From the IMG/VR virus record IMGVR_UViG_3300046804_004277, positions 1 to 63,429 of that record: 63,429 nt of DNA; one strand, 5' to 3'. Made by a program: the position numbers and the translations under genes. Positions within the stretch are counted from its first letter, which is position 1. Every line of letters begins with the position of its first letter. The DNA comes from a virus. Under the pieces are notes generated by a model. The model was not told the origin of the DNA. It did no database searches and saw only the letters and a list, made by a program, of their open reading frames with translations. This document shows, piece after piece, positions 1-63,429 of this stretch.

Positions 1-378
1 CGTTTTACCGTTACCCGACAGACCCGTAACGAACGTAGGGTAAAAGATACGGGACTGAATAATTTTTTTAATATCGTTAAAGTTACCAAACTTGACGAAG
101 GTATCATCTTTATCAGGAATAAGGTTTTGTTCAGCAGCAGGAAGAACAGCAGGAGCACTAAAAGAACGCTCAATCTCTTCTACACGCTCCTGAGTCACTT
201 CCAGATTCCAGCGACCACGAGAAGTCTTGAACTTCTCCAAACGACGGGTCACGGTTTGATAGTTCAGACTACGAGAGGCACAGAAACCCCTGATGTCGCC
301 AGCAGAAAGTTCAGAACCAAACAGAGATTGGAGTTCAGAAATCAGTTGGTCGTCAGTCACAGAAGATTTGCGGGGCAT
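1..378 (-). CDS. cobS: CobS-like AAA+ ATPase, N-terminal 126 residues (cut by window edge)
   Basis: The reading frame starts at the ATG at 378-376 and runs open off the left edge. The visible part ends in FVTGLSGNGKT, a P-loop (Walker A, residues about 119-126), preceded by a helical N-terminal region starting MPRKSSVTDDQLISELQ. Many T4-type cyanophages carry an AAA+ ATPase annotated CobS, named after the ATPase subunit of aerobic cobaltochelatase. Here a VWA protein resembling the CobT partner lies nearby (2135-4279), which supports a MoxR/CobS-type ATPase working with a VWA partner. Whether it acts in cobalamin synthesis is unknown, as no CobN-like large subunit is visible. The gene has its own extended -10 promoter just upstream. 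The family is well supported; the substrate is not. Confidence 0.8.
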   Translation of the reverse strand, partial: MPRKSSVTDDQLISELQSLFGSELSAGDIRGFCASRSLNYQTVTRRLEKFKTSRGRWNLEVTQERVEEIERSFSAPAVLPAAEQNLIPDKDDTFVKFGNFNDIKKIIQSRIFYPTFVTGLSGNGKT

Positions 379-411
379 AATGTAGTTAGGTGGTTTTGTT
401 TAACTGAAGTT

Positions 412-420
412 ATTATAACA
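412..420 (-). promoter_or_regulatory. Extended -10 promoter for cobS
   Basis: On the minus strand the sequence reads TGTTATAAT, a perfect TATAAT with a TGn extension, about 35 nt upstream of the cobS ATG and just downstream of a terminator. This looks like a host-sigma70 promoter rather than a phage late promoter. Confidence 0.55.
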
Positions 421-421
421 G

Positions 422-446
422 CAAAAAGGGGGTCGTGGGACCCCCT
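422..446 (-). terminator. Rho-independent terminator after the 94-aa gene
   Basis: A perfect 8-bp stem (427-434 with 439-446, AGGGGGTC/GACCCCCT, loop GTGG) is followed on the minus strand by TTTTTGC. It lies between the stop of the gene at 469-753 and the cobS promoter. Confidence 0.8.
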
Positions 447-468
447 GTGTGACGGTTTGGAAAGTGGT

Positions 469-753
469 TCAGTCAAGTTCTCCTAGTGCCTTTGCTTTAC
501 GAACTTTATTTGGTCTCAATTTGCCACCAGGATAATTTCTTTCGTCATTACCCTCAAAATCAGGATCTACGTTTGCACGATGTCTTGCTGCTCTCTCAGG
601 AGATGCCTTATCTGCGTGAATACCTGCTCTGCGAGTAGGAGAAGTTTTTTCTGCTGCTCTCTTTTCTTTTTGCTTCTGACGACTTCTTTGTTGTTTGAAG
701 TCTTTCATCGTCATACCTTCGGCAATGACCATAAACTCTTGAAATGTTTTCAT
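469..753 (-). CDS. Small basic protein with capsid-targeting-like N-terminus
   Basis: A 94-residue, strongly basic protein. Its first residues, MKTFQEFMVIAEG, closely resemble the T4 capsid-targeting sequence MKTYQEFIAEA found on internal head proteins IPI-IPIII. The IAE|G junction fits the gp21 prohead protease rule (L/I)xE|(A/G). I infer a DNA-associated internal head protein that is trimmed on maturation and possibly injected. The rest is rich in K, R, Q, E and A with no fold I recognise. A late-type promoter (CATAAATA) lies 19 nt upstream and a terminator follows, so it is a self-contained late gene. Confidence 0.75.
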   Translation of the reverse strand: MKTFQEFMVIAEGMTMKDFKQQRSRQKQKEKRAAEKTSPTRRAGIHADKASPERAARHRANVDPDFEGNDERNYPGGKLRPNKVRKAKALGELD

Positions 754-771
754 CTTTACAGACTTTTTAAA

Positions 772-779
772 TATTTATG
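772..779 (-). promoter_or_regulatory. Late promoter (CATAAATA)
   Basis: Matches the T4-type late -10 consensus NATAAATA, 19 nt upstream of the 94-aa gene. It overlaps the stop codon of the upstream small gene. Confidence 0.6.
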
Positions 780-963
780 ATTTTGCCAACTGGTTCCGAA
801 GTGTCTCAAGATATTCCTTGCTACCACAATGACCTTTATATCCAGGATAATACTTTTCAACAAGTGCAGGAATACCCATAGCAGTAATACTACTAGTACA
901 TTTAATCCACACTTCTTTTGTATCGTATTTAACTACGTGTTCAAATGGAAATTTAGTCTTCAT
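775..963 (-). CDS. Hypothetical protein, 62 aa
   Basis: The start is taken at the ATG at 963-961 (MKTKFPFEHVVKYDTKEVWI). It overlaps the end of the upstream gene by 11 bp, which suggests translational coupling. The protein is soluble with a mixed charge, two cysteines and a lysine-rich tail ending AKS. I do not recognise a family. Position, direction and tight packing favour a real gene. Confidence 0.55.
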   Translation of the reverse strand: MKTKFPFEHVVKYDTKEVWIKCTSSITAMGIPALVEKYYPGYKGHCGSKEYLETLRNQLAKS

Positions 964-2107
964 AAGTAAATGTTTTGTTCTTGACTTTTGTATCAAACTC
1001 ACCAGTTCTTCCTGGTTTCATTTTTCCGACTCCAACATTTTTGCCCTTACCAGGCCAAGATGTTTTTGAAGTTCCTTTAAGTGTAGCAGAACCACCAGGT
1101 TTTCTTTGAATTAATACAGAATCTTGGTCATCTCTAGAAGAACCTTTGGGAGCATTACGCTTATGCTTCAATCCACCTTCAGTTCCAAGTTTCTCAATTG
1201 TTTTTTTAAACCTTCTCTTACCCATTTTACCAGAAGAAACTACGTGAGATTTTTCTCCCACTTTTGTCTCTTCTGGAGTTCCTGGATTTTCAGTATAACG
1301 TCCAAATACTTTAGTAGGTCCTGGAAGACGAGCACCTCTAATTCTTCTTTCAGTTCTTGCTGACCTTTCTTGATTTTCTTTTTTAGACTTATCCCCCCTT
1401 TGACCTGACATAATTGCCATTCCACCTTTTTGGGACTTGCTCATTACACGAGTAAGAGAAGTTTCTTGAATAGAATAACATTCTACCATAAATTGTTCAA
1501 AAGTTTTACCTTCTTTAAGTTTAGCCATTTGGACTCCTGTTTTTGGATTTCTTTCACTCATACCAAGTTTTTGATAGATTCTTCCTCTTTGCTCTGCACC
1601 TTCTTCATCACTTCTTTTTCTTTTTTTACCAGAAGAAGAAATTGCGGTAGGAGTATTAGTAGCAACACCTTTACGCTCTTTCATTTTATCTTTAACATTC
1701 TTAAGAGTTGATACAAAAGCACGTGCCTTTTGTCCAGGTTCCTTAATATTTTTCTTTGGAGAACCTACAGTAATATCGTGGACCTCACTATCTTTTTTTG
1801 CACCAGTCTGATGAAACTGTCTTTTTAGTTCTTTAGTGTTTGTTTTTTCACCTTCTCTATGTGCCTTTCTAGCAGTATGAGCAGCATAATCTCCAGGAGA
1901 CTTATGAGTTCTTACCCATACAGGGACATCGCTCCCACTTTTTTCTACTTTAGGTTCTTGAACTGGACCCCTCTTACGAAAACCAGCGTGAGCAACAGAT
2001 TTTCTTGCTGCACCTTCAGCACCAGGAATGGGCATTGTGCCCGATTTCCTAGATGCCTTTTTCTGCATTAACGTTCTTTCGTCAAGGAGTTCTTCCTGAA
2101 ACTGCAT
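953..2107 (-). CDS. Very basic virion-type protein with internal capsid-targeting-like motif
   Basis: 384 residues from the ATG at 2107 (MQFQEELLDERTL). A GTG 12 bases further upstream is also possible, but the ATG keeps the usual ~20 nt from the late promoter at 2129-2136. The protein is extremely rich in K, R, G and S. It has two parts: an N-terminal region of about 200 residues, then KTFEQFMVECYSIQE (about 201-215), then a second basic region (about 216-384) containing MSKSQKGGMAIMSGQRG and GPTKVFGRY. The central motif resembles the T4 capsid-targeting signal, as if a second protein with its own signal had been fused on. I recall similar C-terminal segments in cyanophages, but no function is known to me. 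A packaged DNA-binding protein is my inference. Confidence 0.7.
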   Translation of the reverse strand: MQFQEELLDERTLMQKKASRKSGTMPIPGAEGAARKSVAHAGFRKRGPVQEPKVEKSGSDVPVWVRTHKSPGDYAAHTARKAHREGEKTNTKELKRQFHQTGAKKDSEVHDITVGSPKKNIKEPGQKARAFVSTLKNVKDKMKERKGVATNTPTAISSSGKKRKRSDEEGAEQRGRIYQKLGMSERNPKTGVQMAKLKEGKTFEQFMVECYSIQETSLTRVMSKSQKGGMAIMSGQRGDKSKKENQERSARTERRIRGARLPGPTKVFGRYTENPGTPEETKVGEKSHVVSSGKMGKRRFKKTIEKLGTEGGLKHKRNAPKGSSRDDQDSVLIQRKPGGSATLKGTSKTSWPGKGKNVGVGKMKPGRTGEFDTKVKNKTFTYED

Positions 2108-2128
2108 TTTTATAAGCACTCTTTTGAG

Positions 2129-2136
2129 TATTTATC
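2129..2136 (-). promoter_or_regulatory. Late promoter (GATAAATA)
   Basis: Late -10-like octamer 21 nt upstream of the chosen ATG (2107) of the basic 384-aa protein gene. Confidence 0.55.
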
Positions 2137-4279
2137 AGGAAACAAGTTCCACAAACTCTCCAAGAATACGCTTGTTCATTTTCTTGGACTTCAGACTCTT
2201 CACAAAGGCAGATTTGATTTGGGATTTAGTAGCACATTCAGCAACATCAAACTCAGAATCTTGAGAAAGGGCAGTTGCAGAAAGTCCAAAGTAAGAATGA
2301 TAACCAGACTTTTTGATGGTGAATGCTTTTTCTTTTTTCCAAGAACTCATCACCTTGTCGTGTTCTGGACCATAAAATCCACAATAACGACGAATAAAGT
2401 TTCCAGCATCACGAGACTCAAGAACACGAATACCGATAAAGTTAATATCAGCAAACTTGTCCCGCAGATTACGAAGAAAAACATCGGTGATTTGATACCA
2501 TTCACAATCAAGAGAATAGGTACTTCCAGTTTTACGGTCACGCAAAAATGTCCCAAATCCAATCGTAGCAGTTCCCAAGAAGGGATTTTCTTCCCAGTGA
2601 CGCTTCACTTCGCGGTGATACTTAATACCACACGCTTCACCATCAGTCAGAATTACACACTGAACTTTCTGAAGTTTATTCTCTTTCTGAAACTTAGGCA
2701 GAATCTGATGAAGAGAAATCAGTGCCTCATTCAGAGGAGTGCCAGAAAGAGAAAGACCCAGAGGAATAGGATATGAAGAATAGCAATTACGACTAAAGGC
2801 AGTAGCAAGACGAAAAATATTCTTCATCTGGTCTTCCAGAGTTTTACCATTGACTTGACTGGTAAGGAGATTCATCATCGAGAACCACTCACCAACTTGA
2901 ATCAGACCAGGTTGCTTTTTATAAGCAAGTTCACGGAGATTTGCGTTATTGTTCTCATCATAAGAAACCAAAGGATAATCAGTCGTGAAAGCATACACCT
3001 CAAACGGAATCGCAACTTTCTTACAGAACCAGACAAGATTGAAGAGTTGCTTGACCGTATCCAGCATCACATCACACATCGAACCAGACCAGTCCAAAAC
3101 AAACACCAGACCGTGATTCTTACCGTTGGCAAGAGTGGTGACTTTCTTGAACAGGTCTTCGTTGTATTTGTAGGTATGAAGTTTGGTGCAATCCAGAATA
3201 CCAGTACGGGCAGTGGTGGCACGAGCATAGGAATCTGCTGCTTTACGACACTCAAACTCTTTGACCAGATAATTGACTTCCTTCTGAGCAGAACGCTTAA
3301 ACTCTACAAACTGACTATCAACTTCACCAAAAAGATATTCATAAGTATATCCAGTATTTTCCAAAAAAGCATCCCAAGATTCTTTACAATTAGAGTGAAT
3401 ATCAGCATTCGGAACAATCACTTTTTTCAGGTCAAGTTTAGGCAGTTCCAGATAAACATTTTCAGGACCACTATTATTGACGAGTTCTTTCAGTGCCTCT
3501 TCAAGAGACTCCATCGTTTTGACTTCAGGTTCTTCATTCTTCTCACCACCCCGTTCTTGAGTGGTTTCACTCATTTCTTGAGTGGTTTGATTAGATGCAG
3601 AACCTTCGGCACCATCAGTTTCAGGTTGGTCATTTTCACCTTCCTGCTGGTCGGTAAAATCAGAAGCAGGAGAATTGCCTCCAGACTGCTGACTTTCGTG
3701 AGAATCTAGATTAACTTTAGTTTCTTCCTGCTGCTTTTGTTTGCAATACTTATAAAGGATTTCAGCAGCATCCAGTGTTTCATCAAAAGTTTCTGCATCA
3801 CCAATCTGCTTGATAATATTCTGCTCCTCTACCGTAAAATCAAGAGACAGAAAATTACCAACTTTAAAATAAAGGTTGGCGCGGTCAGCAAGATTAAGAG
3901 TAGAAATATCTTCATTCTCCAACTGAAAGAAGTCCTCATCACTCAACTCCTCATATCCTTTATAGAAGGTTTTAGCAAGACCAGCATATTTACGCTTCAT
4001 CAACTTCTCAACACGAGCATCTTCACATACATTCACAAATTGAGGAGGAATTTTGCGTTCTTGAATCCAATCCTCATCGGGGGTGAAAAGTGCGTGACCA
4101 ACCTCGTGACCCACCAGAAGGTCATAGACAGTGTTGCTTGCCTTCTCCCACATCGGCAGAGTCAGCACACGGGTATGAACATTAAAGCAGGCAGTCTCTA
4201 CTTTCTTGTGCTCAACCACAAGGTCTTCGGTGGCAAGAAGCTTTGCGAGTTGAGACTTGATTTCGTGATTGACGGTCAT
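2135..4279 (-). CDS. CobT-like protein: HExxH metalloprotease-like motif plus VWA domain
   Basis: 714 residues. HEVGH at about 58-62 is a zincin-type metal site. An acidic/Q-rich low-complexity linker spans roughly 180-255. A von Willebrand A domain begins near 385, with the MIDAS motif DWSGSM at 396-401 and later TDGEACG. VWA/HExxH proteins paired with a MoxR/CobS AAA+ ATPase act as chelatase- or remodelling-type partners, and the CobS-like gene lies just downstream (1-378). Cyanophages often carry this pair. The actual target is unknown. A TATAAT lies 22 nt upstream of the start, behind a terminator, so expression is probably independent of the late genes. Confidence 0.8.
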   Translation of the reverse strand: MTVNHEIKSQLAKLLATEDLVVEHKKVETACFNVHTRVLTLPMWEKASNTVYDLLVGHEVGHALFTPDEDWIQERKIPPQFVNVCEDARVEKLMKRKYAGLAKTFYKGYEELSDEDFFQLENEDISTLNLADRANLYFKVGNFLSLDFTVEEQNIIKQIGDAETFDETLDAAEILYKYCKQKQQEETKVNLDSHESQQSGGNSPASDFTDQQEGENDQPETDGAEGSASNQTTQEMSETTQERGGEKNEEPEVKTMESLEEALKELVNNSGPENVYLELPKLDLKKVIVPNADIHSNCKESWDAFLENTGYTYEYLFGEVDSQFVEFKRSAQKEVNYLVKEFECRKAADSYARATTARTGILDCTKLHTYKYNEDLFKKVTTLANGKNHGLVFVLDWSGSMCDVMLDTVKQLFNLVWFCKKVAIPFEVYAFTTDYPLVSYDENNNANLRELAYKKQPGLIQVGEWFSMMNLLTSQVNGKTLEDQMKNIFRLATAFSRNCYSSYPIPLGLSLSGTPLNEALISLHQILPKFQKENKLQKVQCVILTDGEACGIKYHREVKRHWEENPFLGTATIGFGTFLRDRKTGSTYSLDCEWYQITDVFLRNLRDKFADINFIGIRVLESRDAGNFIRRYCGFYGPEHDKVMSSWKKEKAFTIKKSGYHSYFGLSATALSQDSEFDVAECATKSQIKSAFVKSLKSKKMNKRILGEFVELVS

Positions 4280-4300
4280 TAGTGGTTTTCAGTTGACCCT

Positions 4301-4306
4301 ATTATA
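4301..4306 (-). promoter_or_regulatory. TATAAT -10 element for the CobT-like gene
   Basis: Perfect TATAAT on the minus strand between the terminator at 4313-4334 and the ATG at 4279. No good -35 box is visible. Confidence 0.4.
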
Positions 4307-4307
4307 C

Positions 4308-4334
4308 AAAAAAAGAGGGTGGTAAGACCCTCTT
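4308..4334 (-). terminator. Rho-independent terminator
   Basis: Stem AAGAGGGT/ACCCTCTT (4313-4320 with 4327-4334) followed on the minus strand by a run of seven T. It terminates the gene at 4360-4941. Confidence 0.8.
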
Positions 4335-4359
4335 GTGTGCCAGTTTGAAAAGTGGTTTG

Positions 4360-4941
4360 TTATGGTTTGGGTGGCATAGAAGTAAGAGCTCTCTTTCCAC
4401 GACCAAAGATTTTTGCGTGTGCTGCTCTTTCTGCGTGTTGTCCTGCTGCTGCTCCGTGCTTCTTTACAATACGTGCTTTTGTTTTTTCTGCCTTATCATA
4501 TGCATCAGTATCATCTGCTTCAAAAGCATCGGTTGCTCTTGCTGCAAATGCTCGTGTAGCAGTCTTTTGTGAGATTTCATCAAGTTGCTCAATTTCTTCA
4601 ACAATACTCTCTCTCCATTCTTCACTCATATTCGCCATAATAGCGATTGCTGCCTCATTTGTATCAGCATAACCTTCGGCAACTAGGTGCTCAAGGATGT
4701 AGTCAAAGAGGTCGGTTTGTACTTCCTCTTTTTTCATCATCTTCTTATGAACCTGATACTGCCTTTCACCTCTTTCAGATTCTCTCTCTGCCCTACCTCC
4801 CTGATCCTCATATCCAATATATTCGGATTTTTTCATTAAAGAGTTATTAACTTTTTTTGCTGGATAAGGTTTCTTACCTTCTTCAAGTTCATAAACCTGG
4901 TTATATGCTTCTTGAAGATTGCGAAGTTCTTGTGCGTCCAT
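4360..4941 (-). CDS. Conserved cyanophage virion-type protein, 193 aa
   Basis: 193 residues beginning MDAQELRNLQEAYNQVYELEEG. The middle, LFDYILEHLVAEGYADTNEA with MANMSEEWRESIVEE, is a module I recognise from cyanophage virion or head-associated proteins. The alanine- and lysine-rich C-terminus (about 125-193) is probably helical. Two sites in the first 22 residues, LQE|A and LEE|G, fit the gp21 prohead protease rule, so it may be a cleaved prohead-core or internal protein (inference). A perfect TATAAATA lies 20 nt upstream and a terminator follows. Confidence 0.75.
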   Translation of the reverse strand: MDAQELRNLQEAYNQVYELEEGKKPYPAKKVNNSLMKKSEYIGYEDQGGRAERESERGERQYQVHKKMMKKEEVQTDLFDYILEHLVAEGYADTNEAAIAIMANMSEEWRESIVEEIEQLDEISQKTATRAFAARATDAFEADDTDAYDKAEKTKARIVKKHGAAAGQHAERAAHAKIFGRGKRALTSMPPKP

Positions 4942-4960
4942 TTTATGAATACTTTTTAGT

Positions 4961-4968
4961 TATTTATA
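4961..4968 (-). promoter_or_regulatory. Late promoter (TATAAATA)
   Basis: Perfect T4 late -10 octamer, 20 nt upstream of the ATG at 4941 and directly after the upstream terminator. Confidence 0.8.
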
Positions 4969-5101
4969 AAAAAGAAGCGTCCCCGTGATGGAGACGCTTC
5001 TTGAGTGCTTGGCGACGTGCCTTTGCTTGTCGGAGTGCTTGCGGTTTCAGTTTCCGCTTCTGCTCCTTCTTGGAGTGATGGTAGCGATTGGGAACTTGCA
5101 T
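4964..5101 (-). CDS. Possible 45-aa highly basic peptide
   Basis: The ATG at 5101 opens a 45-codon frame starting MQVPNRYHHSKKEQKRKLK, with about a third K/R and no acidic clusters. Its last codons lie inside the terminator hairpin at 4972-5002. No clear Shine-Dalgarno is visible. It could be a small DNA- or RNA-binding protein, or just a chance frame in a transcribed leader. Confidence 0.4.
   Translation of the reverse strand: MQVPNRYHHSKKEQKRKLKPQALRQAKARRQALKKRLHHGDASFL
4972..5002 (-). terminator. Rho-independent terminator
   Basis: A 10-bp stem AAGAAGCGTC/GACGCTTCTT (4972-4981 with 4993-5002), followed on the minus strand by a T-rich run and then by the late promoter at 4961-4968. Confidence 0.75.
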
Positions 5102-5113
5102 TGTTCTGTTTGC

Positions 5114-5206
5114 TTATGATTCTATTTTATATGAGAATCCTTCCCCGTGCGGAGGAGTGTGCCACTTTATTTATTGGCACTATGATTCTGTTTTATAAGA
5201 GAATCC
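5114..5206 (-). repeat. Duplicated 3' end of gp46
   Basis: Two near-identical segments, 5114-5140 and 5180-5206, differ at two positions over 26 bp. The right copy encodes the last residues of gp46 (GFSYKTES, stop). The left copy would encode GFSYKIES with a stop at the same place. The left copy is outside any gene, so it looks like a remnant of a duplication or insertion event behind gp46. Confidence 0.7.
5159..5180 (-). repeat. GTGCCA/TGGCAC hairpin at the gp46 stop codon
   Basis: Inverted repeat with a 6-bp stem (5159-5164 with 5175-5180) touching the gp46 stop. It belongs to the same TGTGCCA family that recurs at stop codons in the right-hand 3 kb of the window. No T-run follows, so it is not a standard terminator. 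Confidence 0.6.
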
Positions 5207-6895
5207 ACCCTTCTTATCAAATTTGATGACATTATCAAACTTATCGTGTAAGTCAGACTTATGAGAAATCACAAAGATATTAGCATCCTTAATGACATAT
5301 CGAATGATTTTCAGAAACTCATCGGTTCCAAATCCATCAAGGGAACTATCAAATACCTCATCCATAATTAAAAGATTAGTATTGACAGAGTTCTTGAGTC
5401 GCGCAACTTCTCTCCAAGTGAATAGCAAACTCAAATCGACTCGCATTTTCTCACCCTCACTAAAAGAACTATAAGAGAAGTTCTCGTGAATAGGCGATTG
5501 AATAGACTCATTAAACTCTTCATCAAGATTAAAATTGATGTAGAAATCCATCATCTGAAGATAACGATTTACCTGCTGATTGATGAATGGAAGATACTTT
5601 TTAATAATCTTCGTTTTTACACCATCATCTTTAAGTAAGGAATAGGCAAAATCATAATAAACGATTTCTTCTTTTTTCTTTGAAAGGTCTTCAAATGTTT
5701 TCTGAAGATTTTCCCGAAACTCTTCTAACTTTTCATGCTCAGTATTTCGGTTTTCAAGTTGTTCGGTAATAGTTTGAATTTCAGATTCAAGGTCTCGGAT
5801 TTGTCTCTGATTGAGTGAAATCCGAGTATTGTTTTGAGAAATCTCATGGTTGAGTTTCGTAATCTCCTTAGATAGAACTGTGAATTGACGCTCTCTTTCT
5901 TCTTCAAGTTTTATAGTATCTTCAAGTTCGGCATAACCTTTTTGAAGTTCTTTTGCTTTATCTTGAGCGTCTGCAATTCTATCTAGGCGAAATCTTTCAT
6001 CAATTCCTTGAGTACAGGTAGGGCACACCGTATTTTCTGTGAAGAACTTATGCTCTTTGGTAAGGGTTGATACTTTTTGTGAGATTTTACCTTTCAGATT
6101 TCCAAGTTTTTTAAGTTTATCACCAGCACTATTGACTTCCTCAAGTTCTTTAGTAAATTTAAAAATATCCTCTTCTGTAAGAGAATTCTCACGCATATGA
6201 GATTCAACTTCGTTCAGTAATTCAGTTACTTTGATTTTACGATTTTCAATATTTTCTTTACCACGATTTTCCAACTCTTCGATAAAGTTTCTTTGCATCT
6301 TCTCTTTATCTTTTAGAGTTTCTTTGCGAACTTCTAAAGATTTAATCTGCTCTTTTTCTACACGAATCCTATCCTTAATCAGAGAGTTCATCGCAGAGAA
6401 AATACGAATATCTAGCAAGTCCTCAATCACCTCACGACGATGTGCCGTAGTCAATTGCATAAAAGGGACAAAGGTACTAGAACCCAGAATTACAATCTGA
6501 GTAAAAGATTTGTAATTTACCTTAAGAATATTTTCTTCTAAAATTCTTTGATTAGCACGATCATCTGCTTCTTTATGCAGAGCAACTCCATTTACTTCAA
6601 TATCAAAGACATTTGGTTTAATTCCACGACGAACAAGATATTCCTTATTATTAACAGAGAATTCAATTTCCACCAAACAATCCTTTTCGTTGGTGCTATT
6701 GGGAAGTTGCGGTTTATTGATTTTGCGGAATGGGCGATTAAACAGAACAAAAGTAAGTGCATCCAATACGGTGGATTTACCTGCACCATTTGTCCCAATA
6801 ATCAAATTGGTATTATGCTTTTCAAAATCAATTTCAGTGAACTGGTTTCCAGTACTTAAAAGATTTTTCCAACGGATTTTATGAAATTGAATCAT
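5180..6895 (-). CDS. gp46: gp46 recombination nuclease subunit, SMC/Rad50-like ATPase
   Basis: 571 residues. Walker A GTNGAGKST is at 34-42. A long charged coiled coil surrounds a CPTC zinc hook at about 291-294. The ABC signature SSFSEGEKMR and the Walker B segment LLIMDEVFDSSLDG lie in the C-terminal lobe, followed by the ISHK switch. With gp47 it forms the T4 Rad50/Mre11-type complex that resects DNA ends for recombination-dependent replication. The gene overlaps the small DUF3110-like gene upstream by 17 bp and forms an operon with gp47. Its 3' end is partly duplicated downstream. Confidence 0.95.
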   Translation of the reverse strand: MIQFHKIRWKNLLSTGNQFTEIDFEKHNTNLIIGTNGAGKSTVLDALTFVLFNRPFRKINKPQLPNSTNEKDCLVEIEFSVNNKEYLVRRGIKPNVFDIEVNGVALHKEADDRANQRILEENILKVNYKSFTQIVILGSSTFVPFMQLTTAHRREVIEDLLDIRIFSAMNSLIKDRIRVEKEQIKSLEVRKETLKDKEKMQRNFIEELENRGKENIENRKIKVTELLNEVESHMRENSLTEEDIFKFTKELEEVNSAGDKLKKLGNLKGKISQKVSTLTKEHKFFTENTVCPTCTQGIDERFRLDRIADAQDKAKELQKGYAELEDTIKLEEERERQFTVLSKEITKLNHEISQNNTRISLNQRQIRDLESEIQTITEQLENRNTEHEKLEEFRENLQKTFEDLSKKKEEIVYYDFAYSLLKDDGVKTKIIKKYLPFINQQVNRYLQMMDFYINFNLDEEFNESIQSPIHENFSYSSFSEGEKMRVDLSLLFTWREVARLKNSVNTNLLIMDEVFDSSLDGFGTDEFLKIIRYVIKDANIFVISHKSDLHDKFDNVIKFDKKGGFSYKTES

Positions 6896-7148
6896 TTTTA
6901 GGGGGAATTACGATGTCGTCAGGAGTAATCACAGCATACTTGTAATTATAAACCTTACAAGTTTTTATGGCAAGCTCATCATCAACTTCGATGACTTCCA
7001 TTTCTTTTTCTTCTTGATCTTCAAGCATCAAAGCATAACGAGTAGCATCATCCTCTTCTTCAAATAAAAATAGAACTTTCTCACCATATTGGTCTTGGAC
7101 CGCATATGCACCATCTTCTTTTCTATCTTTAAGAGTGAGAAGAAACAT
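6879..7148 (-). CDS. DUF3110-like small protein between gp47 and gp46
   Basis: 89 residues from the ATG at 7148 (MFLLTLKDRK), which overlaps the gp47 stop as TAATG. Motifs EKVLFLFEEEDDATRYALML and VIEVDDELAI match the DUF3110 family known from cyanobacteria and their phages. It is acidic, with no catalytic residues evident. The sandwich position gp47-DUF3110-gp46 and the overlaps on both sides mean it is translated with the recombination complex. A role as an accessory factor is only inferred. Confidence 0.8.
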   Translation of the reverse strand: MFLLTLKDRKEDGAYAVQDQYGEKVLFLFEEEDDATRYALMLEDQEEKEMEVIEVDDELAIKTCKVYNYKYAVITPDDIVIPPKNDSIS

Positions 7149-8185
7149 TATTCTACTTCGCAAGCTTGTTTATAAAGGTCTTGAAATATTCCTTTGATGA
7201 TATTTTTATCAAATCCAAATTCTGCTTCATCAATATAACGATTTAAAATTGAAATAGTATTCTCTTCCTCATCAACCTGAAACTCTTCATTTTCCTGAAT
7301 TTCAAAGTTTTCAATAATTTTGAGTTCTTGAATACCTGCAGTATAAAGTTTATCAATAAACTTTTCAAAATCTTTTGGTTTGGATTTTTTACGAACAATA
7401 ATTTTTACAATTTTATTTTCATACTCAGTGGCATCAAACATTTGATGCGCTGTATCCTCATAATAAATGTTATAGAATAATTTATAAGGATTGTTAATCG
7501 GAGTATGCTCTAGGGTTTCTGTATCAAAAATATGAAATCCACGAGGGTCATTTACATCATTCCAATACATTTCATAAGGATTACCAAGATAGAAGATGCG
7601 TCCATTATCAGAACGAGTGTGGTAATGACCAGAAAATACCTTTGTGAAGTTTGAAAAAATATTCGAATCCAGTCCATGCTCCTCCATAATCAGATTTCGA
7701 TTGACACGAAACCCTTGAAGTTCCAAGTGCCCAAATGCAACCTTTGCTTTTGACTTTTTGATTACATTCATCGTTTCTTCATAGTTCTCACTACAAATCC
7801 ATGGAATGAACGTCATATCAATTCCACCGACTTTTGTATTTGTTGGAGAACTATAAGTTTTAATGTTTGAATAAGTCTTGAGAAGAAGACTTGGAGAATT
7901 CACATGATTAGTATTCTTATAATAACAATCATGATTACCAACAATCATATGAACCTGATGGTCCCGCAAAGGTTCAAATACAACACGCTTCGCCCATTCC
8001 AAACTTTGATAGTCAATTGACTTCCGACTATCAAAAGCATCGCCCATATGAATGACTGCTTCTACCCCATGCTCTTTTAAGGCAGGGAAGAATACATTCT
8101 TATAGAAGAGTTCAAAGTGGTCATGAAGATGTTTAGAACCTTTGCGGGCACCAAAATGGCTGTCGGAAATTACGCCGATTTTCAC
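7148..8185 (-). CDS. gp47: gp47 recombination nuclease subunit, Mre11-like
   Basis: 345 residues with the calcineurin-type metallophosphoesterase motifs in order: SDSHFG (8-13), GDAFDSRK (about 48-55), GNHDC, FGHLE and SGHYHTR. It is the nuclease partner of gp46. The start overlaps the stop of the HNH endonuclease gene by 4 bp (ATGA), so translation is probably coupled. Length is close to T4 gp47. Confidence 0.95.
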   Translation of the reverse strand: MKIGVISDSHFGARKGSKHLHDHFELFYKNVFFPALKEHGVEAVIHMGDAFDSRKSIDYQSLEWAKRVVFEPLRDHQVHMIVGNHDCYYKNTNHVNSPSLLLKTYSNIKTYSSPTNTKVGGIDMTFIPWICSENYEETMNVIKKSKAKVAFGHLELQGFRVNRNLIMEEHGLDSNIFSNFTKVFSGHYHTRSDNGRIFYLGNPYEMYWNDVNDPRGFHIFDTETLEHTPINNPYKLFYNIYYEDTAHQMFDATEYENKIVKIIVRKKSKPKDFEKFIDKLYTAGIQELKIIENFEIQENEEFQVDEEENTISILNRYIDEAEFGFDKNIIKGIFQDLYKQACEVE

Positions 8186-8742
8186 TTTTGTTGCCTCCTG
8201 CTATTTTCTTGGGCAGTTTTCATAAGATGCTCTTCGTGAGTAATAATTTGGAGATTATCTGGGTGGTGCAGTCCACCCTCAAATAAAGGAATCATATGGT
8301 CTACATCATACTGCACTCCAGTGGTAAAAGTCAAGTGCTGTGCCTCTTGATATATTTCTTGAATTTGCCGAAGTTGTTGTTCGGTGATTTCAATTGGAAT
8401 ACCTTGTTTCAATCTAGCATATCGTCTTCTTTGCCTCTCACAATTTACTGCCTTACCTCTTTCGGTTTTAGCATATTTTCTCTTTATTCCATTGACTCTT
8501 TCTTTATTATCTTCACAATATTTTTGTTTTTTCTCCTTTGTCCTATAAGGTTTCATCAACTCTTCATTATTCAATTTTTCCAATCCTTTCTTTTTAAGGC
8601 AAGGAGCACAACTTGAAGTAGAAACATATTTTTCATAACTACCACAATGTTTGCAGGCAGTAGAACCTTCATAAGTTTTCTTACCTTCTTCTATTGCCTG
8701 TAATCTATTCTGTCTTCCAACACCGCTATATTGATTAGGCAT
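8182..8742 (-). CDS. HNH homing-type endonuclease
   Basis: 186 residues. A four-cysteine zinc knuckle lies near the N-terminus (C30, C33, C45, C48), a lysine/arginine-rich middle follows, and a C-terminal HNH domain has YDVDHMIPL (D148, H149), HHPDN and THEEH. It is a free-standing endonuclease wedged between gp55 and gp47, where it overlaps gp47 by 4 bp. Its expression seems controlled by a hairpin that encloses a late promoter (8745-8792) and covers the GGAG ribosome-binding site. It could be a selfish homing gene or one recruited for exclusion of co-infecting phages. Confidence 0.85.
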   Translation of the reverse strand: MPNQYSGVGRQNRLQAIEEGKKTYEGSTACKHCGSYEKYVSTSSCAPCLKKKGLEKLNNEELMKPYRTKEKKQKYCEDNKERVNGIKRKYAKTERGKAVNCERQRRRYARLKQGIPIEITEQQLRQIQEIYQEAQHLTFTTGVQYDVDHMIPLFEGGLHHPDNLQIITHEEHLMKTAQENSRRQQK

Positions 8743-8744
8743 AA

Positions 8745-8792
8745 TGCTCCGTAATGCTATAACTATTTATAATTATTAAACATTACGGAGCA
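8745..8792 (-). promoter_or_regulatory. Hairpin with late promoter in its loop, covering the HNH gene's Shine-Dalgarno
   Basis: Perfect 12-bp inverted repeat (8745-8756 with 8781-8792; TGCTCCGTAATG/CATTACGGAGCA). The 24-nt loop contains a perfect late promoter TATAAATA (8764-8771). The promoter-distal arm contains GGAG, four bases from the HNH ATG at 8742. Read-through RNA from gp55 would fold and hide GGAG. Late RNA starting about 6 nt past the promoter lacks the first arm and would be translatable. T4 uses this logic for lysozyme and I-TevI. Confidence 0.75.
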
Positions 8793-8794
8793 CT

Positions 8795-9274
8795 TCATCG
8801 GTTGTTATTTCTATATTGAATAGCATCTTTCATACTGTTGTATTCGCTATTGTTGCCAGAAAGCAAGCCGTCATCAATCGTCATAACCTCATCAAAACCA
8901 GTGCGTTCAATAATCTTGGTCTTGATTTCTAGTTGTTTTTTCTCTTTTTGAATTCTTCTCAGAAATGCGTAGTGAATAATCTGAGTAAAGTATGCAAAAG
9001 GATTTTGAGATTTCTCTGGATTGAAATTATGAATGTACTGCACACAATTTTCAATACCATCGGAAATCATGTCCTCACGGAACATGTAGTTGACAAAATT
9101 TGGTTTATAGGAAAGATGAGTCGCAATCTTCAGAAAACATTCACCCAAGTAATTGGTAATACGTGGTTTCGGTAAATCGTTTTCTTTTGCATGAGCAACC
9201 TTTGCACGATAAACAATAAGTGCTTCTAAAAGTTCTTTATTGTTTACATAATGTTCTGATTTTTTCTTTGGCAT
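8795..9274 (-). CDS. gp55: gp55 late-transcription sigma factor
   Basis: 159 residues, similar in length and layout to cyanophage gp55. MPKKKSEHYVNNKELLEAL leads into a helical region with ITNYLGECFLKIATHLSYKPNF and DMISDGIENCVQYIHNFNPEK, followed by NPFAYFTQIIHYAFLRRIQKEKKQ. This last part corresponds to sigma region 2, which recognises the -10 element. gp55 directs host RNA polymerase to TATAAATA late promoters, many of which are readable here. It is preceded by a host-type promoter, as expected for a gene needed before late transcription. Confidence 0.9.
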   Translation of the reverse strand: MPKKKSEHYVNNKELLEALIVYRAKVAHAKENDLPKPRITNYLGECFLKIATHLSYKPNFVNYMFREDMISDGIENCVQYIHNFNPEKSQNPFAYFTQIIHYAFLRRIQKEKKQLEIKTKIIERTGFDEVMTIDDGLLSGNNSEYNSMKDAIQYRNNNR

Positions 9275-9308
9275 GAGACTTTCATTTTTCCTATAATAAG
9301 TTATGTTT

Positions 9309-9338
9309 ATTATACCACACTTTTGAAGGGCTTGACAA
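9309..9338 (-). promoter_or_regulatory. Host sigma70-type promoter for gp55
   Basis: Minus strand TTGTCA (9333-9338), 18-nt spacer, TATAAT (9309-9314), about 35 nt upstream of the gp55 ATG. Five of six -35 bases and all six -10 bases match consensus. Confidence 0.7.
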
Positions 9339-9386
9339 GATATAAAAATATGTGTAGACTAGGTTTGTCTCCGTTGAAGATGAGAA

Positions 9387-9794
9387 CTAGCTTTCTTTAA
9401 TACCTTTAAAGAGATTTTCAAGTTTCTTGCGAGCATCCTCTACTGAAGATACATATCCCATCTTATCAGATACTTTGACTTCTCCAGATGGTTTATATAC
9501 TTCAATTGAATCATCATCAGTCAAATAGTGCTGATAGAGTTGAATTAATTTTTTATCTTTAGTTTCTGTCATGGTGATTACTTTATCAAGTTTAATCATA
9601 AAGAAATCATCATCTGCAAGTTCAATCCATGGTTTTACCTTTACATAAGAACCAGTGGGTCCAGAATTAACTTTCATGACTACTGGATTTTGAAGCACAA
9701 TAATAGGATCTCCATCATTCTCATCTACCATGACGAGTGATAGAATTTCTTCACCTGATATAAGTTTTATAATTGCGTAAAACTCTTCTCCCAT
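9387..9794 (-). CDS. Conserved cyanophage protein with LSm-like N-terminus
   Basis: 135 residues. The N-terminal half, EFYAIIKLISGEEILSLVMV followed by a strand-rich PIIVLQNPVVMKV, resembles an Sm/LSm-like beta-barrel. The C-terminus is charged and helical. It starts on the last base of the uvsW stop region and keeps its usual cyanophage place between uvsW and gp55. The function is unknown. An RNA-binding or regulatory role is a guess from the fold only. Confidence 0.75.
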   Translation of the reverse strand: MGEEFYAIIKLISGEEILSLVMVDENDGDPIIVLQNPVVMKVNSGPTGSYVKVKPWIELADDDFFMIKLDKVITMTETKDKKLIQLYQHYLTDDDSIEVYKPSGEVKVSDKMGYVSSVEDARKKLENLFKGIKES

Positions 9795-11257
9795 TATTCC
9801 TTTAGTGGTATATTTACAATATCATAATTAAAATTTTCTTCATTATAGATTTTGATTCTTTCGATTAAATGATTGAGAGTATAATTCTTTCTTGATTTAT
9901 AACTAATATCATCGGCAATGTCATATAAAGTTGCTTTTACTTTGTTTTCTCCTTTTCTGAGAACTCTTCCGATAGATTGGAGATTTCTAATTCTCGACTT
10001 CGATGGTGAAGCAAACACAACATTATGTAAGTTACGAATATTGATACCGGTAGAAAAAGTCCCATAAGATGCCACTATAATTGCGTTAGATTCTTTTTCT
10101 GTTATTTCACGAACCTTTTCTCGTTCTTCAGTTTCCACTCCACCATGAATAAAGAAAACATGACGATTTGGTGATATGTTATTATTTATTAAATCATATA
10201 AAGGTTGACCATGACCTTCGACTCTCGAAAATAAGACAAGAGTATTTCCTTTTAAATCTAATGTAAGATTTTTAATAAAGTTGTTTCGTTTTGAATGATT
10301 GATAATATACTGAACTTCATCTTCAAAAACATCAAATCGATTCGGTGGGTGTTTCAATAGAAGTATTTTAATATCCAATTTAGCCAGATGACCTTTCTGC
10401 ATCAGTTCATCTGTTTTAATAATCTTATAAGAAGGTCCAAATAATCCTTCTAAAACCCACTTATGAGTTTGACTTCCATCTAAGGTTCCAGTAAATCCAA
10501 AACGGTATTTTGCATCACAAAGTTTTGTCATTATAGATATTAATGACTTGGATTTAAACTGGTGTGCCTCATCGCCTACGACTACATTAAATCTGGCAAA
10601 ATACTGCTTAGGCAATTTGTAAATGCTTTGCCAAGTAGTAATAATGACTTGGGAATCAGTTTCTCTTTCCTTTCCCGCGTAGATTTTGTGGCAAAATGAA
10701 CCAACATCCCATCCATAATCTGCAAAATCTTTATACATTTGTTCTACAAGGGAAGTCGTTGGGACAACTATCAGAATATTTTGCTGTTTCTCAACATAAT
10801 ATCTCACAACAGAATATATCATTAATGACTTTCCAGAAGCAGTTGGAGATATCAATAACTTTCGATTATGTCGCAAAGCGTCGTATACTCCCTCAACTTG
10901 GTAATCGCGTGGGGCGTGTCTACTGATTGCGGTCATATAATCTTTCACACCTTCCTTTGAGATGTTCTCATTTACCTCAAAAGGAAGACCATAAAACTTA
11001 TTATTTGTGAACTCATACGTGTAATTATGATCTTCACAAAATTTGATAATTCTATCTAAGAGCCCAATATAAATCTCACCTGTTTGTGTAGAGAATAGGC
11101 GAATTTTTCCGTCCCAGTATTTGTTGCGAAACTGGGGACTGAATTTTGCATTTGGAACATCAAACGTAAATTGGTCTTGAAGTTCGTAATAAACGTGAGG
11201 TTCTGCTTTAATATACAGATATACTTCGTTCTTTTTTGATATAATCAAATGACTCAT
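9794..11257 (-). CDS. uvsW: UvsW RNA-DNA helicase
   Basis: 487 residues, superfamily 2 helicase. The N-terminal UvsW domain contains PNAKFSPQFRNKYWDGKIRL. Then come RDYQ, Walker A SPTASGKS (137-144), motif II DEAH (229-232), GFTGTLDG (motif III), TLVLFSR and QSIGRVLRKGE (motif VI). T4 UvsW unwinds R-loops and branched DNA and shifts replication from origin- to recombination-dependent mode. It sits next to uvsY and gp55. A late-type promoter within a small hairpin precedes it. Confidence 0.95.
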   Translation of the reverse strand: MSHLIISKKNEVYLYIKAEPHVYYELQDQFTFDVPNAKFSPQFRNKYWDGKIRLFSTQTGEIYIGLLDRIIKFCEDHNYTYEFTNNKFYGLPFEVNENISKEGVKDYMTAISRHAPRDYQVEGVYDALRHNRKLLISPTASGKSLMIYSVVRYYVEKQQNILIVVPTTSLVEQMYKDFADYGWDVGSFCHKIYAGKERETDSQVIITTWQSIYKLPKQYFARFNVVVGDEAHQFKSKSLISIMTKLCDAKYRFGFTGTLDGSQTHKWVLEGLFGPSYKIIKTDELMQKGHLAKLDIKILLLKHPPNRFDVFEDEVQYIINHSKRNNFIKNLTLDLKGNTLVLFSRVEGHGQPLYDLINNNISPNRHVFFIHGGVETEEREKVREITEKESNAIIVASYGTFSTGINIRNLHNVVFASPSKSRIRNLQSIGRVLRKGENKVKATLYDIADDISYKSRKNYTLNHLIERIKIYNEENFNYDIVNIPLKE

Positions 11258-11270
11258 ATTTTATATCATC

Positions 11271-11290
11271 CCGATACAAATATTTATCGG
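11271..11290 (-). promoter_or_regulatory. Late promoter (GATAAATA) inside a small inverted repeat, upstream of uvsW
   Basis: GATAAATA (11281-11288) lies 24 nt upstream of the uvsW ATG. The flanks CCGATA and TATCGG form a perfect 6-bp inverted repeat (11271-11276 with 11285-11290), ending 13 nt before the ATG. Confidence 0.5.
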
Positions 11291-11297
11291 CAATAAA

Positions 11298-11316
11298 AAA
11301 GGGAGTCAAACTCCCT
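11298..11316 (-). terminator. Rho-independent terminator after the oxygenase gene
   Basis: Stem AGGGAGT/ACTCCCT (11300-11306 with 11310-11316), followed on the minus strand by TTTTTTATTG. It touches the stop codon of the oxygenase gene. Confidence 0.75.
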
Positions 11317-11785
11317 ATTTGTAATTTAAATTTATAACAACTCTTACTTTACTATTTGTACAAGTTGTTCCTCTATGTCTTATGTTTGAATCAAATGTAA
11401 CTAATCTATTTGCAATACTTTCTATTTTTGTACCATCTTCAAATTCTGTCCACCCGTTATTTGTATTAATATAAAAAATTGATGTTTGAACATCTTCAAC
11501 ATCTATATGAAATTTCCTTTCAATTATTTTTTCTGTTCGTGGGCTTAAATTGGATTTAATTCTAACAACTTCTTTGATACTTAATTTTTCTAATAAAGGG
11601 ATTAAGATAGTATCAGATTCTATAAACTTATGAATAAACTGATAATTATCTAAATCAAAAATATCAAATAATTGATTTGTATAATCGACAAATGGATTAT
11701 AGTGCCATTCAAAATATGGTCCCATCAGATGATTTTGAATCTTTAAAAATTCTTCTTCTGATAAAAAATTATCTATTATTTTCAT
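11315..11785 (-). CDS. 2-oxoglutarate/Fe(II)-dependent oxygenase
   Basis: 156 residues. The C-terminal half has the iron-binding triad pattern: HID (HxD, in RKFHIDVEDVQ), a distal H in NIRHRGTT, and the 2-oxoglutarate-binding R in KVRVVINLNY. A double-stranded beta-helix of this size is common in cyanophages. It lies just downstream of uvsY, touching it end to end, and ends in a terminator. The substrate is unknown; DNA, protein or small molecules are all possible. Confidence 0.8.
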   Translation of the reverse strand: MKIIDNFLSEEEFLKIQNHLMGPYFEWHYNPFVDYTNQLFDIFDLDNYQFIHKFIESDTILIPLLEKLSIKEVVRIKSNLSPRTEKIIERKFHIDVEDVQTSIFYINTNNGWTEFEDGTKIESIANRLVTFDSNIRHRGTTCTNSKVRVVINLNYK

Positions 11786-12217
11786 TTAATTAAATCCTGC
11801 TTGGAATTTATGCCATTCAATTGAATTTTTGATTTGATAAGTTCTGTTAGAAACTGTCTTAATAATCTCTTCTAAGAACTTAAGCATAATGTCATAATAC
11901 CTTATCTTCAAGTCAATTTTAGAAAGTCTCTCATCTGCACTCATATACCTCTCTATGGCATCCTTTTCTCTTACCTTATAAGGAAATGGTTCTTCTACAT
12001 AGACCTCTGCTGGCGCCTTTCCTGTGTAGTAATTATAGCGTTCTAAACGCACCTTATTATAAGTATCTCTTGCTTTCTCACGAAGAAGAGTGATTGTATT
12101 ATAGATTGTATAATATTTTGAATGTAGTTGAGGAATTTTTAAAGATTCATCATGTAAGTTGTCAGGATCAATGACAGAATCTCTCTGCCACATCTCCTGT
12201 ATTTCATCAAGATTCAT
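11786..12217 (-). CDS. uvsY: UvsY recombination mediator
   Basis: 143 residues. It shares with T4 UvsY the start MNLDEIQEMWQRDSVIDPDNL, the central RLERYNYYTGKAP and the KSxLSADxxLxKxD-like segment YMSADERLSKIDLKIRYY, and it ends at IEWHKFQAGFN (T4: MRAFEAGK). It loads UvsX recombinase on gp32-coated single-stranded DNA. The start overlaps the stop of the gp3 gene by 4 bp (ATGA). Confidence 0.9.
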   Translation of the reverse strand: MNLDEIQEMWQRDSVIDPDNLHDESLKIPQLHSKYYTIYNTITLLREKARDTYNKVRLERYNYYTGKAPAEVYVEEPFPYKVREKDAIERYMSADERLSKIDLKIRYYDIMLKFLEEIIKTVSNRTYQIKNSIEWHKFQAGFN

Positions 12218-12777
12218 GTACTTGTAAATGCATAAAGTGGTTTTCCGTCTAGACCTAGTATATCATAGATTGTGTATTTGAAAACCACCTCTGCCGTAAA
12301 ATATTGAATATCCGTAACCGTTGAATCAAATTCTAATGAAGTTATGGAAACTGGAAAAAGGTCTTGAAATCTTACAAGTGCAGTATCTTTAAAATTGCTG
12401 TTTAAGATGCGAAGAGTTCCATCACTATATGCTCTTTTATCATCTTTAGTTCCATCCTTATCTGTAGTCAAAGTTGCATATTCTTGAAGACTTCCAGAAC
12501 CACCTAAAGCAGTCAACCAGTTGTGAATAATCATATAATTTTCCATACTCTCGTCAACAAGAAATTTTAAATTGAAATCTCCAAAAATCATTTTACCACC
12601 AGGTTGTGGAATATCATTTAAATAATCTGGTTGAATGACTGTGGAAAGATTTAATTCTGGTAATCTTGCAGAATTGGAAAAAAATGGAACTTTTGGATAC
12701 TTTGCCAAAGTAAATTTAAATCCAGTTGGAGATAAAAAATTTCTATTTCCAATTTGATTGGCAAGTGCATTTGTCAT
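12214..12777 (-). CDS. gp3: gp3-like tail completion / tube terminator protein
   Basis: 187 residues. The central FLVDESMENYMIIHNWLTAL, followed by a strand-rich C-terminal half, is the pattern of tube-like proteins annotated gp3 in T4-type phages. The position between gp23 and uvsY is where cyanophages place gp3. T4 gp3 caps the tail tube and stabilises the sheath end. The sequence also resembles tube proteins such as gp19 in general layout, so the precise family is moderately sure. Confidence 0.75.
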   Translation of the reverse strand: MTNALANQIGNRNFLSPTGFKFTLAKYPKVPFFSNSARLPELNLSTVIQPDYLNDIPQPGGKMIFGDFNLKFLVDESMENYMIIHNWLTALGGSGSLQEYATLTTDKDGTKDDKRAYSDGTLRILNSNFKDTALVRFQDLFPVSITSLEFDSTVTDIQYFTAEVVFKYTIYDILGLDGKPLYAFTST

Positions 12778-12789
12778 GATTTAATCCTC

Positions 12790-13380
12790 TTATTTTGATG
12801 GCTTTACTTTTGCCATTACTGGTTCTGGAGCAGTTTTTACATAAACTTTTTGTTTGCCAAATTCTTTCGAAGTAATATTTGGTTTACCCGAAACATCAGC
12901 AGCAGTTTGTCTTGCAAGATCAAAACTTACACCTTTATTGTATTGCCCAGATTTTCCAAAGTTTCCAGTATCAAATGAATGTGTTGTTGCAACAGGTGCT
13001 TTTGTTCCTGGTGCTTTAGTCATCTGAAGTTTAGTTCCAAAAGGTATAGATGGTTTGGAACTTGTTGGAGATTTGTATGGAACAGCAACTCCTACTGCAG
13101 TATCTGAAAATTTCTCTCCACTTGCAGTTTTTGAACCTGGAGTATCCGCTTTACTATAAGAACTTACTGTTACTGGTTTCCAACCATATCTTTTTTGCTC
13201 CGCATCAGTATGTGCTCTTTGAGTGAATTTTCCACTTGACTTATCAAGAACCCCCGATTGATAATTTTTATACGCCAAAACAGTTTGTGCTGGTTTTGGT
13301 TTAGGTAGTGGGGGAGGATTAAATCCAAAAAATTCTTGGCAGTTATATGCCTGCTCACAAAACTGCTTATAAGTTTTCAT
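12790..13380 (-). CDS. RlpA-like double-psi beta-barrel protein with capsid-targeting-like N-terminus
   Basis: 196 residues. The first residues, MKTYKQFCEQA, are close to the T4 capsid-targeting MKTYQEFIAEA. A proline/lysine linker is followed by a domain with VSSYSKADTPGSKTASGEKF, IPFGTKLQMTK, a TTHSFDTGNFG loop and VSFDLARQTA. These are the features of an RlpA/expansin-type double-psi barrel that binds or cuts peptidoglycan, with the conserved FDL aspartate. It lies next to the major capsid gene and behind a late promoter (CTAAATA). I infer a virion or internal protein acting on the cell wall at entry or exit. Catalytic activity is unproven. Confidence 0.75.
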   Translation of the reverse strand: MKTYKQFCEQAYNCQEFFGFNPPPLPKPKPAQTVLAYKNYQSGVLDKSSGKFTQRAHTDAEQKRYGWKPVTVSSYSKADTPGSKTASGEKFSDTAVGVAVPYKSPTSSKPSIPFGTKLQMTKAPGTKAPVATTHSFDTGNFGKSGQYNKGVSFDLARQTAADVSGKPNITSKEFGKQKVYVKTAPEPVMAKVKPSK

Positions 13381-13399
13381 TGAATGGGATATTTTTAAA

Positions 13400-13406
13400 T
13401 ATTTAG
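13400..13406 (-). promoter_or_regulatory. Late promoter variant (CTAAATA)
   Basis: CTAAATA, a late -10 form reported in cyanophages, 20 nt upstream of the RlpA-like gene. Confidence 0.5.
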
Positions 13407-13407
13407 A

Positions 13408-13436
13408 TAAAAAAAGACCCCCCTTGCGGGAGGTCT
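13408..13436 (-). terminator. Terminator after gp23
   Basis: Hairpin AGACCCCCC-TTGC-GGGAGGTCT (13415-13436, one mismatch), followed on the minus strand by TTTTTTTATC, 20 bp past the gp23 stop. Confidence 0.8.
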
Positions 13437-13455
13437 GAGAATATGTGAGAAAGAC

Positions 13456-14844
13456 TCACATGAGGTTATTAACTTTAACTCTTCTGTAATATACGTTGGA
13501 GTTGGTTGAAATAACACCAGGAGTTGCGGTTGAAGCACCCTTAGCAAATGGGTTGGCGACCAGACCATATCTGGTCTTAAAGCCAATCTTAGGCTGGAAG
13601 GTTTGCTCACCAACTGCACGAACCATCTGGAGAGGAACGTATGGGCAGTAGAAGAGACCAGCATCATAAGCTGAAGAACCCTTATAACCAACAACGTAGT
13701 ATTGGTTTGCAGCAACGTTTGCCGAATATGGGTCGATGTAGACCTTAAATTTACCTTGGAGAACACCAGCAAAAGTATTGCCAGTATCATCAACGTTCAG
13801 ATTAGCATTGAGTGCAGGGGTGTAATCGAGAACACCAGCCATTGCAAGTGCTGAAGCAACATCAGCAGAGCAGATGATAGTGTTGCCCTTCCCTCTACGA
13901 GTTTGCTGTGCAATTGCGTTTGCATCGCGCTCGATTTGGAAAATAAGACCCTTGAACTTCTCAACTGACCAACGACCGTTGGAGTCAACGTCGAGGTCAA
14001 AAGTACCACTGGTAGCAACGTTTGCCTGAGCACCAGGAACAGCACTCTTATAGATGGTACGAATAACTTCGCGGTTGATTTCGGCAAGAATCTCAGTTGA
14101 GAGAATGTTTGCTAATTCCGCTTCAGCATTCAGACCGTGGATTGCCTTGAGGTCCTGAGCGAGTTCTAATGAGTACTCAGCTTTCAGAGCTCTTGACTGT
14201 GCAGTAACGGTGACTTTCTCAATCGAGAATGCCATCTCGTTGAAATAGTTGGTGCTGCCGTCGCCAAGTGCCTCAGCGTTTGCGGTGGTCATCGCTTCGC
14301 CAACATTATAGTCAGTTGGCGATGTTCCTTGGTTGGTTGGGCTTAAGAGACCTGGGTTCGAACCTTGTTGGCTGGTAGTACCAAGACCAACAGTACCGTC
14401 GATGAAACCAGCGGTACGGTTGAAGCTATTGTTCTGACCAGAGAATGCTGAATCTGCTTCGTTGTAGAAGGCTTCAGTACCAGACTGGCTGCTATAACGT
14501 GAACGCATTGCGAAGATAAGTCCAGTAGGACCGTTCATTGGTTGAACGCCACAAATATCATAGGCGATCAGGTTAGGCATCGAACGACGGATCAGTGAGA
14601 TCAGTACGGGGTCGAAACCTGCGGTAGGTGAAGATGAATTACCACTGAAACCACCAGTACCAGCAGAGTTGGTTGGTGAAGCTTCGTAAAGGAATTCGCG
14701 CTCTTCGCGGATTGATTTTTCTTGGTTTTCGAGCAGGATTGCGGTTACACTTCTACGATGAGAATCTTTGATTGGATCAAGACCTTCATAGTCGAGGAGG
14801 GGTGCCCACTTCTCCTGCAATTGTTCTACATTGAACATTTGCAT
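13456..14844 (-). CDS. gp23: gp23 major capsid protein
   Basis: 462 residues, the HK97-fold T4-type major capsid protein. Diagnostic segments are LISLIRRSMPNLIAYDICGV and QPMNGPTGLIFAMRSRY near the N-terminus, and VVGYKGSSAYDAGLFYCPYV near the C-terminus. The gp21 cleavage site is probably LYE|A after Glu54, fitting the (L/I)xE|A rule and removing a delta domain like that of T4. It lies downstream of gp21 and gp22 in the standard order and ends in a strong terminator. No clear TATAAATA is seen right before it. Confidence 0.97.
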   Translation of the reverse strand: MQMFNVEQLQEKWAPLLDYEGLDPIKDSHRRSVTAILLENQEKSIREEREFLYEASPTNSAGTGGFSGNSSSPTAGFDPVLISLIRRSMPNLIAYDICGVQPMNGPTGLIFAMRSRYSSQSGTEAFYNEADSAFSGQNNSFNRTAGFIDGTVGLGTTSQQGSNPGLLSPTNQGTSPTDYNVGEAMTTANAEALGDGSTNYFNEMAFSIEKVTVTAQSRALKAEYSLELAQDLKAIHGLNAEAELANILSTEILAEINREVIRTIYKSAVPGAQANVATSGTFDLDVDSNGRWSVEKFKGLIFQIERDANAIAQQTRRGKGNTIICSADVASALAMAGVLDYTPALNANLNVDDTGNTFAGVLQGKFKVYIDPYSANVAANQYYVVGYKGSSAYDAGLFYCPYVPLQMVRAVGEQTFQPKIGFKTRYGLVANPFAKGASTATPGVISTNSNVYYRRVKVNNLM

Positions 14845-14894
14845 TGTTTTTTACCTCTATTGGAAATTGTTAGTTTGACTTTATGATTTAAAAA

Positions 14895-16091
14895 TCACTT
14901 TTTAGAAACTCTTTGGAGAGTCTGAAGATAAGCACTCATGGTGCCAGTAACTGATTGACCTTGGGTATAATCAGTTGATTCAGACAGATTTTCACTAGCG
15001 TTTCTTTGAGTACCAGCAGTTCTGGTTGGGAAATATGATTCCCTCAGAGTTACTAGTTTCTCACGATAGCTCTCTTCACTATCAAACTCAACATTTTCAG
15101 AGAGAGAAGCGAGTTTGTCCTTCTGAGAAAGTGCAAGACCCTCAGTGACTTCTGCAAAGATTACATCAGCAACCGACTCTGCTAATCTTCTATTAAGAGC
15201 AACGTTTCTTTCGATTTGCTCGTTGAGTTTTTCTTCCATTTCATCAAGTTTATCTACCATGCTCTCGATGACATCATATCTATCTTCAGGGATTGAAACA
15301 TAATGATCTTCAAAAAGACCTCTCATTCCTTGGAGGAATGATTCAGTCATTTCGGTCTTCAGACCGTGCTCAACTGCGAGTGCATTTTCAGAAATCCACT
15401 CATCAGCAACATACTCAAGGTAAGCATCAACACGGTCAATAAGACCTTCTTTGATTGCTTCGATTTCTTCTACAAGTGCAACTTCATATGCTGCTTGCAG
15501 ATCTTCTTTGATTTCAGCAACCTTAGTTTTGATTGCTGCTTCAAAGATGGTGCGAGCCTTCTCTTGGAATTCTTCGGAGAGCTCCTCACCAGCAAGGAGA
15601 GCATTGACATCTTCTTCGATATCAAACTCTTCCTTCATATCTTCTTCTTCATCTTCACCCTTTTCGTGACCCTTGCCTTCTTTCTTCTCACCCTTTTCCT
15701 TTTTGCCTTCCTTATGAGGAGCCTCACCAGGCTCTTCACCATCTTCCTTCTCTTCTGCTTCGGCAATCAGATCCTCTTCATCATACTCAGAATCTTCCTT
15801 CATACCTTGACCAGGTGCTGAAACTGAAGTTGCTGATGGGCGAAGAGTTTCTCCTGCACCCGCTTTAGCATTAACTACATTTTTGACTTGCTGAAGAGTT
15901 GCACCAGGGGTGTTAAGTTTTGCTGAATCATCGGTTGAACGATAATTTTCTGGAGTAGGACCACCAAGATCTTCCCAAGCACCTGTTTGTCCAGGAGCAA
16001 TTCCAGTGGACAACTTGTGCATTGGTTCGGCAGGGGCAGCTCCTTTGGTTACTACGTTTTCCATTTCTTGTAAATTTCTACCAACGGACAT
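14895..16091 (-). CDS. gp22: gp22 prohead core scaffold
   Basis: 398 residues, unusually charged. A glycine/glutamate/lysine-rich segment of low complexity spans about 105-150, followed by long predicted helices and coiled coils up to about 330 with many gp21-type cleavage candidates. It sits between gp21 and gp23 as in T4. The scaffold shapes the prohead and is then degraded by gp21. It is longer than T4 gp22 because of the acidic N-terminal region. An AATAAATA late promoter precedes it. Confidence 0.9.
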   Translation of the reverse strand: MSVGRNLQEMENVVTKGAAPAEPMHKLSTGIAPGQTGAWEDLGGPTPENYRSTDDSAKLNTPGATLQQVKNVVNAKAGAGETLRPSATSVSAPGQGMKEDSEYDEEDLIAEAEEKEDGEEPGEAPHKEGKKEKGEKKEGKGHEKGEDEEEDMKEEFDIEEDVNALLAGEELSEEFQEKARTIFEAAIKTKVAEIKEDLQAAYEVALVEEIEAIKEGLIDRVDAYLEYVADEWISENALAVEHGLKTEMTESFLQGMRGLFEDHYVSIPEDRYDVIESMVDKLDEMEEKLNEQIERNVALNRRLAESVADVIFAEVTEGLALSQKDKLASLSENVEFDSEESYREKLVTLRESYFPTRTAGTQRNASENLSESTDYTQGQSVTGTMSAYLQTLQRVSKK

Positions 16092-16114
16092 TTGAGTGAT
16101 TGTGTTATAATCTA

Positions 16115-16122
16115 TATTTATT
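16115..16122 (-). promoter_or_regulatory. Late promoter (AATAAATA) for gp22
   Basis: Late -10-like octamer 24 nt upstream of the gp22 ATG. Confidence 0.6.
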
Positions 16123-16129
16123 TATTAAA

Positions 16130-16780
16130 TCAAAGATTTGAAAGAAATTCTTGGAACAATTCAACTTTATGTTCCTGAAGTGTTCTTTCATCTACTAAGG
16201 TATTAATTCTACGCTTAGTTTGTTCGGCAAGTTTTTCACGAAGAATTCCACCTTCCCAAACCCATTCTTTACCTTCCATAATTCCAGAAACAAAAGCATC
16301 TGGAGCAGAAGGATCGGCAACAATATCTGCAGCAGTTGCAAGCATAAAATCTTCACCAACAATTTTATGACCTTCATTGGTCATTCTAAGTGAACCTACA
16401 CCACGAGAAGAAACACCAAGCATAACTCCTTCATTAATCAAAGATTTTGCAATCTTACCCATTGGAGTTTCTAGAAGTTGTGCCTTACCAATAAAATTAG
16501 TTCCCTTTTGTTCTAAGGAAACAATTTTATGAGAAACGCGGTCAAGATTAACAGTAGGTCCCTCAGGATGACCAAGTTCTCCTAAAGCACGACCTTTAGA
16601 AACAAATGCTTCATTGTATCTGTTTACCTCTTTTGCAAGAGTTGACATTGGATACATTCTTCCATTACGGTTGCAAATGTCTCCTTGAAGGAAAATACCT
16701 TCAATAAACATTTTCTTTTCAGCCCCTTTTCCTTCGGTGATGAATTTTACTTGTGAGACTTCTTCTGTGATAAGTTTCAT
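16130..16780 (-). CDS. gp21: gp21 prohead protease
   Basis: 216 residues. It has the T4-type prohead serine protease motifs GELGHPEG (catalytic His) and LGVSSRGVG (catalytic Ser), with FLQGDICNRNGRMYP near the N-terminus. It cleaves gp22, gp23, gp67 and internal proteins after (L/I)xE. It follows the structural gene at 16782 with a 1-bp gap, so the two are probably co-translated. Confidence 0.95.
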   Translation of the reverse strand: MKLITEEVSQVKFITEGKGAEKKMFIEGIFLQGDICNRNGRMYPMSTLAKEVNRYNEAFVSKGRALGELGHPEGPTVNLDRVSHKIVSLEQKGTNFIGKAQLLETPMGKIAKSLINEGVMLGVSSRGVGSLRMTNEGHKIVGEDFMLATAADIVADPSAPDAFVSGIMEGKEWVWEGGILREKLAEQTKRRINTLVDERTLQEHKVELFQEFLSNL

Positions 16781-16781
16781 T

Positions 16782-17324
16782 TTATTCTGATACTAGAGTG
16801 ACTACTTCCGAAATATTGAAAAATGAATTTACATCATCAGTCAAGCAAGCAACTTTGACGCTTTTTACTAATGTTGCTGCACCAACACTCACATTAGTAA
16901 CTGAGCTACTATCAAAATTTAAAGTAACTGAGGAATCAGTTAATGAAACAATGGTATTATGGGTGGTATTAATTCCAGATGTTGTAGCACCTTCAATGGT
17001 TACATAATCTGTTGCAACAAATGGATTACCAGCATTATTATCAAATGTTACTGTGGTGGTAGCACCTGTAGTAATACCGGCAATTTTTTGCCTCTTCATG
17101 CCTTCTTTCAAAATATCTGTTCCATAAGGAACTACATGAAAAGAATTTCTATTTACTGTGGGATTAGTTCCAATAGAAACATATCCACCATAACTACTTG
17201 ATGTTGCACCAATTGTAATTCTCAAATAACCAGTCTTAAGTGCAATGGGAACACTTGTTATAGCAACACCGGCAGATGGTGATAATCTTGGAATTTGAAC
17301 GTCTTGGATAACTTTAAGTGCCAT
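16782..17324 (-). CDS. Conserved cyanophage structural protein between gp67 and gp21
   Basis: 180 residues, rich in T, S, V and G, with beta-strand patterns throughout and no signal peptide. The start shares a base with the stop of the gp67-like gene. Cyanophages carry a similar-sized beta-rich protein here, in the place of T4 gp68. A head decoration or core protein is plausible, but I do not recognise a characterised family. Confidence 0.7.
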   Translation of the reverse strand: MALKVIQDVQIPRLSPSAGVAITSVPIALKTGYLRITIGATSSSYGGYVSIGTNPTVNRNSFHVVPYGTDILKEGMKRQKIAGITTGATTTVTFDNNAGNPFVATDYVTIEGATTSGINTTHNTIVSLTDSSVTLNFDSSSVTNVSVGAATLVKSVKVACLTDDVNSFFNISEVVTLVSE

Positions 17325-17551
17325 TATTCTTGGTCCTCGTTGTAATCTTCATCTCCATATTCTTCAGTGTCTTCATCATCAATTTCAAATTCTCCCTCGC
17401 TTTCGGAATCATCGCCAAACATGGATGTAGCAACATAGGGGCGAGCACTATCTACTCTTTCTGCTGCTTTTGAATATAAAAGATCCTTAATTCTGTCGGA
17501 TACATCCGCAGCAGAACCGTCAGTTGCAATCAAATCGATAAGTTCTTCCAT
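17324..17551 (-). CDS. gp67: gp67-like prohead core protein
   Basis: 75 residues. The start MEELIDLIATDGSAADVSDR resembles T4 gp67, and the tail is almost wholly acidic (from about residue 48). T4 gp67 is 80 residues with the same layout and lies directly after gp20, as here. It is an essential component of the prohead core, cut up by gp21. A perfect TATAAATA late promoter lies 26 nt upstream. Confidence 0.8.
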   Translation of the reverse strand: MEELIDLIATDGSAADVSDRIKDLLYSKAAERVDSARPYVATSMFGDDSESEGEFEIDDEDTEEYGDEDYNEDQE

Positions 17552-17576
17552 AAAATTATTTTTATTATTATAAGAT

Positions 17577-17584
17577 TATTTATA
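17577..17584 (-). promoter_or_regulatory. Late promoter (TATAAATA) for the gp67-gp21 genes
   Basis: Perfect late octamer overlapping the gp20 stop codon, flanked by a short AAGAT/ATCTT repeat. Confidence 0.75.
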
Positions 17585-19253
17585 TCTTCCCACCTTTGGG
17601 CTCTGGAGGAAGTTGTGGTTCAGGTGCAACCTCTGGCGGAATTTCACCCATCGCCTGTTGCTCTGGAGGAACTTCTGCCCCAGGAGGTAATGGATTTCCC
17701 ATTTCATCTACTGGAGCATTTGGATCTGGGAGAATTCCTTTTTGAATTTCATCTTCAATTTGTTGATCAATTTCAATAATTTCTGAATCAGTTTGACGAA
17801 GAATTTTCTTACGAACATATTCAGTAGAATAGTATTTGCCAATATATGGTTCCATTTGAGTTAGTAACCCTAAACGATTGCCAAGTAGTTCTGCTTCTTT
17901 CAATTCTGCAAATTGATTATCATATAAGAAATCATATTGAATATGATCTGTCATTAGATCCCAATCTTCGGGAGTTACGATATTTTTGAGAAGTAATTGA
18001 GTGCGGAGTAAATCGTTAAACATATTTGCAAAACGCTTTCTTAAGCGTCCAACAAATTTTGCAAACTTAAGTTCATCTCTTAAAATTTCTGATGAACGAC
18101 CAAGATTAAATCCATCACCGCCACCAGCAATCCTGGATTCTGGAACTCCCAATGCCCTATAGAGTTTCTTTTGGAAATATTCAATATCTTGAAGTTCTCC
18201 AAGATTTTGTCCACCTGGTAAAGTAGTGATTTCAGTTCCGCGACCACCCTCTCTTCTTGGCAACCAGAAATCCTCAAGCATACTCATAAATTTACGGTCA
18301 TCACGAACTTCACCTGTATTTGCATCATAGACAAGTTTATTTCTGTAACGAGACATAACATCCTTAAGGTACTGCTCTGCTTTTACCTTAGGAAGATTGC
18401 CAACATCAATATAAAAAATTCTACGCTCAGGTGCTCTTGAAAGTCTATAAATGACTAGAGAATCCTCAATCATTCTAAGTTGATTGAGTGCCTTAATTGC
18501 TTTGTGGAGATATGAAAGAACAGTTCCTTTATTTCTATCTACCAATCCTGAGGTGCAATAAGTAATTGAATCTTTTGCAATTTTTATAGAATTCTTTGAT
18601 GCCCCTCCAGTCAAACCGCCAATTGAACCTGCTGGATAATTTGGTGTCGGACTATAGATAAAATATTCTTCAATTTCTGGATATGTAACTTCTTGAGTTT
18701 GTAGACTATTAAGACGAACCAAACTTGTATTTGCATCAGGTTTTTTCTCCTGACGAACATGCTTCATTTTCATTGGATCGATGTATCTCAATTCCTGTAT
18801 TCCTGCCTCAGGATTTTTTACATCGATTACTTTTAGATAGAAAACTCTTCCATCAACATACCAATTCCTAAAAATTTCATGGCACTTCTTATCAAAGTCC
18901 ATGATTTCTTTAATATATTTAAATTCACTTCTGATAATATCCTTCAACTTGTCACTTGCATTCAAGTTTGACAACTCAATTTCAACTGGCGAATCATAAA
19001 GATCGCTCACAAGTGCTTCATTTACAACATCTTCAATTGCAGCATCGCATTCTGGATGAAGAGACATCTCACGATATCTGCGAATTAAATCATATTCAGT
19101 TCTGTAGACACCTTCAATATCTACATATTGACCATAAAATCCTGATTGAATATAATAATCAACCCCGTCCTCATTATTGGGAGGAACGGGGGAAATTATA
19201 GATTTGGATTTCTTTTCGTTGCCTTCAATCGAAAAACCAAATAGTTTCGCCAT
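17580..19253 (-). CDS. gp20: gp20 portal protein
   Basis: 557 residues. Typical gp20 segments are GVYRTEYDLIRRYREMSLHPECD and AIEDVVNEA near the N-terminus, RAPERRIFYIDVGNLPK in the middle, GGDGFNLGRSSEILRDELKF and RLRKRFANMF, then a proline-rich C-terminal tail. Twelve copies form the vertex through which DNA is packaged and to which the neck is attached. The length is close to T4 (524) with a longer tail. Confidence 0.97.
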   Translation of the reverse strand: MAKLFGFSIEGNEKKSKSIISPVPPNNEDGVDYYIQSGFYGQYVDIEGVYRTEYDLIRRYREMSLHPECDAAIEDVVNEALVSDLYDSPVEIELSNLNASDKLKDIIRSEFKYIKEIMDFDKKCHEIFRNWYVDGRVFYLKVIDVKNPEAGIQELRYIDPMKMKHVRQEKKPDANTSLVRLNSLQTQEVTYPEIEEYFIYSPTPNYPAGSIGGLTGGASKNSIKIAKDSITYCTSGLVDRNKGTVLSYLHKAIKALNQLRMIEDSLVIYRLSRAPERRIFYIDVGNLPKVKAEQYLKDVMSRYRNKLVYDANTGEVRDDRKFMSMLEDFWLPRREGGRGTEITTLPGGQNLGELQDIEYFQKKLYRALGVPESRIAGGGDGFNLGRSSEILRDELKFAKFVGRLRKRFANMFNDLLRTQLLLKNIVTPEDWDLMTDHIQYDFLYDNQFAELKEAELLGNRLGLLTQMEPYIGKYYSTEYVRKKILRQTDSEIIEIDQQIEDEIQKGILPDPNAPVDEMGNPLPPGAEVPPEQQAMGEIPPEVAPEPQLPPEPKGGKI

Positions 19254-19281
19254 TTTATAAATTTAAACTGTTAATATCTAC

Positions 19282-19288
19282 TATTTAG
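19282..19288 (-). promoter_or_regulatory. Late promoter variant (CTAAATA) for gp20
   Basis: CTAAATA 29 nt upstream of the gp20 ATG, overlapping the gp19 stop, flanked by a direct repeat GATATTAAC. Confidence 0.45.
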
Positions 19289-19875
19289 TTAATATCCTGA
19301 CCACCAGCTTTTGCTGATGTTCCTTTGACTGCTTCCCACCAGAGAACTTGCATTTCTACAGTAAACTCCTGAATCGAATCAGTTTCGTATGAAAGATTGA
19401 TTGTGGAGATATTTGTTGGGAAAAGATCATACATGTGATATGCTCTCAATGTTGACCCATCACGGTCTAATTGATAAACATATGCATCTGCTTGATAAAG
19501 TGCTGGATCAGTAATACCAGTATTATCAGACACACGATTAATTGTATTCATCCAGTTTTCAAAAGCAGAACGAATAGCAAAATCTGTGTCGTTAATAACT
19601 GTAATCGTCCAGGTTTCAAAAGTGCGATCTCCTGCAAGTTTCAGAGTTCTTCCTCTGAATGCAACTTCGAGTGGTGCTACACTTGAAGAAGGTAGAGCAG
19701 CAGATTTTACAAGTAATCTTGATTTATCAAGAGTATTGGAATCAGTTGGTGCTGCAGCTGGGAAAGAAAGAACTACTTCGAAAAGATTACTTCTAGCGCC
19801 ACCACCCGACAGTTTACTTTTGAAGTCGGTAATCTTCCTTAAAGGAGGTGGATTTAATTGATTTCTGGTTGCCAT
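19285..19875 (-). CDS. gp19: gp19 tail tube protein
   Basis: 196 residues. It starts MATRNQLNPPPLRKITDF and has RSNLFEVVLSFPAAAP and a strand-rich core with FRGRTLKLAGDRTFETWTIT. This is the standard cyanophage gp19 form, longer than T4 gp19 (163). Hexameric rings form the inner tail tube. It is downstream of the sheath gene gp18 as in T4. Confidence 0.95.
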   Translation of the reverse strand: MATRNQLNPPPLRKITDFKSKLSGGGARSNLFEVVLSFPAAAPTDSNTLDKSRLLVKSAALPSSSVAPLEVAFRGRTLKLAGDRTFETWTITVINDTDFAIRSAFENWMNTINRVSDNTGITDPALYQADAYVYQLDRDGSTLRAYHMYDLFPTNISTINLSYETDSIQEFTVEMQVLWWEAVKGTSAKAGGQDIN

Positions 19876-19898
19876 AGTTTTTTAAACCTCTAGGTTAA

Positions 19899-22058
19899 TT
19901 AAAATTTTCCGATTACTTCTTCAAAGGAAACACCAGTTTTGGTGGCGACAAAAGTAAGACCAATAAAGTTAATTGATCTTGCAGGTTTAATGTAGATGTC
20001 AGCAACAAATTCATTATTATCTATAACAGTAGCAGTGTTATTTGTTTGATCACAAATAACAACATAATCATAAATCCCTCTTTTCGCTTGAACATCGCGG
20101 AGGAATGGTTCAACAGTATTTACAAAGTTTGTTCTAGTGATTTCATCATTAAATTCGAAGAGTTGATCCTTTGCAGCATTCGTGATTGCATTTTCAAGGT
20201 GAATGAACAGACGACGAACATTAATGCGATCAAATGCTGATGCCTTAGCATATCCAGTTTTATCACCAAACAGAATAATTCCTGCTCCTGGAGAGAAGAT
20301 TACTGGATTGACTCTATTTGTGTAGAGTTTATCTCTTTGAGAATTCGATGGATTGTATGCCAATTTAACGGCATTTAGAATAGCACCTCTATTTGTTCCT
20401 GCAGGTGAGTACCATGGGAAGTTATTAATATCATTACGAGCACAAAGACCAGCAATATCTCCATTTAAAGGAACATATCTAAAGGTATTTGAGAATCTAT
20501 CATACATGTACTTATAACCAGAATCAAATACTGCATAAGTTGATGAAGTGACTGGTGCAAAGAAATCAGTTACATTCGTGGTAATATCTGCAGCAGAATT
20601 GACTGTAACTGCAGTTTGTGATGAAGTATCAGTTAATGCAGCACCTCTATATGGTGAAATGAATGCTAGAGAATCTTTTCTTAGTTCTGCAACCGAAATC
20701 AGTTTATTTGCAAGTGCTTGAGCAGTTTCCTTACTGTATCCTGCAGATCCCATCAACAAGAAATCAATCTTATAATTATCGGTGTTTTCAAATAGGTCAT
20801 ATCCAGATGACAGACCTGTGAGAGATACTGTAAGTGCCCCAGATGCTGTAATATCTGCCGCGCCATCATAGTTCTTACCACCTGCTAAAGTATTGGTTGA
20901 AGATCCAGTAGCGCCAAAAATTACCCCATCAGTTCCACCATCAGCAGTTTGATCCCAACCATAATCTTCGTCTGGGGTGAATCCTGAACTAAATCCAGTT
21001 GTTACAATGCCTGCAGGTGCTCCACCAGCAAAGATATACTGAGAATTAGATGCAATATACTTTCTCCAGTAAGAAGTGCTTCCTGCAGAAAATTCAGCAT
21101 CTGTTGCTTTTGAAAGTGAAAGATGCTTTTCAAGAATTGTTCCAGCATTTCCAGTAACATTTCCAAGAGCATCAATTACTACAACATGAACTTCATCAAA
21201 TCTTGAGTTTCTAGCCGCAGCAAATGCTGAAGTTGAAGGTCTTGGTGCAATATTATTCCAATTAATGGTTGAAGTCGAAGTTAATCCGATGGTTTGCTGA
21301 TCAAACCAGTCTGTCTTAGAGAATGGAGTTGCAGTAGCAACTCCCGTATTGCTACTATTATAAACACTAATACTTGTAGAAGAATCGAATTGATAAACTC
21401 CACCTGGTTGATAATCAACTGCAGTTTCAGTTCCGTTTGTAACATAACTCAGAACTTTAACATCAAGAGTGCTTGCTCCAATTCCAGTAATAATACCCTT
21501 TAAGTATCCGTTTAAGGATGAAGTTGAACCTGCTCCAGGAAGAGTTGTAGTAATTGCTTGAGTTACTCCATATCCAATTACTGCAGAAGATGTAACAATT
21601 CCTAAAGTTTGGTCAGCTTTAGCATCGATGATTGCAACTCTAATGCCGTTTGACCATGAACCTGGATTCTTTGCCGCAACGACTACATTAGAAATAGTAT
21701 TTTCGTCGTATCCAAGTTGAGTATAGTGATCTAAACTCTTAATTTTTACACTCGAAGCAGTTCCAACAAATCCATTTTTTAAATCTGCATCATCTGCTCT
21801 TACAACTTGAAGTGCTCCGCCATATGCAAGATATGAAGAAGCAACCAACCAATGCTCATAATGCTTATCAATCGCATAGGGCTCTCCGAAAGTTTTCAGT
21901 AAATCATTCTCATTCTCTACCAAAAATGGTGAATCTACAGGTCCTTTTGCAAAAGGTGCAACAATTGCACCGATTTTGTTCGAAGGAGAAGTAGCTCTTC
22001 CAATCGTTAAATCAACTTCTTTTACTGTAATTCCAGGAGATGCTAAATTTAGTGGCAT
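19899..22058 (-). CDS. gp18: gp18 contractile tail sheath protein
   Basis: 719 residues. The N-terminal MPLNLASPGITVKEVDLTIG and the C-terminal GILFGDKTGY-like segment, FDRINVRRLFIHLENAI and VICDQTNNT, are hallmarks of T4-type sheath proteins. The T/S-rich insertion between about 200 and 420 forms the protruding surface domains, which vary among phages. A perfect TATAAATA lies 35 nt upstream. Confidence 0.97.
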   Translation of the reverse strand: MPLNLASPGITVKEVDLTIGRATSPSNKIGAIVAPFAKGPVDSPFLVENENDLLKTFGEPYAIDKHYEHWLVASSYLAYGGALQVVRADDADLKNGFVGTASSVKIKSLDHYTQLGYDENTISNVVVAAKNPGSWSNGIRVAIIDAKADQTLGIVTSSAVIGYGVTQAITTTLPGAGSTSSLNGYLKGIITGIGASTLDVKVLSYVTNGTETAVDYQPGGVYQFDSSTSISVYNSSNTGVATATPFSKTDWFDQQTIGLTSTSTINWNNIAPRPSTSAFAAARNSRFDEVHVVVIDALGNVTGNAGTILEKHLSLSKATDAEFSAGSTSYWRKYIASNSQYIFAGGAPAGIVTTGFSSGFTPDEDYGWDQTADGGTDGVIFGATGSSTNTLAGGKNYDGAADITASGALTVSLTGLSSGYDLFENTDNYKIDFLLMGSAGYSKETAQALANKLISVAELRKDSLAFISPYRGAALTDTSSQTAVTVNSAADITTNVTDFFAPVTSSTYAVFDSGYKYMYDRFSNTFRYVPLNGDIAGLCARNDINNFPWYSPAGTNRGAILNAVKLAYNPSNSQRDKLYTNRVNPVIFSPGAGIILFGDKTGYAKASAFDRINVRRLFIHLENAITNAAKDQLFEFNDEITRTNFVNTVEPFLRDVQAKRGIYDYVVICDQTNNTATVIDNNEFVADIYIKPARSINFIGLTFVATKTGVSFEEVIGKF

Positions 22059-22092
22059 CTTTATTCTCCGTCTATCCAGAATATTCTAGAAG

Positions 22093-22100
22093 TATTTATA
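22093..22100 (-). promoter_or_regulatory. Late promoter (TATAAATA) for gp18
   Basis: Perfect late octamer upstream of the gp18 ATG, just after the gp17 stop codon. Confidence 0.8.
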
Positions 22101-22120
22101 AATTCCTCCCCCTTCACCGA

Positions 22121-23335
22121 CTACCTATAATCCCACATATAAGATCGGTCTCCATATTCATCAACATTCCATATTTCTTCTGACTGAATTCTATTTTGTC
22201 TATCAGCAAATACCCATCTATCTCCAGTTTCAGAATCAACAAAAGATTCCATTTCATCTAAACCATCCACAATAAAACCAAAAGGAGACATATCTTGCTC
22301 AATTTGATTTTTTTGCTCTTCATAGATTCTTTTACGAACATCATTGTTCGTCATTTCTTTAAAATAATCTTGAGCAACTAACCAAGAAAAAATAACCAAG
22401 CACATCGCTAGGTCATCATTACATCCTTCTTCTGCCTCAAATGAATTCTTTCTTTGAATAAACGTCGTTAGTTCTGAAATAATATCATAATCTTTGACAA
22501 GTAATTTATCATCTTCAATTAAGGTTCTTAGATTAGAACATCCCAACTTTTTTACAGCAGCAGTCATGCGAACACCCAGTTGAGATTTCTTACCACTAAA
22601 TCCAGATCCCACAATCTGCCCTGCACGACCTCTCATCGCACACATCAAAACATTATCATATTCGAGATCAAAGTGAAGGATATTTGCTACTTGGTCTCCA
22701 ATATCATTAACTTCAACCAATAACCAAGAATCATTATATCCCTTTGCTACTTCATGAATGATGCTTGGGAATAACATCGGTTTGATTTCATTATTTTTAT
22801 ATTTTGCTACTACTCTATATGGAAAATTTGTAATATCAAAAACAATAAATGCAGAGTAATCATTTCCAATACCGCGAGCAACATCAACTGTGATTAGGTA
22901 ATTATTCTCTTCTTTTGGATGCTCGTAAACATCTAAACCAGCATTTCTTTTAAGTGGATCATCATAGACAAGAGTTCTTAATTTTGCTGCATTAATTAAA
23001 GTATCAACCGACCCTAAGAACTCGCAGTTATGAGATATTATATCATTTGAATAATATAAATTATCTTCTCCAACATCTAATAAATCATAAAGATATACTC
23101 CTTCTTCTACTATTTCATTGTATACAATTTTTTTTCCTTGTAGGATGTCATCCACTTTGATTGTGGATGCTTTAATTTTTTCTGACCCAAACGAATGATT
23201 TTCGGAGCACTTTATTTCTGTTCCATCCTCAAAAATTATCCAGTGATAAAATGGTTTATAAACTTTCTGAATACCTGAGAAAGATTTAAACCCAGTGGGG
23301 GTTTTTACTAATAAATCTTTATTAAGTTTAAACAT
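22121..23335 (-). CDS. gp17: gp17 large terminase, C-terminal half fused to a C-intein
   Basis: 404 residues. Residues 1-103 are a C-terminal split-intein fragment and 104-404 are the terminase nuclease half (C-extein), starting CEFLGSVDTLI. The nuclease domain has YLITVDVARGIGND, LLVEVNDIGDQ and EGCNDDLAM, acidic residues of the RNase H-like fold that cuts packaged DNA. The first codon overlaps the endonuclease gene by 8 bp. An AAAGGAG Shine-Dalgarno lies about 10 nt upstream, inside that gene. Joined to residues 1-264 of the gene at 23926-24807 it gives a normal-length gp17 of 565 residues. Confidence 0.93.
   Translation of the reverse strand: MFKLNKDLLVKTPTGFKSFSGIQKVYKPFYHWIIFEDGTEIKCSENHSFGSEKIKASTIKVDDILQGKKIVYNEIVEEGVYLYDLLDVGEDNLYYSNDIISHNCEFLGSVDTLINAAKLRTLVYDDPLKRNAGLDVYEHPKEENNYLITVDVARGIGNDYSAFIVFDITNFPYRVVAKYKNNEIKPMLFPSIIHEVAKGYNDSWLLVEVNDIGDQVANILHFDLEYDNVLMCAMRGRAGQIVGSGFSGKKSQLGVRMTAAVKKLGCSNLRTLIEDDKLLVKDYDIISELTTFIQRKNSFEAEEGCNDDLAMCLVIFSWLVAQDYFKEMTNNDVRKRIYEEQKNQIEQDMSPFGFIVDGLDEMESFVDSETGDRWVFADRQNRIQSEEIWNVDEYGDRSYMWDYR
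23027..23335 (-). other. C-terminal split intein (103 residues)
   Basis: It begins MFKLNKDLLVKTPTGFKSF and contains a block B-like CSENHSF with its histidine, a block F-like YDLLDVGEDNLYYSND, and block G IISHN followed by Cys+1 of the extein. This is most of an intein, with only block A missing. The sizes (29 + 103) match the atypically split AceL-TerL type (25 + 104) described from a terminase gene. Confidence 0.92.
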
Positions 23336-23897
23336 TTTTCCAACACTCCTTTAAAACTATTCTTTTAAGTCCTTGTGATGTTAAATTATACTTATCAGCA
23401 TATTCTTTACAAAATGCTTGGATGTATGACATTTTTTTTCCATTTTTCATAATCAATCCTACCGATGGTAAATCTGGTTTTGTATCAAATAAAATGCGTA
23501 TTTCCTTTACTTGGTCATCGGTAAGTTTTCTACTAAAAACTCTACCTTTCCTAACTTGCTTCATTTTTGAGATTGTTTCTTCCGAGAAGCAATTTTTCAC
23601 ACCTTTATTCCAAGGGATGTTCCCTTTATCTACACCACCTATTCCAGTTCTATCGTAATTATCAAAACCTTCTCCTCCTGTGGATTTATTCCATCCATTT
23701 TTATAGGTATCAAATTGTTTTATATAATTAATTTCCAAATTTTTTGCATCTTCAGCAATATTGGTTTCTTCTACAATCTCAAAAATATGTTGAGGTTTGC
23801 TATTTTTATGGTCCCTTTTTCTGGTGTTAGGGTCCTGAGTCTGACCAATATATTTAATATTATCGTTCAAATCTTTAAGTAAGTAGATATAATACAT
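23328..23897 (-). CDS. GIY-YIG homing endonuclease between the two terminase halves
   Basis: 189 residues. The N-terminal nuclease domain has YIYLLKD...KYIGQT, an arginine in NTRKRDHK, and the conserved glutamate in NLEINYIKQF. A NUMOD3-like DNA-binding motif (GNIPWNKGVKN and FSEETISKMKQVRKGR) starts near 92, and a helix-turn-helix-like tail (QAFCKEYADKYNLTSQGLKRI) ends the protein. Free-standing endonuclease genes between split-intein halves are the hallmark of fractured genes. A late promoter TATAAATA lies 10 nt upstream of its ATG, giving a nearly leaderless RNA. Confidence 0.9.
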   Translation of the reverse strand: MYYIYLLKDLNDNIKYIGQTQDPNTRKRDHKNSKPQHIFEIVEETNIAEDAKNLEINYIKQFDTYKNGWNKSTGGEGFDNYDRTGIGGVDKGNIPWNKGVKNCFSEETISKMKQVRKGRVFSRKLTDDQVKEIRILFDTKPDLPSVGLIMKNGKKMSYIQAFCKEYADKYNLTSQGLKRIVLKECWKNV

Positions 23898-23906
23898 TTT
23901 TATTAT

Positions 23907-23914
23907 TATTTATA
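23907..23914 (-). promoter_or_regulatory. Late promoter (TATAAATA) for the endonuclease and terminase C-half
   Basis: Perfect late octamer in the short gap between the stop of the N-half and the endonuclease ATG. It could feed both the endonuclease and the downstream C-half. Confidence 0.75.
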
Positions 23915-23925
23915 ATCCAAAAAAC

Positions 23926-24807
23926 TCACATTCGTTGATAGAGTTCTTCCATAGTAACATTATGGGTGTTACCTTCATCATCAATTATTTCTATTTTAGT
24001 TTCTCCACTTAAACATTCAAACTCAACCTTAAACTGTTGTTCACTAGTATTAGCAATCGTCTGTGCCTTCCATGCATCGTCTCTACCAGGGACTTCAGAC
24101 CAATGCACATCCGTTGGCACATATTCGTTCTTGCCCCTCTCAGCGTCATGCCACATGCGGTAGAAGTGATTCATACCGCGTGGTGTAGAAACAATAATTA
24201 CCTTTGTGCTTTGACCAGAAGAAATAGTAGGATAAACAGAGGCAAAGAAGTCATCAGCAATATGATTCGGGATGAACGCGAATTCGTCAAGAAAGATGAC
24301 ATTATAGGATCCGCCTCGAACAGCAGATGAAGAAGTAGAGTTTGATGAAATTTTTGATCCATTTTCTAACTCTAGAGAGCCCTTATTCCAAGATATAATA
24401 CCCTGTTGCATCCACTTGGGTAAATTCTCATAAGCAAGTTGCAATCTTCCGAGAAGGTCTCTGGCAGTGGATGCTTTGTTCGCTAGAATAGCTATATTGA
24501 CATTATCGTTGAATACTGCATAATGTAATAGATATGAAACACAAGTCGTAGATTTACCCGTCTGACGAGGCATCTTACAAATATTAAATCTATTCTTATG
24601 GAAATTTGTTACAAGTTTCTCTTGAAATGGATACATCTCAAAAGGAACAAGACCGTGGTCCAGAGAAACAATTTTAATATAATTCTTTGCGAAATATACG
24701 GGGTCTTCCTTACACTTTAAGAACTCGATAATTTGTTCTTCAGTAAATTCAATCGGCGTATTCGCTTTTTTGAGCAGAGGATTGCCCAAATAGACATCAT
24801 TAGACAT
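23926..24807 (-). CDS. gp17: gp17 large terminase, N-terminal ATPase half fused to an N-intein
   Basis: 293 residues. Residues 1-264 are the packaging ATPase: Walker A RQTGKST (81-87), Walker B IFLDE (171-175) and the coupling motif STP (207-209). At residue 265 the sequence leaves terminase and reads CLSGETK...EELYQRM and stop, a 29-residue N-intein. The preceding QFKVEFE is normally followed by CEFLGS in cyanophage gp17, and that is exactly where the downstream gene resumes. gp17 powers DNA translocation into the prohead, so splicing is required for viability. Confidence 0.95.
   Translation of the reverse strand: MSNDVYLGNPLLKKANTPIEFTEEQIIEFLKCKEDPVYFAKNYIKIVSLDHGLVPFEMYPFQEKLVTNFHKNRFNICKMPRQTGKSTTCVSYLLHYAVFNDNVNIAILANKASTARDLLGRLQLAYENLPKWMQQGIISWNKGSLELENGSKISSNSTSSSAVRGGSYNVIFLDEFAFIPNHIADDFFASVYPTISSGQSTKVIIVSTPRGMNHFYRMWHDAERGKNEYVPTDVHWSEVPGRDDAWKAQTIANTSEQQFKVEFECLSGETKIEIIDDEGNTHNVTMEELYQRM
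23929..24015 (-). other. N-terminal split intein (29 residues)
   Basis: Cys1 is encoded at 24015-24013. Block A CLSGETKIEI is followed by an acidic turn and MEELYQRM. It is unusually short for an N-intein: in most split inteins the break lies after about 100 residues. Confidence 0.9.
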
Positions 24808-24813
24808 AATAAA

Positions 24814-26034
24814 TTACCTACTAATTTCTTCCCAGTCCATAGATGCATGAATATCAGCATTTAAACTTGCAGAAGCGACCAATGTGAGTTCATAAGGAGT
24901 TCCAGTTAATCCATCTCTTTCTAATTGGAATTTAAAAAGTGCTTCTTTGAGAATATCTACAGGAACAGAACTTTGTTGAGTTGAGGTGAAATATCCACTT
25001 GCCAAAACTCTTCCACCAGTAACTGTTCCACCATCAATTTTATATTCAACAGCACTATCAGAACCAGCACTTGTCCAAGTTCCTCCAGATGTGGTAGCAC
25101 TTGCTCTCACTTGCCAACTATAGTTTGCATTGTTTGTAATACCAAGCATTGAAATTGCCGTTAAGATTACAATACCATCTAAACGATTTGGAGATGCTTT
25201 AAGACGAAGAGAAATGACTGGATAAAAAGTTCCAGTAGGTAGTGGTAAATTTACTGGAGATGTGATTGTGGTTCCAACTGCTTGTTGCAATCCACGAAGT
25301 TCATAACCACCTTCTGAAATCACAGTAGAACAAACTTGTTTAAGTGTGCTTGAACTTGTTGTTACTCCAGTATTTGTAATCTCATATCTTATTGGTAATG
25401 ATGCTGTTGTGATATAAGTTGATTGGACTAGATTTGCGTGATGAAATGAATGACAGTGAATAAATTTACCATCAATCACAAAACCAACTCTAACTGTTCC
25501 CAGTCCCAACCATTCAATATCAGTCCACATAATTTGACCTTTGGATGGGTCAAGTGTATATCCAGAAGGTCCAGTTCCATCTAACTTATCATATAACCAA
25601 GATGATTGTGGTACATGAGTTTCTGATAAGATTCCACTTACAATACTTCTTTCTACAAAATTTAAAGTAGTTCCATCTGCCTCAAAATAAATTCCATTAT
25701 CAGCACCAAAGTATCCTACTCTCTGACGAAGATTGTTTTTAGGTGTATTCATTACAAATGTATTCATTATTTGTAATGATTTTCCTGGTTGATAAGGGAA
25801 TACTTTTGTCGTTTCTCTGATGACTGATTCACCACTTGTGGTTCCAATACCAATATTAACCAATCCTTGAGTTGTTACAAATCCAACAGTTGCACCAGTC
25901 CCAACAATCAAACTAGTAAAAAGATTATTATCTCTATATCTGTGAGAAGAATCAAAAAGTGTTAATGGACTTGAAGTTCTTAAACGACCAAATGCATCGT
26001 GTTGGTCTAAACTTGGTTGATATAAATGAGACAT
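24814..26034 (-). CDS. Virion structural / fibre-like protein
   Basis: 406 residues from the ATG at 26034. A GGAGG lies just upstream, inside the end of the preceding gene, and decides this start over an upstream TTG. The N-terminal AFGRLRTSSPLTLFDSSHRY is a motif I know from phage structural and fibre-associated proteins. The rest is strand-rich with many G, T and S. It lies between gp16-related genes and gp17. A capsid- or tail-surface role is inferred. Confidence 0.75.
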   Translation of the reverse strand: MSHLYQPSLDQHDAFGRLRTSSPLTLFDSSHRYRDNNLFTSLIVGTGATVGFVTTQGLVNIGIGTTSGESVIRETTKVFPYQPGKSLQIMNTFVMNTPKNNLRQRVGYFGADNGIYFEADGTTLNFVERSIVSGILSETHVPQSSWLYDKLDGTGPSGYTLDPSKGQIMWTDIEWLGLGTVRVGFVIDGKFIHCHSFHHANLVQSTYITTASLPIRYEITNTGVTTSSSTLKQVCSTVISEGGYELRGLQQAVGTTITSPVNLPLPTGTFYPVISLRLKASPNRLDGIVILTAISMLGITNNANYSWQVRASATTSGGTWTSAGSDSAVEYKIDGGTVTGGRVLASGYFTSTQQSSVPVDILKEALFKFQLERDGLTGTPYELTLVASASLNADIHASMDWEEISR

Positions 26035-26807
26035 TAAACTACCCTCCAACCGTTTCTATAAACAAAAGTAAGTGAACCAAAATCATATGCAAGAATTGCT
26101 CTGTCCTGTCCGTCAATTTTATCTGAACCTGATGGAAGGATTGTGATATATCTATTCGTTCCCTTGGATGCTTCTCCAAGTTCATCTTTTACTATGTAGG
26201 TCTTTCCATTTTTTCTTGGTGTTGGAAGTGTTATAGTAACTGCTCCAGCATAATTAACACCAATGTAATAATCCTGTGGAGTTATTGTATAAGATGATGA
26301 TGTAACATATGTAAGTGGCATATCCATATATGCCAAATTAGTTTCACCACCACCACCTAATGTGGAAAGTTGTTGCTGAATACGAGAAAGAAAAAGTTTA
26401 TAATGATTTTGTAAATCATCAAGTGTTGCAAACTTTTGATCCAGAGGAGTTAATGGATCATTTTGTTGCTTAACATTTGATGGTTCGGCAAGAAGACCAA
26501 GTGATTTTTCAATTAATTCTTCTTTATTATCTTCAAGAACCTCAAGAACTTCATCAAAAGATTCTTCAATTACATTTTCAATAATTTGTTCTTGTTCTTT
26601 AGGTGTATCCGAATACAACCATTTTTCAAATGCTTTAACCGTTTGTTGTTCTTGTATTTTTTTCTTTTTAGTTTCTTTTTTTAAATTGGCAAATTCTTCA
26701 AAAAGAGAATTTAATTCCAAGTCACCGACTACAGAATTAAACTCTTCTTTTTTCTTTTTTTTATCTTCTGCTAATAATTTAAAAAAATCAGTTAGTTCTG
26801 ATGACAT
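26034..26807 (-). CDS. Fibre-like virion protein with coiled-coil N-terminus
   Basis: 257 residues. The first 150 are charged and helical (FFKLLAEDKKKKKEEF, several E/K heptads), with a further helix up to a GGGG hinge at about 150. The C-terminal 100 residues are beta-rich: YTITPQDYYIGVNYAGAV, TITLPTPRKNGKTYIVKDE and ILPSGSDKIDGQ. This tip domain recurs at the ends of cyanophage fibre-type proteins. It overlaps the next gene by one base. A trimeric fibre is likely; the receptor is unknown. Confidence 0.75.
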   Translation of the reverse strand: MSSELTDFFKLLAEDKKKKKEEFNSVVGDLELNSLFEEFANLKKETKKKKIQEQQTVKAFEKWLYSDTPKEQEQIIENVIEESFDEVLEVLEDNKEELIEKSLGLLAEPSNVKQQNDPLTPLDQKFATLDDLQNHYKLFLSRIQQQLSTLGGGGETNLAYMDMPLTYVTSSSYTITPQDYYIGVNYAGAVTITLPTPRKNGKTYIVKDELGEASKGTNRYITILPSGSDKIDGQDRAILAYDFGSLTFVYRNGWRVV

Positions 26808-26808
26808 A

Positions 26809-28266
26809 TTAACAATTCCACTTTCTCAAAGATAATGCTTTTCTTGTTGGGCGTCCCTTTTCATCTTTCATAGGACCAGGCATTCCTCCCATACGAGCAC
26901 AGAATGACTTTCTACGTTTTGCTGGTTTACTATTTGGGTCAAGTTTTGAAGGTGGTGTTGTAACCGCCATTGAAAGTTTTGAACCCTTATGTTTTTCACG
27001 ATATGATTCAATACCTATTCTATTCAATCCGCCTGTAGGATTTTTGCCTTCTTTTCTTTGCCAAGCAGCGGATGCTTCTGTTACAAATTGATTGAATGTT
27101 TTTATTTTTTCTGGTTTAATTAAATCAATAAATTCAACATAATCATTGCCGTTGGCATCTTGAATAGTTACTGATTCTTTTTGCATTTCTCCACTATCAA
27201 CATAATCTGCTGCAGTATCAATATAATCTGCTGCTTTTGTAATCTTTGATTGAACCCATGCTTCAATATTACCTTCACCTTTCATTTTCTTTCTGAGTCT
27301 CTTTGCCGCAGAAATAATTGTTGAAAGTTCAGAACGAGCCATAGAATATTCGTGGTCATATCCTTCATTAGCGGGATGTACCTGAGCAATATCAAACTTC
27401 ATTTGATTTGTAGTCAACATAGATGGTGTTGAATATAATGCCCAGAATTTTGGACCATACTTACATTCTGACTGAGTTTCGTCCTTTTTACATTTTGGAC
27501 AATATCTTACCATTCCAGTTTCCTCTTTGACGGGGACACAATTTGGAACCATTTTCTTACCTTTCTTTTTCATACTAATTGCAATCGCTGCTTGTTGGGC
27601 AGGATTTACTGCTTCACTTTTTGTTCCCCAATTATCAGCACCAACCTTACGACATTTGACAAGTGCTCCTGATGCATATGCACTTGGCCAAATTTTATAC
27701 CTACTTTTTACTTTATTATAACAAGCATCTTTTTCACCTTTCTTTTCTTGAATGTATTCTTCTTTTGTCACGATTTTTGCATCTCCTGATCTGTTTGGAT
27801 TTGGGTCCTCTCTACGCTTTTTAGCAGCTCTTCTACTTCTTTCTTCTTTACTCATATTTTTACGATCATCAGGATCGCGACAAAATGGTTTTGTAGTTTG
27901 CCCTGGTTGTTTGGCACATGGGTTTCCATCATATTTTCCACCTGCTTGAACCCATCCGCCGTCATCAAACCATCTATGTAGACTATATTTTGGTGATGAT
28001 GCCCCAATACCGTCTGTTGCTTCTTTCACATCTTTGAACTTTTTATGTTCTTTTTTGGCAGATGCCTCCATTTTTTTCAAGCGAGTATAATAATCTGGAA
28101 TCTCATCCAAATGTTGAAGAGCAATATCGGTCGCAAGAACTTTATCTTTTGTATGCTCATGTTCAATAGGAATTCCCATATCAAGTTGATGCTTTATAAA
28201 AGAAACATCAAGACGATGCTTCTTTGCAATCTGTTCAACGGATTTATGGGGTTTGAGATGATCCAA
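26809..28266 (-). CDS. Mosaic multi-domain protein (DUF5661-like to DUF6321-like), possibly packaged
   Basis: 485 residues made of at least five recognisable pieces. Residues 1-80 resemble DUF5661 (ALQHLDEIPDYYTRLKKME). About 93-165 is cysteine-containing with KYDGNPCAKQPGQ and KEERSRRAAKKRREDPNPNR. About 180-215 holds DACYNKVKSRYKIWPSAYASG. A CPKC...C ribbon is near 256. A helical module AWVQSKITKAADYID lies around 336-350. The capsid-targeting-like KTFNQFVTEA is at 389-398. The tail (AWQRKEGKNP to RRKSFCARMGGM and SLRKWNC) resembles DUF6321. Such modules occur singly in cyanophages and algal viruses. The fusion suggests a packaged effector or DNA-binding protein. The domain names are from memory. 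Confidence 0.7.
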   Translation of the reverse strand: MDHLKPHKSVEQIAKKHRLDVSFIKHQLDMGIPIEHEHTKDKVLATDIALQHLDEIPDYYTRLKKMEASAKKEHKKFKDVKEATDGIGASSPKYSLHRWFDDGGWVQAGGKYDGNPCAKQPGQTTKPFCRDPDDRKNMSKEERSRRAAKKRREDPNPNRSGDAKIVTKEEYIQEKKGEKDACYNKVKSRYKIWPSAYASGALVKCRKVGADNWGTKSEAVNPAQQAAIAISMKKKGKKMVPNCVPVKEETGMVRYCPKCKKDETQSECKYGPKFWALYSTPSMLTTNQMKFDIAQVHPANEGYDHEYSMARSELSTIISAAKRLRKKMKGEGNIEAWVQSKITKAADYIDTAADYVDSGEMQKESVTIQDANGNDYVEFIDLIKPEKIKTFNQFVTEASAAWQRKEGKNPTGGLNRIGIESYREKHKGSKLSMAVTTPPSKLDPNSKPAKRRKSFCARMGGMPGPMKDEKGRPTRKALSLRKWNC

Positions 28267-28278
28267 GACAGTATAATT

Positions 28279-28701
28279 CTATTCTTTATTATTTAGAAAA
28301 CCTTGCTTGAGTAATTTTGAGAGTTCTGAGGTTGACCCAACAAATACTGCATTGTTTGTAACATTATTGGTCGTTTTAACAGTATCCTCTTCAACATCCT
28401 TAAGTTTTTTCTGAAGGTCAATTAATTTATCTGTTGTATCAGCAACGCTTTTAATTAATTGTCCAGCAACTTCATATGCTCTTGGAGAACCACCTTCTCC
28501 GGCAAGTTCCATGATCCCGTTAATTGCCTCTTGACCTTTTTCAATCAAAGAATAAAGATTCGCACGAGTATATTCATAATCTTTTCTAATATCATCTGAT
28601 TTTACTGGAAGAATATCCAGTTTTTCCGTAGGTTTTTCTATTTCTACAATACTGCTTTCGATATTCAAAGCATTATCCAAACCTTCATAATTATTTTTCA
28701 T
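28279..28701 (-). CDS. gp16: gp16 small terminase subunit
   Basis: 140 residues, mostly helical. Characteristic segments are DDIRKDYEYTRANLYSLIEKG, SPRAYEVAGQLIKSVADTTD and LQKKLKDVEE. It forms the ring that recognises DNA and stimulates gp17. It lies downstream of gp15, close to T4 order, but is separated from gp17 by three virion genes. Confidence 0.9.
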   Translation of the reverse strand: MKNNYEGLDNALNIESSIVEIEKPTEKLDILPVKSDDIRKDYEYTRANLYSLIEKGQEAINGIMELAGEGGSPRAYEVAGQLIKSVADTTDKLIDLQKKLKDVEEDTVKTTNNVTNNAVFVGSTSELSKLLKQGFLNNKE

Positions 28702-28707
28702 AACCTA

Positions 28708-29505
28708 TTAAATATCCTTTTGTTGAGTAGGACTCCATTCTTTGGAATCATTGAAGAAATCCCAATTTTCAGTAAATCCAAAATCATCATTTGGACCAGC
28801 ATCAATTGGATCTGGCTCAACCGTGTATCTCATCTCTCTCTTTGCGATAGAAGTGTCAGTGCCAGTATAGACATCAACTTGAACCTTGCGAATAAGACCT
28901 TCACTACTATCTGCAATTGGACCAAACAGATATGTTTTAGCAGTAAAATCTAATGTGTAGATTAAAACTCTTCTTGTGGAAAAATCTCCTTCATAATCAT
29001 CAGTAAATGAAACATTATTTAAAATGACAGGAATATCTCTTTTTTCTCCTATGGAATCAATTAAATCAACTGTCAAATTAAATGCTGGTTGGAAAAATGG
29101 CAAAATTTGCTCAACAATCTGTAAAGCATCATCATTTAATTTTGTCATGATACTAAGTTGAAATCCAATATTATATGGAACAGGTAGATATACTTTCTTT
29201 AAATTAACACCATCAGAAGCTTTAAATGTTTGAGAAAGATTTGCCTTCCTTGTTGGATCATATTGAATGGAAGTCATTTCAAATGACATTCTTGGAAGTG
29301 TCATTGCAACTGGTTTATTTAAATTTGCCTGCTGCTCAATACGTGCTAGAAACTTTTGTGTTGGTCCATATGCAAAAGGAACTCTTAATTCACTATAATC
29401 ATTATTATCAGCATCTTTATGTTTGATGTAAATTTGATTGAAAAGAGTGCCAAATGCAATAATGGTTTTTCTTATAATCTGGTGATAGTAATAAGTTCCT
29501 AACAT
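28708..29505 (-). CDS. gp15: gp15 tail sheath stabiliser / neck protein
   Basis: 265 residues, close to T4 gp15 (272). Conserved stretches are ELRVPFAYGPTQKFLARIEQ, LPRMSFEMTSIQYDP, DALQIVEQILPFFQPAFNLT and SSEGLIRKVQVD. It forms the hexameric tail terminator that joins the tail to the neck. The start is at the last base of the gp14 stop region. Confidence 0.95.
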   Translation of the reverse strand: MLGTYYYHQIIRKTIIAFGTLFNQIYIKHKDADNNDYSELRVPFAYGPTQKFLARIEQQANLNKPVAMTLPRMSFEMTSIQYDPTRKANLSQTFKASDGVNLKKVYLPVPYNIGFQLSIMTKLNDDALQIVEQILPFFQPAFNLTVDLIDSIGEKRDIPVILNNVSFTDDYEGDFSTRRVLIYTLDFTAKTYLFGPIADSSEGLIRKVQVDVYTGTDTSIAKREMRYTVEPDPIDAGPNDDFGFTENWDFFNDSKEWSPTQQKDI

Positions 29506-30911
29506 TAGTAATTTCCAAATGGATTTGATTCTGAAAAATCGACAATGAGATCTGCTTCCGCTTCTATTTCATCATTTTGTTCATATTTATCATAATTATC
29601 TGGTTTTTGATATGCAAGTAAAGAATATCTTGCAGAAGATGCAGATCCAACAATAATTTCTCCGGGTTGAAATGCTCCATCGGTTATGCCAACCTTTAAA
29701 ATCTTAGTATCATAATCCCAAGATTTAACTCTTGCTCTTGTTCCTGAAGAAGCACCAATAGCAACTTCATTGAATTGATATGTACCAATTCCAGTTGCTG
29801 GGGGTGCTGAAATTGTTGCCACAATCGTTAATTGTGGATAATATCCTGCTCCAGCATCAGAAAGTAAAACTTGACTTATAGTTCCTGCAGCACCTACAAC
29901 TACTTTACCTCTTGCCCTGATATTAGGAGCATCATTTGGAGAACTGAATGTAATTGTTGGTGCTGTCACATAACCAGTTCCAATACCACTTATGCTTACT
30001 GATTTTACACCACAATAAGCATTACTAATGATTTCGGAAGTTGCTGCCGCACCAACACCATTTCCACCAGAAATAGTCACAGTTGGAGCAACAGTATATC
30101 CAGATCCAGCATTTGTGAGGAGAATTTCTTTAACTGAATAACTTCCACCCAAACTAGTTGTTATTGCTACAGCAGTGGCATTAGTTCCACCAGATGGTGC
30201 GGTCGATATTGATACAGTTGGGGTCTCATTATATCCATATCCATCATTATTAAGAATGATTCTTCTTACATAACCACCACTTGTTTTTAAAGTTGTTGCA
30301 GTTTCTTGTACAGAAGTTGAGAATAATTGAAGTTCTGTCATATATCCATATTGCTCTAAAGTATCATCAATTTCTTGAACAGTAGTACTATCATTTTCCC
30401 AACCTCCAATTTCATCCTCATATTCAAATAGTTCACATCTCAACTCATAAACATATAATTTTCCTAATTGATAAAATGGTTGCTCATGCTCAACAAATTT
30501 TACTTCAAATAATCTTTGTCCTAAAGGAAAATAAACTAAATCACCTTCTCTTGGTCTCGATGTTAATGTAATTTCAGTATCAGAACTTGATTCCAAAAAT
30601 GGAGAAATAAAATCTTCAAATCTTTCTTTGGAAATAATCAAACTTACTTCATCTTTTAAACTCATTCCAAACTTTGTTAAAAGATCTCCCTGCCCGGTAT
30701 ATCCCTCATAATTATTGACATATGCTTCAATCGCATAATTATCATTAAATTTAGAAGATGTTACTTCTCTCAAAATAGTTTCTTGTCTTACATATTTTCT
30801 TGGAATGTAGTATACTTCTACACCATACATACGCAACTGCTCATTAATTAGTTCTTGAACTAATCTCTGTTCATTTGGTGAGCCTTGTAAGAAAAAGGGA
30901 TTAAGTGCCAT
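29505..30911 (-). CDS. gp14: gp14 neck protein with inserted GSGY repeats
   Basis: 468 residues against 256 in T4. The N-terminal half (ALNPFFLQGSPNEQRLVQEL, MYGVEVYYIPRKYVR, REGDLVYFPLGQRLFEVKFVE) is standard gp14. Between about 205 and 370 at least four repeats of the type VxxIxxxNxGSGYxxxPTVxIS are inserted. The acidic C-terminus (EQNDEIEAEADLIVDFSESNPFG) matches gp14 again. It joins gp13 in the neck ring. The insertion would project from the neck like a decoration. Confidence 0.9.
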   Translation of the reverse strand: MALNPFFLQGSPNEQRLVQELINEQLRMYGVEVYYIPRKYVRQETILREVTSSKFNDNYAIEAYVNNYEGYTGQGDLLTKFGMSLKDEVSLIISKERFEDFISPFLESSSDTEITLTSRPREGDLVYFPLGQRLFEVKFVEHEQPFYQLGKLYVYELRCELFEYEDEIGGWENDSTTVQEIDDTLEQYGYMTELQLFSTSVQETATTLKTSGGYVRRIILNNDGYGYNETPTVSISTAPSGGTNATAVAITTSLGGSYSVKEILLTNAGSGYTVAPTVTISGGNGVGAAATSEIISNAYCGVKSVSISGIGTGYVTAPTITFSSPNDAPNIRARGKVVVGAAGTISQVLLSDAGAGYYPQLTIVATISAPPATGIGTYQFNEVAIGASSGTRARVKSWDYDTKILKVGITDGAFQPGEIIVGSASSARYSLLAYQKPDNYDKYEQNDEIEAEADLIVDFSESNPFGNY

Positions 30912-30913
30912 TA

Positions 30914-31756
30914 TTATCCAATAAAATCGTAAGGTGGAAGTTCGTATTCCAAAGCCATTCTTTGTTTTATATCTTCTAATTCTCTTTCTGCATCTTCATA
31001 AAGTTCTCTACCATTCAACTCAATTCCACCGGGAAGTTTTACCCCTCTAAATTTAATTAAGTTTTGCCCCCACTGTTTTTTCATCAGGGCAGTAAGATAT
31101 TTTTTCATAAAACTATCATTATAAACCTTAGTAAAACTGGCAGGATCTAATGCCCTATAGCAGTCAATTACTAAAAAGTTTCCTACTTTTTGTGATGCCC
31201 AATCAATATCCAAATACATTCTATTTTGTCTTTTATTAAATCTAACTTGCTTATCAGTTGTCAGAAGAAAATCAATATCTTCCAAATAACTTTTTACCAT
31301 AGCATATTGTAATAATTCAACGGAATTAAAATAATATAAGTCATTTAAAAATAACTGATATTTGATACTAAACATTCCTCCAGAAATGGAACTAGTATCA
31401 AATTTAAATACCTTTTCAATACCAATTACAGAATCTGGTACTTGAATAAAATTAGAAGTTTCATAAAAATTAAATGTTGTAGTACCAATACCACTAATAT
31501 TTGCAGATCCAGTTGTAGTTACTATTCCGACACCATTTGTTCCATTTCCCCTACCTCTATCAATATCTTCCTGAGTGATTTTATATTTCAAGTACATTCT
31601 TTCAACACCATCGAAGTGTCTTTCATTGAAGTATTGTAATGCATCATCAACCAAATCATCAATTTGGTCATCATCTAAGTTAATTTCTAATACTGGAGCA
31701 CCTAGTTTGCGAAGACAATAATCAATAAGTTCTTGTCTAGTTGTTGGTTTTGCCAT
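30914..31756 (-). CDS. gp13: gp13 neck protein
   Basis: 280 residues (T4: 309). Typical segments are TTRQELIDYCLRKLGAPVLEI, DDLVDDALQYFNERHFDGVE, RMYLKYKITQEDI and the C-terminal MKKQWGQNLIKFRGVKLPGG followed by LNGRELYEDA. It is the head completion/connector protein that binds the portal and gp14. It overlaps the next gene by one base. Confidence 0.93.
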   Translation of the reverse strand: MAKPTTRQELIDYCLRKLGAPVLEINLDDDQIDDLVDDALQYFNERHFDGVERMYLKYKITQEDIDRGRGNGTNGVGIVTTTGSANISGIGTTTFNFYETSNFIQVPDSVIGIEKVFKFDTSSISGGMFSIKYQLFLNDLYYFNSVELLQYAMVKSYLEDIDFLLTTDKQVRFNKRQNRMYLDIDWASQKVGNFLVIDCYRALDPASFTKVYNDSFMKKYLTALMKKQWGQNLIKFRGVKLPGGIELNGRELYEDAERELEDIKQRMALEYELPPYDFIG

Positions 31757-32007
31757 CAGTAGGTTCCTCCATCGATAGTTCCTATAATATCTCCATTGAA
31801 ATTAATGTTGCCCATAAAAGTGGTTACTCCGACAAAATATGAACTTCCACTTACATATAAAGATGTAACAGATGCAATTCCACCTACTACATTTAAAGTA
31901 GTCTCGGATGCTCCCCCAAGACTACTAATAACTTTGACAGTATTTTGTTGACCAACTCTGACTTTTAAATCATTTTGAGAGTCTGTTCTAACATTTATAT
32001 CTGCCAT
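31756..32007 (-). CDS. Small fibre-like structural protein, 83 aa
   Basis: Beta-rich, with the pattern GIASVTSLYVSGSSYFVGVTTF-like (listed here in parts: SVTSLYVSG, YFVGVTTFMGN) seen in cyanophage fibre shafts, ending NGDIIGTIDGGTY. It starts MADINVRTDSQNDLKVRVGQ. It sits between gp13 and another small structural gene, overlapping both by one base. Probably a short fibre or decoration protein. Confidence 0.65.
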   Translation of the reverse strand: MADINVRTDSQNDLKVRVGQQNTVKVISSLGGASETTLNVVGGIASVTSLYVSGSSYFVGVTTFMGNINFNGDIIGTIDGGTY

Positions 32008-32351
32008 TATCTAGTAACTCCTTCCCTTACAAGAACCATTCCCTCAATAACTCTATTTTTAACCAAAGAAGAATCTGTAATTACTACATCATAAACATAT
32101 CTTCCAGGTTTTATGCTTGCTGTTTGTGTAGCAGTCAATTGCAATCTAATTTTTCCACTAGTTGCTGGTAATTGTATATCGGCAGTAAATGCTATTGCAG
32201 TTGAACTACCAGACCATTTTCTCATCTGGGCAGCAACAGTATATCCAGTCAAATTGAATGCCGAATTTGTATCACTTCCTTCTAATGTAAAAGATTGGGT
32301 AAAACTAGACCCAGCGTTTACAACTAGATTATTGACATATACTGATGCCAT
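32007..32351 (-). CDS. Small beta-sandwich structural protein, 114 aa
   Basis: Ig-like strand pattern: VNAGSSFTQSFTLEG, FNLTGYTVAAQMRKWSGSS, SGKIRLQLTATQTASIKPGRY and VYDVVITDSS. This resembles N-terminal domains of baseplate upper proteins (BppU-type) found in many phages. It has a late promoter 23 nt upstream and is co-transcribed with the 83-aa gene and gp13. Confidence 0.7.
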   Translation of the reverse strand: MASVYVNNLVVNAGSSFTQSFTLEGSDTNSAFNLTGYTVAAQMRKWSGSSTAIAFTADIQLPATSGKIRLQLTATQTASIKPGRYVYDVVITDSSLVKNRVIEGMVLVREGVTR

Positions 32352-32373
32352 TTATTTCTTTATTGCTACTTTT

Positions 32374-32381
32374 TATTTATA
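32374..32381 (-). promoter_or_regulatory. Late promoter (TATAAATA) for the gp13-gp16 genes
   Basis: Perfect late octamer 23 nt upstream of the 114-aa gene; it starts directly after the stop of the small gene at 32383. Confidence 0.8.
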
Positions 32382-32382
32382 C

Positions 32383-32553
32383 CTACAGAGCACCTAATGA
32401 TTTTATAACTTCTTGTTGCTTTAAATATAGTTTGCAATACAATTTAGAAAAAATTTTCAATTCATCAAAATCCAACGTATCAATAACTCTAACGTGCTTT
32501 TCATATTCAAATAATTTATCAATTGATTCTAATGAAATGTCATTTGGATCCAT
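32383..32553 (-). CDS. Small conserved cyanophage protein, 56 aa
   Basis: Starts MDPNDISLESIDKLFEYEKH and ends KLYLKQQEVIKSLGAL. It is acidic at the front and helical throughout. It overlaps the upstream 67-aa gene by 14 bp. Its placement in a run of baseplate/neck genes suggests a virion or assembly role. No family function is known to me. Confidence 0.65.
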   Translation of the reverse strand: MDPNDISLESIDKLFEYEKHVRVIDTLDFDELKIFSKLYCKLYLKQQEVIKSLGAL

Positions 32554-32743
32554 TAATTAACTCCCTTAATAAAAACTTAATTTCATCAATATCTTTTTTC
32601 ATATTATCTAATTCTCTCTTTTGAGATTCTCGAACGTTCAAACTATTTACATACTGCGTATATGAATTATTGTCACAATTAATTATAGCACCACTTTGCT
32701 CATCACGATACAAATTTGGATGCCCCTGAACTGGAATCATCAT
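32540..32743 (-). CDS. Small conserved protein, 67 aa
   Basis: MMIPVQGHPNLYRDEQSGAI with IINCDNN, then a helical coiled-coil-like tail (RESQKRELDNMKKDIDEIKF). A start pattern of this kind, HPNLYRDExSGAIIN, recurs in cyanophage structural regions. It overlaps the giant upstream gene by 4 bp (ATGA) and the next gene by 14 bp. Perhaps a chaperone or connector for the neighbouring giant protein; that is inference. Confidence 0.65.
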   Translation of the reverse strand: MMIPVQGHPNLYRDEQSGAIINCDNNSYTQYVNSLNVRESQKRELDNMKKDIDEIKFLLRELINGSK

Positions 32744-35700
32744 AGGATTGCAATACTCCTTAAATCTTTTAGTTTTGGTGCATATGCCTGGTTTGTTCCT
32801 GACATTACAATTTTAATAGTATAACCAGTAAAATCACCAATATCATGTGCAGTAAATTCATATTCTAAAAATTCATCGTTCAAACTTGCAGGAACAAATG
32901 TGTCAGGAAGACCACTATTTTTAGAAGGATTTACAACATCAGGATATCCATCTCCATTATTATTAATGGTTAAATTATCATATCCTGGGAATAATTCGAA
33001 TGCTTGATTAACTTCACTAGAATCTGGTCTAATCAAACTATAAAGGACTCTAAAATCTGCAGATGAATGTCTGTATGCAGAAACAATAACTTTAAGAGTT
33101 TTTGCTGATTGTGCCAATCTTACAGTATTTGATACATAAACTGCTGCATGAGGATCGCCAATTAAATTATTTACTCTACCATCTGCCGCATAATTTGATA
33201 TTGGTTTATTTAATCTATTACTATTCAATTTGATGGCAGATTTTTTCCAGAAAATCATTGGAGATAAATTATTATCAGTTGTTGAAAGATTTGCTTTAAG
33301 AGTAAAGGATTTATTTCTCAACAAATCGCCCAGATAAGTTTGCTCATTAATATCTGAGCAAATAATTCTGGTTGAAGTTAATTTATTTTCTCCTGTAATA
33401 TCAATATCTTCATATCCTTGGTCAATAAATGAACTTTCAGTTCCATTCACACTAGTTCCACTTACTGTTCTTATCTGCCCTGAGAGAGAAGTTTTAGATC
33501 CTGGAACGAGAGCAGTAATTTGGGGAGTAATCAAATCATATTGAATATTTTCTGTAGCAAAACAATTTTCTCCACCTCCAGTAAATTCCGAATTAAATGA
33601 GAGTTGTGAGTAACTATTTGAACCAATGACTAGCGATGCATCGGAACTTCTATTTGTTGTATTTGAATCAATATTAGTTCTATCTATTTCAATATAATAA
33701 TCATCAATTCCAATCCCAACATCACTAATATCGTGAGTTTTATTAATTCTTCTCAAAGAAACGCCATTAAATTCATACTTATAAACTAAAACATTGGGAT
33801 CATGGTCTGATGCTTTTGTCGAATCTATTCCTCTAGTTAAAGTTGTGAGTGTTCCTGAACCAATTGCTTCATATTTAATAATTTCATCTTCAATAATTAC
33901 ATATCCAGGATTTGATCCACCAACAGGAACTCCCTCAAAGGTTCCAAAATCTGCTGTAGATGCAACACTAATAATATTATCTGTAGATAAAATTTTATTT
34001 GATAATATTGTTGGAGCAGTTGCAGATTGTACATCACTAATAGTTAGTTTATTTGTATTCGCATACATTCCATGATCAAAATGATTTACTTTAATGAAAT
34101 TACCACTATATACTCCCCCAACTGGTGTTGAGGATAGTATACTTGTTCCAGACAATGAAACTTTAGTTCCGGAATCATTATAATATGCAAGTGTAGTTAC
34201 GCCTACAGTTGGGAACGATTCTCCCTGAACATTAGTTAGATAAAGTGTGTCTAATGAAGTAACGTCTGTGATGGTGATAATAGCACCATTTCCAGCAACT
34301 GGAACAACATCAGATGTGACAATTCCGACAGTATCTCCTTTAGCATATCCACTTCCATTATTACTTCCATTTACAGAAACACCAGTAATTGTACCATTTG
34401 TTGCTGTAATATCAAGTCTTAAGTTTTTACCATTACCACTAAGTGTATAAGTTCCTACGTTACTTGTAGTTGTATAATTAGAACCACCAGTGGTAATACC
34501 TACTGAAGATGTTGGACCTCCAGTTTGAGAAATATATCCATAAACATAAGATTTTGTTGCCTCAGTAACTTTTCTACCAGTAGTTAAAATTCCAATTGTT
34601 GTAGCAGTTGAAGTAGTTTTAATTCCTACTGTGATATTTCTTGGTAAAGTTCTTAAAGAATTAGAACTTAATTTTTGGATGTAACCATTACTTTCATTTA
34701 GTGATGGATTTTGTAAGAATACACTACCCGATGTGGATGTGAAATTGCACTTATACAGTTTAAACTTAAGATCCTGATACTGATTTGCAGTCCATATGGA
34801 ACCATTTTGAGATTTAAATAGACTTCCAATTGCAAATTGTTTAGTATATCTTACACTTTCGGCATCGGGTAATGTTGATGTATTAACAGTTCTTTCGCCC
34901 ATTTCAGCAATCCAAAGTTCATATTGATCGCTTTGACCTGCTTGAACTACGACAGCATATTCTTGATTTGGTGCAAGGTAAATTGGATAATCAAAAGTAA
35001 CATTTGTTGCTACTGTACCATCACTCGAAGTATTAATCTGACTTGGTTTTAAAGTAGCAGATTTTCCAAGTACTGTTCTAGTTGGAGTTCCTAATTCGAC
35101 AGTTCTTATCTCTACAGTTACTGGTGCATTTCCAGAATCTTTATGTGCGAAAAATAAATCTACAGCACTCAAATATACACCATTTGCATCATCATTAGGT
35201 AGATTTCCATTTAAACTTTCAACATTTCCACCAACACTGAACGATTGTGCAAGTGGGTCAACATATGTATTTACTGTTGTAGTAGTTGTAGTTGTTGTAA
35301 TTGTCTTTTGTTTTTGTATGAATGTACCTTCTGAATTATAAATTGTTTCTCCAGAAGAAATTAATGTACTGCCAGGAAGTGGAACTTCATTTGTTGAACT
35401 TGATGTTAATCTGAAAGTTTTAGACCCAGTAGAAATTCTTACTGATGGTGCTGGTGTTGTATTTGGATCCCTTAAGAAGAATGCACCATTTAAATCTCCA
35501 TAATTATCTGAAATTAATCTCAAATCTTTTACATAAGCTACAGCACCACTTGATTGTCCAACAAGTTTTGTGCCAACTGTTAAATATCCAGAGTATAATC
35601 CCTGAACTTCCTCACATAGGGCATTGATGTCTATATTTAAAACTTTAGAAGTTGCGGAATATGATTCTGGAATATTTTCAGACTTTACATATGGGTTAAT

Positions 35701-38700
35701 ATTGTATGTTAATGATGGAGAATTAAATGCACCTTCTTTGTGATTTGATTGTGCAACTCTAAATTTAATTAATGGTGTAAGAAGTCCAGAACTCGATGCA
35801 CCAAAAAATCCAATAACAGTTTCTCCAACTTGAAATTCTGCAGATGCGCCATAATTTGCCAGAGTTGAATCTGTTGCAATTTCAATTAGTTTAGGAATAA
35901 AATCTACACCACTATTACTATCGAGGAATTGATAAAACTGAGTCAATGGTTTGAGATTTATTGCGGAAAATCCCGTATTGCGAGATCTCATGTATAATTC
36001 TGTTCCGCTTCCAACAATATTATCTTCTTCATTTACTGTAGATGTTGAGGTTGTGGTAGATCTTACAAATCTACCCCATCCTCCATTCCGGCTTACATTT
36101 CTTGATGTACTTATATTTACATTAACATTAACATCTTCTAATCTAATTGTTCTTACCCAACTATCACTTGATGGGTTTAGTTTAACAGTTCCATTATATG
36201 AAACAACATGGAATGGATTTACATTTTCTACTCTTGTGGCAAGAGGTTGTTCAATCCATCCAACGGATTCATACATCAATGTAATTGCATCACCAGTTTT
36301 TTTAACGTTTGAATCTAATAAATCAAAATCTACATTAAAATCTAAACTTTCATTAGTTATATCTTGCGCTGGAACTGGTTTTAATCCAATACTATTGTTA
36401 CTAATCTTTGTTGTCAAATAATTATTTTTAGGATCGATTTCAACGGAAGAAACATTAAGATTGATTAAATTAGTATTTTTAAAATCATCTACAAAGAATC
36501 CTGTCTTAAATCTATTAATTCCTTGAGCATCTCTAATTTGTAAAGTTTGTGTATTAAGTTCAAGTAATGATAATGAAGTTACTCTTTCTAGATTTGTAAC
36601 TCTATTTTCGATGGTATTAATATCTCTCATAGTATATCTTCTATTATCCACAAGAGATATTGTGGCATCTTTTGGGTTATAAAGATATGGTGGTAATGTA
36701 ATAGTTGCCAATTCCATTACCTGATCAGGTTTTGATGGTGGTTTTGGAACAATAGAAGAGGAACCTTTAAGTAGAATGAAATTTCCATTCTTATCAAGAT
36801 ATAACTTATCAATTCTACCTAGATAAAAATTATATCCAACTAAAGAACTTTCATTTGGAGAAAGAATAAGTTTTGGATCTGTCCCAAAACTAGAAGTTCT
36901 TGATGAAAAATCAAATGGAGATGAAGATGAACCAGTAAATGCTGCAACTCTTGGTCTAAAATCTAGAGTATCAGATGCTCTAACTTTGTTATTACCAATA
37001 GATGGAATATCTTCATTAAATCTTTCTTCTGAATAACTATTCACAGTGAATACGTCACCAGTATCGCTACTAGGTACTGAATAATAATCAAATACAATTA
37101 ACAGTTGTTTTGTTGGTTCTTGTTCACCATTTATTCTAACTATTTTTGAATAATCGTAATATTGTTCTTTTTGCCCCTTATCTAAATTAAATTTATTAGT
37201 TATATTTTTATATACACCAGCAGTAATTGAATTAATTGTTGTGGAAATATTGGATTCATCGAATTTTACATTTTCACCTGCTACAAATCTATTATTATTC
37301 AAATAAACAATTCCTATTGAACCTGAGGATGGTTTACTTACAACTCTAGCAACTGCTTTACTCGTACTTCCAATTATATTTTCTCCAATAATTGCATTTG
37401 AATCTACATTGGAAATTACATTAAAGTTCAGTGTATCCAGTGAAGGTGAAGAGGTATTCAATGATTCATAAACTGCTAAAACTTTTACAACGTCAGAATA
37501 TCTTAAGCAAATTTCTTCATCTTGAACTCTCAAACCATAATATGGATTATATGTCAATCCATCATTAATCGACGTATTAATTCCTGTACCAGATTGGGAA
37601 TATTTTGATAAATTGACTGAAATAGTTTGACTACGATTATATAATTTGGACTTACTTTGAATTCCATTTTTAATAAAAGTAGCGTTGATTAAACTAATTT
37701 GTTTATTTTGTATATTGGAGAATGTAACTTGATTCGATGATAAAGTAAATTTATCAGAGGTTAAGTTTTCAACCGTACCATCACTATAAAAAATAGAATA
37801 TCTTTCTTCATCAAATGATTCAAAATCTACTGATTCTGTAGTTACTCCTAGGTTAAAATTGCTTCTATTAACAGTTAGAGAATTAGAAGAAGGAGTAAAT
37901 GTTGAATTTGATTGTGTAGTAAATACTAAGTTTGAATTTGCTAAATTTGCAGATGCTATATTTGAGTCTGGTAATTTAGCATATAGATATCCCTTTTCTT
38001 CATTTCTAATCTTTGGAATACCTAAAGAAAACTTAGTTATTAATTGGGATGATGGCAAATCCTTATCACAAACACCAGTTACTGAATCTGTCAGCCCAGC
38101 AAGGGTCATTGTAGACCCATCCGCAGAAATTGAAACGACTCTATTAAAAGTTTCTACGGAAAGTCCGGGTCTTTGATATCTGACAATTGTATCGGTTTTA
38201 ATTCCAGTAAATGCTTTTCCAGATCCATTTACTGTTCCATTAGATTCAATAGTAATTGAATCTAATGCACTAAATCCTGGAGCAATTACTCTATCTAATT
38301 GGGTATCTGCTAAAAATGCAGTTGTAAATCCAGAAGTAGATGTTGATTGATAAATTGATTTAATGTCTTCTGTATTATATACTTTTATCGAACTAATGGT
38401 TCTTGGATATAATTCCACTCCATTAATTAGTATTGATTCGCCTACAGAAAATGTTCCAGATGTCTGACTAACATCAATTACGGCGCTTCCAGAACCAGCA
38501 GCGATGGCATATCCACTGGCTCCACTACTTTTTCCTTTGATTAATGATGTCGATAAAAGTTCTGTTGCTGATAATGGTTGATTTAAAGTTAATCGTGTAT
38601 AAGTCTGAATATCATAAAGATATAAATCCCAGTTTGATGCAGCATTGGAATATGCCGCATCAGTTAAATTGACCGTATATACTCTAGCATCTCCAATTTT

Positions 38701-40002
38701 TGAACCATTTGGTGATGTGGTAGAATTTTTTCTTCTATTATATAATGCTACAGTTGATTTTTGCTTTACTGATCCTGAAATATTGTTGATTCGGATTAAA
38801 TTCCCCATCTCAAAGGGAATATTAATATTATCTACCGTCTGCTTATCTCTTGGTTTATTTACGTCTAAAATTTCAACACCAGTTTTTTCAATATCATATC
38901 CCCTAACATAAGCTTTTCCTGGAGATAATTTGACACACATCAAATCATTTGAAGGAGTATTTCCCTGATCAGTTTTTTCATTATTGAAAAATAATCCATC
39001 ATTTCCAATTCTATTATTCAGAGAATTATTCACCGATATTTGAAAAGGATTGATGGAATAATCTCCAGATTCATCATATGTTCTTTGAGCAAGATAATCT
39101 TTAATAATGTTATAATCTGATTTTGATGTAATTTTTTGAATTGCTCCATCTTTAACTCTCAATATCTCAACAAAATCAGTATCATTATCAACATCTGTTA
39201 AGAGTTTTTTTGATAATACTAATTCAATTTGAAATCTGTCTGCTCCTGGTGCAGCATAATTTGTAAAACCCTTTGCATTATCATATAAATTTGAATCATC
39301 TTTGGATGTAACGATTTTTTCAATTACTTTTAAACCAACTCTATATGAGGGAGTATTTGTATAGTAATCTAAAATAATAGTTTGTTTAGATACACGCGCA
39401 AAATTTCCTCTTATGAAATATACCCCATCTCCAATAGAAGCTGAAGAACCAGTAGCGGTTGCATTTTTAGAAATTGTAGATGCAAATGTTGTTCCAGAAT
39501 TAATTGTGGTATTACCATAAACAACATTTTCATCAGCACTCAGTTCTTCATTATCTCTAAACTGATTAAAAATAAAATCATTGTCAGAATCTAGATATTT
39601 TACATAAAGAGTAACATATTCAATTTCAGAATCTGGCAAAATAATTTTTTGAATTATGGCAGTAGTTCCAGAGGATTTCCCTGTAATCTTTTTACCAACA
39701 AAATTTTCAATATATGATGCAATATTAACACCAAATGTAGTTGGATTTAATTTTACTGCATAAAATTGATTATCAAATGCAACATTTCCTGGAATTACTA
39801 ACGAACCCTCTTTAAAAAAATGACTCCCAAATGATTCTACTTGATTTTGTAAAATTGACTGTAAAGTATTTAATTCTCTAGCCTGTACAGGTCTTCCTGG
39901 ATTAAAGAGAACTTTATAATAGTTCTTATCTCTAGCCCCAGTATTGGATTCATTAAAATCATCATAATATGGACTTACATTGAGATTTGTTTTTTGAGCC
40001 AT
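32740..40002 (-). CDS. Giant fibre/baseplate protein, 2420 aa, DUF4815-type N-terminus
   Basis: The N-terminal ~400 residues (SPYYDDFNESNTGARDKNY, FNPGRPVQARELNTLQSILQ, FFKEGSLVIPGNVAFDNQ) match the DUF4815 domain of cyanophage baseplate-associated proteins. The remainder is mostly beta-rich and S/T/N/G-rich. It has a DPLAQSFSVGG segment near the middle-to-end, GSGY-type repeats (about 1800-1850), and a C-terminal domain with VYVSNTVRLAQSAKTLKVIV and DFRVLYSLIRPD. Its place just after gp8 is that of T4 gp9-gp12. A long fibre or fibre-connector is likely. No DNA or enzyme motif is visible. Confidence 0.8.
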   Translation of the reverse strand: MAQKTNLNVSPYYDDFNESNTGARDKNYYKVLFNPGRPVQARELNTLQSILQNQVESFGSHFFKEGSLVIPGNVAFDNQFYAVKLNPTTFGVNIASYIENFVGKKITGKSSGTTAIIQKIILPDSEIEYVTLYVKYLDSDNDFIFNQFRDNEELSADENVVYGNTTINSGTTFASTISKNATATGSSASIGDGVYFIRGNFARVSKQTIILDYYTNTPSYRVGLKVIEKIVTSKDDSNLYDNAKGFTNYAAPGADRFQIELVLSKKLLTDVDNDTDFVEILRVKDGAIQKITSKSDYNIIKDYLAQRTYDESGDYSINPFQISVNNSLNNRIGNDGLFFNNEKTDQGNTPSNDLMCVKLSPGKAYVRGYDIEKTGVEILDVNKPRDKQTVDNINIPFEMGNLIRINNISGSVKQKSTVALYNRRKNSTTSPNGSKIGDARVYTVNLTDAAYSNAASNWDLYLYDIQTYTRLTLNQPLSATELLSTSLIKGKSSGASGYAIAAGSGSAVIDVSQTSGTFSVGESILINGVELYPRTISSIKVYNTEDIKSIYQSTSTSGFTTAFLADTQLDRVIAPGFSALDSITIESNGTVNGSGKAFTGIKTDTIVRYQRPGLSVETFNRVVSISADGSTMTLAGLTDSVTGVCDKDLPSSQLITKFSLGIPKIRNEEKGYLYAKLPDSNIASANLANSNLVFTTQSNSTFTPSSNSLTVNRSNFNLGVTTESVDFESFDEERYSIFYSDGTVENLTSDKFTLSSNQVTFSNIQNKQISLINATFIKNGIQSKSKLYNRSQTISVNLSKYSQSGTGINTSINDGLTYNPYYGLRVQDEEICLRYSDVVKVLAVYESLNTSSPSLDTLNFNVISNVDSNAIIGENIIGSTSKAVARVVSKPSSGSIGIVYLNNNRFVAGENVKFDESNISTTINSITAGVYKNITNKFNLDKGQKEQYYDYSKIVRINGEQEPTKQLLIVFDYYSVPSSDTGDVFTVNSYSEERFNEDIPSIGNNKVRASDTLDFRPRVAAFTGSSSSPFDFSSRTSSFGTDPKLILSPNESSLVGYNFYLGRIDKLYLDKNGNFILLKGSSSIVPKPPSKPDQVMELATITLPPYLYNPKDATISLVDNRRYTMRDINTIENRVTNLERVTSLSLLELNTQTLQIRDAQGINRFKTGFFVDDFKNTNLINLNVSSVEIDPKNNYLTTKISNNSIGLKPVPAQDITNESLDFNVDFDLLDSNVKKTGDAITLMYESVGWIEQPLATRVENVNPFHVVSYNGTVKLNPSSDSWVRTIRLEDVNVNVNISTSRNVSRNGGWGRFVRSTTTSTSTVNEEDNIVGSGTELYMRSRNTGFSAINLKPLTQFYQFLDSNSGVDFIPKLIEIATDSTLANYGASAEFQVGETVIGFFGASSSGLLTPLIKFRVAQSNHKEGAFNSPSLTYNINPYVKSENIPESYSATSKVLNIDINALCEEVQGLYSGYLTVGTKLVGQSSGAVAYVKDLRLISDNYGDLNGAFFLRDPNTTPAPSVRISTGSKTFRLTSSSTNEVPLPGSTLISSGETIYNSEGTFIQKQKTITTTTTTTTVNTYVDPLAQSFSVGGNVESLNGNLPNDDANGVYLSAVDLFFAHKDSGNAPVTVEIRTVELGTPTRTVLGKSATLKPSQINTSSDGTVATNVTFDYPIYLAPNQEYAVVVQAGQSDQYELWIAEMGERTVNTSTLPDAESVRYTKQFAIGSLFKSQNGSIWTANQYQDLKFKLYKCNFTSTSGSVFLQNPSLNESNGYIQKLSSNSLRTLPRNITVGIKTTSTATTIGILTTGRKVTEATKSYVYGYISQTGGPTSSVGITTGGSNYTTTSNVGTYTLSGNGKNLRLDITATNGTITGVSVNGSNNGSGYAKGDTVGIVTSDVVPVAGNGAIITITDVTSLDTLYLTNVQGESFPTVGVTTLAYYNDSGTKVSLSGTSILSSTPVGGVYSGNFIKVNHFDHGMYANTNKLTISDVQSATAPTILSNKILSTDNIISVASTADFGTFEGVPVGGSNPGYVIIEDEIIKYEAIGSGTLTTLTRGIDSTKASDHDPNVLVYKYEFNGVSLRRINKTHDISDVGIGIDDYYIEIDRTNIDSNTTNRSSDASLVIGSNSYSQLSFNSEFTGGGENCFATENIQYDLITPQITALVPGSKTSLSGQIRTVSGTSVNGTESSFIDQGYEDIDITGENKLTSTRIICSDINEQTYLGDLLRNKSFTLKANLSTTDNNLSPMIFWKKSAIKLNSNRLNKPISNYAADGRVNNLIGDPHAAVYVSNTVRLAQSAKTLKVIVSAYRHSSADFRVLYSLIRPDSSEVNQAFELFPGYDNLTINNNGDGYPDVVNPSKNSGLPDTFVPASLNDEFLEYEFTAHDIGDFTGYTIKIVMSGTNQAYAPKLKDLRSIAIL

Positions 40003-40005
40003 TTC

Positions 40006-41577
40006 TTAAAATTCCAGGATAATTTTAACGTCTTCTTTTTGTCTAGAGTTTCTTGTTACAGTGGGTCTATTGTCAATATAGATTATCTCTCCTGACTTTT
40101 TATTTATCTCAGGATTTGAAAGACCATTTGTGAACTGAACTCCTAGATTGATAATTTTATTTGAAATTGTTGTCGTAATTCCAGTAAAATTGTCAATATT
40201 GGCAGTAAATCCACCATTAACTTTTGTCACTTGATTGGTTGAATTAAATTGAAGAACTTTTCCTATAGTAGAAATTCCAATATAATCAACATTGCCATAA
40301 GTAGTTGGATTGAGATATAATGATCTATCTTGATAATACTTTAAAACTTTTGTTTCACTATCATATGATGCCACATATCCTAAAGCAGTTCCACCATCAA
40401 CAGACTGTTGAATTTTATCACCAACAGAAATTGATCCTGATGGAGTTCCACTCAATTTCATTGCATAAACTCCAGAAAATTCACCTTGAGAATATATCGT
40501 TGTGCTAATTCCTGTAGAATCATATATTGTTGGATTTTTAATAATTCCAACCTGTGCAAATTTCGAATCTATAGGAAAATCTTTTGTCGAATCATCAAAT
40601 CTGGCATAAATTAAAACTTTATCAGTTCCCAATTCCTTATATATGTCAAAACCATGACCTTTGGATGGGGGGATAATTGGAATCAATTCTGCAGAATTTG
40701 ATTGCCCTGGGTCATTAGCAGATGTTGTTCCTAAGTCAACAATGCCATATGTGTAATTTTTTCCACCAGATGTTACTGTTGTGTCAGTAATTCTTCCGGA
40801 ACTATCAACATCAACTACAACAGTTGCTCCAGTCCCATCTCCAAGAATCTTGCATGACTGTCCAGTTGCTAATGTATATCCAGATCCACGATTTTTAATA
40901 TAAACTTTTTTTATCTGATTATCATTTAACGTACAATCTCCGTTTTGTCTTACGGCAGTAATCTGTGCGTCTGTGGAAGATTCCCAATCATTTGGTACTG
41001 GAATATATTCAATAGAGTCAAATTTAATAACATCGCTTGGGGAAACTGAATATAGATATTTCCATAAGTAACCATCACCACTTTCACCAGCTTTTGATGG
41101 TTCTAAATCAGTAAAAGTTGGTTCGTCTTGAGATGCATTTCCTGTTGTATTGATTCCCGAAGAACCATTATCAATACATATGTAAACTCTATAATCAGAA
41201 TTCATTACATAATAATTTGCATCATACAATCTCATTGATCCAGTTATTGGTGATGGATTTGTGGAACTATAGTCCGATCTATACATCTCATATTTTGTTC
41301 CACTTGTCCAATCAACTCTTCTAATTACTCTCCTAATATTTGCACTTGTAATTTTTTTCCCAAAAAGAAGAGTTGATTCGTAATGATTCAAATAATCTAC
41401 ATTATCAGTTGGATTTGGTGGAGTTGTATCCCAGGTTGAAGAACGACCAAATCCCACACTGGATGATGGATTTGACAACCCGACAAAAACATAATATGAG
41501 TTTGAAGAATCCTGAACAGAGTCTACGAAATTCTTTGCATTTAATATTCTAAATTGATCTGTTACAAATGCAGACAT
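40006..41577 (-). CDS. gp8: gp8 baseplate wedge protein
   Basis: 523 residues against 334 in T4. The N-terminal half has FGRSSTWDTTPPNPTD, RRVIRRVDWTSGTKY, GDGYLWKYLYSVSPSD and YIPVPNDW, all conserved with T4 gp8. About 150-200 extra residues in the C-terminal half include a GSGYTLATGQSC-type repeat. It has a TATAAATA promoter 20 nt upstream. Confidence 0.9.
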   Translation of the reverse strand: MSAFVTDQFRILNAKNFVDSVQDSSNSYYVFVGLSNPSSSVGFGRSSTWDTTPPNPTDNVDYLNHYESTLLFGKKITSANIRRVIRRVDWTSGTKYEMYRSDYSSTNPSPITGSMRLYDANYYVMNSDYRVYICIDNGSSGINTTGNASQDEPTFTDLEPSKAGESGDGYLWKYLYSVSPSDVIKFDSIEYIPVPNDWESSTDAQITAVRQNGDCTLNDNQIKKVYIKNRGSGYTLATGQSCKILGDGTGATVVVDVDSSGRITDTTVTSGGKNYTYGIVDLGTTSANDPGQSNSAELIPIIPPSKGHGFDIYKELGTDKVLIYARFDDSTKDFPIDSKFAQVGIIKNPTIYDSTGISTTIYSQGEFSGVYAMKLSGTPSGSISVGDKIQQSVDGGTALGYVASYDSETKVLKYYQDRSLYLNPTTYGNVDYIGISTIGKVLQFNSTNQVTKVNGGFTANIDNFTGITTTISNKIINLGVQFTNGLSNPEINKKSGEIIYIDNRPTVTRNSRQKEDVKIILEF

Positions 41578-41596
41578 TTTAATATAGTTTTTTATC

Positions 41597-41604
41597 TATT
41601 TATA
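41597..41604 (-). promoter_or_regulatory. Late promoter (TATAAATA) for gp8
   Basis: Perfect late octamer between the stop of the giant 3970-aa gene and the gp8 ATG. Confidence 0.8.
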
Positions 41605-41609
41605 TGAGG

Positions 41610-44600
41610 TTATAAATTCTTTTCTAAGGCACCAGAATTGTTAAATCCATAACCTCTTCTTTGAATTGTTGGGAAAGTTGATAATCCAATATCAGTTTTA
41701 TATGAAGAAACTGCAATTGAAATTGGTGAAGAAGATCTAGTAAATCCAGATAATCTACCCCAAGAGAATTGTCCAACAGTTGAACCTGTTGTTGCAATAC
41801 CAACAATAGATGAGGTTGATTGAATATTACAAGTAATAATTCCAGTAGATGCACTAAATGCGCTAATATTGTAGATATTATCTAAGAATGTAGTTCCAAC
41901 ACCAACTATTGCAGTATTTTTAGTGTAGATTGAAGTTACACCATTACCAACTTTGGTATTAAAAATATAAATTGGATTTCCAGCAGATAATCCAGTAAAT
42001 GGAGAAAGAGATGAATTTAATGTAAATTTAATTGCTAAAGCAGTTCCAATACCAACTGTTGTTGCAATTCCAACAATAGACCCAGAAAATCCTTCTACAG
42101 TTGATACATTAGAAATATTTTCATATATTGGATCTGGGAGTGGAACAATAACTTGTGGTTCCATTCCAATACTATATCCAAGTCCAGGATTTGTTATTGT
42201 AATTGGTGTGGTTAATGATCCATTAGAAACAGTAATAGTGGCAGACGCAACAGTTCCAATACCAATACCAACTCCCATTGGTAATGAAGTTGAAACTCCA
42301 ACAGTTAATGGAGATGCAAATTTAACATTAATTGAATTACCAATATATCCACTTCCAGGATTAGTAATCGATAATGATTGTATTGTCCCTGCGGCAGAAA
42401 CTATAGCAATAACGGCAGCAGAAACTGGGTCTGGAGCTCCACTTACAATAAATGCATTGAAATCAATAGACACTTCATTTTCATAATTGAAGAATTGTGC
42501 ATCATCCACAAATAAACTAGTATCAGTTGTAGAAAAATCTTTAATTATTTTGGCAGTTGGATATATTTGAGGTTCAATAGAATCTCTAGATTTAGAGATA
42601 AATGTACCATCTATAAATTTATCAACTTTTTGTTTTGACCAACTAATAGGTTTATAATTGGTAATATCTATTCCTTGAGAATTATAGGTGTTCGTATCAA
42701 TAGTATCTGATGTTTTAATAGTAGTTAATACTCTACTATTTTGTGTTGTTGTAATTCCTAAATTATTATTGTTACTAAAGACCTGAAGATCGTCACCAGG
42801 TTTAATAGTTTCGGTTATATTTACAATAGAACTATCTGAAGAACTTGCTCTATAGAAAAATATTGAAACTTTGTCTTCTACTTTGGGTGGAACATTGAAT
42901 GTAAATGAGGTTCCACCAGTAAATTCATATGCATATTTTGGTTCCTGTAAAATTCCATTAATAAAGATAATAAATAAAGAATCAAAATCAATTAATTGAG
43001 AGTCTGAATTTGAAGAATCTTTTTCAAAACTTAGTAATTGTGAATTATAATATAGTGGAAATCTTCTTCTTTTACCATCTTGGAGTGATGCAATAGAATC
43101 GATATAATCAAGTTCCCCAAATTGCCAAGCAGAGAATGAATCTGTAAATGTATCAAGAATAGTTAAAGTGAAATCATTTAGTGGAGATGCCAATTCTCTT
43201 GCAGTAACTAATCCAACGGGTTTTATTACATCACCTTTTTTAAATCCATATCCAGGTCTGGTAATCTTAAATGATGTTACTTCAAATAGAGTTGATCCAA
43301 CTCCAACTGTTGAACTTGCACCAACTTCCACATTCAGTAATAATCCAATTCCAGTATCAGTTGTAGTTCCAATTCCAAGTCTAGAAACTCCGATTACAGG
43401 TAGATTTTCATAACTTGGCGAAGAAATATTGATAATTGGGTTTACATATCCAGTCCCTCCACCAACAATATTAAATGATAATGTTCCGCCAGCACCAACT
43501 GTTGCTGTAATTGTTGCTGCTGTTCCTGTATGACTACTATCAGTTACTGCAACCGAAACTGGATTTCTATATCCAGAACCAAAATTACCACTAGTTCCAA
43601 TACCAACAGAAATAATAGAACCAGAAGAAACTCTAGCGGTTACAGAAGCACCTACAAGAGGTGCAAAACCAAGCCCTGGTGTTGAACCGAGAGAAACAAT
43701 CATTCCACCCCTTGGAAGTTGATTTCTATTAATCTCATAGTTAGAAACAACAACCGATCCATCGGTAGATGTAATTCCGGAAAATACTATACTACTAATT
43801 CCTAGATTTGTATTTTCTTGAATCAAATAATTATTGTTTTTATTGTTCTGCGTTGTTGGAGTTTGGAATATTCCATTAATCAATACAATACCATTCCCAC
43901 CAGTACTTGTAAGACCTACTGTATTGATTCCCTGAGATGTTAAGGTATATGTTTGACCAATCCCAGTAAATTTAGTAGATATATCATCATAGACTTGATT
44001 TGAACTATAGTCATTTTTCAAAAATACTCTTCCAGTAAAATATGACTTGGGGGAAGGTAAATTATCAAATGTATCATCAAATACTTTTCCTCTTGGTGCC
44101 TCAGTGAAGTAAATTTTATTACCAGAAATATTGAAAGAACCACTATAAATGTACACACTAGTTCCAATATTATGAGAAGTTGCTGATGATCCAACAAATC
44201 CTCTCTTAACTTCAACCAAGGGGAATGTTCCAGCAAATGATATTGGACCAGATGAAGTAGTTCCAAATCCAACATTAAGAACCTTCATGTATTCATTATC
44301 AATCTTAAGTAAATTATTTGTACTAATTGATGAAATTCCAGTTAAACTAATTAAAGTAGATGCAGTTCCAATTTGCCCACAGTTACCAAGATTATGTGTT
44401 ACTAATGAATATGTAATTGGATGTTGAATAATATTATTAATAGTAATAATTGATTTCTCATTCTTTTTAACCATTTCAAGTTTATGATAATTACCATCTC
44501 CTACAGAGGTAAACGTAACATAAATTCCTGCTTGAGCGTAATCTTTTCTTGTAGATAATTTAAATACATCATTATTAATCTTAATTGCAAATACTTTTGT

Positions 44601-47600
44601 TGGTAGTATATTTGTAACAATTCCAACAGAATTTAAAGTCGATCCTATTCCAACTGCTGCTGCTGTAAGTCCAATAAAACTAGAACTTGGCGTATAAATT
44701 AATTCTTCACCTGTACTAAAGAAATGATTTGATATTTTAAATTCTCCAGTACTGTAATTTAAAATACTAGTATTTGTTGGGTTAAATGTTTTTTGAAAAA
44801 TTGGATATTGTTGATAGTTTAAATCAAAATCTAGTCTATTTTTATTTTCACTATTGACTGAAATATATTTAAGACTATTCACTGATTCGGTAATATTAGA
44901 ATATGTCAAATCTTGTGGAATATTATCAAGATCTAAATCTGTATAAAAACTTTCATTAAAAGATAAAATTGTAAAAGTTCCTGATAGATCTGAATCAGGA
45001 TAGAATTTTAAGTTGACAAGATTTCCATTATATTCACCACCAAAAGTTCCTATGCCACTTGTACTTCCAATTGATAGGAATGGGTACTGTGAAGTGTAAA
45101 CATTCGTGCCATCATGTATCATCATTACTTGGTGTAATGAACTAGTTTGCCCAATACTTACTCTTATAGTAGATTTTAAGGAAGTGAAAAGAGATTTACT
45201 TAAGGATACGATAGTTGATGCTGCCGATACTTTATTATAATTAGAGTTATAAGTTACTGTTCTTTCATATTGATCTGGTTGCTCAGATGATTTAAATCTA
45301 TAAGTAGATATTCCAATAGAAGTTGATCCAAATCCAACATTTTTACTTCTTAAAGTAACTTGATTGTTCGTTGTATTTGTATAATTTAAAGTTACAATAT
45401 TGTTCGATATTGATGCTCCAAAGGAACCAATAAAGTTTGAACTATAATCATCATTTGAATCAAAATAATATTCACTAATATTTGTGTTTGTTCCATCATG
45501 ATCGACAAATAATTCGACATAATTCATTTCACTATTCATATTATCTAAAATATGAATATTTGAGAATATGGATTGTAAATTTCCAATTGGGGCAGAAACA
45601 ATTGTTACTGTGCTTCCTACACCAACAATTGAATTTGAATTTATGAGATTGACAAAACCAATAGAATATGTTCCAATACCAGTTTCATAATTATTAAATG
45701 TATTTGACAATACTTTAATTTTATAATCATTATCATAAACGTCTGAAGGATTGAATTTCAAATAATAATTTTCAAATTCATCCTTATATCCATAAATATC
45801 GGATATTTCAATATCAGTATTAGATATTCTACCTTTTTCTAAAGTAAAAATATCTTGATTATCATTAATAGTTACAATTTCTTTAAATTCAACTTGACTA
45901 TTAGAATCATTAGAAACTTGAATTAAAAATCTATTATATTTTTTTGAAGGAGAAATATCAAAAATATTTGAAAAAATAGTTGTAGAATCAAGTTCAGAAC
46001 TTGAAAATAGTGAGCTAATATCATCTATTTGAAGAACTCTATTGGTACTACATTTAATATAATCTGCTAATTTTTTATTTTTGAATTTTATAGATTTTGA
46101 TGAATTCGGTGTTGGCAAATCTACATCTAAAACCAAATCAAAATTATTAATAGTATCAACTCTATTTTCATTGATAATGTCATAAAGTAAAGAGGTATAT
46201 TCGATAGATGCTGTAGTACCAAATCCAACACTAGATGTAATTTCAGTATCTGCAAAGTTTTTAAGTCCGCGTGGATGTAAAATATTGTTGACAGGACTAA
46301 TAATATTTTCCCAGGTTTGGGAACTCTTTAATGAGTATGACAGATTCTGATAATAATCATTATCAGAAATAACCTGAAAATCACTATCTAAACTTCCAGT
46401 ATTATCTGACCAACCTATTTTTTGTCTAGAACTATAACTGATTTCAAATTCTCCATAATTTTCCACTATAGAATCAATAGTTGCAATACTTCCAGATTGA
46501 ATACCCCTGATTGTACTGTATTGTGATAATTGATAATTTCCTTCTACTTTAATATTTGTTTTGTTATATTGAATAATTCTTAAATCAGTCTCCACAAATT
46601 GCCCAGAAACTAATACTGATAGATATTCTCCAATAATAAATGATGAAAGTTTTTGAATTACTTCAAATTTTGGATAATCTTTGTAATTTACAATATATCC
46701 ATAAGAATTTTGTGCAGTTTTAGCAATTCCTGCATTTGTCGTGAATCCCGCAACACTGAATGTAAGTTGTCTTGGTTCAAATGTTCCAGCATTTGAATAG
46801 TTTGTTACTGTGAAGAACTCATATCCATAATTTTCTGAATTGAATCCATCGCCATCTGTTCCATATTGTTGAACTCCTTCAACATAAATTTTATCTCCAA
46901 TGGTAAATGGTTCAACATTAAAACCTAAAAGTGGAGTAACTAATATACAAGTTGCTATTCCAGATGCTGAAGTTGTTATTGATTGAATACCAACCCCATT
47001 TGTGTTATTAATACTTCTAATTTTTACTGTCTGTGATGGTAAACCTTTTGGTTCATTAACAATGTTTACAGAAACAATTCCATTTCCAACAAAATTTGGA
47101 GATAAAAGTCCAGAATCAATCTTTTCTCCGGTATTTGGATCAACAATAATTAAATTAGGAGACTGTGTGTAATTTTTTCCTCCATCCAATACGTTAATAT
47201 TTGAGATTGTATTTGATGATGATAATGTTAATGTTAATGGAATACTTGCTTTTGGACTTAAAGTTTTATCAGAAGGATATTCAAATCCTTCGTTTAAAAT
47301 TTTTGTTTGGTTAATATTACCTACAGAATCAGATTGGCATATAATATAAGCACCTTCTCCATTTACAGAATCACTTCCAGTAAATATAGGTAGTTTTTTA
47401 AATTCATTTCCACCAGAAATTATTCTGATATTTTTAATTGCACCAGAAGCAGTAGTAGAATTTGTATAATATTCTAAAGTATCACATTCTGATTGATTGT
47501 AAGATAATTTTTCTGGAATTGCATCAAGTACAATATTAAATGTAGTAGTACCTACTCCCGAAATAATGTAATCTCCATTATATTCACTATCAATGAAATT

Positions 47601-50600
47601 AATTTCAGAATGATTTTTAACCTCATTGTCTGCAGTAGTAATATATCCAGATTTCTCCAAAGAGTAATATAATTTAGTTGGTAGTCCTTCACTATAATTT
47701 AAAGTTATTGAAGCATTTGTAGAAACTCCAACTGTTCCAACTCCTGATGTTGATAATATAGTTGTTGATCCAGTGGATACAAACTCATCCGTAAAATCTT
47801 TATCAAAGTATAATTTGAAATCAAATCCTGATAAAGATGAATCAGAAAGATTAAAAACTAGATTATTATTTTTTATAACATTAAGTTTTGGATTAACTGG
47901 GGAAAGTTTTTGATTTGTTGCTCCAACACTAGTAATATCCACAACAGTTGGTGGAATAGTTATTGAATCGATATAAGTATCACATAATTTAATTCTATTA
48001 TTGTCTACTTTATAAACAAAATAAAATCCTGTAGACAACCCTGCAGCAACAGATCCGCTAGATGAATATAATACTTTGTCGCCAGTATCTAAATTATGAG
48101 AATTGACAGTAATTATATTTGATGATGTATCAATTCCAGATGACGTAAAATCTATTGGATTAATTAATAATCTTTCTCTTGAAGAATCATACTTAACATA
48201 TAGTGAGATTGAAGTTCCAATGCCAACAGACAGATTTGGATGTGAATTTAAACTTATCAGATCTCCAGAATATAGTCCATGTGCAGTAGATACAGAAACT
48301 ATTGTTTTGATTTTATCGACATTGCCTTTTACTTGTGTATGATTCGATGTTAAAAAATATTGATAATAATTCGATCCATTATTGAGGAAAAATACTCCAT
48401 TAGATGTTGTTGTTAGTCCAACTTGAGTTACTATTCCAATATAATCTTTTGATTTTTTGATAATATAAACTTTTTGCTCATTTCCACTTATTGGAAGATT
48501 ATATGTACTGCCACTTTCGATATATGATACGATAATCGATGATGCTGCACCAATATTTCCAAATGTTACTTCTTGATTTGTTTGGAATGGATGATTTGGT
48601 ATAAAAATTGACTGTGTTGGTACTGAGATTTGATAATCTTTTGTTCCAACAGTATAAGTAAGAGGAATTCCTATTCCTGGAGTAGTTCCAACACCAACAG
48701 ATTGTTTTGGGTTAAAATAAATCTTTTCATTTACTTTCGAGTCAAAATAATCTGTTTTATAATTGATGGTAAACGAATCTGGAATAAAATTAACTGCAGT
48801 TGATGCAGTGTGTGCCAATCCTGTAGATTCTCTAACTACTCGAACAACATTTAATTCATTGAAAACATTCAATACTGATAAGGTTTCGTTTTCAATTGTA
48901 ATACTACTTCCAATAGAAATATTATCTGGTATTGTTGAAACATATACATCTGTTACAACCCCTGCTAAAGAGTATGCAGGAATATCTTTGATTAATATAG
49001 AACTATGGGGTGCTACAGTAACTTGATGAGAGTCATTTAACTCACTTAATGATGTTGAGAATCCAGAAATAGTTACAGTGTCTAAATTTTCTATAGAATG
49101 TTGTGGTGGAATTGAAACCTGTATTTGATTTCCACCTTTCCAGGTAAAAATTGCATCCTGATAAGATGTTACGGTTGTTTGCAAATCAACAATATCTTTT
49201 CCATGTACTTTGGAGACCTGAGCGATTAATCCACCACCACCTGTACCTGTTTCATCAAACTTTAAATTGTCTCCAACCTTATAATCAGAACCTCCTTCAA
49301 TAATATTTAAATTAGTTACAGTTCCCGATGTTACAGATTCTGCAGAAGTTCTTTGATTAATAATCTCATTTGATTCAATAATAAAATCATTTCCACCATA
49401 TTCATTATTAATATTGTATGGGAAAGTATTTCTAATTAATTTTGAATTGTTAAAATCAAATGATTGATTTAAGTATACATTTTCTGATATAAATTTGGAT
49501 CTATAATAATTTCCGACGAAATATGGAAATTGTCCTACTGGAGTTCCAAAAATGTCTAAAGTTGATGTTGCAAAGTATGCATATACTCCGTTTGGAAATT
49601 CTGGAGTAATGCAGAATCTTCCATTATAAACATCTAAATCTCCAGAAGATGTAAATTTATAATCATCTACAAAGAATCCAAGATCAAATCCAGAGGGTCT
49701 GTTTTCAATATTGGAAATATTTGCAGTATATCCAGAAACAAGTTTTTTGATTGGTGATATTTGTTTTGGATTTGAATATCCGTAAGAACCATATATTGGG
49801 TTTCCATCATAAGCCCACCCAATAATTGGAGAGTGATTTACTCCAGTATCGTTAAATTCATTCTGTAAATTTTGAAAATACCCAGAAATAGAGTATTGTA
49901 AATTATTCTTAGAATTAATTAATAATTCATTAGATTCTTTTCTGGTTCCACTAACACTATCTTCAATTCCATAGAAGACATTAGTATTGATTTCAAGAGA
50001 TCTAACTTGAGGATCGAACAATACTCCAGTTCCGGATGGTTCTACAGTTATTGTTGTATTTGAATCATATCCAGATCCAGATGTTATAATTACAACATCT
50101 GTGATTTTATTGTCTACTATAACTGGTCTTAAAATACATCCACTGCCAGTTCCGTTGACTTTTAAATTAGGAGTTGAATAATACTCAATTCCACCATATT
50201 GAATACTTGTATCAATTATTTTACCATCACTAACAATTGGAACTATTTGAGCATTTTTTCCATTTTTAACTGATATTGTTGGTTTTTTATGTAAATTTAA
50301 AATTGTAGACCCATAATCACTACCATTATCATAAACATATGCTCCAACTATTTGACCCCTAACAACTGGATAGGCATTAATAGTTCCTGAAATTGAAGTA
50401 CTACCTATACCAGATATTGTATAATTTATAGTAGTAACAATTTCTGGATAATTAAAAATTTGATATCCAGAACCAGTATGATCAAATTTTACATATTTTT
50501 CTCTTTGATAATTTGAATTATCTGTTCCACCAATTCCAGCATCTGATAGTCTAAATGAATTATCATTAACTTTTAAAACATAATATTGATTATCTGAAGA

Positions 50601-53522
50601 TAATGTAGTTATTGGAGTAGTTTCATAAGTATAAGTTATTAATTCTCCATGATTGAATCCATGATTTTCAAAATTAACAGTATTATTAATTGTTGAAATT
50701 CCTGTAGGATTGACTCTTAATTTTCTATTCTCATATCCTATTCCACCATTTAAGATTTTAATATCAGTCAAAATCTTTTTAGGTTCAGTTTCAAATTTGT
50801 GAATACCTGAAGTTCCTATGGTAGTAAATCCTACAGTATTAATTCCAGATTTAAAATCATTAAGTTTTTCATAAAGTTGAATAGTCGTATCATTAATATA
50901 TTTTGCATAATATGGTGTTTGTGATTTTAATGCTCTTCCTTGATCTGTATTATTCGAATTAAATGTGCCAATTCCTAATGGGATATTATTATCTGGATTA
51001 TAATATATAATCTGACCATTACTAAGATTATGAGAAGATAGGAATGTGATTGTTTCTGAAGATATATCTACTCCACCACCATTACCAACTTGTTTAGCAT
51101 CAAATTTTATCTCTCTTCTTTGAATTTCTATAATTGGTTGAAATGATGCTCCTTTACCATTACCACCAGTTACATCAATTGATACTAAAGTATCTAAATT
51201 AAATTCTTGTGGATCAACAAATATTTTTTCAATAGTTCCATTAACTATTGGTTGAATTGATGCTATTCCAGAAGATATTGTTAGTAATGGGGGATTGATT
51301 ACATCATAATTTTTTCCACCATTCAAAACATTAACAGATTTTAATGGTCCATAATAAATTTTTTCATTTGATTTATAACTTGTCAATTCGACACCATTGA
51401 TCAACATTCCAATAGAACCTGGAGTTGTTAAATCTGGATTTCCATCGGCAATATTTTTATTAATTGGAAACTTTCTTAAAACTTTCTGGGGTGAAATAAT
51501 ATTGGTACTCTGATTGTTTAAAATAAATGAATGTTCTCCAGATGTTAAAGAACCAAATTGGATATAATCTTCAGACCCAATAAATGATTTTGACTTATAT
51601 AGTCTGATTTGTTTCTTATCATCCAATACCTCAACATAATAATTTCCTTCAGATAATCCAGAAATTGTAGAATTTTCTGGACGATAATAAATTTCCGATC
51701 CGCTCAAAAATGAAACTTTTTGTGAAAAATTGACAATAGAGTACAAACCATTTTGTGATTCTTCTTCAGATGAAGAGGATACTGATGATGCAATATATCT
51801 AAAAGTATTTTTTGTTATTTGATAAGATGGTAAAGAATTGGATGCTACATATGCATAATCACTTGCTCTATCAAAATAAACATTTTGAACATCTGCAAAC
51901 AGAGAATTAAATTCTAAAGCAGTTGCGGATGTGGAAGATGTTTTAATATTTCTTCGAATGTCATAATCTTTATTTTGATTTAAAGTAAAATTGCCAGATG
52001 TTGTTACTTGTTTATTTGTTATTTCAGTAATGGATAATTCAGTAGCAACTAAAATCTCAGTATCTCTTTCTAAAATATCAATCTTATCTCCAACCTTTAA
52101 TCTAGATTTATCAATATCACTACTCAGGTTGACCTGAGATATTGTTCCTGTATTAAAACTTGATATTTGGAATCTTGAACTAGTATTATAGATCCAACTA
52201 TTTGCAAAAATTTGTTTATCTGATGAATTTGATGCTGGATTAGTAACCACATCGCCAAGATATTTGATTCCTATCTGTTCGTTTTCTTCAATTGGACCTA
52301 ATTGTAAGGTGGAAGAAAAATTAGATAGAACTCCCGTCAATCTTAATTCAACCTTCTTAGTAGTATCTCCATTTTCATACCCATAATATGTCTCATCTGA
52401 GCGAACAATGCCAGTTTTTGCTACTGCTTCTACAATGCCAGTACATCCAAAAAATTGATTTATACTTTTACTGGTATATGATGCGACATTATCACCGAGA
52501 TAAATTGTTCCAGTTTGACCAAAACCAATTGTCGAATCTACAGTAATGATCTCTGCATTAGGTTCTACATCTTCTATAAGTTTTGTAGAACCAGTAATAT
52601 TAAAAGTTCCTGTAATTGTTGGGGAAGCATCATCATATCCAACAAAAATCATCAATTTATAATAATTTTTTCCACCGCTTGTTATAATTTCAACTTCTGA
52701 TACAGATGCACTTGTATTCTCATCTGTAGATTTTTTGATTGTTTGTCCAACTAATAATGAAGGATCACCAGAAATTCTTTCTGCAACCATTACCTCCCTT
52801 TGAATAAATTTTGCGGAAGATGGTTTAATTAAAAATTGCTCCAAATCAACTACTTTTGGAGTCTCACCATATAGTACATTGAATAGAATTCTAAATGATT
52901 CATCAGTACCTTTAGTCTGATATAGTGTTTTAGATTCCTTTATAAAGTTTCCTACATGTAAATCTGAAACAAAATCACTATTTTCAAGACCAGGTGTAAG
53001 AGTATATTTTAATTTTTTATAAAATTCTTGTAAAAACTGGGAACTTAGATTAATTACTGTTGAATTGCTAGAATGGGAAGCAGATGAAGTCTCTGAAAAA
53101 ACTAATTCTTCACGATTTAAATCTTGATGATAACTGGTGATTCCACTAAATCCACGAATACAACCTGTAAATGTATTTGTAGTAATGCCAGTATATGTTA
53201 TTACTTCATCATCAATTTTAAGAAGTCCATATGATGGTGGAAATCCTTTAGTACTTGTTACTGTAATGATCCCAACAGTAGAAGTGATATTAGTACTAAG
53301 ACCAACTTTACCTACTATGACTTCTGGAATTAAATTATCCAGATTCAAATACTGGTCTAAATTCTCAGCAATATCTACAGGACCACCTTGATATTCTTGA
53401 GAAATGTAATATTGCTTTAGAAATTCCGCAACCTTTGGACTTTCATCTAGGATAAATCCTGGCAATTGATTTTCAATTATCTGCTGTACTTTTATCCTTG
53501 ATTCAAAACCAGTTTGTATCAT
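41610..53522 (-). CDS. Giant baseplate protein, 3970 aa, in the position of gp7
   Basis: An uninterrupted frame of 11.9 kb. The N-terminus (ENQLPGFILDESPKVAEFLK, YYISQEYQGGPVDIAENLDQ) is conserved in cyanophage baseplate proteins, followed by an EFYKKLKYTLTPGLE and LYQTKGTDESFRILFNVLYG helical block (about 165-230). The remaining ~3700 residues are beta-rich with many modules such as NGGKNYDVINPP, TSGSGYDSNTTITV, SNPGSGYIGN-like and GVGIGT-type turns. The last residues GYGFNNSGALEKNL recur in cyanophages. T4 gp7 has 1032 residues and lies between gp6 and gp8 as here, so I infer a greatly expanded wedge protein. Confidence 0.75.
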   Translation of the reverse strand: MIQTGFESRIKVQQIIENQLPGFILDESPKVAEFLKQYYISQEYQGGPVDIAENLDQYLNLDNLIPEVIVGKVGLSTNITSTVGIITVTSTKGFPPSYGLLKIDDEVITYTGITTNTFTGCIRGFSGITSYHQDLNREELVFSETSSASHSSNSTVINLSSQFLQEFYKKLKYTLTPGLENSDFVSDLHVGNFIKESKTLYQTKGTDESFRILFNVLYGETPKVVDLEQFLIKPSSAKFIQREVMVAERISGDPSLLVGQTIKKSTDENTSASVSEVEIITSGGKNYYKLMIFVGYDDASPTITGTFNITGSTKLIEDVEPNAEIITVDSTIGFGQTGTIYLGDNVASYTSKSINQFFGCTGIVEAVAKTGIVRSDETYYGYENGDTTKKVELRLTGVLSNFSSTLQLGPIEENEQIGIKYLGDVVTNPASNSSDKQIFANSWIYNTSSRFQISSFNTGTISQVNLSSDIDKSRLKVGDKIDILERDTEILVATELSITEITNKQVTTSGNFTLNQNKDYDIRRNIKTSSTSATALEFNSLFADVQNVYFDRASDYAYVASNSLPSYQITKNTFRYIASSVSSSSEEESQNGLYSIVNFSQKVSFLSGSEIYYRPENSTISGLSEGNYYVEVLDDKKQIRLYKSKSFIGSEDYIQFGSLTSGEHSFILNNQSTNIISPQKVLRKFPINKNIADGNPDLTTPGSIGMLINGVELTSYKSNEKIYYGPLKSVNVLNGGKNYDVINPPLLTISSGIASIQPIVNGTIEKIFVDPQEFNLDTLVSIDVTGGNGKGASFQPIIEIQRREIKFDAKQVGNGGGVDISSETITFLSSHNLSNGQIIYYNPDNNIPLGIGTFNSNNTDQGRALKSQTPYYAKYINDTTIQLYEKLNDFKSGINTVGFTTIGTSGIHKFETEPKKILTDIKILNGGIGYENRKLRVNPTGISTINNTVNFENHGFNHGELITYTYETTPITTLSSDNQYYVLKVNDNSFRLSDAGIGGTDNSNYQREKYVKFDHTGSGYQIFNYPEIVTTINYTISGIGSTSISGTINAYPVVRGQIVGAYVYDNGSDYGSTILNLHKKPTISVKNGKNAQIVPIVSDGKIIDTSIQYGGIEYYSTPNLKVNGTGSGCILRPVIVDNKITDVVIITSGSGYDSNTTITVEPSGTGVLFDPQVRSLEINTNVFYGIEDSVSGTRKESNELLINSKNNLQYSISGYFQNLQNEFNDTGVNHSPIIGWAYDGNPIYGSYGYSNPKQISPIKKLVSGYTANISNIENRPSGFDLGFFVDDYKFTSSGDLDVYNGRFCITPEFPNGVYAYFATSTLDIFGTPVGQFPYFVGNYYRSKFISENVYLNQSFDFNNSKLIRNTFPYNINNEYGGNDFIIESNEIINQRTSAESVTSGTVTNLNIIEGGSDYKVGDNLKFDETGTGGGGLIAQVSKVHGKDIVDLQTTVTSYQDAIFTWKGGNQIQVSIPPQHSIENLDTVTISGFSTSLSELNDSHQVTVAPHSSILIKDIPAYSLAGVVTDVYVSTIPDNISIGSSITIENETLSVLNVFNELNVVRVVRESTGLAHTASTAVNFIPDSFTINYKTDYFDSKVNEKIYFNPKQSVGVGTTPGIGIPLTYTVGTKDYQISVPTQSIFIPNHPFQTNQEVTFGNIGAASSIIVSYIESGSTYNLPISGNEQKVYIIKKSKDYIGIVTQVGLTTTSNGVFFLNNGSNYYQYFLTSNHTQVKGNVDKIKTIVSVSTAHGLYSGDLISLNSHPNLSVGIGTSISLYVKYDSSRERLLINPIDFTSSGIDTSSNIITVNSHNLDTGDKVLYSSSGSVAAGLSTGFYFVYKVDNNRIKLCDTYIDSITIPPTVVDITSVGATNQKLSPVNPKLNVIKNNNLVFNLSDSSLSGFDFKLYFDKDFTDEFVSTGSTTILSTSGVGTVGVSTNASITLNYSEGLPTKLYYSLEKSGYITTADNEVKNHSEINFIDSEYNGDYIISGVGTTTFNIVLDAIPEKLSYNQSECDTLEYYTNSTTASGAIKNIRIISGGNEFKKLPIFTGSDSVNGEGAYIICQSDSVGNINQTKILNEGFEYPSDKTLSPKASIPLTLTLSSSNTISNINVLDGGKNYTQSPNLIIVDPNTGEKIDSGLLSPNFVGNGIVSVNIVNEPKGLPSQTVKIRSINNTNGVGIQSITTSASGIATCILVTPLLGFNVEPFTIGDKIYVEGVQQYGTDGDGFNSENYGYEFFTVTNYSNAGTFEPRQLTFSVAGFTTNAGIAKTAQNSYGYIVNYKDYPKFEVIQKLSSFIIGEYLSVLVSGQFVETDLRIIQYNKTNIKVEGNYQLSQYSTIRGIQSGSIATIDSIVENYGEFEISYSSRQKIGWSDNTGSLDSDFQVISDNDYYQNLSYSLKSSQTWENIISPVNNILHPRGLKNFADTEITSSVGFGTTASIEYTSLLYDIINENRVDTINNFDLVLDVDLPTPNSSKSIKFKNKKLADYIKCSTNRVLQIDDISSLFSSSELDSTTIFSNIFDISPSKKYNRFLIQVSNDSNSQVEFKEIVTINDNQDIFTLEKGRISNTDIEISDIYGYKDEFENYYLKFNPSDVYDNDYKIKVLSNTFNNYETGIGTYSIGFVNLINSNSIVGVGSTVTIVSAPIGNLQSIFSNIHILDNMNSEMNYVELFVDHDGTNTNISEYYFDSNDDYSSNFIGSFGASISNNIVTLNYTNTTNNQVTLRSKNVGFGSTSIGISTYRFKSSEQPDQYERTVTYNSNYNKVSAASTIVSLSKSLFTSLKSTIRVSIGQTSSLHQVMMIHDGTNVYTSQYPFLSIGSTSGIGTFGGEYNGNLVNLKFYPDSDLSGTFTILSFNESFYTDLDLDNIPQDLTYSNITESVNSLKYISVNSENKNRLDFDLNYQQYPIFQKTFNPTNTSILNYSTGEFKISNHFFSTGEELIYTPSSSFIGLTAAAVGIGSTLNSVGIVTNILPTKVFAIKINNDVFKLSTRKDYAQAGIYVTFTSVGDGNYHKLEMVKKNEKSIITINNIIQHPITYSLVTHNLGNCGQIGTASTLISLTGISSISTNNLLKIDNEYMKVLNVGFGTTSSGPISFAGTFPLVEVKRGFVGSSATSHNIGTSVYIYSGSFNISGNKIYFTEAPRGKVFDDTFDNLPSPKSYFTGRVFLKNDYSSNQVYDDISTKFTGIGQTYTLTSQGINTVGLTSTGGNGIVLINGIFQTPTTQNNKNNNYLIQENTNLGISSIVFSGITSTDGSVVVSNYEINRNQLPRGGMIVSLGSTPGLGFAPLVGASVTARVSSGSIISVGIGTSGNFGSGYRNPVSVAVTDSSHTGTAATITATVGAGGTLSFNIVGGGTGYVNPIINISSPSYENLPVIGVSRLGIGTTTDTGIGLLLNVEVGASSTVGVGSTLFEVTSFKITRPGYGFKKGDVIKPVGLVTARELASPLNDFTLTILDTFTDSFSAWQFGELDYIDSIASLQDGKRRRFPLYYNSQLLSFEKDSSNSDSQLIDFDSLFIIFINGILQEPKYAYEFTGGTSFTFNVPPKVEDKVSIFFYRASSSDSSIVNITETIKPGDDLQVFSNNNNLGITTTQNSRVLTTIKTSDTIDTNTYNSQGIDITNYKPISWSKQKVDKFIDGTFISKSRDSIEPQIYPTAKIIKDFSTTDTSLFVDDAQFFNYENEVSIDFNAFIVSGAPDPVSAAVIAIVSAAGTIQSLSITNPGSGYIGNSINVKFASPLTVGVSTSLPMGVGIGIGTVASATITVSNGSLTTPITITNPGLGYSIGMEPQVIVPLPDPIYENISNVSTVEGFSGSIVGIATTVGIGTALAIKFTLNSSLSPFTGLSAGNPIYIFNTKVGNGVTSIYTKNTAIVGVGTTFLDNIYNISAFSASTGIITCNIQSTSSIVGIATTGSTVGQFSWGRLSGFTRSSSPISIAVSSYKTDIGLSTFPTIQRRGYGFNNSGALEKNL

Positions 53523-53523
53523 A

Positions 53524-55449
53524 TTACGACCTCGTTAGTTCCCCGTTCGAATAGCTTGATCTATAGTAATCTTTTGTTGAAAATACTGCTCCAGATGCAT
53601 CATCACCAGATGCAATAACATCTTTAATCATATTTATCGAACTTTTTGAAACATCAAATGAGATATAAAGATCTTTAAGTCCAATCACATCATTTGATTC
53701 TGGGAAAGCTTGAATTTCAATAATGTCAGCATCTAGTGATGTTGATGTAACGTTTAAGGTTCCAATCATAATCTCACCAGTTTCATAATTAACTGTTCCA
53801 GCAGATTTGGATACAACTATCGTTTTTAATTCTTGTGTCGATCCAACAGATACTGTAATTGGATTTTCTTTTACTATAGAAATTACTCCAGTTTTTAAAT
53901 CCGAATTTGGAACATCCGTAAAATAAACAGTATCGGATTCCCCAGCAATTTTAAATCCAGTTGATTTAATATTCTTTCCCGCAGGATTTGCATGGAATCG
54001 ATTGCCATAACAAATTTCATACTGGGTTGGTATTTTGATATTTGCTTTCATATCTCTTCTAATTCTTACTTTCGTAATATTAGAAGTAATTGCACTGTCA
54101 GTATTATCAATTACTTGAAGAACCTTACTATATTTAAATCTTCCTCCGAAAGATCCAAGATTAGGAGATTTTGAATAAGATATGAGGGAATTTTGTACTT
54201 TTGTTTTTAAATCTTCTACGTTGCCAACATTAGAATTGTTATAATAAATTGAAGAATCAATCTCAACATATAAGACTTTTAAATCAATAATTTCTGGATT
54301 AATCCCTGCGATTGTATATTGCTTTAATTTATTTTGAATCTGTATTTTGTTAAAGTCTGAAACATAAGTTCCATTCTTTGGTTTAATGCTAATTACAACT
54401 TTACCATATTGTGGTGGATTTAATTCTTCTCCACCAACTACAGATACTGATTCAGTATCTGGATATATTTTATCTTTAATAATTGCCTCGTAGTCTCTTG
54501 CAGTAACAGCTCTATATTGTGAAGAATATATTCTTGGTGCAAAATATTTGATTGAATCTATTCCTTCAATCTCATCACCATTTTGAGATTTTTGATTCGT
54601 AGTTACTGTAATCGTATTTGTTGGAATAATTGTATTATTGCTCGCATCCTTAAAAGTACCTGCAAAAGAAAATTTATCTGCACCATTACCATTTTTCCCA
54701 TCAGTCACAATATAAGTAGCTGTGATTATAGAATTATTTTCTAATTTCTTTCCAAAATACCCATCTCCAAAGAAAAGTTCATATTTTTCATCTTGAATTT
54801 CTTGAAGTAAGTAAGTTTCAGATGCAGAATCAATTTTAAAAATATTATCTATCAGCGAATACTTTCTTCCTAATCCACTATCACTTGGAGATTTAACATA
54901 TGCAACAATTGTGTTAGTATCAATATAGGAGTTGTTTAAAATAAATCTTTGATCTAATGATCCGTCTACTGTAAATTGTTTTTTAAGAAATGTTCCTTCA
55001 CTAATTTCAATCTGATTAAAAGTAGCAACACCATTAACCACATTTTGAGTAACATCAGATGGAACGGAGAATACATATGAAGTTCCATCCGCTGCACCAA
55101 CACACACCAATCCTGCCTGTAAAGTGAGTGTCGGAGTATCTACTGTAGTTGATGCACTAAAGGAAACAACTGCCTTTGAGGCAGTCCTAGAGCGAGGAAC
55201 GTAACCAATATTTCTTGCAAGAGCAACTACATTTTCTCTGAGTGTTGCAGAATCCAAAAAGGATTCATTCACAACCATATTAGAGTTAAATGCAGTAATA
55301 TATGTGTTATACGCTAAAGTATCAATCAATACAGAAAAATTAGACCCCTCAAAGTCAAAATCCGTAAAATTAGAATTTGCACGGAGATAATCTTTGATGG
55401 AGGTCTTGATTTGATCAAAATCTAAATTAGCAAACTTTGTAAAAGGCAT
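53524..55449 (-). CDS. gp6: gp6 baseplate wedge protein
   Basis: 641 residues (T4: 660). It starts with FANLDFDQIKTSIKDYLRAN and DFDFEGSNFSVLIDTLAYNT, the conserved gp6/J-like N-terminus. It continues with NMVVNESFLDSATLRENVV, VTARDYEAIIKDKIYPDTE and VVISIKPKNG. Two copies per wedge form the inner baseplate ring. It is separated from gp25 by one base. Confidence 0.95.
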   Translation of the reverse strand: MPFTKFANLDFDQIKTSIKDYLRANSNFTDFDFEGSNFSVLIDTLAYNTYITAFNSNMVVNESFLDSATLRENVVALARNIGYVPRSRTASKAVVSFSASTTVDTPTLTLQAGLVCVGAADGTSYVFSVPSDVTQNVVNGVATFNQIEISEGTFLKKQFTVDGSLDQRFILNNSYIDTNTIVAYVKSPSDSGLGRKYSLIDNIFKIDSASETYLLQEIQDEKYELFFGDGYFGKKLENNSIITATYIVTDGKNGNGADKFSFAGTFKDASNNTIIPTNTITVTTNQKSQNGDEIEGIDSIKYFAPRIYSSQYRAVTARDYEAIIKDKIYPDTESVSVVGGEELNPPQYGKVVISIKPKNGTYVSDFNKIQIQNKLKQYTIAGINPEIIDLKVLYVEIDSSIYYNNSNVGNVEDLKTKVQNSLISYSKSPNLGSFGGRFKYSKVLQVIDNTDSAITSNITKVRIRRDMKANIKIPTQYEICYGNRFHANPAGKNIKSTGFKIAGESDTVYFTDVPNSDLKTGVISIVKENPITVSVGSTQELKTIVVSKSAGTVNYETGEIMIGTLNVTSTSLDADIIEIQAFPESNDVIGLKDLYISFDVSKSSINMIKDVIASGDDASGAVFSTKDYYRSSYSNGELTRS

Positions 55450-55450
55450 T

Positions 55451-55852
55451 TTATCCCGTTGCCTCTAGTATGAATGAAAACTGTTGTGTAGGAATTTCTT
55501 GCCCTATAATATCAAAATTAATTGTAACTTCAAAATTATTAATGTCTGGTTGAGGATTTACTTCAACATTCACATTTGTGACCCTTGGTTCATAATTTGA
55601 AACTGCAACAAGAATTTGATCTCTAATAACTGAAGCAGTACCAAAATCTACAAATTCAAATAAACTGGAACGAACATTTGAACCAATTGTAGAATTAAAA
55701 AATCTTTCAGTTGGAATTGTTTCAACTATATTTCGAACAGAACGTATAATTGCAGTTTCATTCTTAAGAATTGGTAAATCCTTAGTCACAGGATGAGGCT
55801 CAAAGGATAAACTAATATCTTTAAATGATCTAGATATCCTAGTAATTGCCAT
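55451..55852 (-). CDS. gp25: gp25 baseplate wedge protein
   Basis: 133 residues (T4: 132), lysozyme-like gp25 family. It has the family's core ILKNETAIIRSVRNIVETIP followed by TERFFNSTIGSNVRSSLFE and a C-terminal strand pair. The T4 EPR-type motif appears as the YEPRVTNVNVEV segment. It joins sheath and baseplate wedge. A CATAAATA late promoter lies 21 nt upstream. Confidence 0.95.
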   Translation of the reverse strand: MAITRISRSFKDISLSFEPHPVTKDLPILKNETAIIRSVRNIVETIPTERFFNSTIGSNVRSSLFEFVDFGTASVIRDQILVAVSNYEPRVTNVNVEVNPQPDINNFEVTINFDIIGQEIPTQQFSFILEATG

Positions 55853-55873
55853 CGGACATAAAATTTCTTAATT

Positions 55874-55881
55874 TATTTATG
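55874..55881 (-). promoter_or_regulatory. Late promoter (CATAAATA) for gp25-gp6 and the giant gene
   Basis: Late octamer 21 nt upstream of the gp25 ATG. Confidence 0.65.
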
Positions 55882-55882
55882 T

Positions 55883-56125
55883 TCATTTCCAAGGAGATCC
55901 ATAGACTGGCTCTGTTCCATAGGACCAATCATCATAATCTTCATCATTTCTGATTTTTTCGTGCAACTCAACTTGCTTTTTAAAGTCATGCTTTGGCGCC
56001 AAATCGTGCATAACCTCTTGTATGACTCTTTTGGGAGGTTGATTATCATAATCTGTAATCAATCTTGTGGTTCCCCACATTTGATGCATATAATTACTGT
56101 CTCTATCGACTGGTAAATTAGACAT
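55883..56125 (-). CDS. Conserved small cyanophage protein, 80 aa
   Basis: Starts MSNLPVDRDSNYMHQMWGTT, contains PPKRVIQEVMHDLAPKHDFK, and ends DDWSYGTEPVYGSPWK. Charged and soluble. A perfect 8-bp hairpin (56134-56141 with 56147-56154) ends one base into the GGAG Shine-Dalgarno, which may modulate translation. It sits directly before gp25. Function unknown. Confidence 0.7.
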   Translation of the reverse strand: MSNLPVDRDSNYMHQMWGTTRLITDYDNQPPKRVIQEVMHDLAPKHDFKKQVELHEKIRNDEDYDDWSYGTEPVYGSPWK

Positions 56126-56192
56126 TTTAGCTCCTGTTTTAATGAATAAAACAGAACTTTTATGAAGGAGGTTGCTATCTCCTATTGTCTAT

Positions 56193-56519
56193 TTAACGAT
56201 CTATTTCTCTGATGCTATAATTGTCCGAATTCAGATATTTTAACAACTCTAAAGCAATTAATTTGGGATTTCCCTCTCCACATGTATAGACATCAATCGC
56301 TATACAACCTTCTTCTGGCCAAGTATGACAAGAAACGTGACTTTCTGAGAGTGCAATGACAATTGTACATCCTTGTGGAACGAAACAGTGCTGATAAATG
56401 TTGAGAATCGTCATTCCAGCACGTTTAATTCCGTTCTCCATCACCTCTTGAATGGTAATTCCATCATTTAAGAGGTCAAATTTAACATCATACACCTCTA
56501 ACAGGAGGTGTTTACCCAT
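56193..56519 (-). CDS. speD: S-adenosylmethionine decarboxylase proenzyme (SpeD)
   Basis: 108 residues from the ATG at 56519 (MGKHLLLEVYDVKFDLLNDG). SESHVSCHTWPEEGCIAIDV carries the self-cleavage site: the chain is cut before the serine of ESH, which becomes the pyruvoyl cofactor. The TCGEGNP segment holds the conserved cysteine region. The enzyme makes decarboxylated AdoMet for spermidine synthesis. speD is a known auxiliary metabolic gene of cyanophages. Polyamines may help condense packaged DNA. It follows a strong terminator. Confidence 0.93.
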   Translation of the reverse strand: MGKHLLLEVYDVKFDLLNDGITIQEVMENGIKRAGMTILNIYQHCFVPQGCTIVIALSESHVSCHTWPEEGCIAIDVYTCGEGNPKLIALELLKYLNSDNYSIREIDR

Positions 56520-56570
56520 CGAAAAGCGTTTCAAGGCATCAAAACCCACTAAAAATTTATTTATTTTACA

Positions 56571-56596
56571 AAAAAAGCGGGAATTACCCGCTTTTT
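56571..56596. terminator. Terminator between the 49-aa gene and speD
   Basis: Stem AAAAAGCGGG/CCCGCTTTTT, loop AATTA, with A/T runs on both sides, so it could act in either direction. It ends transcription of the 49-aa gene. Confidence 0.85.
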
Positions 56597-56616
56597 GAAC
56601 TTTCTTTAGTTTTATA

Positions 56617-56766
56617 TTATCCTTTACCCTGACCCCTATACTTCTTACGTGCTCCATTACGAGAAGAAGCAGCATACTTAGTCCCTCCTCCGTCTCCTTG
56701 ACGAGACTTTTTAGGCGGTCCAGGAATATAAGAGCTCTTATTTAAACCAACTTTCGCCTTTGCCAT
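56617..56766 (-). CDS. Small basic glycine-rich protein, 49 aa
   Basis: Starts MAKAKVGLNKSSYIPGPPKK and ends GARKKYRGQGKG, with GGGTKYAASSR between. Very basic and probably disordered. A near-identical small protein is common in cyanophages. Its 5' end overlaps the neighbouring gene's 3' end. Possibly nucleic-acid binding. Confidence 0.7.
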   Translation of the reverse strand: MAKAKVGLNKSSYIPGPPKKSRQGDGGGTKYAASSRNGARKKYRGQGKG

Positions 56767-56918
56767 TCATGTTCTCCGATAATTTCAGTTTCAAGGTCTT
56801 CTGGGCATGGAGAACCTGTCTGATAATATTCAATTGACAGATCCTCCATGATATTGAAATATTCTTCTTCTGTAAGATTCGAGTATATTTTACGTCCTTT
56901 ACAAAGAATATTGTACAT
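56742..56918 (-). CDS. Small conserved cyanophage protein, 58 aa
   Basis: Starts MYNILCKGRKIYSNLTEEEY at the ATG at 56918; an upstream TTG is less likely. It ends EDLETEIIGEHEWQRRKLV. Acidic, helical. It follows the glycosyltransferase stop by 11 bp, so it is in the same transcript. Function unknown. Confidence 0.7.
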   Translation of the reverse strand: MYNILCKGRKIYSNLTEEEYFNIMEDLSIEYYQTGSPCPEDLETEIIGEHEWQRRKLV

Positions 56919-56929
56919 ATTGTTATAAA

Positions 56930-57682
56930 TCAAATAATTCTTGTTTTTTCGTGACCAACTCTGATACGAGGATCACACCAGATTTCAAAGCCTGCTTCCT
57001 TTGCATCCAAACAGAACGATACATCTTCTCCACACATATCTTGAACCTCACCAGATTCAAAGACTTGCATCTTCGGAGCAAACCAAGGATATTCCAGATT
57101 CTCAAAAACTCCTTTCTTAATTAAAACCCATCCAAAACCAGTATAGTCTACTGTGAAAGGTTTACGACGCTTTGAGATACTCTCAACAGTTTCATGATTC
57201 ATCACTCCACCATTGTTACGGAAGTCATCCTCCTCTAACCAATGAGCAACTGATGTAGTATGACCATCTTCGGTCGCATACCAACCAGCAGAGATGTCCT
57301 TATCCATTAAGATAAGTTGCCAAAACTTTTCAGTATTGAAAACAATATCAGAGTCAATCCAAAGTTGCCAATCATAAGGAAGTTTACCATCCCAAGGAAC
57401 TTGTTTCGGTCCACGCAGAACGTTCGCGCCTAAACATTTGCATCTTGCAAAATTTACCATCGATGAATAGTCTTGCGAGATTTGAATGCTTGCTCCTGCC
57501 TGCACTAAATCAAAACACAGTTGAACAAAACTCTTCAGGTAGGTATATGAAACTCCACGCCCAGGAAGACAAAAGACAATTGATTTGCCTCTTACCATTT
57601 CTTTTGCCAGAGCATAATCCCATTCTTCTTCTTGTGGTGCCGCACTGGGCGCCTTTGCCTTTACCGTAAATCCTTTTGCCAT
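56930..57682 (-). CDS. GT-A type glycosyltransferase
   Basis: 250 residues. LWIDSDIVF places a DxD metal site at 110-112. GRGVSYTYLKSFVQL near the front and GFGWVLIKKGVFENLEYPWF, CGEDVSFCLDAKEAGF and HEKTRII later fit a nucleotide-sugar glycosyltransferase of the GT-A fold found in many phages. It could glycosylate virion proteins, DNA bases or host surface sugars. The acceptor is unknown. It is the first gene after the change from the small-gene array. Confidence 0.8.
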   Translation of the reverse strand: MAKGFTVKAKAPSAAPQEEEWDYALAKEMVRGKSIVFCLPGRGVSYTYLKSFVQLCFDLVQAGASIQISQDYSSMVNFARCKCLGANVLRGPKQVPWDGKLPYDWQLWIDSDIVFNTEKFWQLILMDKDISAGWYATEDGHTTSVAHWLEEDDFRNNGGVMNHETVESISKRRKPFTVDYTGFGWVLIKKGVFENLEYPWFAPKMQVFESGEVQDMCGEDVSFCLDAKEAGFEIWCDPRIRVGHEKTRII

Positions 57683-57734
57683 AAAGATAAGTTGTTTACT
57701 TTCATATCATACAATATTATGTAGCATCTGTCAA

Positions 57735-57905
57735 TTAGTTTCTTTCTGACAGAATTAAGTCATCTCCGTCCATAGATATTCGGATTTCCGTATCCTCATA
57801 CCATTCAAGTTCATTCATAATTTGCTCTGGAAGAAATATAAAGTATTTGCCACTAATTGGATCGACCTGTACGGGCTCAAAAATTTCCTCGGAATTTTTT
57901 TGCAT
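57735..57905 (-). CDS. AbrB/MazE-like small protein, 56 aa
   Basis: Starts MQKNSEEIFEPVQVDPISGK, then YFIFLPEQIMNELEWYEDTE and IRISMDGDDLILSERN. The layout (strand, LPxxIxxxLxWxxxTEIxI, strand) is that of a swapped-hairpin AbrB domain, seen in transition-state regulators and antitoxins. No toxin gene is adjacent. It may regulate transcription. Two TATAAT-like boxes are upstream (57913-57918 and 57935-57940). Confidence 0.6.
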   Translation of the reverse strand: MQKNSEEIFEPVQVDPISGKYFIFLPEQIMNELEWYEDTEIRISMDGDDLILSERN

Positions 57906-58127
57906 TTTTTGTATTATAATTAACCTTTTTCAAGATTATATAGTATCAGGAATTTTTTGAGCAGAGAGATATTTAGAGGTCGATTTGGGTCGTTTATAGC
58001 TTAGGGTAGTGGTGCGTTTTTATATACGGGGGCGCGGCGCGGCACCCCCCACCCCCCGCCGACTGCCAAACACGAACGCATAAGACTGCCCCCCACGAAT
58101 ATTCGTGAGAAGCAGGGGGGCGACCCC
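57906..58127. other. 222-bp intergenic region at a sharp GC boundary, with a 14-bp palindrome
   Basis: AT-rich up to about 58,020, then abruptly GC-rich with C- and G-tracts. CACGAATATTCGTG (58094-58107) is a perfect palindrome nested between CCCCC and GGGGGG tracts. A CTAAATA late-type box lies near 57,970. No gene is visible. It could be an operator, a recombination joint or a transcription-boundary site. Confidence 0.5.
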
Positions 58128-58144
58128 TCACCCGAAGGTGGGGG
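58124..58144 (-). terminator. UUCG-tetraloop hairpin over the stop of the 62-aa gene
   Basis: The minus strand reads a C-rich arm, TTCG loop and G-rich arm (CCCACC-TTCG-GGTGAGGG) spanning the TGA stop. It is very stable but lacks a T-run, so termination efficiency is uncertain. Confidence 0.5.
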
Positions 58145-58316
58145 TCTTTACGCTGTCGGCATGGGTCTCAGCATACTGGGCTGCCAGCACGGTGGCGGGC
58201 AACCCCCAGTGAATGTAGGCGGACGGGCGGGAACCGTTCTTCAACTGGTCAGCACGGGAGATCCACTTGATTTGGCGGGTCTGGAGGTCAGAGCACATGG
58301 CAAGGGGGAAACGCAT
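58128..58316 (-). CDS. Hypothetical protein, 62 aa
   Basis: The start is set at the ATG at 58316 (MRFPLAMCSDLQTRQIKWIS) because TACAAT lies 25 nt upstream, as for its neighbours; a longer frame would begin inside that element. It ends HADSVKTPTFG. GC-rich codons. No family recognised. Confidence 0.6.
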   Translation of the reverse strand: MRFPLAMCSDLQTRQIKWISRADQLKNGSRPSAYIHWGLPATVLAAQYAETHADSVKTPTFG

Positions 58317-58340
58317 CGGTCGTCTGTCGGTTGCTTTGGA

Positions 58341-58346
58341 ATTGTA
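58341..58346 (-). promoter_or_regulatory. TACAAT -10 element
   Basis: 25 nt upstream of the 62-aa gene start. One of six identical elements in this array. Confidence 0.5.
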
Positions 58347-58366
58347 GGGCACGAACGGGGCAGGGG

Positions 58367-58591
58367 TCAGTACCCCAGCCAGACCAGGAACTCACCGCAG
58401 TCGATCCGCTCTCCTTCCAGGTGCCCATAGTCGGCGGCGAAGTCGGAGAGGCAGGAGTGCATGGCGGCAGACTCCAGAGCGATGTGCCAGGCGATGGTGT
58501 CGTTGGCGGGGTGAGAGCAATCCCAGAGGATGTCGGAGAAGGTCGTGCCAGGGGCGTACACGTTCAGGCAGTCGCGGAGGGCGGTGGTCAT
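58367..58591 (-). CDS. Hypothetical protein, 74 aa
   Basis: MTTALRDCLNVYAPGTTFSD followed by a helical region WHIALESAAMHSCLSDFAAD and the tail CGEFLVWLGY. GC-rich, acidic, several cysteines. It has its own extended -10 (TGCTACAAT). I do not recognise the family. Confidence 0.65.
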   Translation of the reverse strand: MTTALRDCLNVYAPGTTFSDILWDCSHPANDTIAWHIALESAAMHSCLSDFAADYGHLEGERIDCGEFLVWLGY

Positions 58592-58613
58592 GAGGTCCGT
58601 TGCGGATGAGAGA

Positions 58614-58622
58614 ATTGTAGCA
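58614..58622 (-). promoter_or_regulatory. Extended -10 TGCTACAAT
   Basis: 23 nt upstream of the 74-aa gene; it follows the previous stop codon by only a few bases. Confidence 0.55.
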
Positions 58623-58627
58623 CGGGG

Positions 58628-58807
58628 TCAGCGCCACTCCAGGAAGGTGGCAGGGTTGCCGTAGTCCCCAATCACGACCCCATTGCAGCGGACCTCAGCG
58701 TACCCATACTCCTCAGAGAGGGAGTAGCACAAATCCCAGGCACGGTCCTCATCAGTGGTCGTGTTCTCCCAGGGGGCGGAGGGGCAGATAACGTCGTAGC
58801 GGGTCAT
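58628..58807 (-). CDS. Hypothetical protein, 59 aa
   Basis: MTRYDVICPSAPWENTTTDE leads to WDLCYSLSEEYGYAEVRCNG and GDYGNPATFLEWR. The pattern suggests a short alpha-beta fold. Tightly packed between neighbours in the same direction. GC-rich. Unknown function. Confidence 0.6.
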   Translation of the reverse strand: MTRYDVICPSAPWENTTTDEDRAWDLCYSLSEEYGYAEVRCNGVVIGDYGNPATFLEWR

Positions 58808-58817
58808 GAGTCGTTTC

Positions 58818-58841
58818 GTTTGGTATGGGTTAATCCTACAG
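58818..58841 (-). repeat. 24-bp leader repeat, copy 1 (CATACCAAAC type)
   Basis: The same 24 bases, with one mismatch, occur at 59918-59941. Both copies lie just upstream of a small gene, suggesting duplicated promoter-leader units. Confidence 0.7.
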
Positions 58842-58888
58842 CAAACCCCCCACCGAATCGGCAGGGGGTTGTGGCGGTTTTTAGATTG

Positions 58889-59026
58889 TCACCAGATGAT
58901 GGGGGTTCCTTCGGCATCGGTGACGGTTCCCGCTTTCAGGTCGTCAGCGATAGAGTCCAGGATGCTCAGCAGTTCGGCGCCAGTGGAGGCACGGTTCAGC
59001 AGAGCGGTTGCAAGGTCAAGAGTCAT
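58889..59026 (-). CDS. Hypothetical protein, 45 aa
   Basis: MTLDLATALLNRASTGAELL then SILDSIADDLKAGTVTDAEG and TPIIW. Helical and acidic. Small phage proteins of this type (LLxRAxTGxELLxILDSI) are common in cyanophage genomes. Same orientation and spacing as its neighbours. Confidence 0.6.
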   Translation of the reverse strand: MTLDLATALLNRASTGAELLSILDSIADDLKAGTVTDAEGTPIIW

Positions 59027-59063
59027 GGTAGGATTGTGAGTTGGAATGAAAGGGGGAAAGGGG

Positions 59064-59198
59064 TCAGGGTGCCACGTGGGCAGGAGTGCCGCAGGAGCGG
59101 TAGAAGTCTACCATGCGCTCTGCCTCCTGAATGGTGGGGAACCACTGCTCACGCCAGACCTGAGCATAGGGAGCGAAGTAACGGATGCAGGTTCGCAT
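59064..59198 (-). CDS. Hypothetical protein, 44 aa
   Basis: MRTCIRYFAPYAQVWREQWF then PTIQEAERMVDFYRSCGTPA. The start is set at the ATG at 59198, 27 nt downstream of TACAAT, rather than an upstream in-frame ATG that lies ahead of the promoter. Unknown function. Confidence 0.6.
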   Translation of the reverse strand: MRTCIRYFAPYAQVWREQWFPTIQEAERMVDFYRSCGTPAHVAP

Positions 59199-59224
59199 GG
59201 GATGAGAGCGGGTGAACTGAGAGA

Positions 59225-59233
59225 ATTGTAGCA
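59225..59233 (-). promoter_or_regulatory. Extended -10 TGCTACAAT
   Basis: 27 nt upstream of the 44-aa gene; immediately behind the stop of the 54-aa gene. Confidence 0.55.
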
Positions 59234-59235
59234 GG

Positions 59236-59400
59236 TCAGGCGGCAATTAGAACGTCGTCCTCCCAGCGGGCAAATTCCAGAATCTCATCATAGGCGGCAT
59301 CGATGGCACGGCAGGCATCTGCTTTCAGGATGGCATTGCGGCACTGGGCAGCAATCTCATCAATGTTCAGAGCGCGGTCGGTGTCGGGGTTGTAGCGCAT
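59236..59400 (-). CDS. Hypothetical protein, 54 aa
   Basis: MRYNPDTDRALNIDEIAAQC then RNAILKADACRAIDAAYDEI and LEFARWEDDVLIAA. Helical, acidic, GC-rich. No family recognised. A TACACT-like box lies upstream. Confidence 0.6.
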   Translation of the reverse strand: MRYNPDTDRALNIDEIAAQCRNAILKADACRAIDAAYDEILEFARWEDDVLIAA

Positions 59401-59472
59401 GGGGTTGGTTGCGTTTGCTTTGGTAGTGTAGGGCAGTCTTTAGGGCGCTGCCGTTCCCAGTGTGCCAGTTAA

Positions 59473-59655
59473 TCAGGCGGTTGCCAGAGCGGATTCCAGG
59501 CACACCTCCCGCAGTTCCAGCAGGGCATAATCGTAGAACCCCTGCTGGAGTTCGTGCTGGTATGCCTCAGCGGTGGACTTGCAATCGAACAGGCGGAGGG
59601 ATTCGAAGTCGGTGCCCTCATAATCCCAACCGCCAATCACAGAGTAGACTTGCAT
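59473..59655 (-). CDS. Hypothetical protein, 60 aa
   Basis: MQVYSVIGGWDYEGTDFESL then RLFDCKSTAEAYQHELQQGF and YDYALLELREVCLESALATA. It resembles short cyanophage proteins with a VxGGWDYEG start. It is preceded by one copy of the 32-bp promoter repeat. Confidence 0.65.
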   Translation of the reverse strand: MQVYSVIGGWDYEGTDFESLRLFDCKSTAEAYQHELQQGFYDYALLELREVCLESALATA

Positions 59656-59665
59656 CGTTCGGGTC

Positions 59666-59697
59666 CGTTTGGTATGAGACTATTGTAAGGGGTCAGG
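59666..59697 (-). repeat. 32-bp direct repeat containing TACAAT, copy 1
   Basis: Identical over 32 bp to 60200-60231. On the minus strand it holds TACAAT followed by the CATACCAAACG leader, and ends next to the start of the 60-aa gene. Confidence 0.85.
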
Positions 59698-59729
59698 TGA
59701 GGGGTTGGTGCCCCCCGTGTGCCAGTGCC

Positions 59730-59906
59730 TCAATCGGCATAGAGGGATTGAAAGTCCTCCACAAACTCCCGTGCCTCATCACCAGAGAGGCGGGAGACCA
59801 TCTCAAGGGCAACGGTCTCCCAGGAGTAGAGGTCTGCCAGGTCACAGATGGCAGCACGTGCCTGGGAGGCGGAGAGTTCGGCGGCGTTGATTTGAGCGTA
59901 TGCCAT
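59730..59906 (-). CDS. Hypothetical protein, 58 aa
   Basis: MAYAQINAAELSASQARAAI then CDLADLYSWETVALEMVSRL and SGDEAREFVEDFQSLYAD. Helical and acidic. It is preceded by the second copy of the 24-bp leader repeat. Unknown function. Confidence 0.6.
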   Translation of the reverse strand: MAYAQINAAELSASQARAAICDLADLYSWETVALEMVSRLSGDEAREFVEDFQSLYAD

Positions 59907-59917
59907 GGGGTTGGTTT

Positions 59918-59941
59918 GTTTGGTATGGGATAATCCTACAG
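59918..59941 (-). repeat. 24-bp leader repeat, copy 2
   Basis: Matches 58818-58841 with one difference and lies 12 nt upstream of the 58-aa gene. Confidence 0.7.
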
Positions 59942-59951
59942 GGTCGGGGGG

Positions 59952-60191
59952 TCAGAAGGCAACCAACTGGTCCAGTTCCCATTGCGGCACAGTCTGAACG
60001 GTGCCGCCGCAGTTCTTCCGCAACCAGGCATTGATGTGCTTGGTGGTGGTGCTGCTCCACTTGTAGGCGGTGCGGACCCATCCCTTTCCAGGCACCAGAG
60101 CGGCAACAGGGGTGGAGTAGGAGAACAGGACCTCGGTTCCGTCTGCCAGGGAGACCTCGGTTTGGTTGCTGCCGATGGATTGGACTTTCAT
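59952..60191 (-). CDS. Conserved phage protein, 79 aa
   Basis: MKVQSIGSNQTEVSLADGTE, VLFSYSTPVAALVPGKGWVR, TAYKWSSTTTKHINAWLRKN. Small proteins with this VLFSYxTPVA...TxKWSxTTxKHINxWL pattern are widespread in phages of many hosts (annotated as a DUF). The fold is beta-rich with a C-terminal helix. Preceded by copy 2 of the 32-bp promoter repeat. Function unknown. Confidence 0.75.
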   Translation of the reverse strand: MKVQSIGSNQTEVSLADGTEVLFSYSTPVAALVPGKGWVRTAYKWSSTTTKHINAWLRKNCGGTVQTVPQWELDQLVAF

Positions 60192-60199
60192 GGTGGGGT

Positions 60200-60231
60200 C
60201 GTTTGGTATGAGACTATTGTAAGGGGTCAGG
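60200..60231 (-). repeat. 32-bp direct repeat containing TACAAT, copy 2
   Basis: Identical to 59666-59697; it provides the -10 element for the 79-aa gene. Confidence 0.85.
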
Positions 60232-60250
60232 GGGGCGCTGCTAGGAATGC

Positions 60251-60274
60251 TGTGCCACTCTGTCAGGTGTCACA
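60251..60274 (-). repeat. TGTGCCA stem-loop over the stop of the MutH-like gene
   Basis: Arms TGTGCCA (60251-60257) and TGTCACA (60268-60274), one mismatch, spanning the TGA at 60270-60272. Confidence 0.65.
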
Positions 60275-60854
60275 GGACCTCCTTCCCGAACTTGCCGCAG
60301 AGGTAGAATGCCATTCCTTTATCTTTCAGGATGCAACCTGCAAAGGTCAAAGGAACATAGCGCCCATTGGTTTTAGATGCTTTGGTGCGGATTTGCAGCA
60401 GACCATTAGGACCCGTCACAGTGTTAAGTTCACTGCCAGCATCAAATGCACTACGGATGGCATCACAAATGAACTGATAATCCTCTGCCAATTCCTGATA
60501 GTGCTCAGGATGAGTTTCGGGATTCAGTACCTCGGTGCCCACATAATCATTGGCACGGGTGAAACCAACGTAGATGGTCTGAGAGAGTTTCTCACCGACC
60601 TTACTTTCAGAGAAGGTAACACCGTCTTCAATGATTTCAGAGAGGCAGTGCTTCAGTTGGGTGACAGCGATAGACTCACCAACCGTGAAGGTCTTAAGTT
60701 CACCATCCACCAAATCTTTCAGGTTGGAACTGTTAGGAATGCCCAGGGCGGTTTCAATCAGTTGCCCACGGGAACCTTTGTTCTTCCCAGGTTTGGCGAA
60801 TGCAGAGAAGTCGGTGACCTTCAGTTGGGCAGCGACTTGCAGAGTTTCAAGCAT
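60270..60854 (-). CDS. MutH/Sau3AI-like endonuclease
   Basis: 194 residues. KGSRGQLIETALG (26-38) and DLVDGELKTF (47-56) reproduce the MutH/Sau3AI active site: a Glu in the GxLxE helix (E34) and D...ExK (D47 or D50, E52, K54). MutH cuts at GATC in mismatch repair, and Sau3AI is the related restriction enzyme. Later segments (IYVGFTRANDYVGTE) may form the DNA-contact half. No methylase is seen nearby. It could degrade host DNA, act in repair or exclude other phages. TACAAT lies 23 nt upstream. Confidence 0.75.
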   Translation of the reverse strand: MLETLQVAAQLKVTDFSAFAKPGKNKGSRGQLIETALGIPNSSNLKDLVDGELKTFTVGESIAVTQLKHCLSEIIEDGVTFSESKVGEKLSQTIYVGFTRANDYVGTEVLNPETHPEHYQELAEDYQFICDAIRSAFDAGSELNTVTGPNGLLQIRTKASKTNGRYVPLTFAGCILKDKGMAFYLCGKFGKEVL

Positions 60855-60876
60855 CGGGTGGGTTGCTGATGAGTGT

Positions 60877-60882
60877 ATTGTA
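60877..60882 (-). promoter_or_regulatory. TACAAT -10 element for the MutH-like gene
   Basis: 23 nt upstream of the ATG at 60854. Confidence 0.5.
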
Positions 60883-60910
60883 GAGCATCAGGCAGACACC
60901 ACAAGGGGGT

Positions 60911-60936
60911 GTGTGCCACCTATTCAACTGGCACAC
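60911..60936 (-). repeat. Perfect GTGTGCCA/TGGCACAC stem-loop over a stop codon
   Basis: Eight paired bases (60911-60918 with 60929-60936) with the TGA of the ligase-like gene in the loop. Best-preserved member of the family. Confidence 0.8.
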
Positions 60937-61820
60937 TGAAAGCGCCCAGCATTGAAATTGTGATAGGAAAAGACCTCACGATTGACCAGTTTGAACATAC
61001 CAAACTCATTGGTCATCACATAACCTTCGGCATCGATTCTCTCCTGCCCGATATAAGCAGCAGGACCATTGTTACGGCACAGATAGAGACAATCTGCCTT
61101 GATAGATTTCACCAGTGCCCACAATCCAAGCAGGTTCGAATCGCAGTCGAATTCGCTATTCACAACAGGGCGACCTTCGCGGATGCAGGCATTCAGTTGC
61201 TGTTTGATTTTTGCCGCTTCTTTGTTAGTCGCAAATGCCACGGTTTGTGCCATCTGACGGGCAAACTTGCAGACTTCCTCTACATCAGCAAACGACTCTT
61301 GATTGTGCAGGATGTATGCTTTGGGTTGCACAAACTTGACAGTTTCAGTATCAGTCCAGATGGCACGGTCAGGCATTGCTACTGCATCACGAAGGTCATT
61401 CTCAGCATAATAGCAAGTATGAGGAGCGATGATAATCTGCTGCTCAACTACCTCAGGGAACTGATAGGTGATAGTGTTGGGGGTGTATTCAGTCTCACCA
61501 CCAAATCCGATAAAATCCCCCTGATAAACGGTGTCTGTATGAGGAAGGCAATCAAAACAATGGTGAAGAATTTTTGCAACTTCACCTTGGTGGTTCTGAT
61601 CAATTTCCTCATGAGAATGATTGATTTTGATTTTAACTTTGTTGAAGACACTTTTGGTGCCTACAAAGAACTTACCAGTTGCAGGATTTGTTCCCCAGAC
61701 AATAGCAGGAGCACCATCAATCTTAACACTAATGTGCCCAGGATTGACGAACCAATCCAGTACAGAAAGGTCACCCGTGAGAATGGCATCTTCGGGGTGT
61801 TCGAGGTGGGTGTTTTTCAT
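60924..61820 (-). CDS. Ligase-superfamily nucleotidyltransferase-like protein
   Basis: 298 residues from the ATG at 61820 (MKNTHLEHPEDAILTGD). An upstream start is possible, but the preceding stretch contains the neighbour's stem-loop. Motifs in ligase order: ISVKIDGAPAIVWG (motif I KxDG, K33), FFVGTKSVFNK (motif III-like), AEGYVMTN (motif IV EGxV, E265) and FKLVNRE (motif V-like, K277). Cyanophages carry homologous proteins of unknown function. The motifs suggest an AMP-transferring RNA or DNA end-joining or repair enzyme. There is no OB-fold domain of obvious kind at the C-terminus. Confidence 0.7.
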   Translation of the reverse strand: MKNTHLEHPEDAILTGDLSVLDWFVNPGHISVKIDGAPAIVWGTNPATGKFFVGTKSVFNKVKIKINHSHEEIDQNHQGEVAKILHHCFDCLPHTDTVYQGDFIGFGGETEYTPNTITYQFPEVVEQQIIIAPHTCYYAENDLRDAVAMPDRAIWTDTETVKFVQPKAYILHNQESFADVEEVCKFARQMAQTVAFATNKEAAKIKQQLNACIREGRPVVNSEFDCDSNLLGLWALVKSIKADCLYLCRNNGPAAYIGQERIDAEGYVMTNEFGMFKLVNREVFSYHNFNAGRFQCAS

Positions 61821-61864
61821 ACTGTTAGTATGGCACGGAATCGGGGGGGTCTGCAAGGGGGTGT

Positions 61865-61886
61865 GTGCCAGTTCCTCAGCTGGCAC
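61865..61886 (-). repeat. GTGCCAG/CTGGCAC stem-loop over a stop codon
   Basis: Perfect 7-bp stem around the TGA of the 62-aa gene at 61876. Confidence 0.75.
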
Positions 61887-62064
61887 CCTCCTCCAGCAGT
61901 TCGGGATTGTAATCTTCAACCTCTGTGATCAATTCTTCATCAGAATAGGAGGAGAGATTGTCTTTCAGAGTGTCATAAACCATACACTCCATTGTCTTAT
62001 AATCCATCCCCTCAATGATTTGTTGGATGTAATTTTCGATGAGTTGGTCGCGGTTGAATGTCAT
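61876..62064 (-). CDS. Hypothetical acidic protein, 62 aa
   Basis: MTFNRDQLIENYIQQIIEGM then DYKTMECMVYDTLKDNLSSY and ELITEVEDYNPELLEEGAS. Helical; a family of such short NRDQLIENYIxxIIEGMDxK proteins occurs in cyanophages. It overlaps the small membrane gene by 4 bp (ATGA). Confidence 0.7.
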   Translation of the reverse strand: MTFNRDQLIENYIQQIIEGMDYKTMECMVYDTLKDNLSSYSDEELITEVEDYNPELLEEGAS

Positions 62065-62186
62065 TTTCTCAGAGGAGATTTGTAATAGGAACGAAACACA
62101 CTCATCACAATAATGAGAGTGGAGATGACACCTACGAAACCCAGATAGGTTACAGCGTCACCAGTGAAAGTGTAAGATTCAGGCAT
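62061..62186 (-). CDS. Single-pass membrane peptide, 41 aa
   Basis: MPESYTFTGDAVTYLGFVGV then ISTLIIVMSVFRSYYKSPLR. One hydrophobic segment (about 12-31) followed by a basic tail, so it is probably an inner-membrane protein with the C-terminus in the cytoplasm. It is joined to both neighbours by overlapping start/stop codons. Function unknown. Confidence 0.65.
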   Translation of the reverse strand: MPESYTFTGDAVTYLGFVGVISTLIIVMSVFRSYYKSPLRK

Positions 62187-62311
62187 CAGTAATCGTAGTT
62201 TGCGTTCAGGTACTCATTCACATCGAACTTTTCATCACGAAGTTCAGGAATGTCGAGGTCAAAGATTTCACCAGGCATATCCTGAATCTCAGACCAGAGT
62301 TCATCAAACAT
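62186..62311 (-). CDS. Hypothetical acidic peptide, 41 aa
   Basis: MFDELWSEIQDMPGEIFDLD then IPELRDEKFDVNEYLNANYD. Very acidic, like a DNA mimic or a polymerase-binding peptide, but that is only a guess. The stop overlaps the next ATG (TGATG). Confidence 0.6.
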   Translation of the reverse strand: MFDELWSEIQDMPGEIFDLDIPELRDEKFDVNEYLNANYDY

Positions 62312-62370
62312 GGGGTGTCTCTCAGGAACGAATGTAATGTAACAGGGATCAGGAGCGTTTGGTGGTTTTC

Positions 62371-62395
62371 TGTGCCACTTTCACAACTGTCACAC
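62371..62395 (-). repeat. TGTGCCA/TGTCACA stem-loop over a stop codon
   Basis: One-mismatch arms around the TGA of the 55-aa gene (62390-62392). Confidence 0.65.
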
Positions 62396-62557
62396 GTTGG
62401 TGGGATGGTTGACAATTTGATCTTCAATTTGATTCGCAAGTTCATTCATCCACTCACGATCTTCGTCCTCTTCGTATTGTGCATTGTCCCGCACAATTTG
62501 TAACAGGAAGTCGATTTGTTCGTCGGTGAAATGATACTCTTTGAGTGTTTCAGTCAT
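62390..62557 (-). CDS. Hypothetical acidic protein, 55 aa
   Basis: MTETLKEYHFTDEQIDFLLQ then IVRDNAQYEEDEDREWMNEL and ANQIEDQIVNHPTNV. Helical, acidic. Its last codon and stop (GTG TGA) are part of the repeat stem-loop. No family recognised. Confidence 0.6.
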   Translation of the reverse strand: MTETLKEYHFTDEQIDFLLQIVRDNAQYEEDEDREWMNELANQIEDQIVNHPTNV

Positions 62558-62575
62558 TATCAATTAGAAGGAAAG

Positions 62576-62731
62576 TTAGTCATCATATTCACCAATAATA
62601 AATCCATCAATGAATCCAGCATCATAAGAGTTGCTATCACTGAAAAGTTTAATCTTCAGCAATTTAGCAATCAAAAAAGGTGTGCCAATAAAAATAGCAC
62701 CAGGAATGAGAATCGATAAAAGTGAAGTCAT
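62576..62731 (-). CDS. Small membrane protein, 51 aa
   Basis: Start taken at the ATG at 62731, which is preceded by the same CTGAGAAA sequence as the ATG at 62064. MTSLLSILIPGAIFIGTPFL forms a membrane segment; the tail SDSNSYDAGFIDGFIIGEYD is acidic. Probably inserted in the host membrane. Function unknown. Confidence 0.6.
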   Translation of the reverse strand: MTSLLSILIPGAIFIGTPFLIAKLLKIKLFSDSNSYDAGFIDGFIIGEYDD

Positions 62732-62795
62732 TTTCTCAGGGGAGATTTGAACTGAAGTAACAATAGAACGGATTGGGGGGAACCGCAACCCCCCT

Positions 62796-62820
62796 TGTGC
62801 CAGTTAATCAAGTGTCACAC
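62796..62820 (-). repeat. TGTGCCA/TGTCACA stem-loop over a stop codon
   Basis: Arms at 62796-62802 and 62813-62819, around the stop of the 131-aa membrane gene. Confidence 0.65.
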
Positions 62821-63203
62821 AGTATACACACAGTATAAACGAACTGGCGACCAATTGCGTTACGAATGTCATTCAAAGCAGGCACGATCTTGTGGCGGTT
62901 GTTGTACACTACCACGGCACCTTCGAATGCAAGAATGCTCACGAAGATGATGCCAGCGATGATACGAATGGCAGCAGATTTCAGATGTTTGTGAAGATAA
63001 GTGCGATAGAACTTACCAACAATCAAACCAGCATTGTAGGTCTTTTGAATAGAATTCGCCAAAAAGTTCAGAGTCCAGAGAATAGCGGAAACGGTGAAGA
63101 TTTCAGAGGCAAAAGCATAAACTTTGGTGCCGTATGCTACGGCAGTGTTAACGAACTCGACGGCAGTTTCGATTGCAGTCAAAGCAGGAATTGCGAAAGT
63201 CAT
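62808..63203 (-). CDS. Membrane protein, 131 aa
   Basis: Start chosen at the ATG at 63203 (MTFAIPALTAIETAVEFVNT), which lies 22 nt past a good promoter; a longer frame would begin upstream of it. Hydrophobic segments occur at about 35-52 (FTVSAILWTLNFLA) and 77-97 (AAIRIIAGIIFVSILAFEGA), separated by a basic loop. It could affect the host membrane or superinfection. No lysis signature is seen. Confidence 0.65.
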   Translation of the reverse strand: MTFAIPALTAIETAVEFVNTAVAYGTKVYAFASEIFTVSAILWTLNFLANSIQKTYNAGLIVGKFYRTYLHKHLKSAAIRIIAGIIFVSILAFEGAVVVYNNRHKIVPALNDIRNAIGRQFVYTVCILCDT

Positions 63204-63225
63204 TGTTGTTTGGTGGAGAGGGGGG

Positions 63226-63255
63226 AATGTAGAGAATTCCTCAACCACGAATCAA
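63226..63255 (-). promoter_or_regulatory. Sigma70-type promoter for the 131-aa membrane gene
   Basis: TTGATT (63250-63255), 18-nt spacer, TACATT (63226-63231). Confidence 0.55.
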
Positions 63256-63290
63256 ACATAACAGGGGGTGGGGGGCATTGCAACCCCCCT

Positions 63291-63315
63291 TGTGCCACTT
63301 TGCCAACTGTCACAC
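63291..63315 (-). repeat. TGTGCCA/TGTCACA stem-loop over a stop codon
   Basis: Arms at 63291-63297 and 63308-63314, spanning the stop of the partial gene at the right edge. Confidence 0.65.
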
Positions 63316-63429
63316 GAACTCTTGAATATAATAATCCAGAGGCAATTCGAGCTCCGCTGCTTTAGATTCCCATTCCGCCCATTCTTCGGGGGATGCATCA
63401 TTCAGGAAGTCTTCGAAAGTATAATCAAA
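63310..63429 (-). CDS. Partial hypothetical protein, last 39 residues
   Basis: The frame enters from the right edge and ends WAEWESKAAELELPLDYYIQ then EFV and TGA. Acidic and helical. The start lies outside the window. It shares the V-stop stem-loop ending with its neighbours. Confidence 0.6.
   Translation of the reverse strand, partial: FDYTFEDFLNDASPEEWAEWESKAAELELPLDYYIQEFV

What the first reader, a model, noticed from the sequence alone, without database searches (positions are those of the whole stretch)
22121..24807. Large terminase (gp17) split by an atypical trans-splicing intein
Seen in sequence: the first gene stops being terminase at residue 264 (QFKVEFE) and continues with a 29-residue N-intein starting CLSGETK. 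The second begins with a 103-residue C-intein ending IISHN and resumes terminase at CEFLGSV with Cys+1. The two exteins give a continuous 565-residue gp17. Known: the AceL-TerL split intein has the same unusual early split (about 25 + 104 residues) and also sits in a terminase. Inference: a functional fractured gene in which an essential packaging motor depends on protein trans-splicing. The very short N-part and the Cys1/Cys+1 pair make it an interesting new family member.
Basis: partly seen in the sequence, partly recalled or inferred. Interest (0 to 1): 0.93.

Follow-up and report, generated by a model that had tools for sequence, protein, structure and literature searches.

The report
Fractured phage terminase with split intein
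A cyanophage encodes its DNA-packaging motor as two separate proteins that should be stitched together by a known kind of self-splicing split intein; a mobile DNA-cutting gene sits in the break, and just upstream of that gene is a short copy of the motor gene's own insertion site placed against its promoter, which may be the gene's off-switch.

Summary
TerL (gp17) is encoded as ExtN(264)-IntN(29) and IntC(103)-ExtC(301). The exteins join without a gap into a 565-aa terminase 89% identical to the unbroken one of Synechococcus phage S-SRM01. IntC matches the solved consensus atypical TerL intein Cat (6DSL) at E 7.5e-52 and IntN at 5e-5, so this is an AceL/Cat-TerL-type split intein, a known kind, with at least 289 IMG/VR stretches encoding relatives. 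Fractured genes with GIY-YIG HENs are published (AceL NrdHF) and annotated in Aeromonas phage PX29 gp17. New evidence here: (1) IntN-HEN-IntC moves as one cassette (synonymous divergence from a relative: about 1.2 in both exteins, 0.01 in the HEN). (2) HEN-deleted and HEN-nonsense relatives stay split, so splitting does not require the HEN. (3) A 19-bp near-copy of the intein-less insertion site sits between IntN and HEN, abutting a TATAAATA late promoter, in 60 of 60 loci. It parallels the I-TevI autorepressor operator; I found no report of it for inteins in the papers held. Splicing and autorepression are inferred, not shown.

The parts
24016..24807 (-). ExtN: N-terminal 264 residues of the terminase large subunit (ATPase domain)
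   Evidence: PF03237 E 1.4e-19; aligns to S-SRM01 TerL without gaps
23929..24015 (-). IntN, 29 residues (CLSGETKIEIIDDEGNTHNVTMEELYQRM), Cys1
   Evidence: match to CatN of 6DSL E 4.9e-5; Cys1 in 63/63 relatives
23914..23933 (-). homing-site copy / putative operator GAATGTGAGTTTTTTGGATT; overlaps the last IntN codon and stop
   Evidence: 18/20 to intein-less S-SRM01 junction, best hit in the whole window; 22.1 bits on a PWM of 80 intein-less alleles versus 16.0 at the IntC|ExtC border and 4.2 at the best unrelated site
23907..23914 (-). T4-type late promoter box TATAAATA upstream of the HEN
   Evidence: present in 58/60 loci; 7 such boxes on the coding strand of the window, 0 on the other
23328..23897 (-). 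GIY-YIG homing endonuclease gene, 189 aa, free-standing ORF inside the fracture
   Evidence: PF01541 E 9.3e-7; phrog_314 homing endonuclease E 7e-18; Y16, G18, R26, H30, E55 and N70 invariant in 22 sequences
23027..23335 (-). IntC, 103 residues; ORF start overlaps the HEN stop by 8 nt; block-B S44/H47, terminal His102-Asn103
   Evidence: match to CatC of 6DSL E 7.5e-52; dN/dS 0.09
22121..23026 (-). ExtC: C-terminal 301 residues of terminase (nuclease domain), Cys+1 first; includes stop codon
   Evidence: PF17289 E 8.6e-11; aligns to S-SRM01 TerL

Best explanation
This is a fractured terL of a T4-like cyanophage (Kyanoviridae-like). TerLN-IntN and IntC-TerLC are translated separately. The 29-residue IntN docks into the 103-residue IntC, the HINT fold forms, and class 1 splicing (Cys1 thioester, transfer to Cys+1, Asn103 cyclisation) should yield a scarless 565-aa packaging motor. 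The GIY-YIG ORF in the break is a homing endonuclease that cuts the intein-less terL junction, so repair copies the IntN-HEN-IntC cassette into the recipient. The 19-bp copy of that junction abutting the HEN's late promoter most likely lets the HEN bind and repress its own transcription, as I-TevI does. Shown here: anatomy, homology, conserved catalytic residues, purifying selection, cassette mobility, and the conserved site copy. Inferred: splicing in vivo, cleavage of the junction, repression.
For: 6DSL matches. Gapless extein join to S-SRM01. Catalytic residues invariant across 63-77 loci. dN/dS: IntC 0.09, HEN 0.17, IntN 0.38. Mobility: synonymous divergence between window and L003 is 1.17 ExtN, 0.21 IntN, 0.01 HEN, 0.13 IntC, 1.20 ExtC, with sharp steps at the intein borders. 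The 11 loci that form one clade by HEN+IntC (support 100) need 6 changes on the extein tree, where that clade is rejected (p-AU 0.011). Relatives lacking the HEN (L011, L058, L059) remain split in different frames, and L050 has a nonsense HEN. Site copy: top site in the cassette in 60/60 loci; similarity confined to -3..+16 (0.81, against 0.24 and 0.29 outside), and 0.92 conserved among pairs whose HEN four-fold sites are only 0.52 identical; 0 of 20,000 random sequences reach it; its exact motif recurs in 86 IMG/VR stretches, and all readable flanks checked lie at this cassette. I-TevI precedent: 15/20 identity, late promoter (PMC2988022).
Against: No splicing, cleavage or binding was measured. 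The Pfam and NCBIfam intein models match only weakly (E 0.039; E 0.14, below cut-offs). IntN is relaxed (dN/dS 0.38). The 11-locus clade tested was chosen from the intein similarity, so the p-value is approximate. The site copy could serve some other purpose than repression.
Confidence: 0.9

Rival explanations
1. HEN insertion made a two-subunit terminase that works by assembly of the halves without splicing, as nrdA split by mobE in phage Aeh1 does; the intein pieces are passive tails.
For: A two-piece ribonucleotide reductase interrupted by a HEN without splicing is cited in PMC10448857. IntN evolves fast (dN/dS 0.38).
Against: IntC dN/dS is 0.09 and all splicing residues are invariant in 63-77 loci; tails without a function would decay. 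Two different intein pairs are kept in one gene in L080 and L076.
Confidence: 0.05
2. The site copy is not an operator but a leftover of how the fracture formed, or a short homology arm used in recombination.
For: It duplicates the exact insertion junction, and parts of it vary at what would be wobble positions of C-E-F-L-G.
Against: It is 0.92 identical between pairs whose HEN four-fold sites are 0.52 identical, so it is selected. It abuts the promoter in nearly all loci and is absent from the cultured-phage cassettes examined (VP-1, K452, PX29, EniLVp02). It vanishes when the HEN is deleted.
Confidence: 0.3
3. Assembly error or pseudogene: a broken terL with an intact copy elsewhere in the phage.
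For: The window is a partial record, so a second copy outside it cannot be excluded. Only one terminase N-domain match is found in the record.
Against: The same break recurs in dozens of contigs from separate samples, with strong purifying selection on both exteins.
Confidence: 0.01
4. The interruption is removed as RNA (group I or II intron with a GIY-YIG HEN).
For: GIY-YIG HENs are common in phage introns, and ICP1 terL is spliced at RNA level (PMC10448857).
Against: No Rfam match at E up to 1 in 21900-25000. The flanking segments are coding, under selection and match an intein structure. Close relatives keep the split with a gap of only 11-47 nt.
Confidence: 0.01

Closest known systems
AceL-TerL / Cat-TerL atypically split inteins (PDB 6DSL)
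   Same: Same host gene, same early split after the first helix (25-30 + 104 residues; here 29 + 103), Cys1/Cys+1, block-B Ser/His, close IntC sequence
   Different: A new natural sequence in a cyanophage; IntN matches CatN only weakly (E 4.9e-5). The genomic context of AceL-TerL could not be checked here (no copy of that paper or contig held)
GOS-TerL split intein
   Same: Atypical split in TerL with Cys+1 (PMC11766414); relatives with the same Ser1/Cys+1 layout (L161, L166) sit at the same insertion site
   Different: GOS has Ser1 and 37+115 residues; L166 carries a different type of endonuclease
Fractured genes with an intervening HEN, e.g. AceL NrdHF with GIY-YIG (PMC7891396) and Aeromonas phage PX29 gp17A/gp17B
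   Same: Split intein halves either side of a GIY-YIG ORF; the PX29 record notes 'N-intein' and 'GIY-YIG endonuclease and C-intein' at the same terL site
   Different: In PX29 the HEN is fused to IntC, in Vibrio VP-1 and K452 to IntN; here it is free-standing with its own late promoter and site copy
I-TevI autorepressor operator of phage T4
   Same: GIY-YIG HEN with a near-copy of its homing site lying against its late promoter (PMC2988022: 15/20 identity; here 18/20)
   Different: I-TevI sits in a group I intron and repression is proven; here it is a split-intein fracture and repression is inferred

Membership tests
AceL/Cat-type atypically split TerL intein | Inserted in TerL and split early, giving an IntN of about 25-37 residues and an IntC above 100 | tested here: met
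   29 + 103 residues in gp17
AceL/Cat-type atypically split TerL intein | Sequence homology of both fragments to the solved family structure | tested here: met
   6DSL CatC E 7.5e-52, CatN E 4.9e-5
AceL/Cat-type atypically split TerL intein | Class 1 residues: Cys1, block-B SxxH, terminal His-Asn, Cys+1 | tested here: met
   63/63, 76/77, 77/77 and 77/77 loci
AceL/Cat-type atypically split TerL intein | Trans-splicing activity | not testable with these tools
   needs co-expression
Fractured gene with homing endonuclease | Split intein halves flank a HEN ORF inside the host gene | tested here: met
   GIY-YIG ORF between halves in nearly all relatives
Active GIY-YIG homing endonuclease | Conserved catalytic Tyr, Arg, Glu and Asn | tested here: met
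   Y16, R26, E55, N70 invariant; model of the domain matches I-TevI and UvrC domains only weakly (E 0.04)
Active GIY-YIG homing endonuclease | Horizontal spread of the cassette relative to its host gene | tested here: met
   dS steps and tree conflict
Active GIY-YIG homing endonuclease | Cleavage of the empty site | not testable with these tools
   needs a cleavage assay
I-TevI-like autorepressor | Homing-site-like sequence overlapping or abutting the HEN's late promoter | tested here: met
I-TevI-like autorepressor | HEN binds the site and represses transcription | not testable with these tools
   needs gel-shift and reporter tests

The most novel reading that the evidence does not exclude
The free-standing GIY-YIG endonuclease in the fracture is also a repressor of its own late promoter, binding a 19-bp copy of its homing site. 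That would be an I-TevI-type autorepressor in a split-intein system, where it would also tune expression of the downstream IntC-TerLC half of an essential motor.
Probability: 0.55. Interest if true: 0.62.

Novelty: new member of a known kind. Interest (0 to 1): 0.5.

Why it matters
It shows that atypically split TerL inteins are widespread in cyanophage-like viruses, that they spread as IntN-HEN-IntC cassettes, and that the split persists after the endonuclease is lost. The conserved site copy points directly to the homing site of the endonuclease and makes its regulation testable. The close relatives also supply many natural IntN/IntC pairs, and pairs of different split inteins in one protein, useful for protein ligation.

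Tried and rejected
AlphaFold of the IntC-TerLC protein (mean pLDDT 49) was not used. The HEN model matches I-TevI and UvrC GIY-YIG domains only weakly (E 0.04). Charge complementarity between IntN and IntC: both negative, so not the docking force. A promoter-wide motif as the source of the site copy: the other TATAAATA boxes in the window lack it. An RNA intron: no Rfam match. No match to the site copy in the cassettes of VP-1, K452, PX29 or EniLVp02 (best 10-11 of 20). Search of bacterial genomes for the HEN gave one weak hit. The Dassa 2009 fractured-genes paper and the Sekar 2022 Cat paper are not held.

Full report
Observation. On the minus strand the window encodes TerLN-IntN (23926-24807, 293 aa) and IntC-TerLC (22121-23335, 404 aa). 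Residues 1-264 and 104-404 are terminase (PF03237 and PF17289). Joined, they give 565 residues that align to the single-ORF terminase of Synechococcus phage S-SRM01 over 562 residues, 89% identical, with no gap at the junction. In S-SRM01 the junction reads EFE-CEFLG, so Cys+1 is native to the terminase.

The intein. The joined 29+103 residues match chains CatC (E 7.5e-52) and CatN (E 4.9e-5) of 6DSL, the consensus atypically split TerL intein, and more weakly gp41-1. The published description of Cat gives 30+104 residues, Cys1/Cys+1, and a role for Ser75 and His78 of IntC (PMC11766414); these are the S and H of the conserved block-B SxxH, present here as S44 and H47 of IntC. In 63 distinct loci with an IntN, Cys1 is invariant; in 77 with an IntC, His-Asn|Cys-Glu-Phe-Leu-Gly is invariant. 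Pairwise dN/dS is 0.09 for IntC, 0.17 for the HEN and 0.38 for IntN. The intein is therefore kept functional. Splicing itself was not tested.

The gap holds a 189-aa GIY-YIG ORF (PF01541 E 9.3e-7; phrog_314 E 7e-18) with invariant Y16, G18, R26, H30, E55 and N70. Its stop overlaps the IntC start by 8 nt. Of 63 loci with IntN, 60 have a gap near 593 nt with this HEN. Three lack it, with gaps of 11, 19 and 47 nt, and yet the halves stay in different frames with a separate start for IntC. L059 keeps the last 14 HEN residues, so at least that one is a deletion. L050 has a nonsense codon in the HEN. The split thus persists without a working HEN.

Mobility. Synonymous divergence between the window and L003 is 1.17 (ExtN), 0.21 (IntN), 0.01 (HEN), 0.13 (IntC) and 1.20 (ExtC); L006 shows the same pattern, while L043 and L056 show lower divergence in ExtN than in HEN and IntC. 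Identity steps up at the intein borders. In a HEN+IntC tree 11 loci including the window form one clade (support 100); the extein tree scatters them (6 changes) and rejects the clade, p-AU 0.011, with the caveat that the group was named from intein similarity. HEN and IntC identities correlate at 0.90, IntN with them at about 0.7, exteins at about 0.4. In L016 the HEN and IntC DNA are 93-94% identical to the window while IntN is 68%, suggesting that a breakpoint can fall between IntN and HEN.

The homing-site copy. Between the IntN stop and the HEN start lies GAATGTGAGTTTTTTGGATT (23914-23933), followed at once by TATAAATA. The intein-less junction of S-SRM01 is GAATGTGAGTTTTTAGGATC: 18 of 20 bases agree, the best match in the window. 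A weight matrix from 80 intein-less alleles scores the copy 22.1 bits, the IntC|ExtC border 16.0 and the best unrelated site 4.2; the copy is the top site in the cassette in 60 of 60 loci. Similarity is confined to positions -3..+16. Among 1450 diverged pairs the copy is 0.92 identical while HEN four-fold sites are 0.52. No random sequence of 20,000 reached it. The exact motif with the promoter was found in 86 IMG/VR stretches; 80 occurrences were read, and all with enough flank (78 downstream, 79 upstream) have the HEN after and ExtN-IntN before. The TATAAATA box is in 58 of 60 loci; the window has 7 such boxes on the coding strand and none on the other. For I-TevI the review PMC2988022 describes a sequence 15/20 identical to the homing site overlapping the late promoter, and proven autorepression. 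By analogy, the HEN here probably represses itself. This is inference.

Context and novelty. At the same terL site, Vibrio VP-1 and K452 carry the GIY-YIG fused to IntN, Aeromonas PX29 fused to IntC (annotated as such in GenBank), and EniLVp02 has overlapping halves with no HEN. The window HEN is homologous to that of VP-1 (E 1e-8). GOS-TerL-like Ser1 relatives use the same site. A fractured gene with an intervening GIY-YIG is published for AceL NrdHF (PMC7891396). The intein is therefore a new member of a known kind. The site copy at the HEN promoter is, to the extent of the literature held here, not described for inteins.

Noticed in passing
L080 3761-7215; L076 985-5070; L066: Terminase encoded in three pieces: a second, different split intein at Walker A plus the one studied here, each with its own endonuclease (five ORFs); the middle piece carries an IntC in front and an IntN behind.
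   Followed up: partly
L007, L033, L034, L050, L064, L071, L079, L119: Relatives that also carry a contiguous intein of about 340 residues at Walker A (GK|..LDTPIPTP..THN|STT), with class 3-like features.
   Followed up: partly
L016 5315-6309: IntN 52% but HEN and IntC 93-95% identical in protein to the window: IntN and HEN-IntC can have different histories, so IntN/IntC pairs may be reassorted.
   Followed up: partly
L166 2826-3959: GOS-TerL-like relative at the same site with a different, Vsr/EDxHD-looking endonuclease ORF between the halves; type judged by eye.
   Followed up: no
window 8182-8742: HNH/endonuclease VII-like ORF (phrog_1035) between recombination genes, with its own TATAAATA box at 8771 flanked by an inverted repeat; a possible further mobile endonuclease.
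   Followed up: no
L149, L150, L154, L157, L158, L160: Cultured T4-like phages of Campylobacter, Shigella/E. coli, Vibrio, Yersinia and Pseudomonas have inteins at two other terL sites (Walker A and after Walker B), several split with Vsr-like or other endonuclease-like ORFs.
   Followed up: partly
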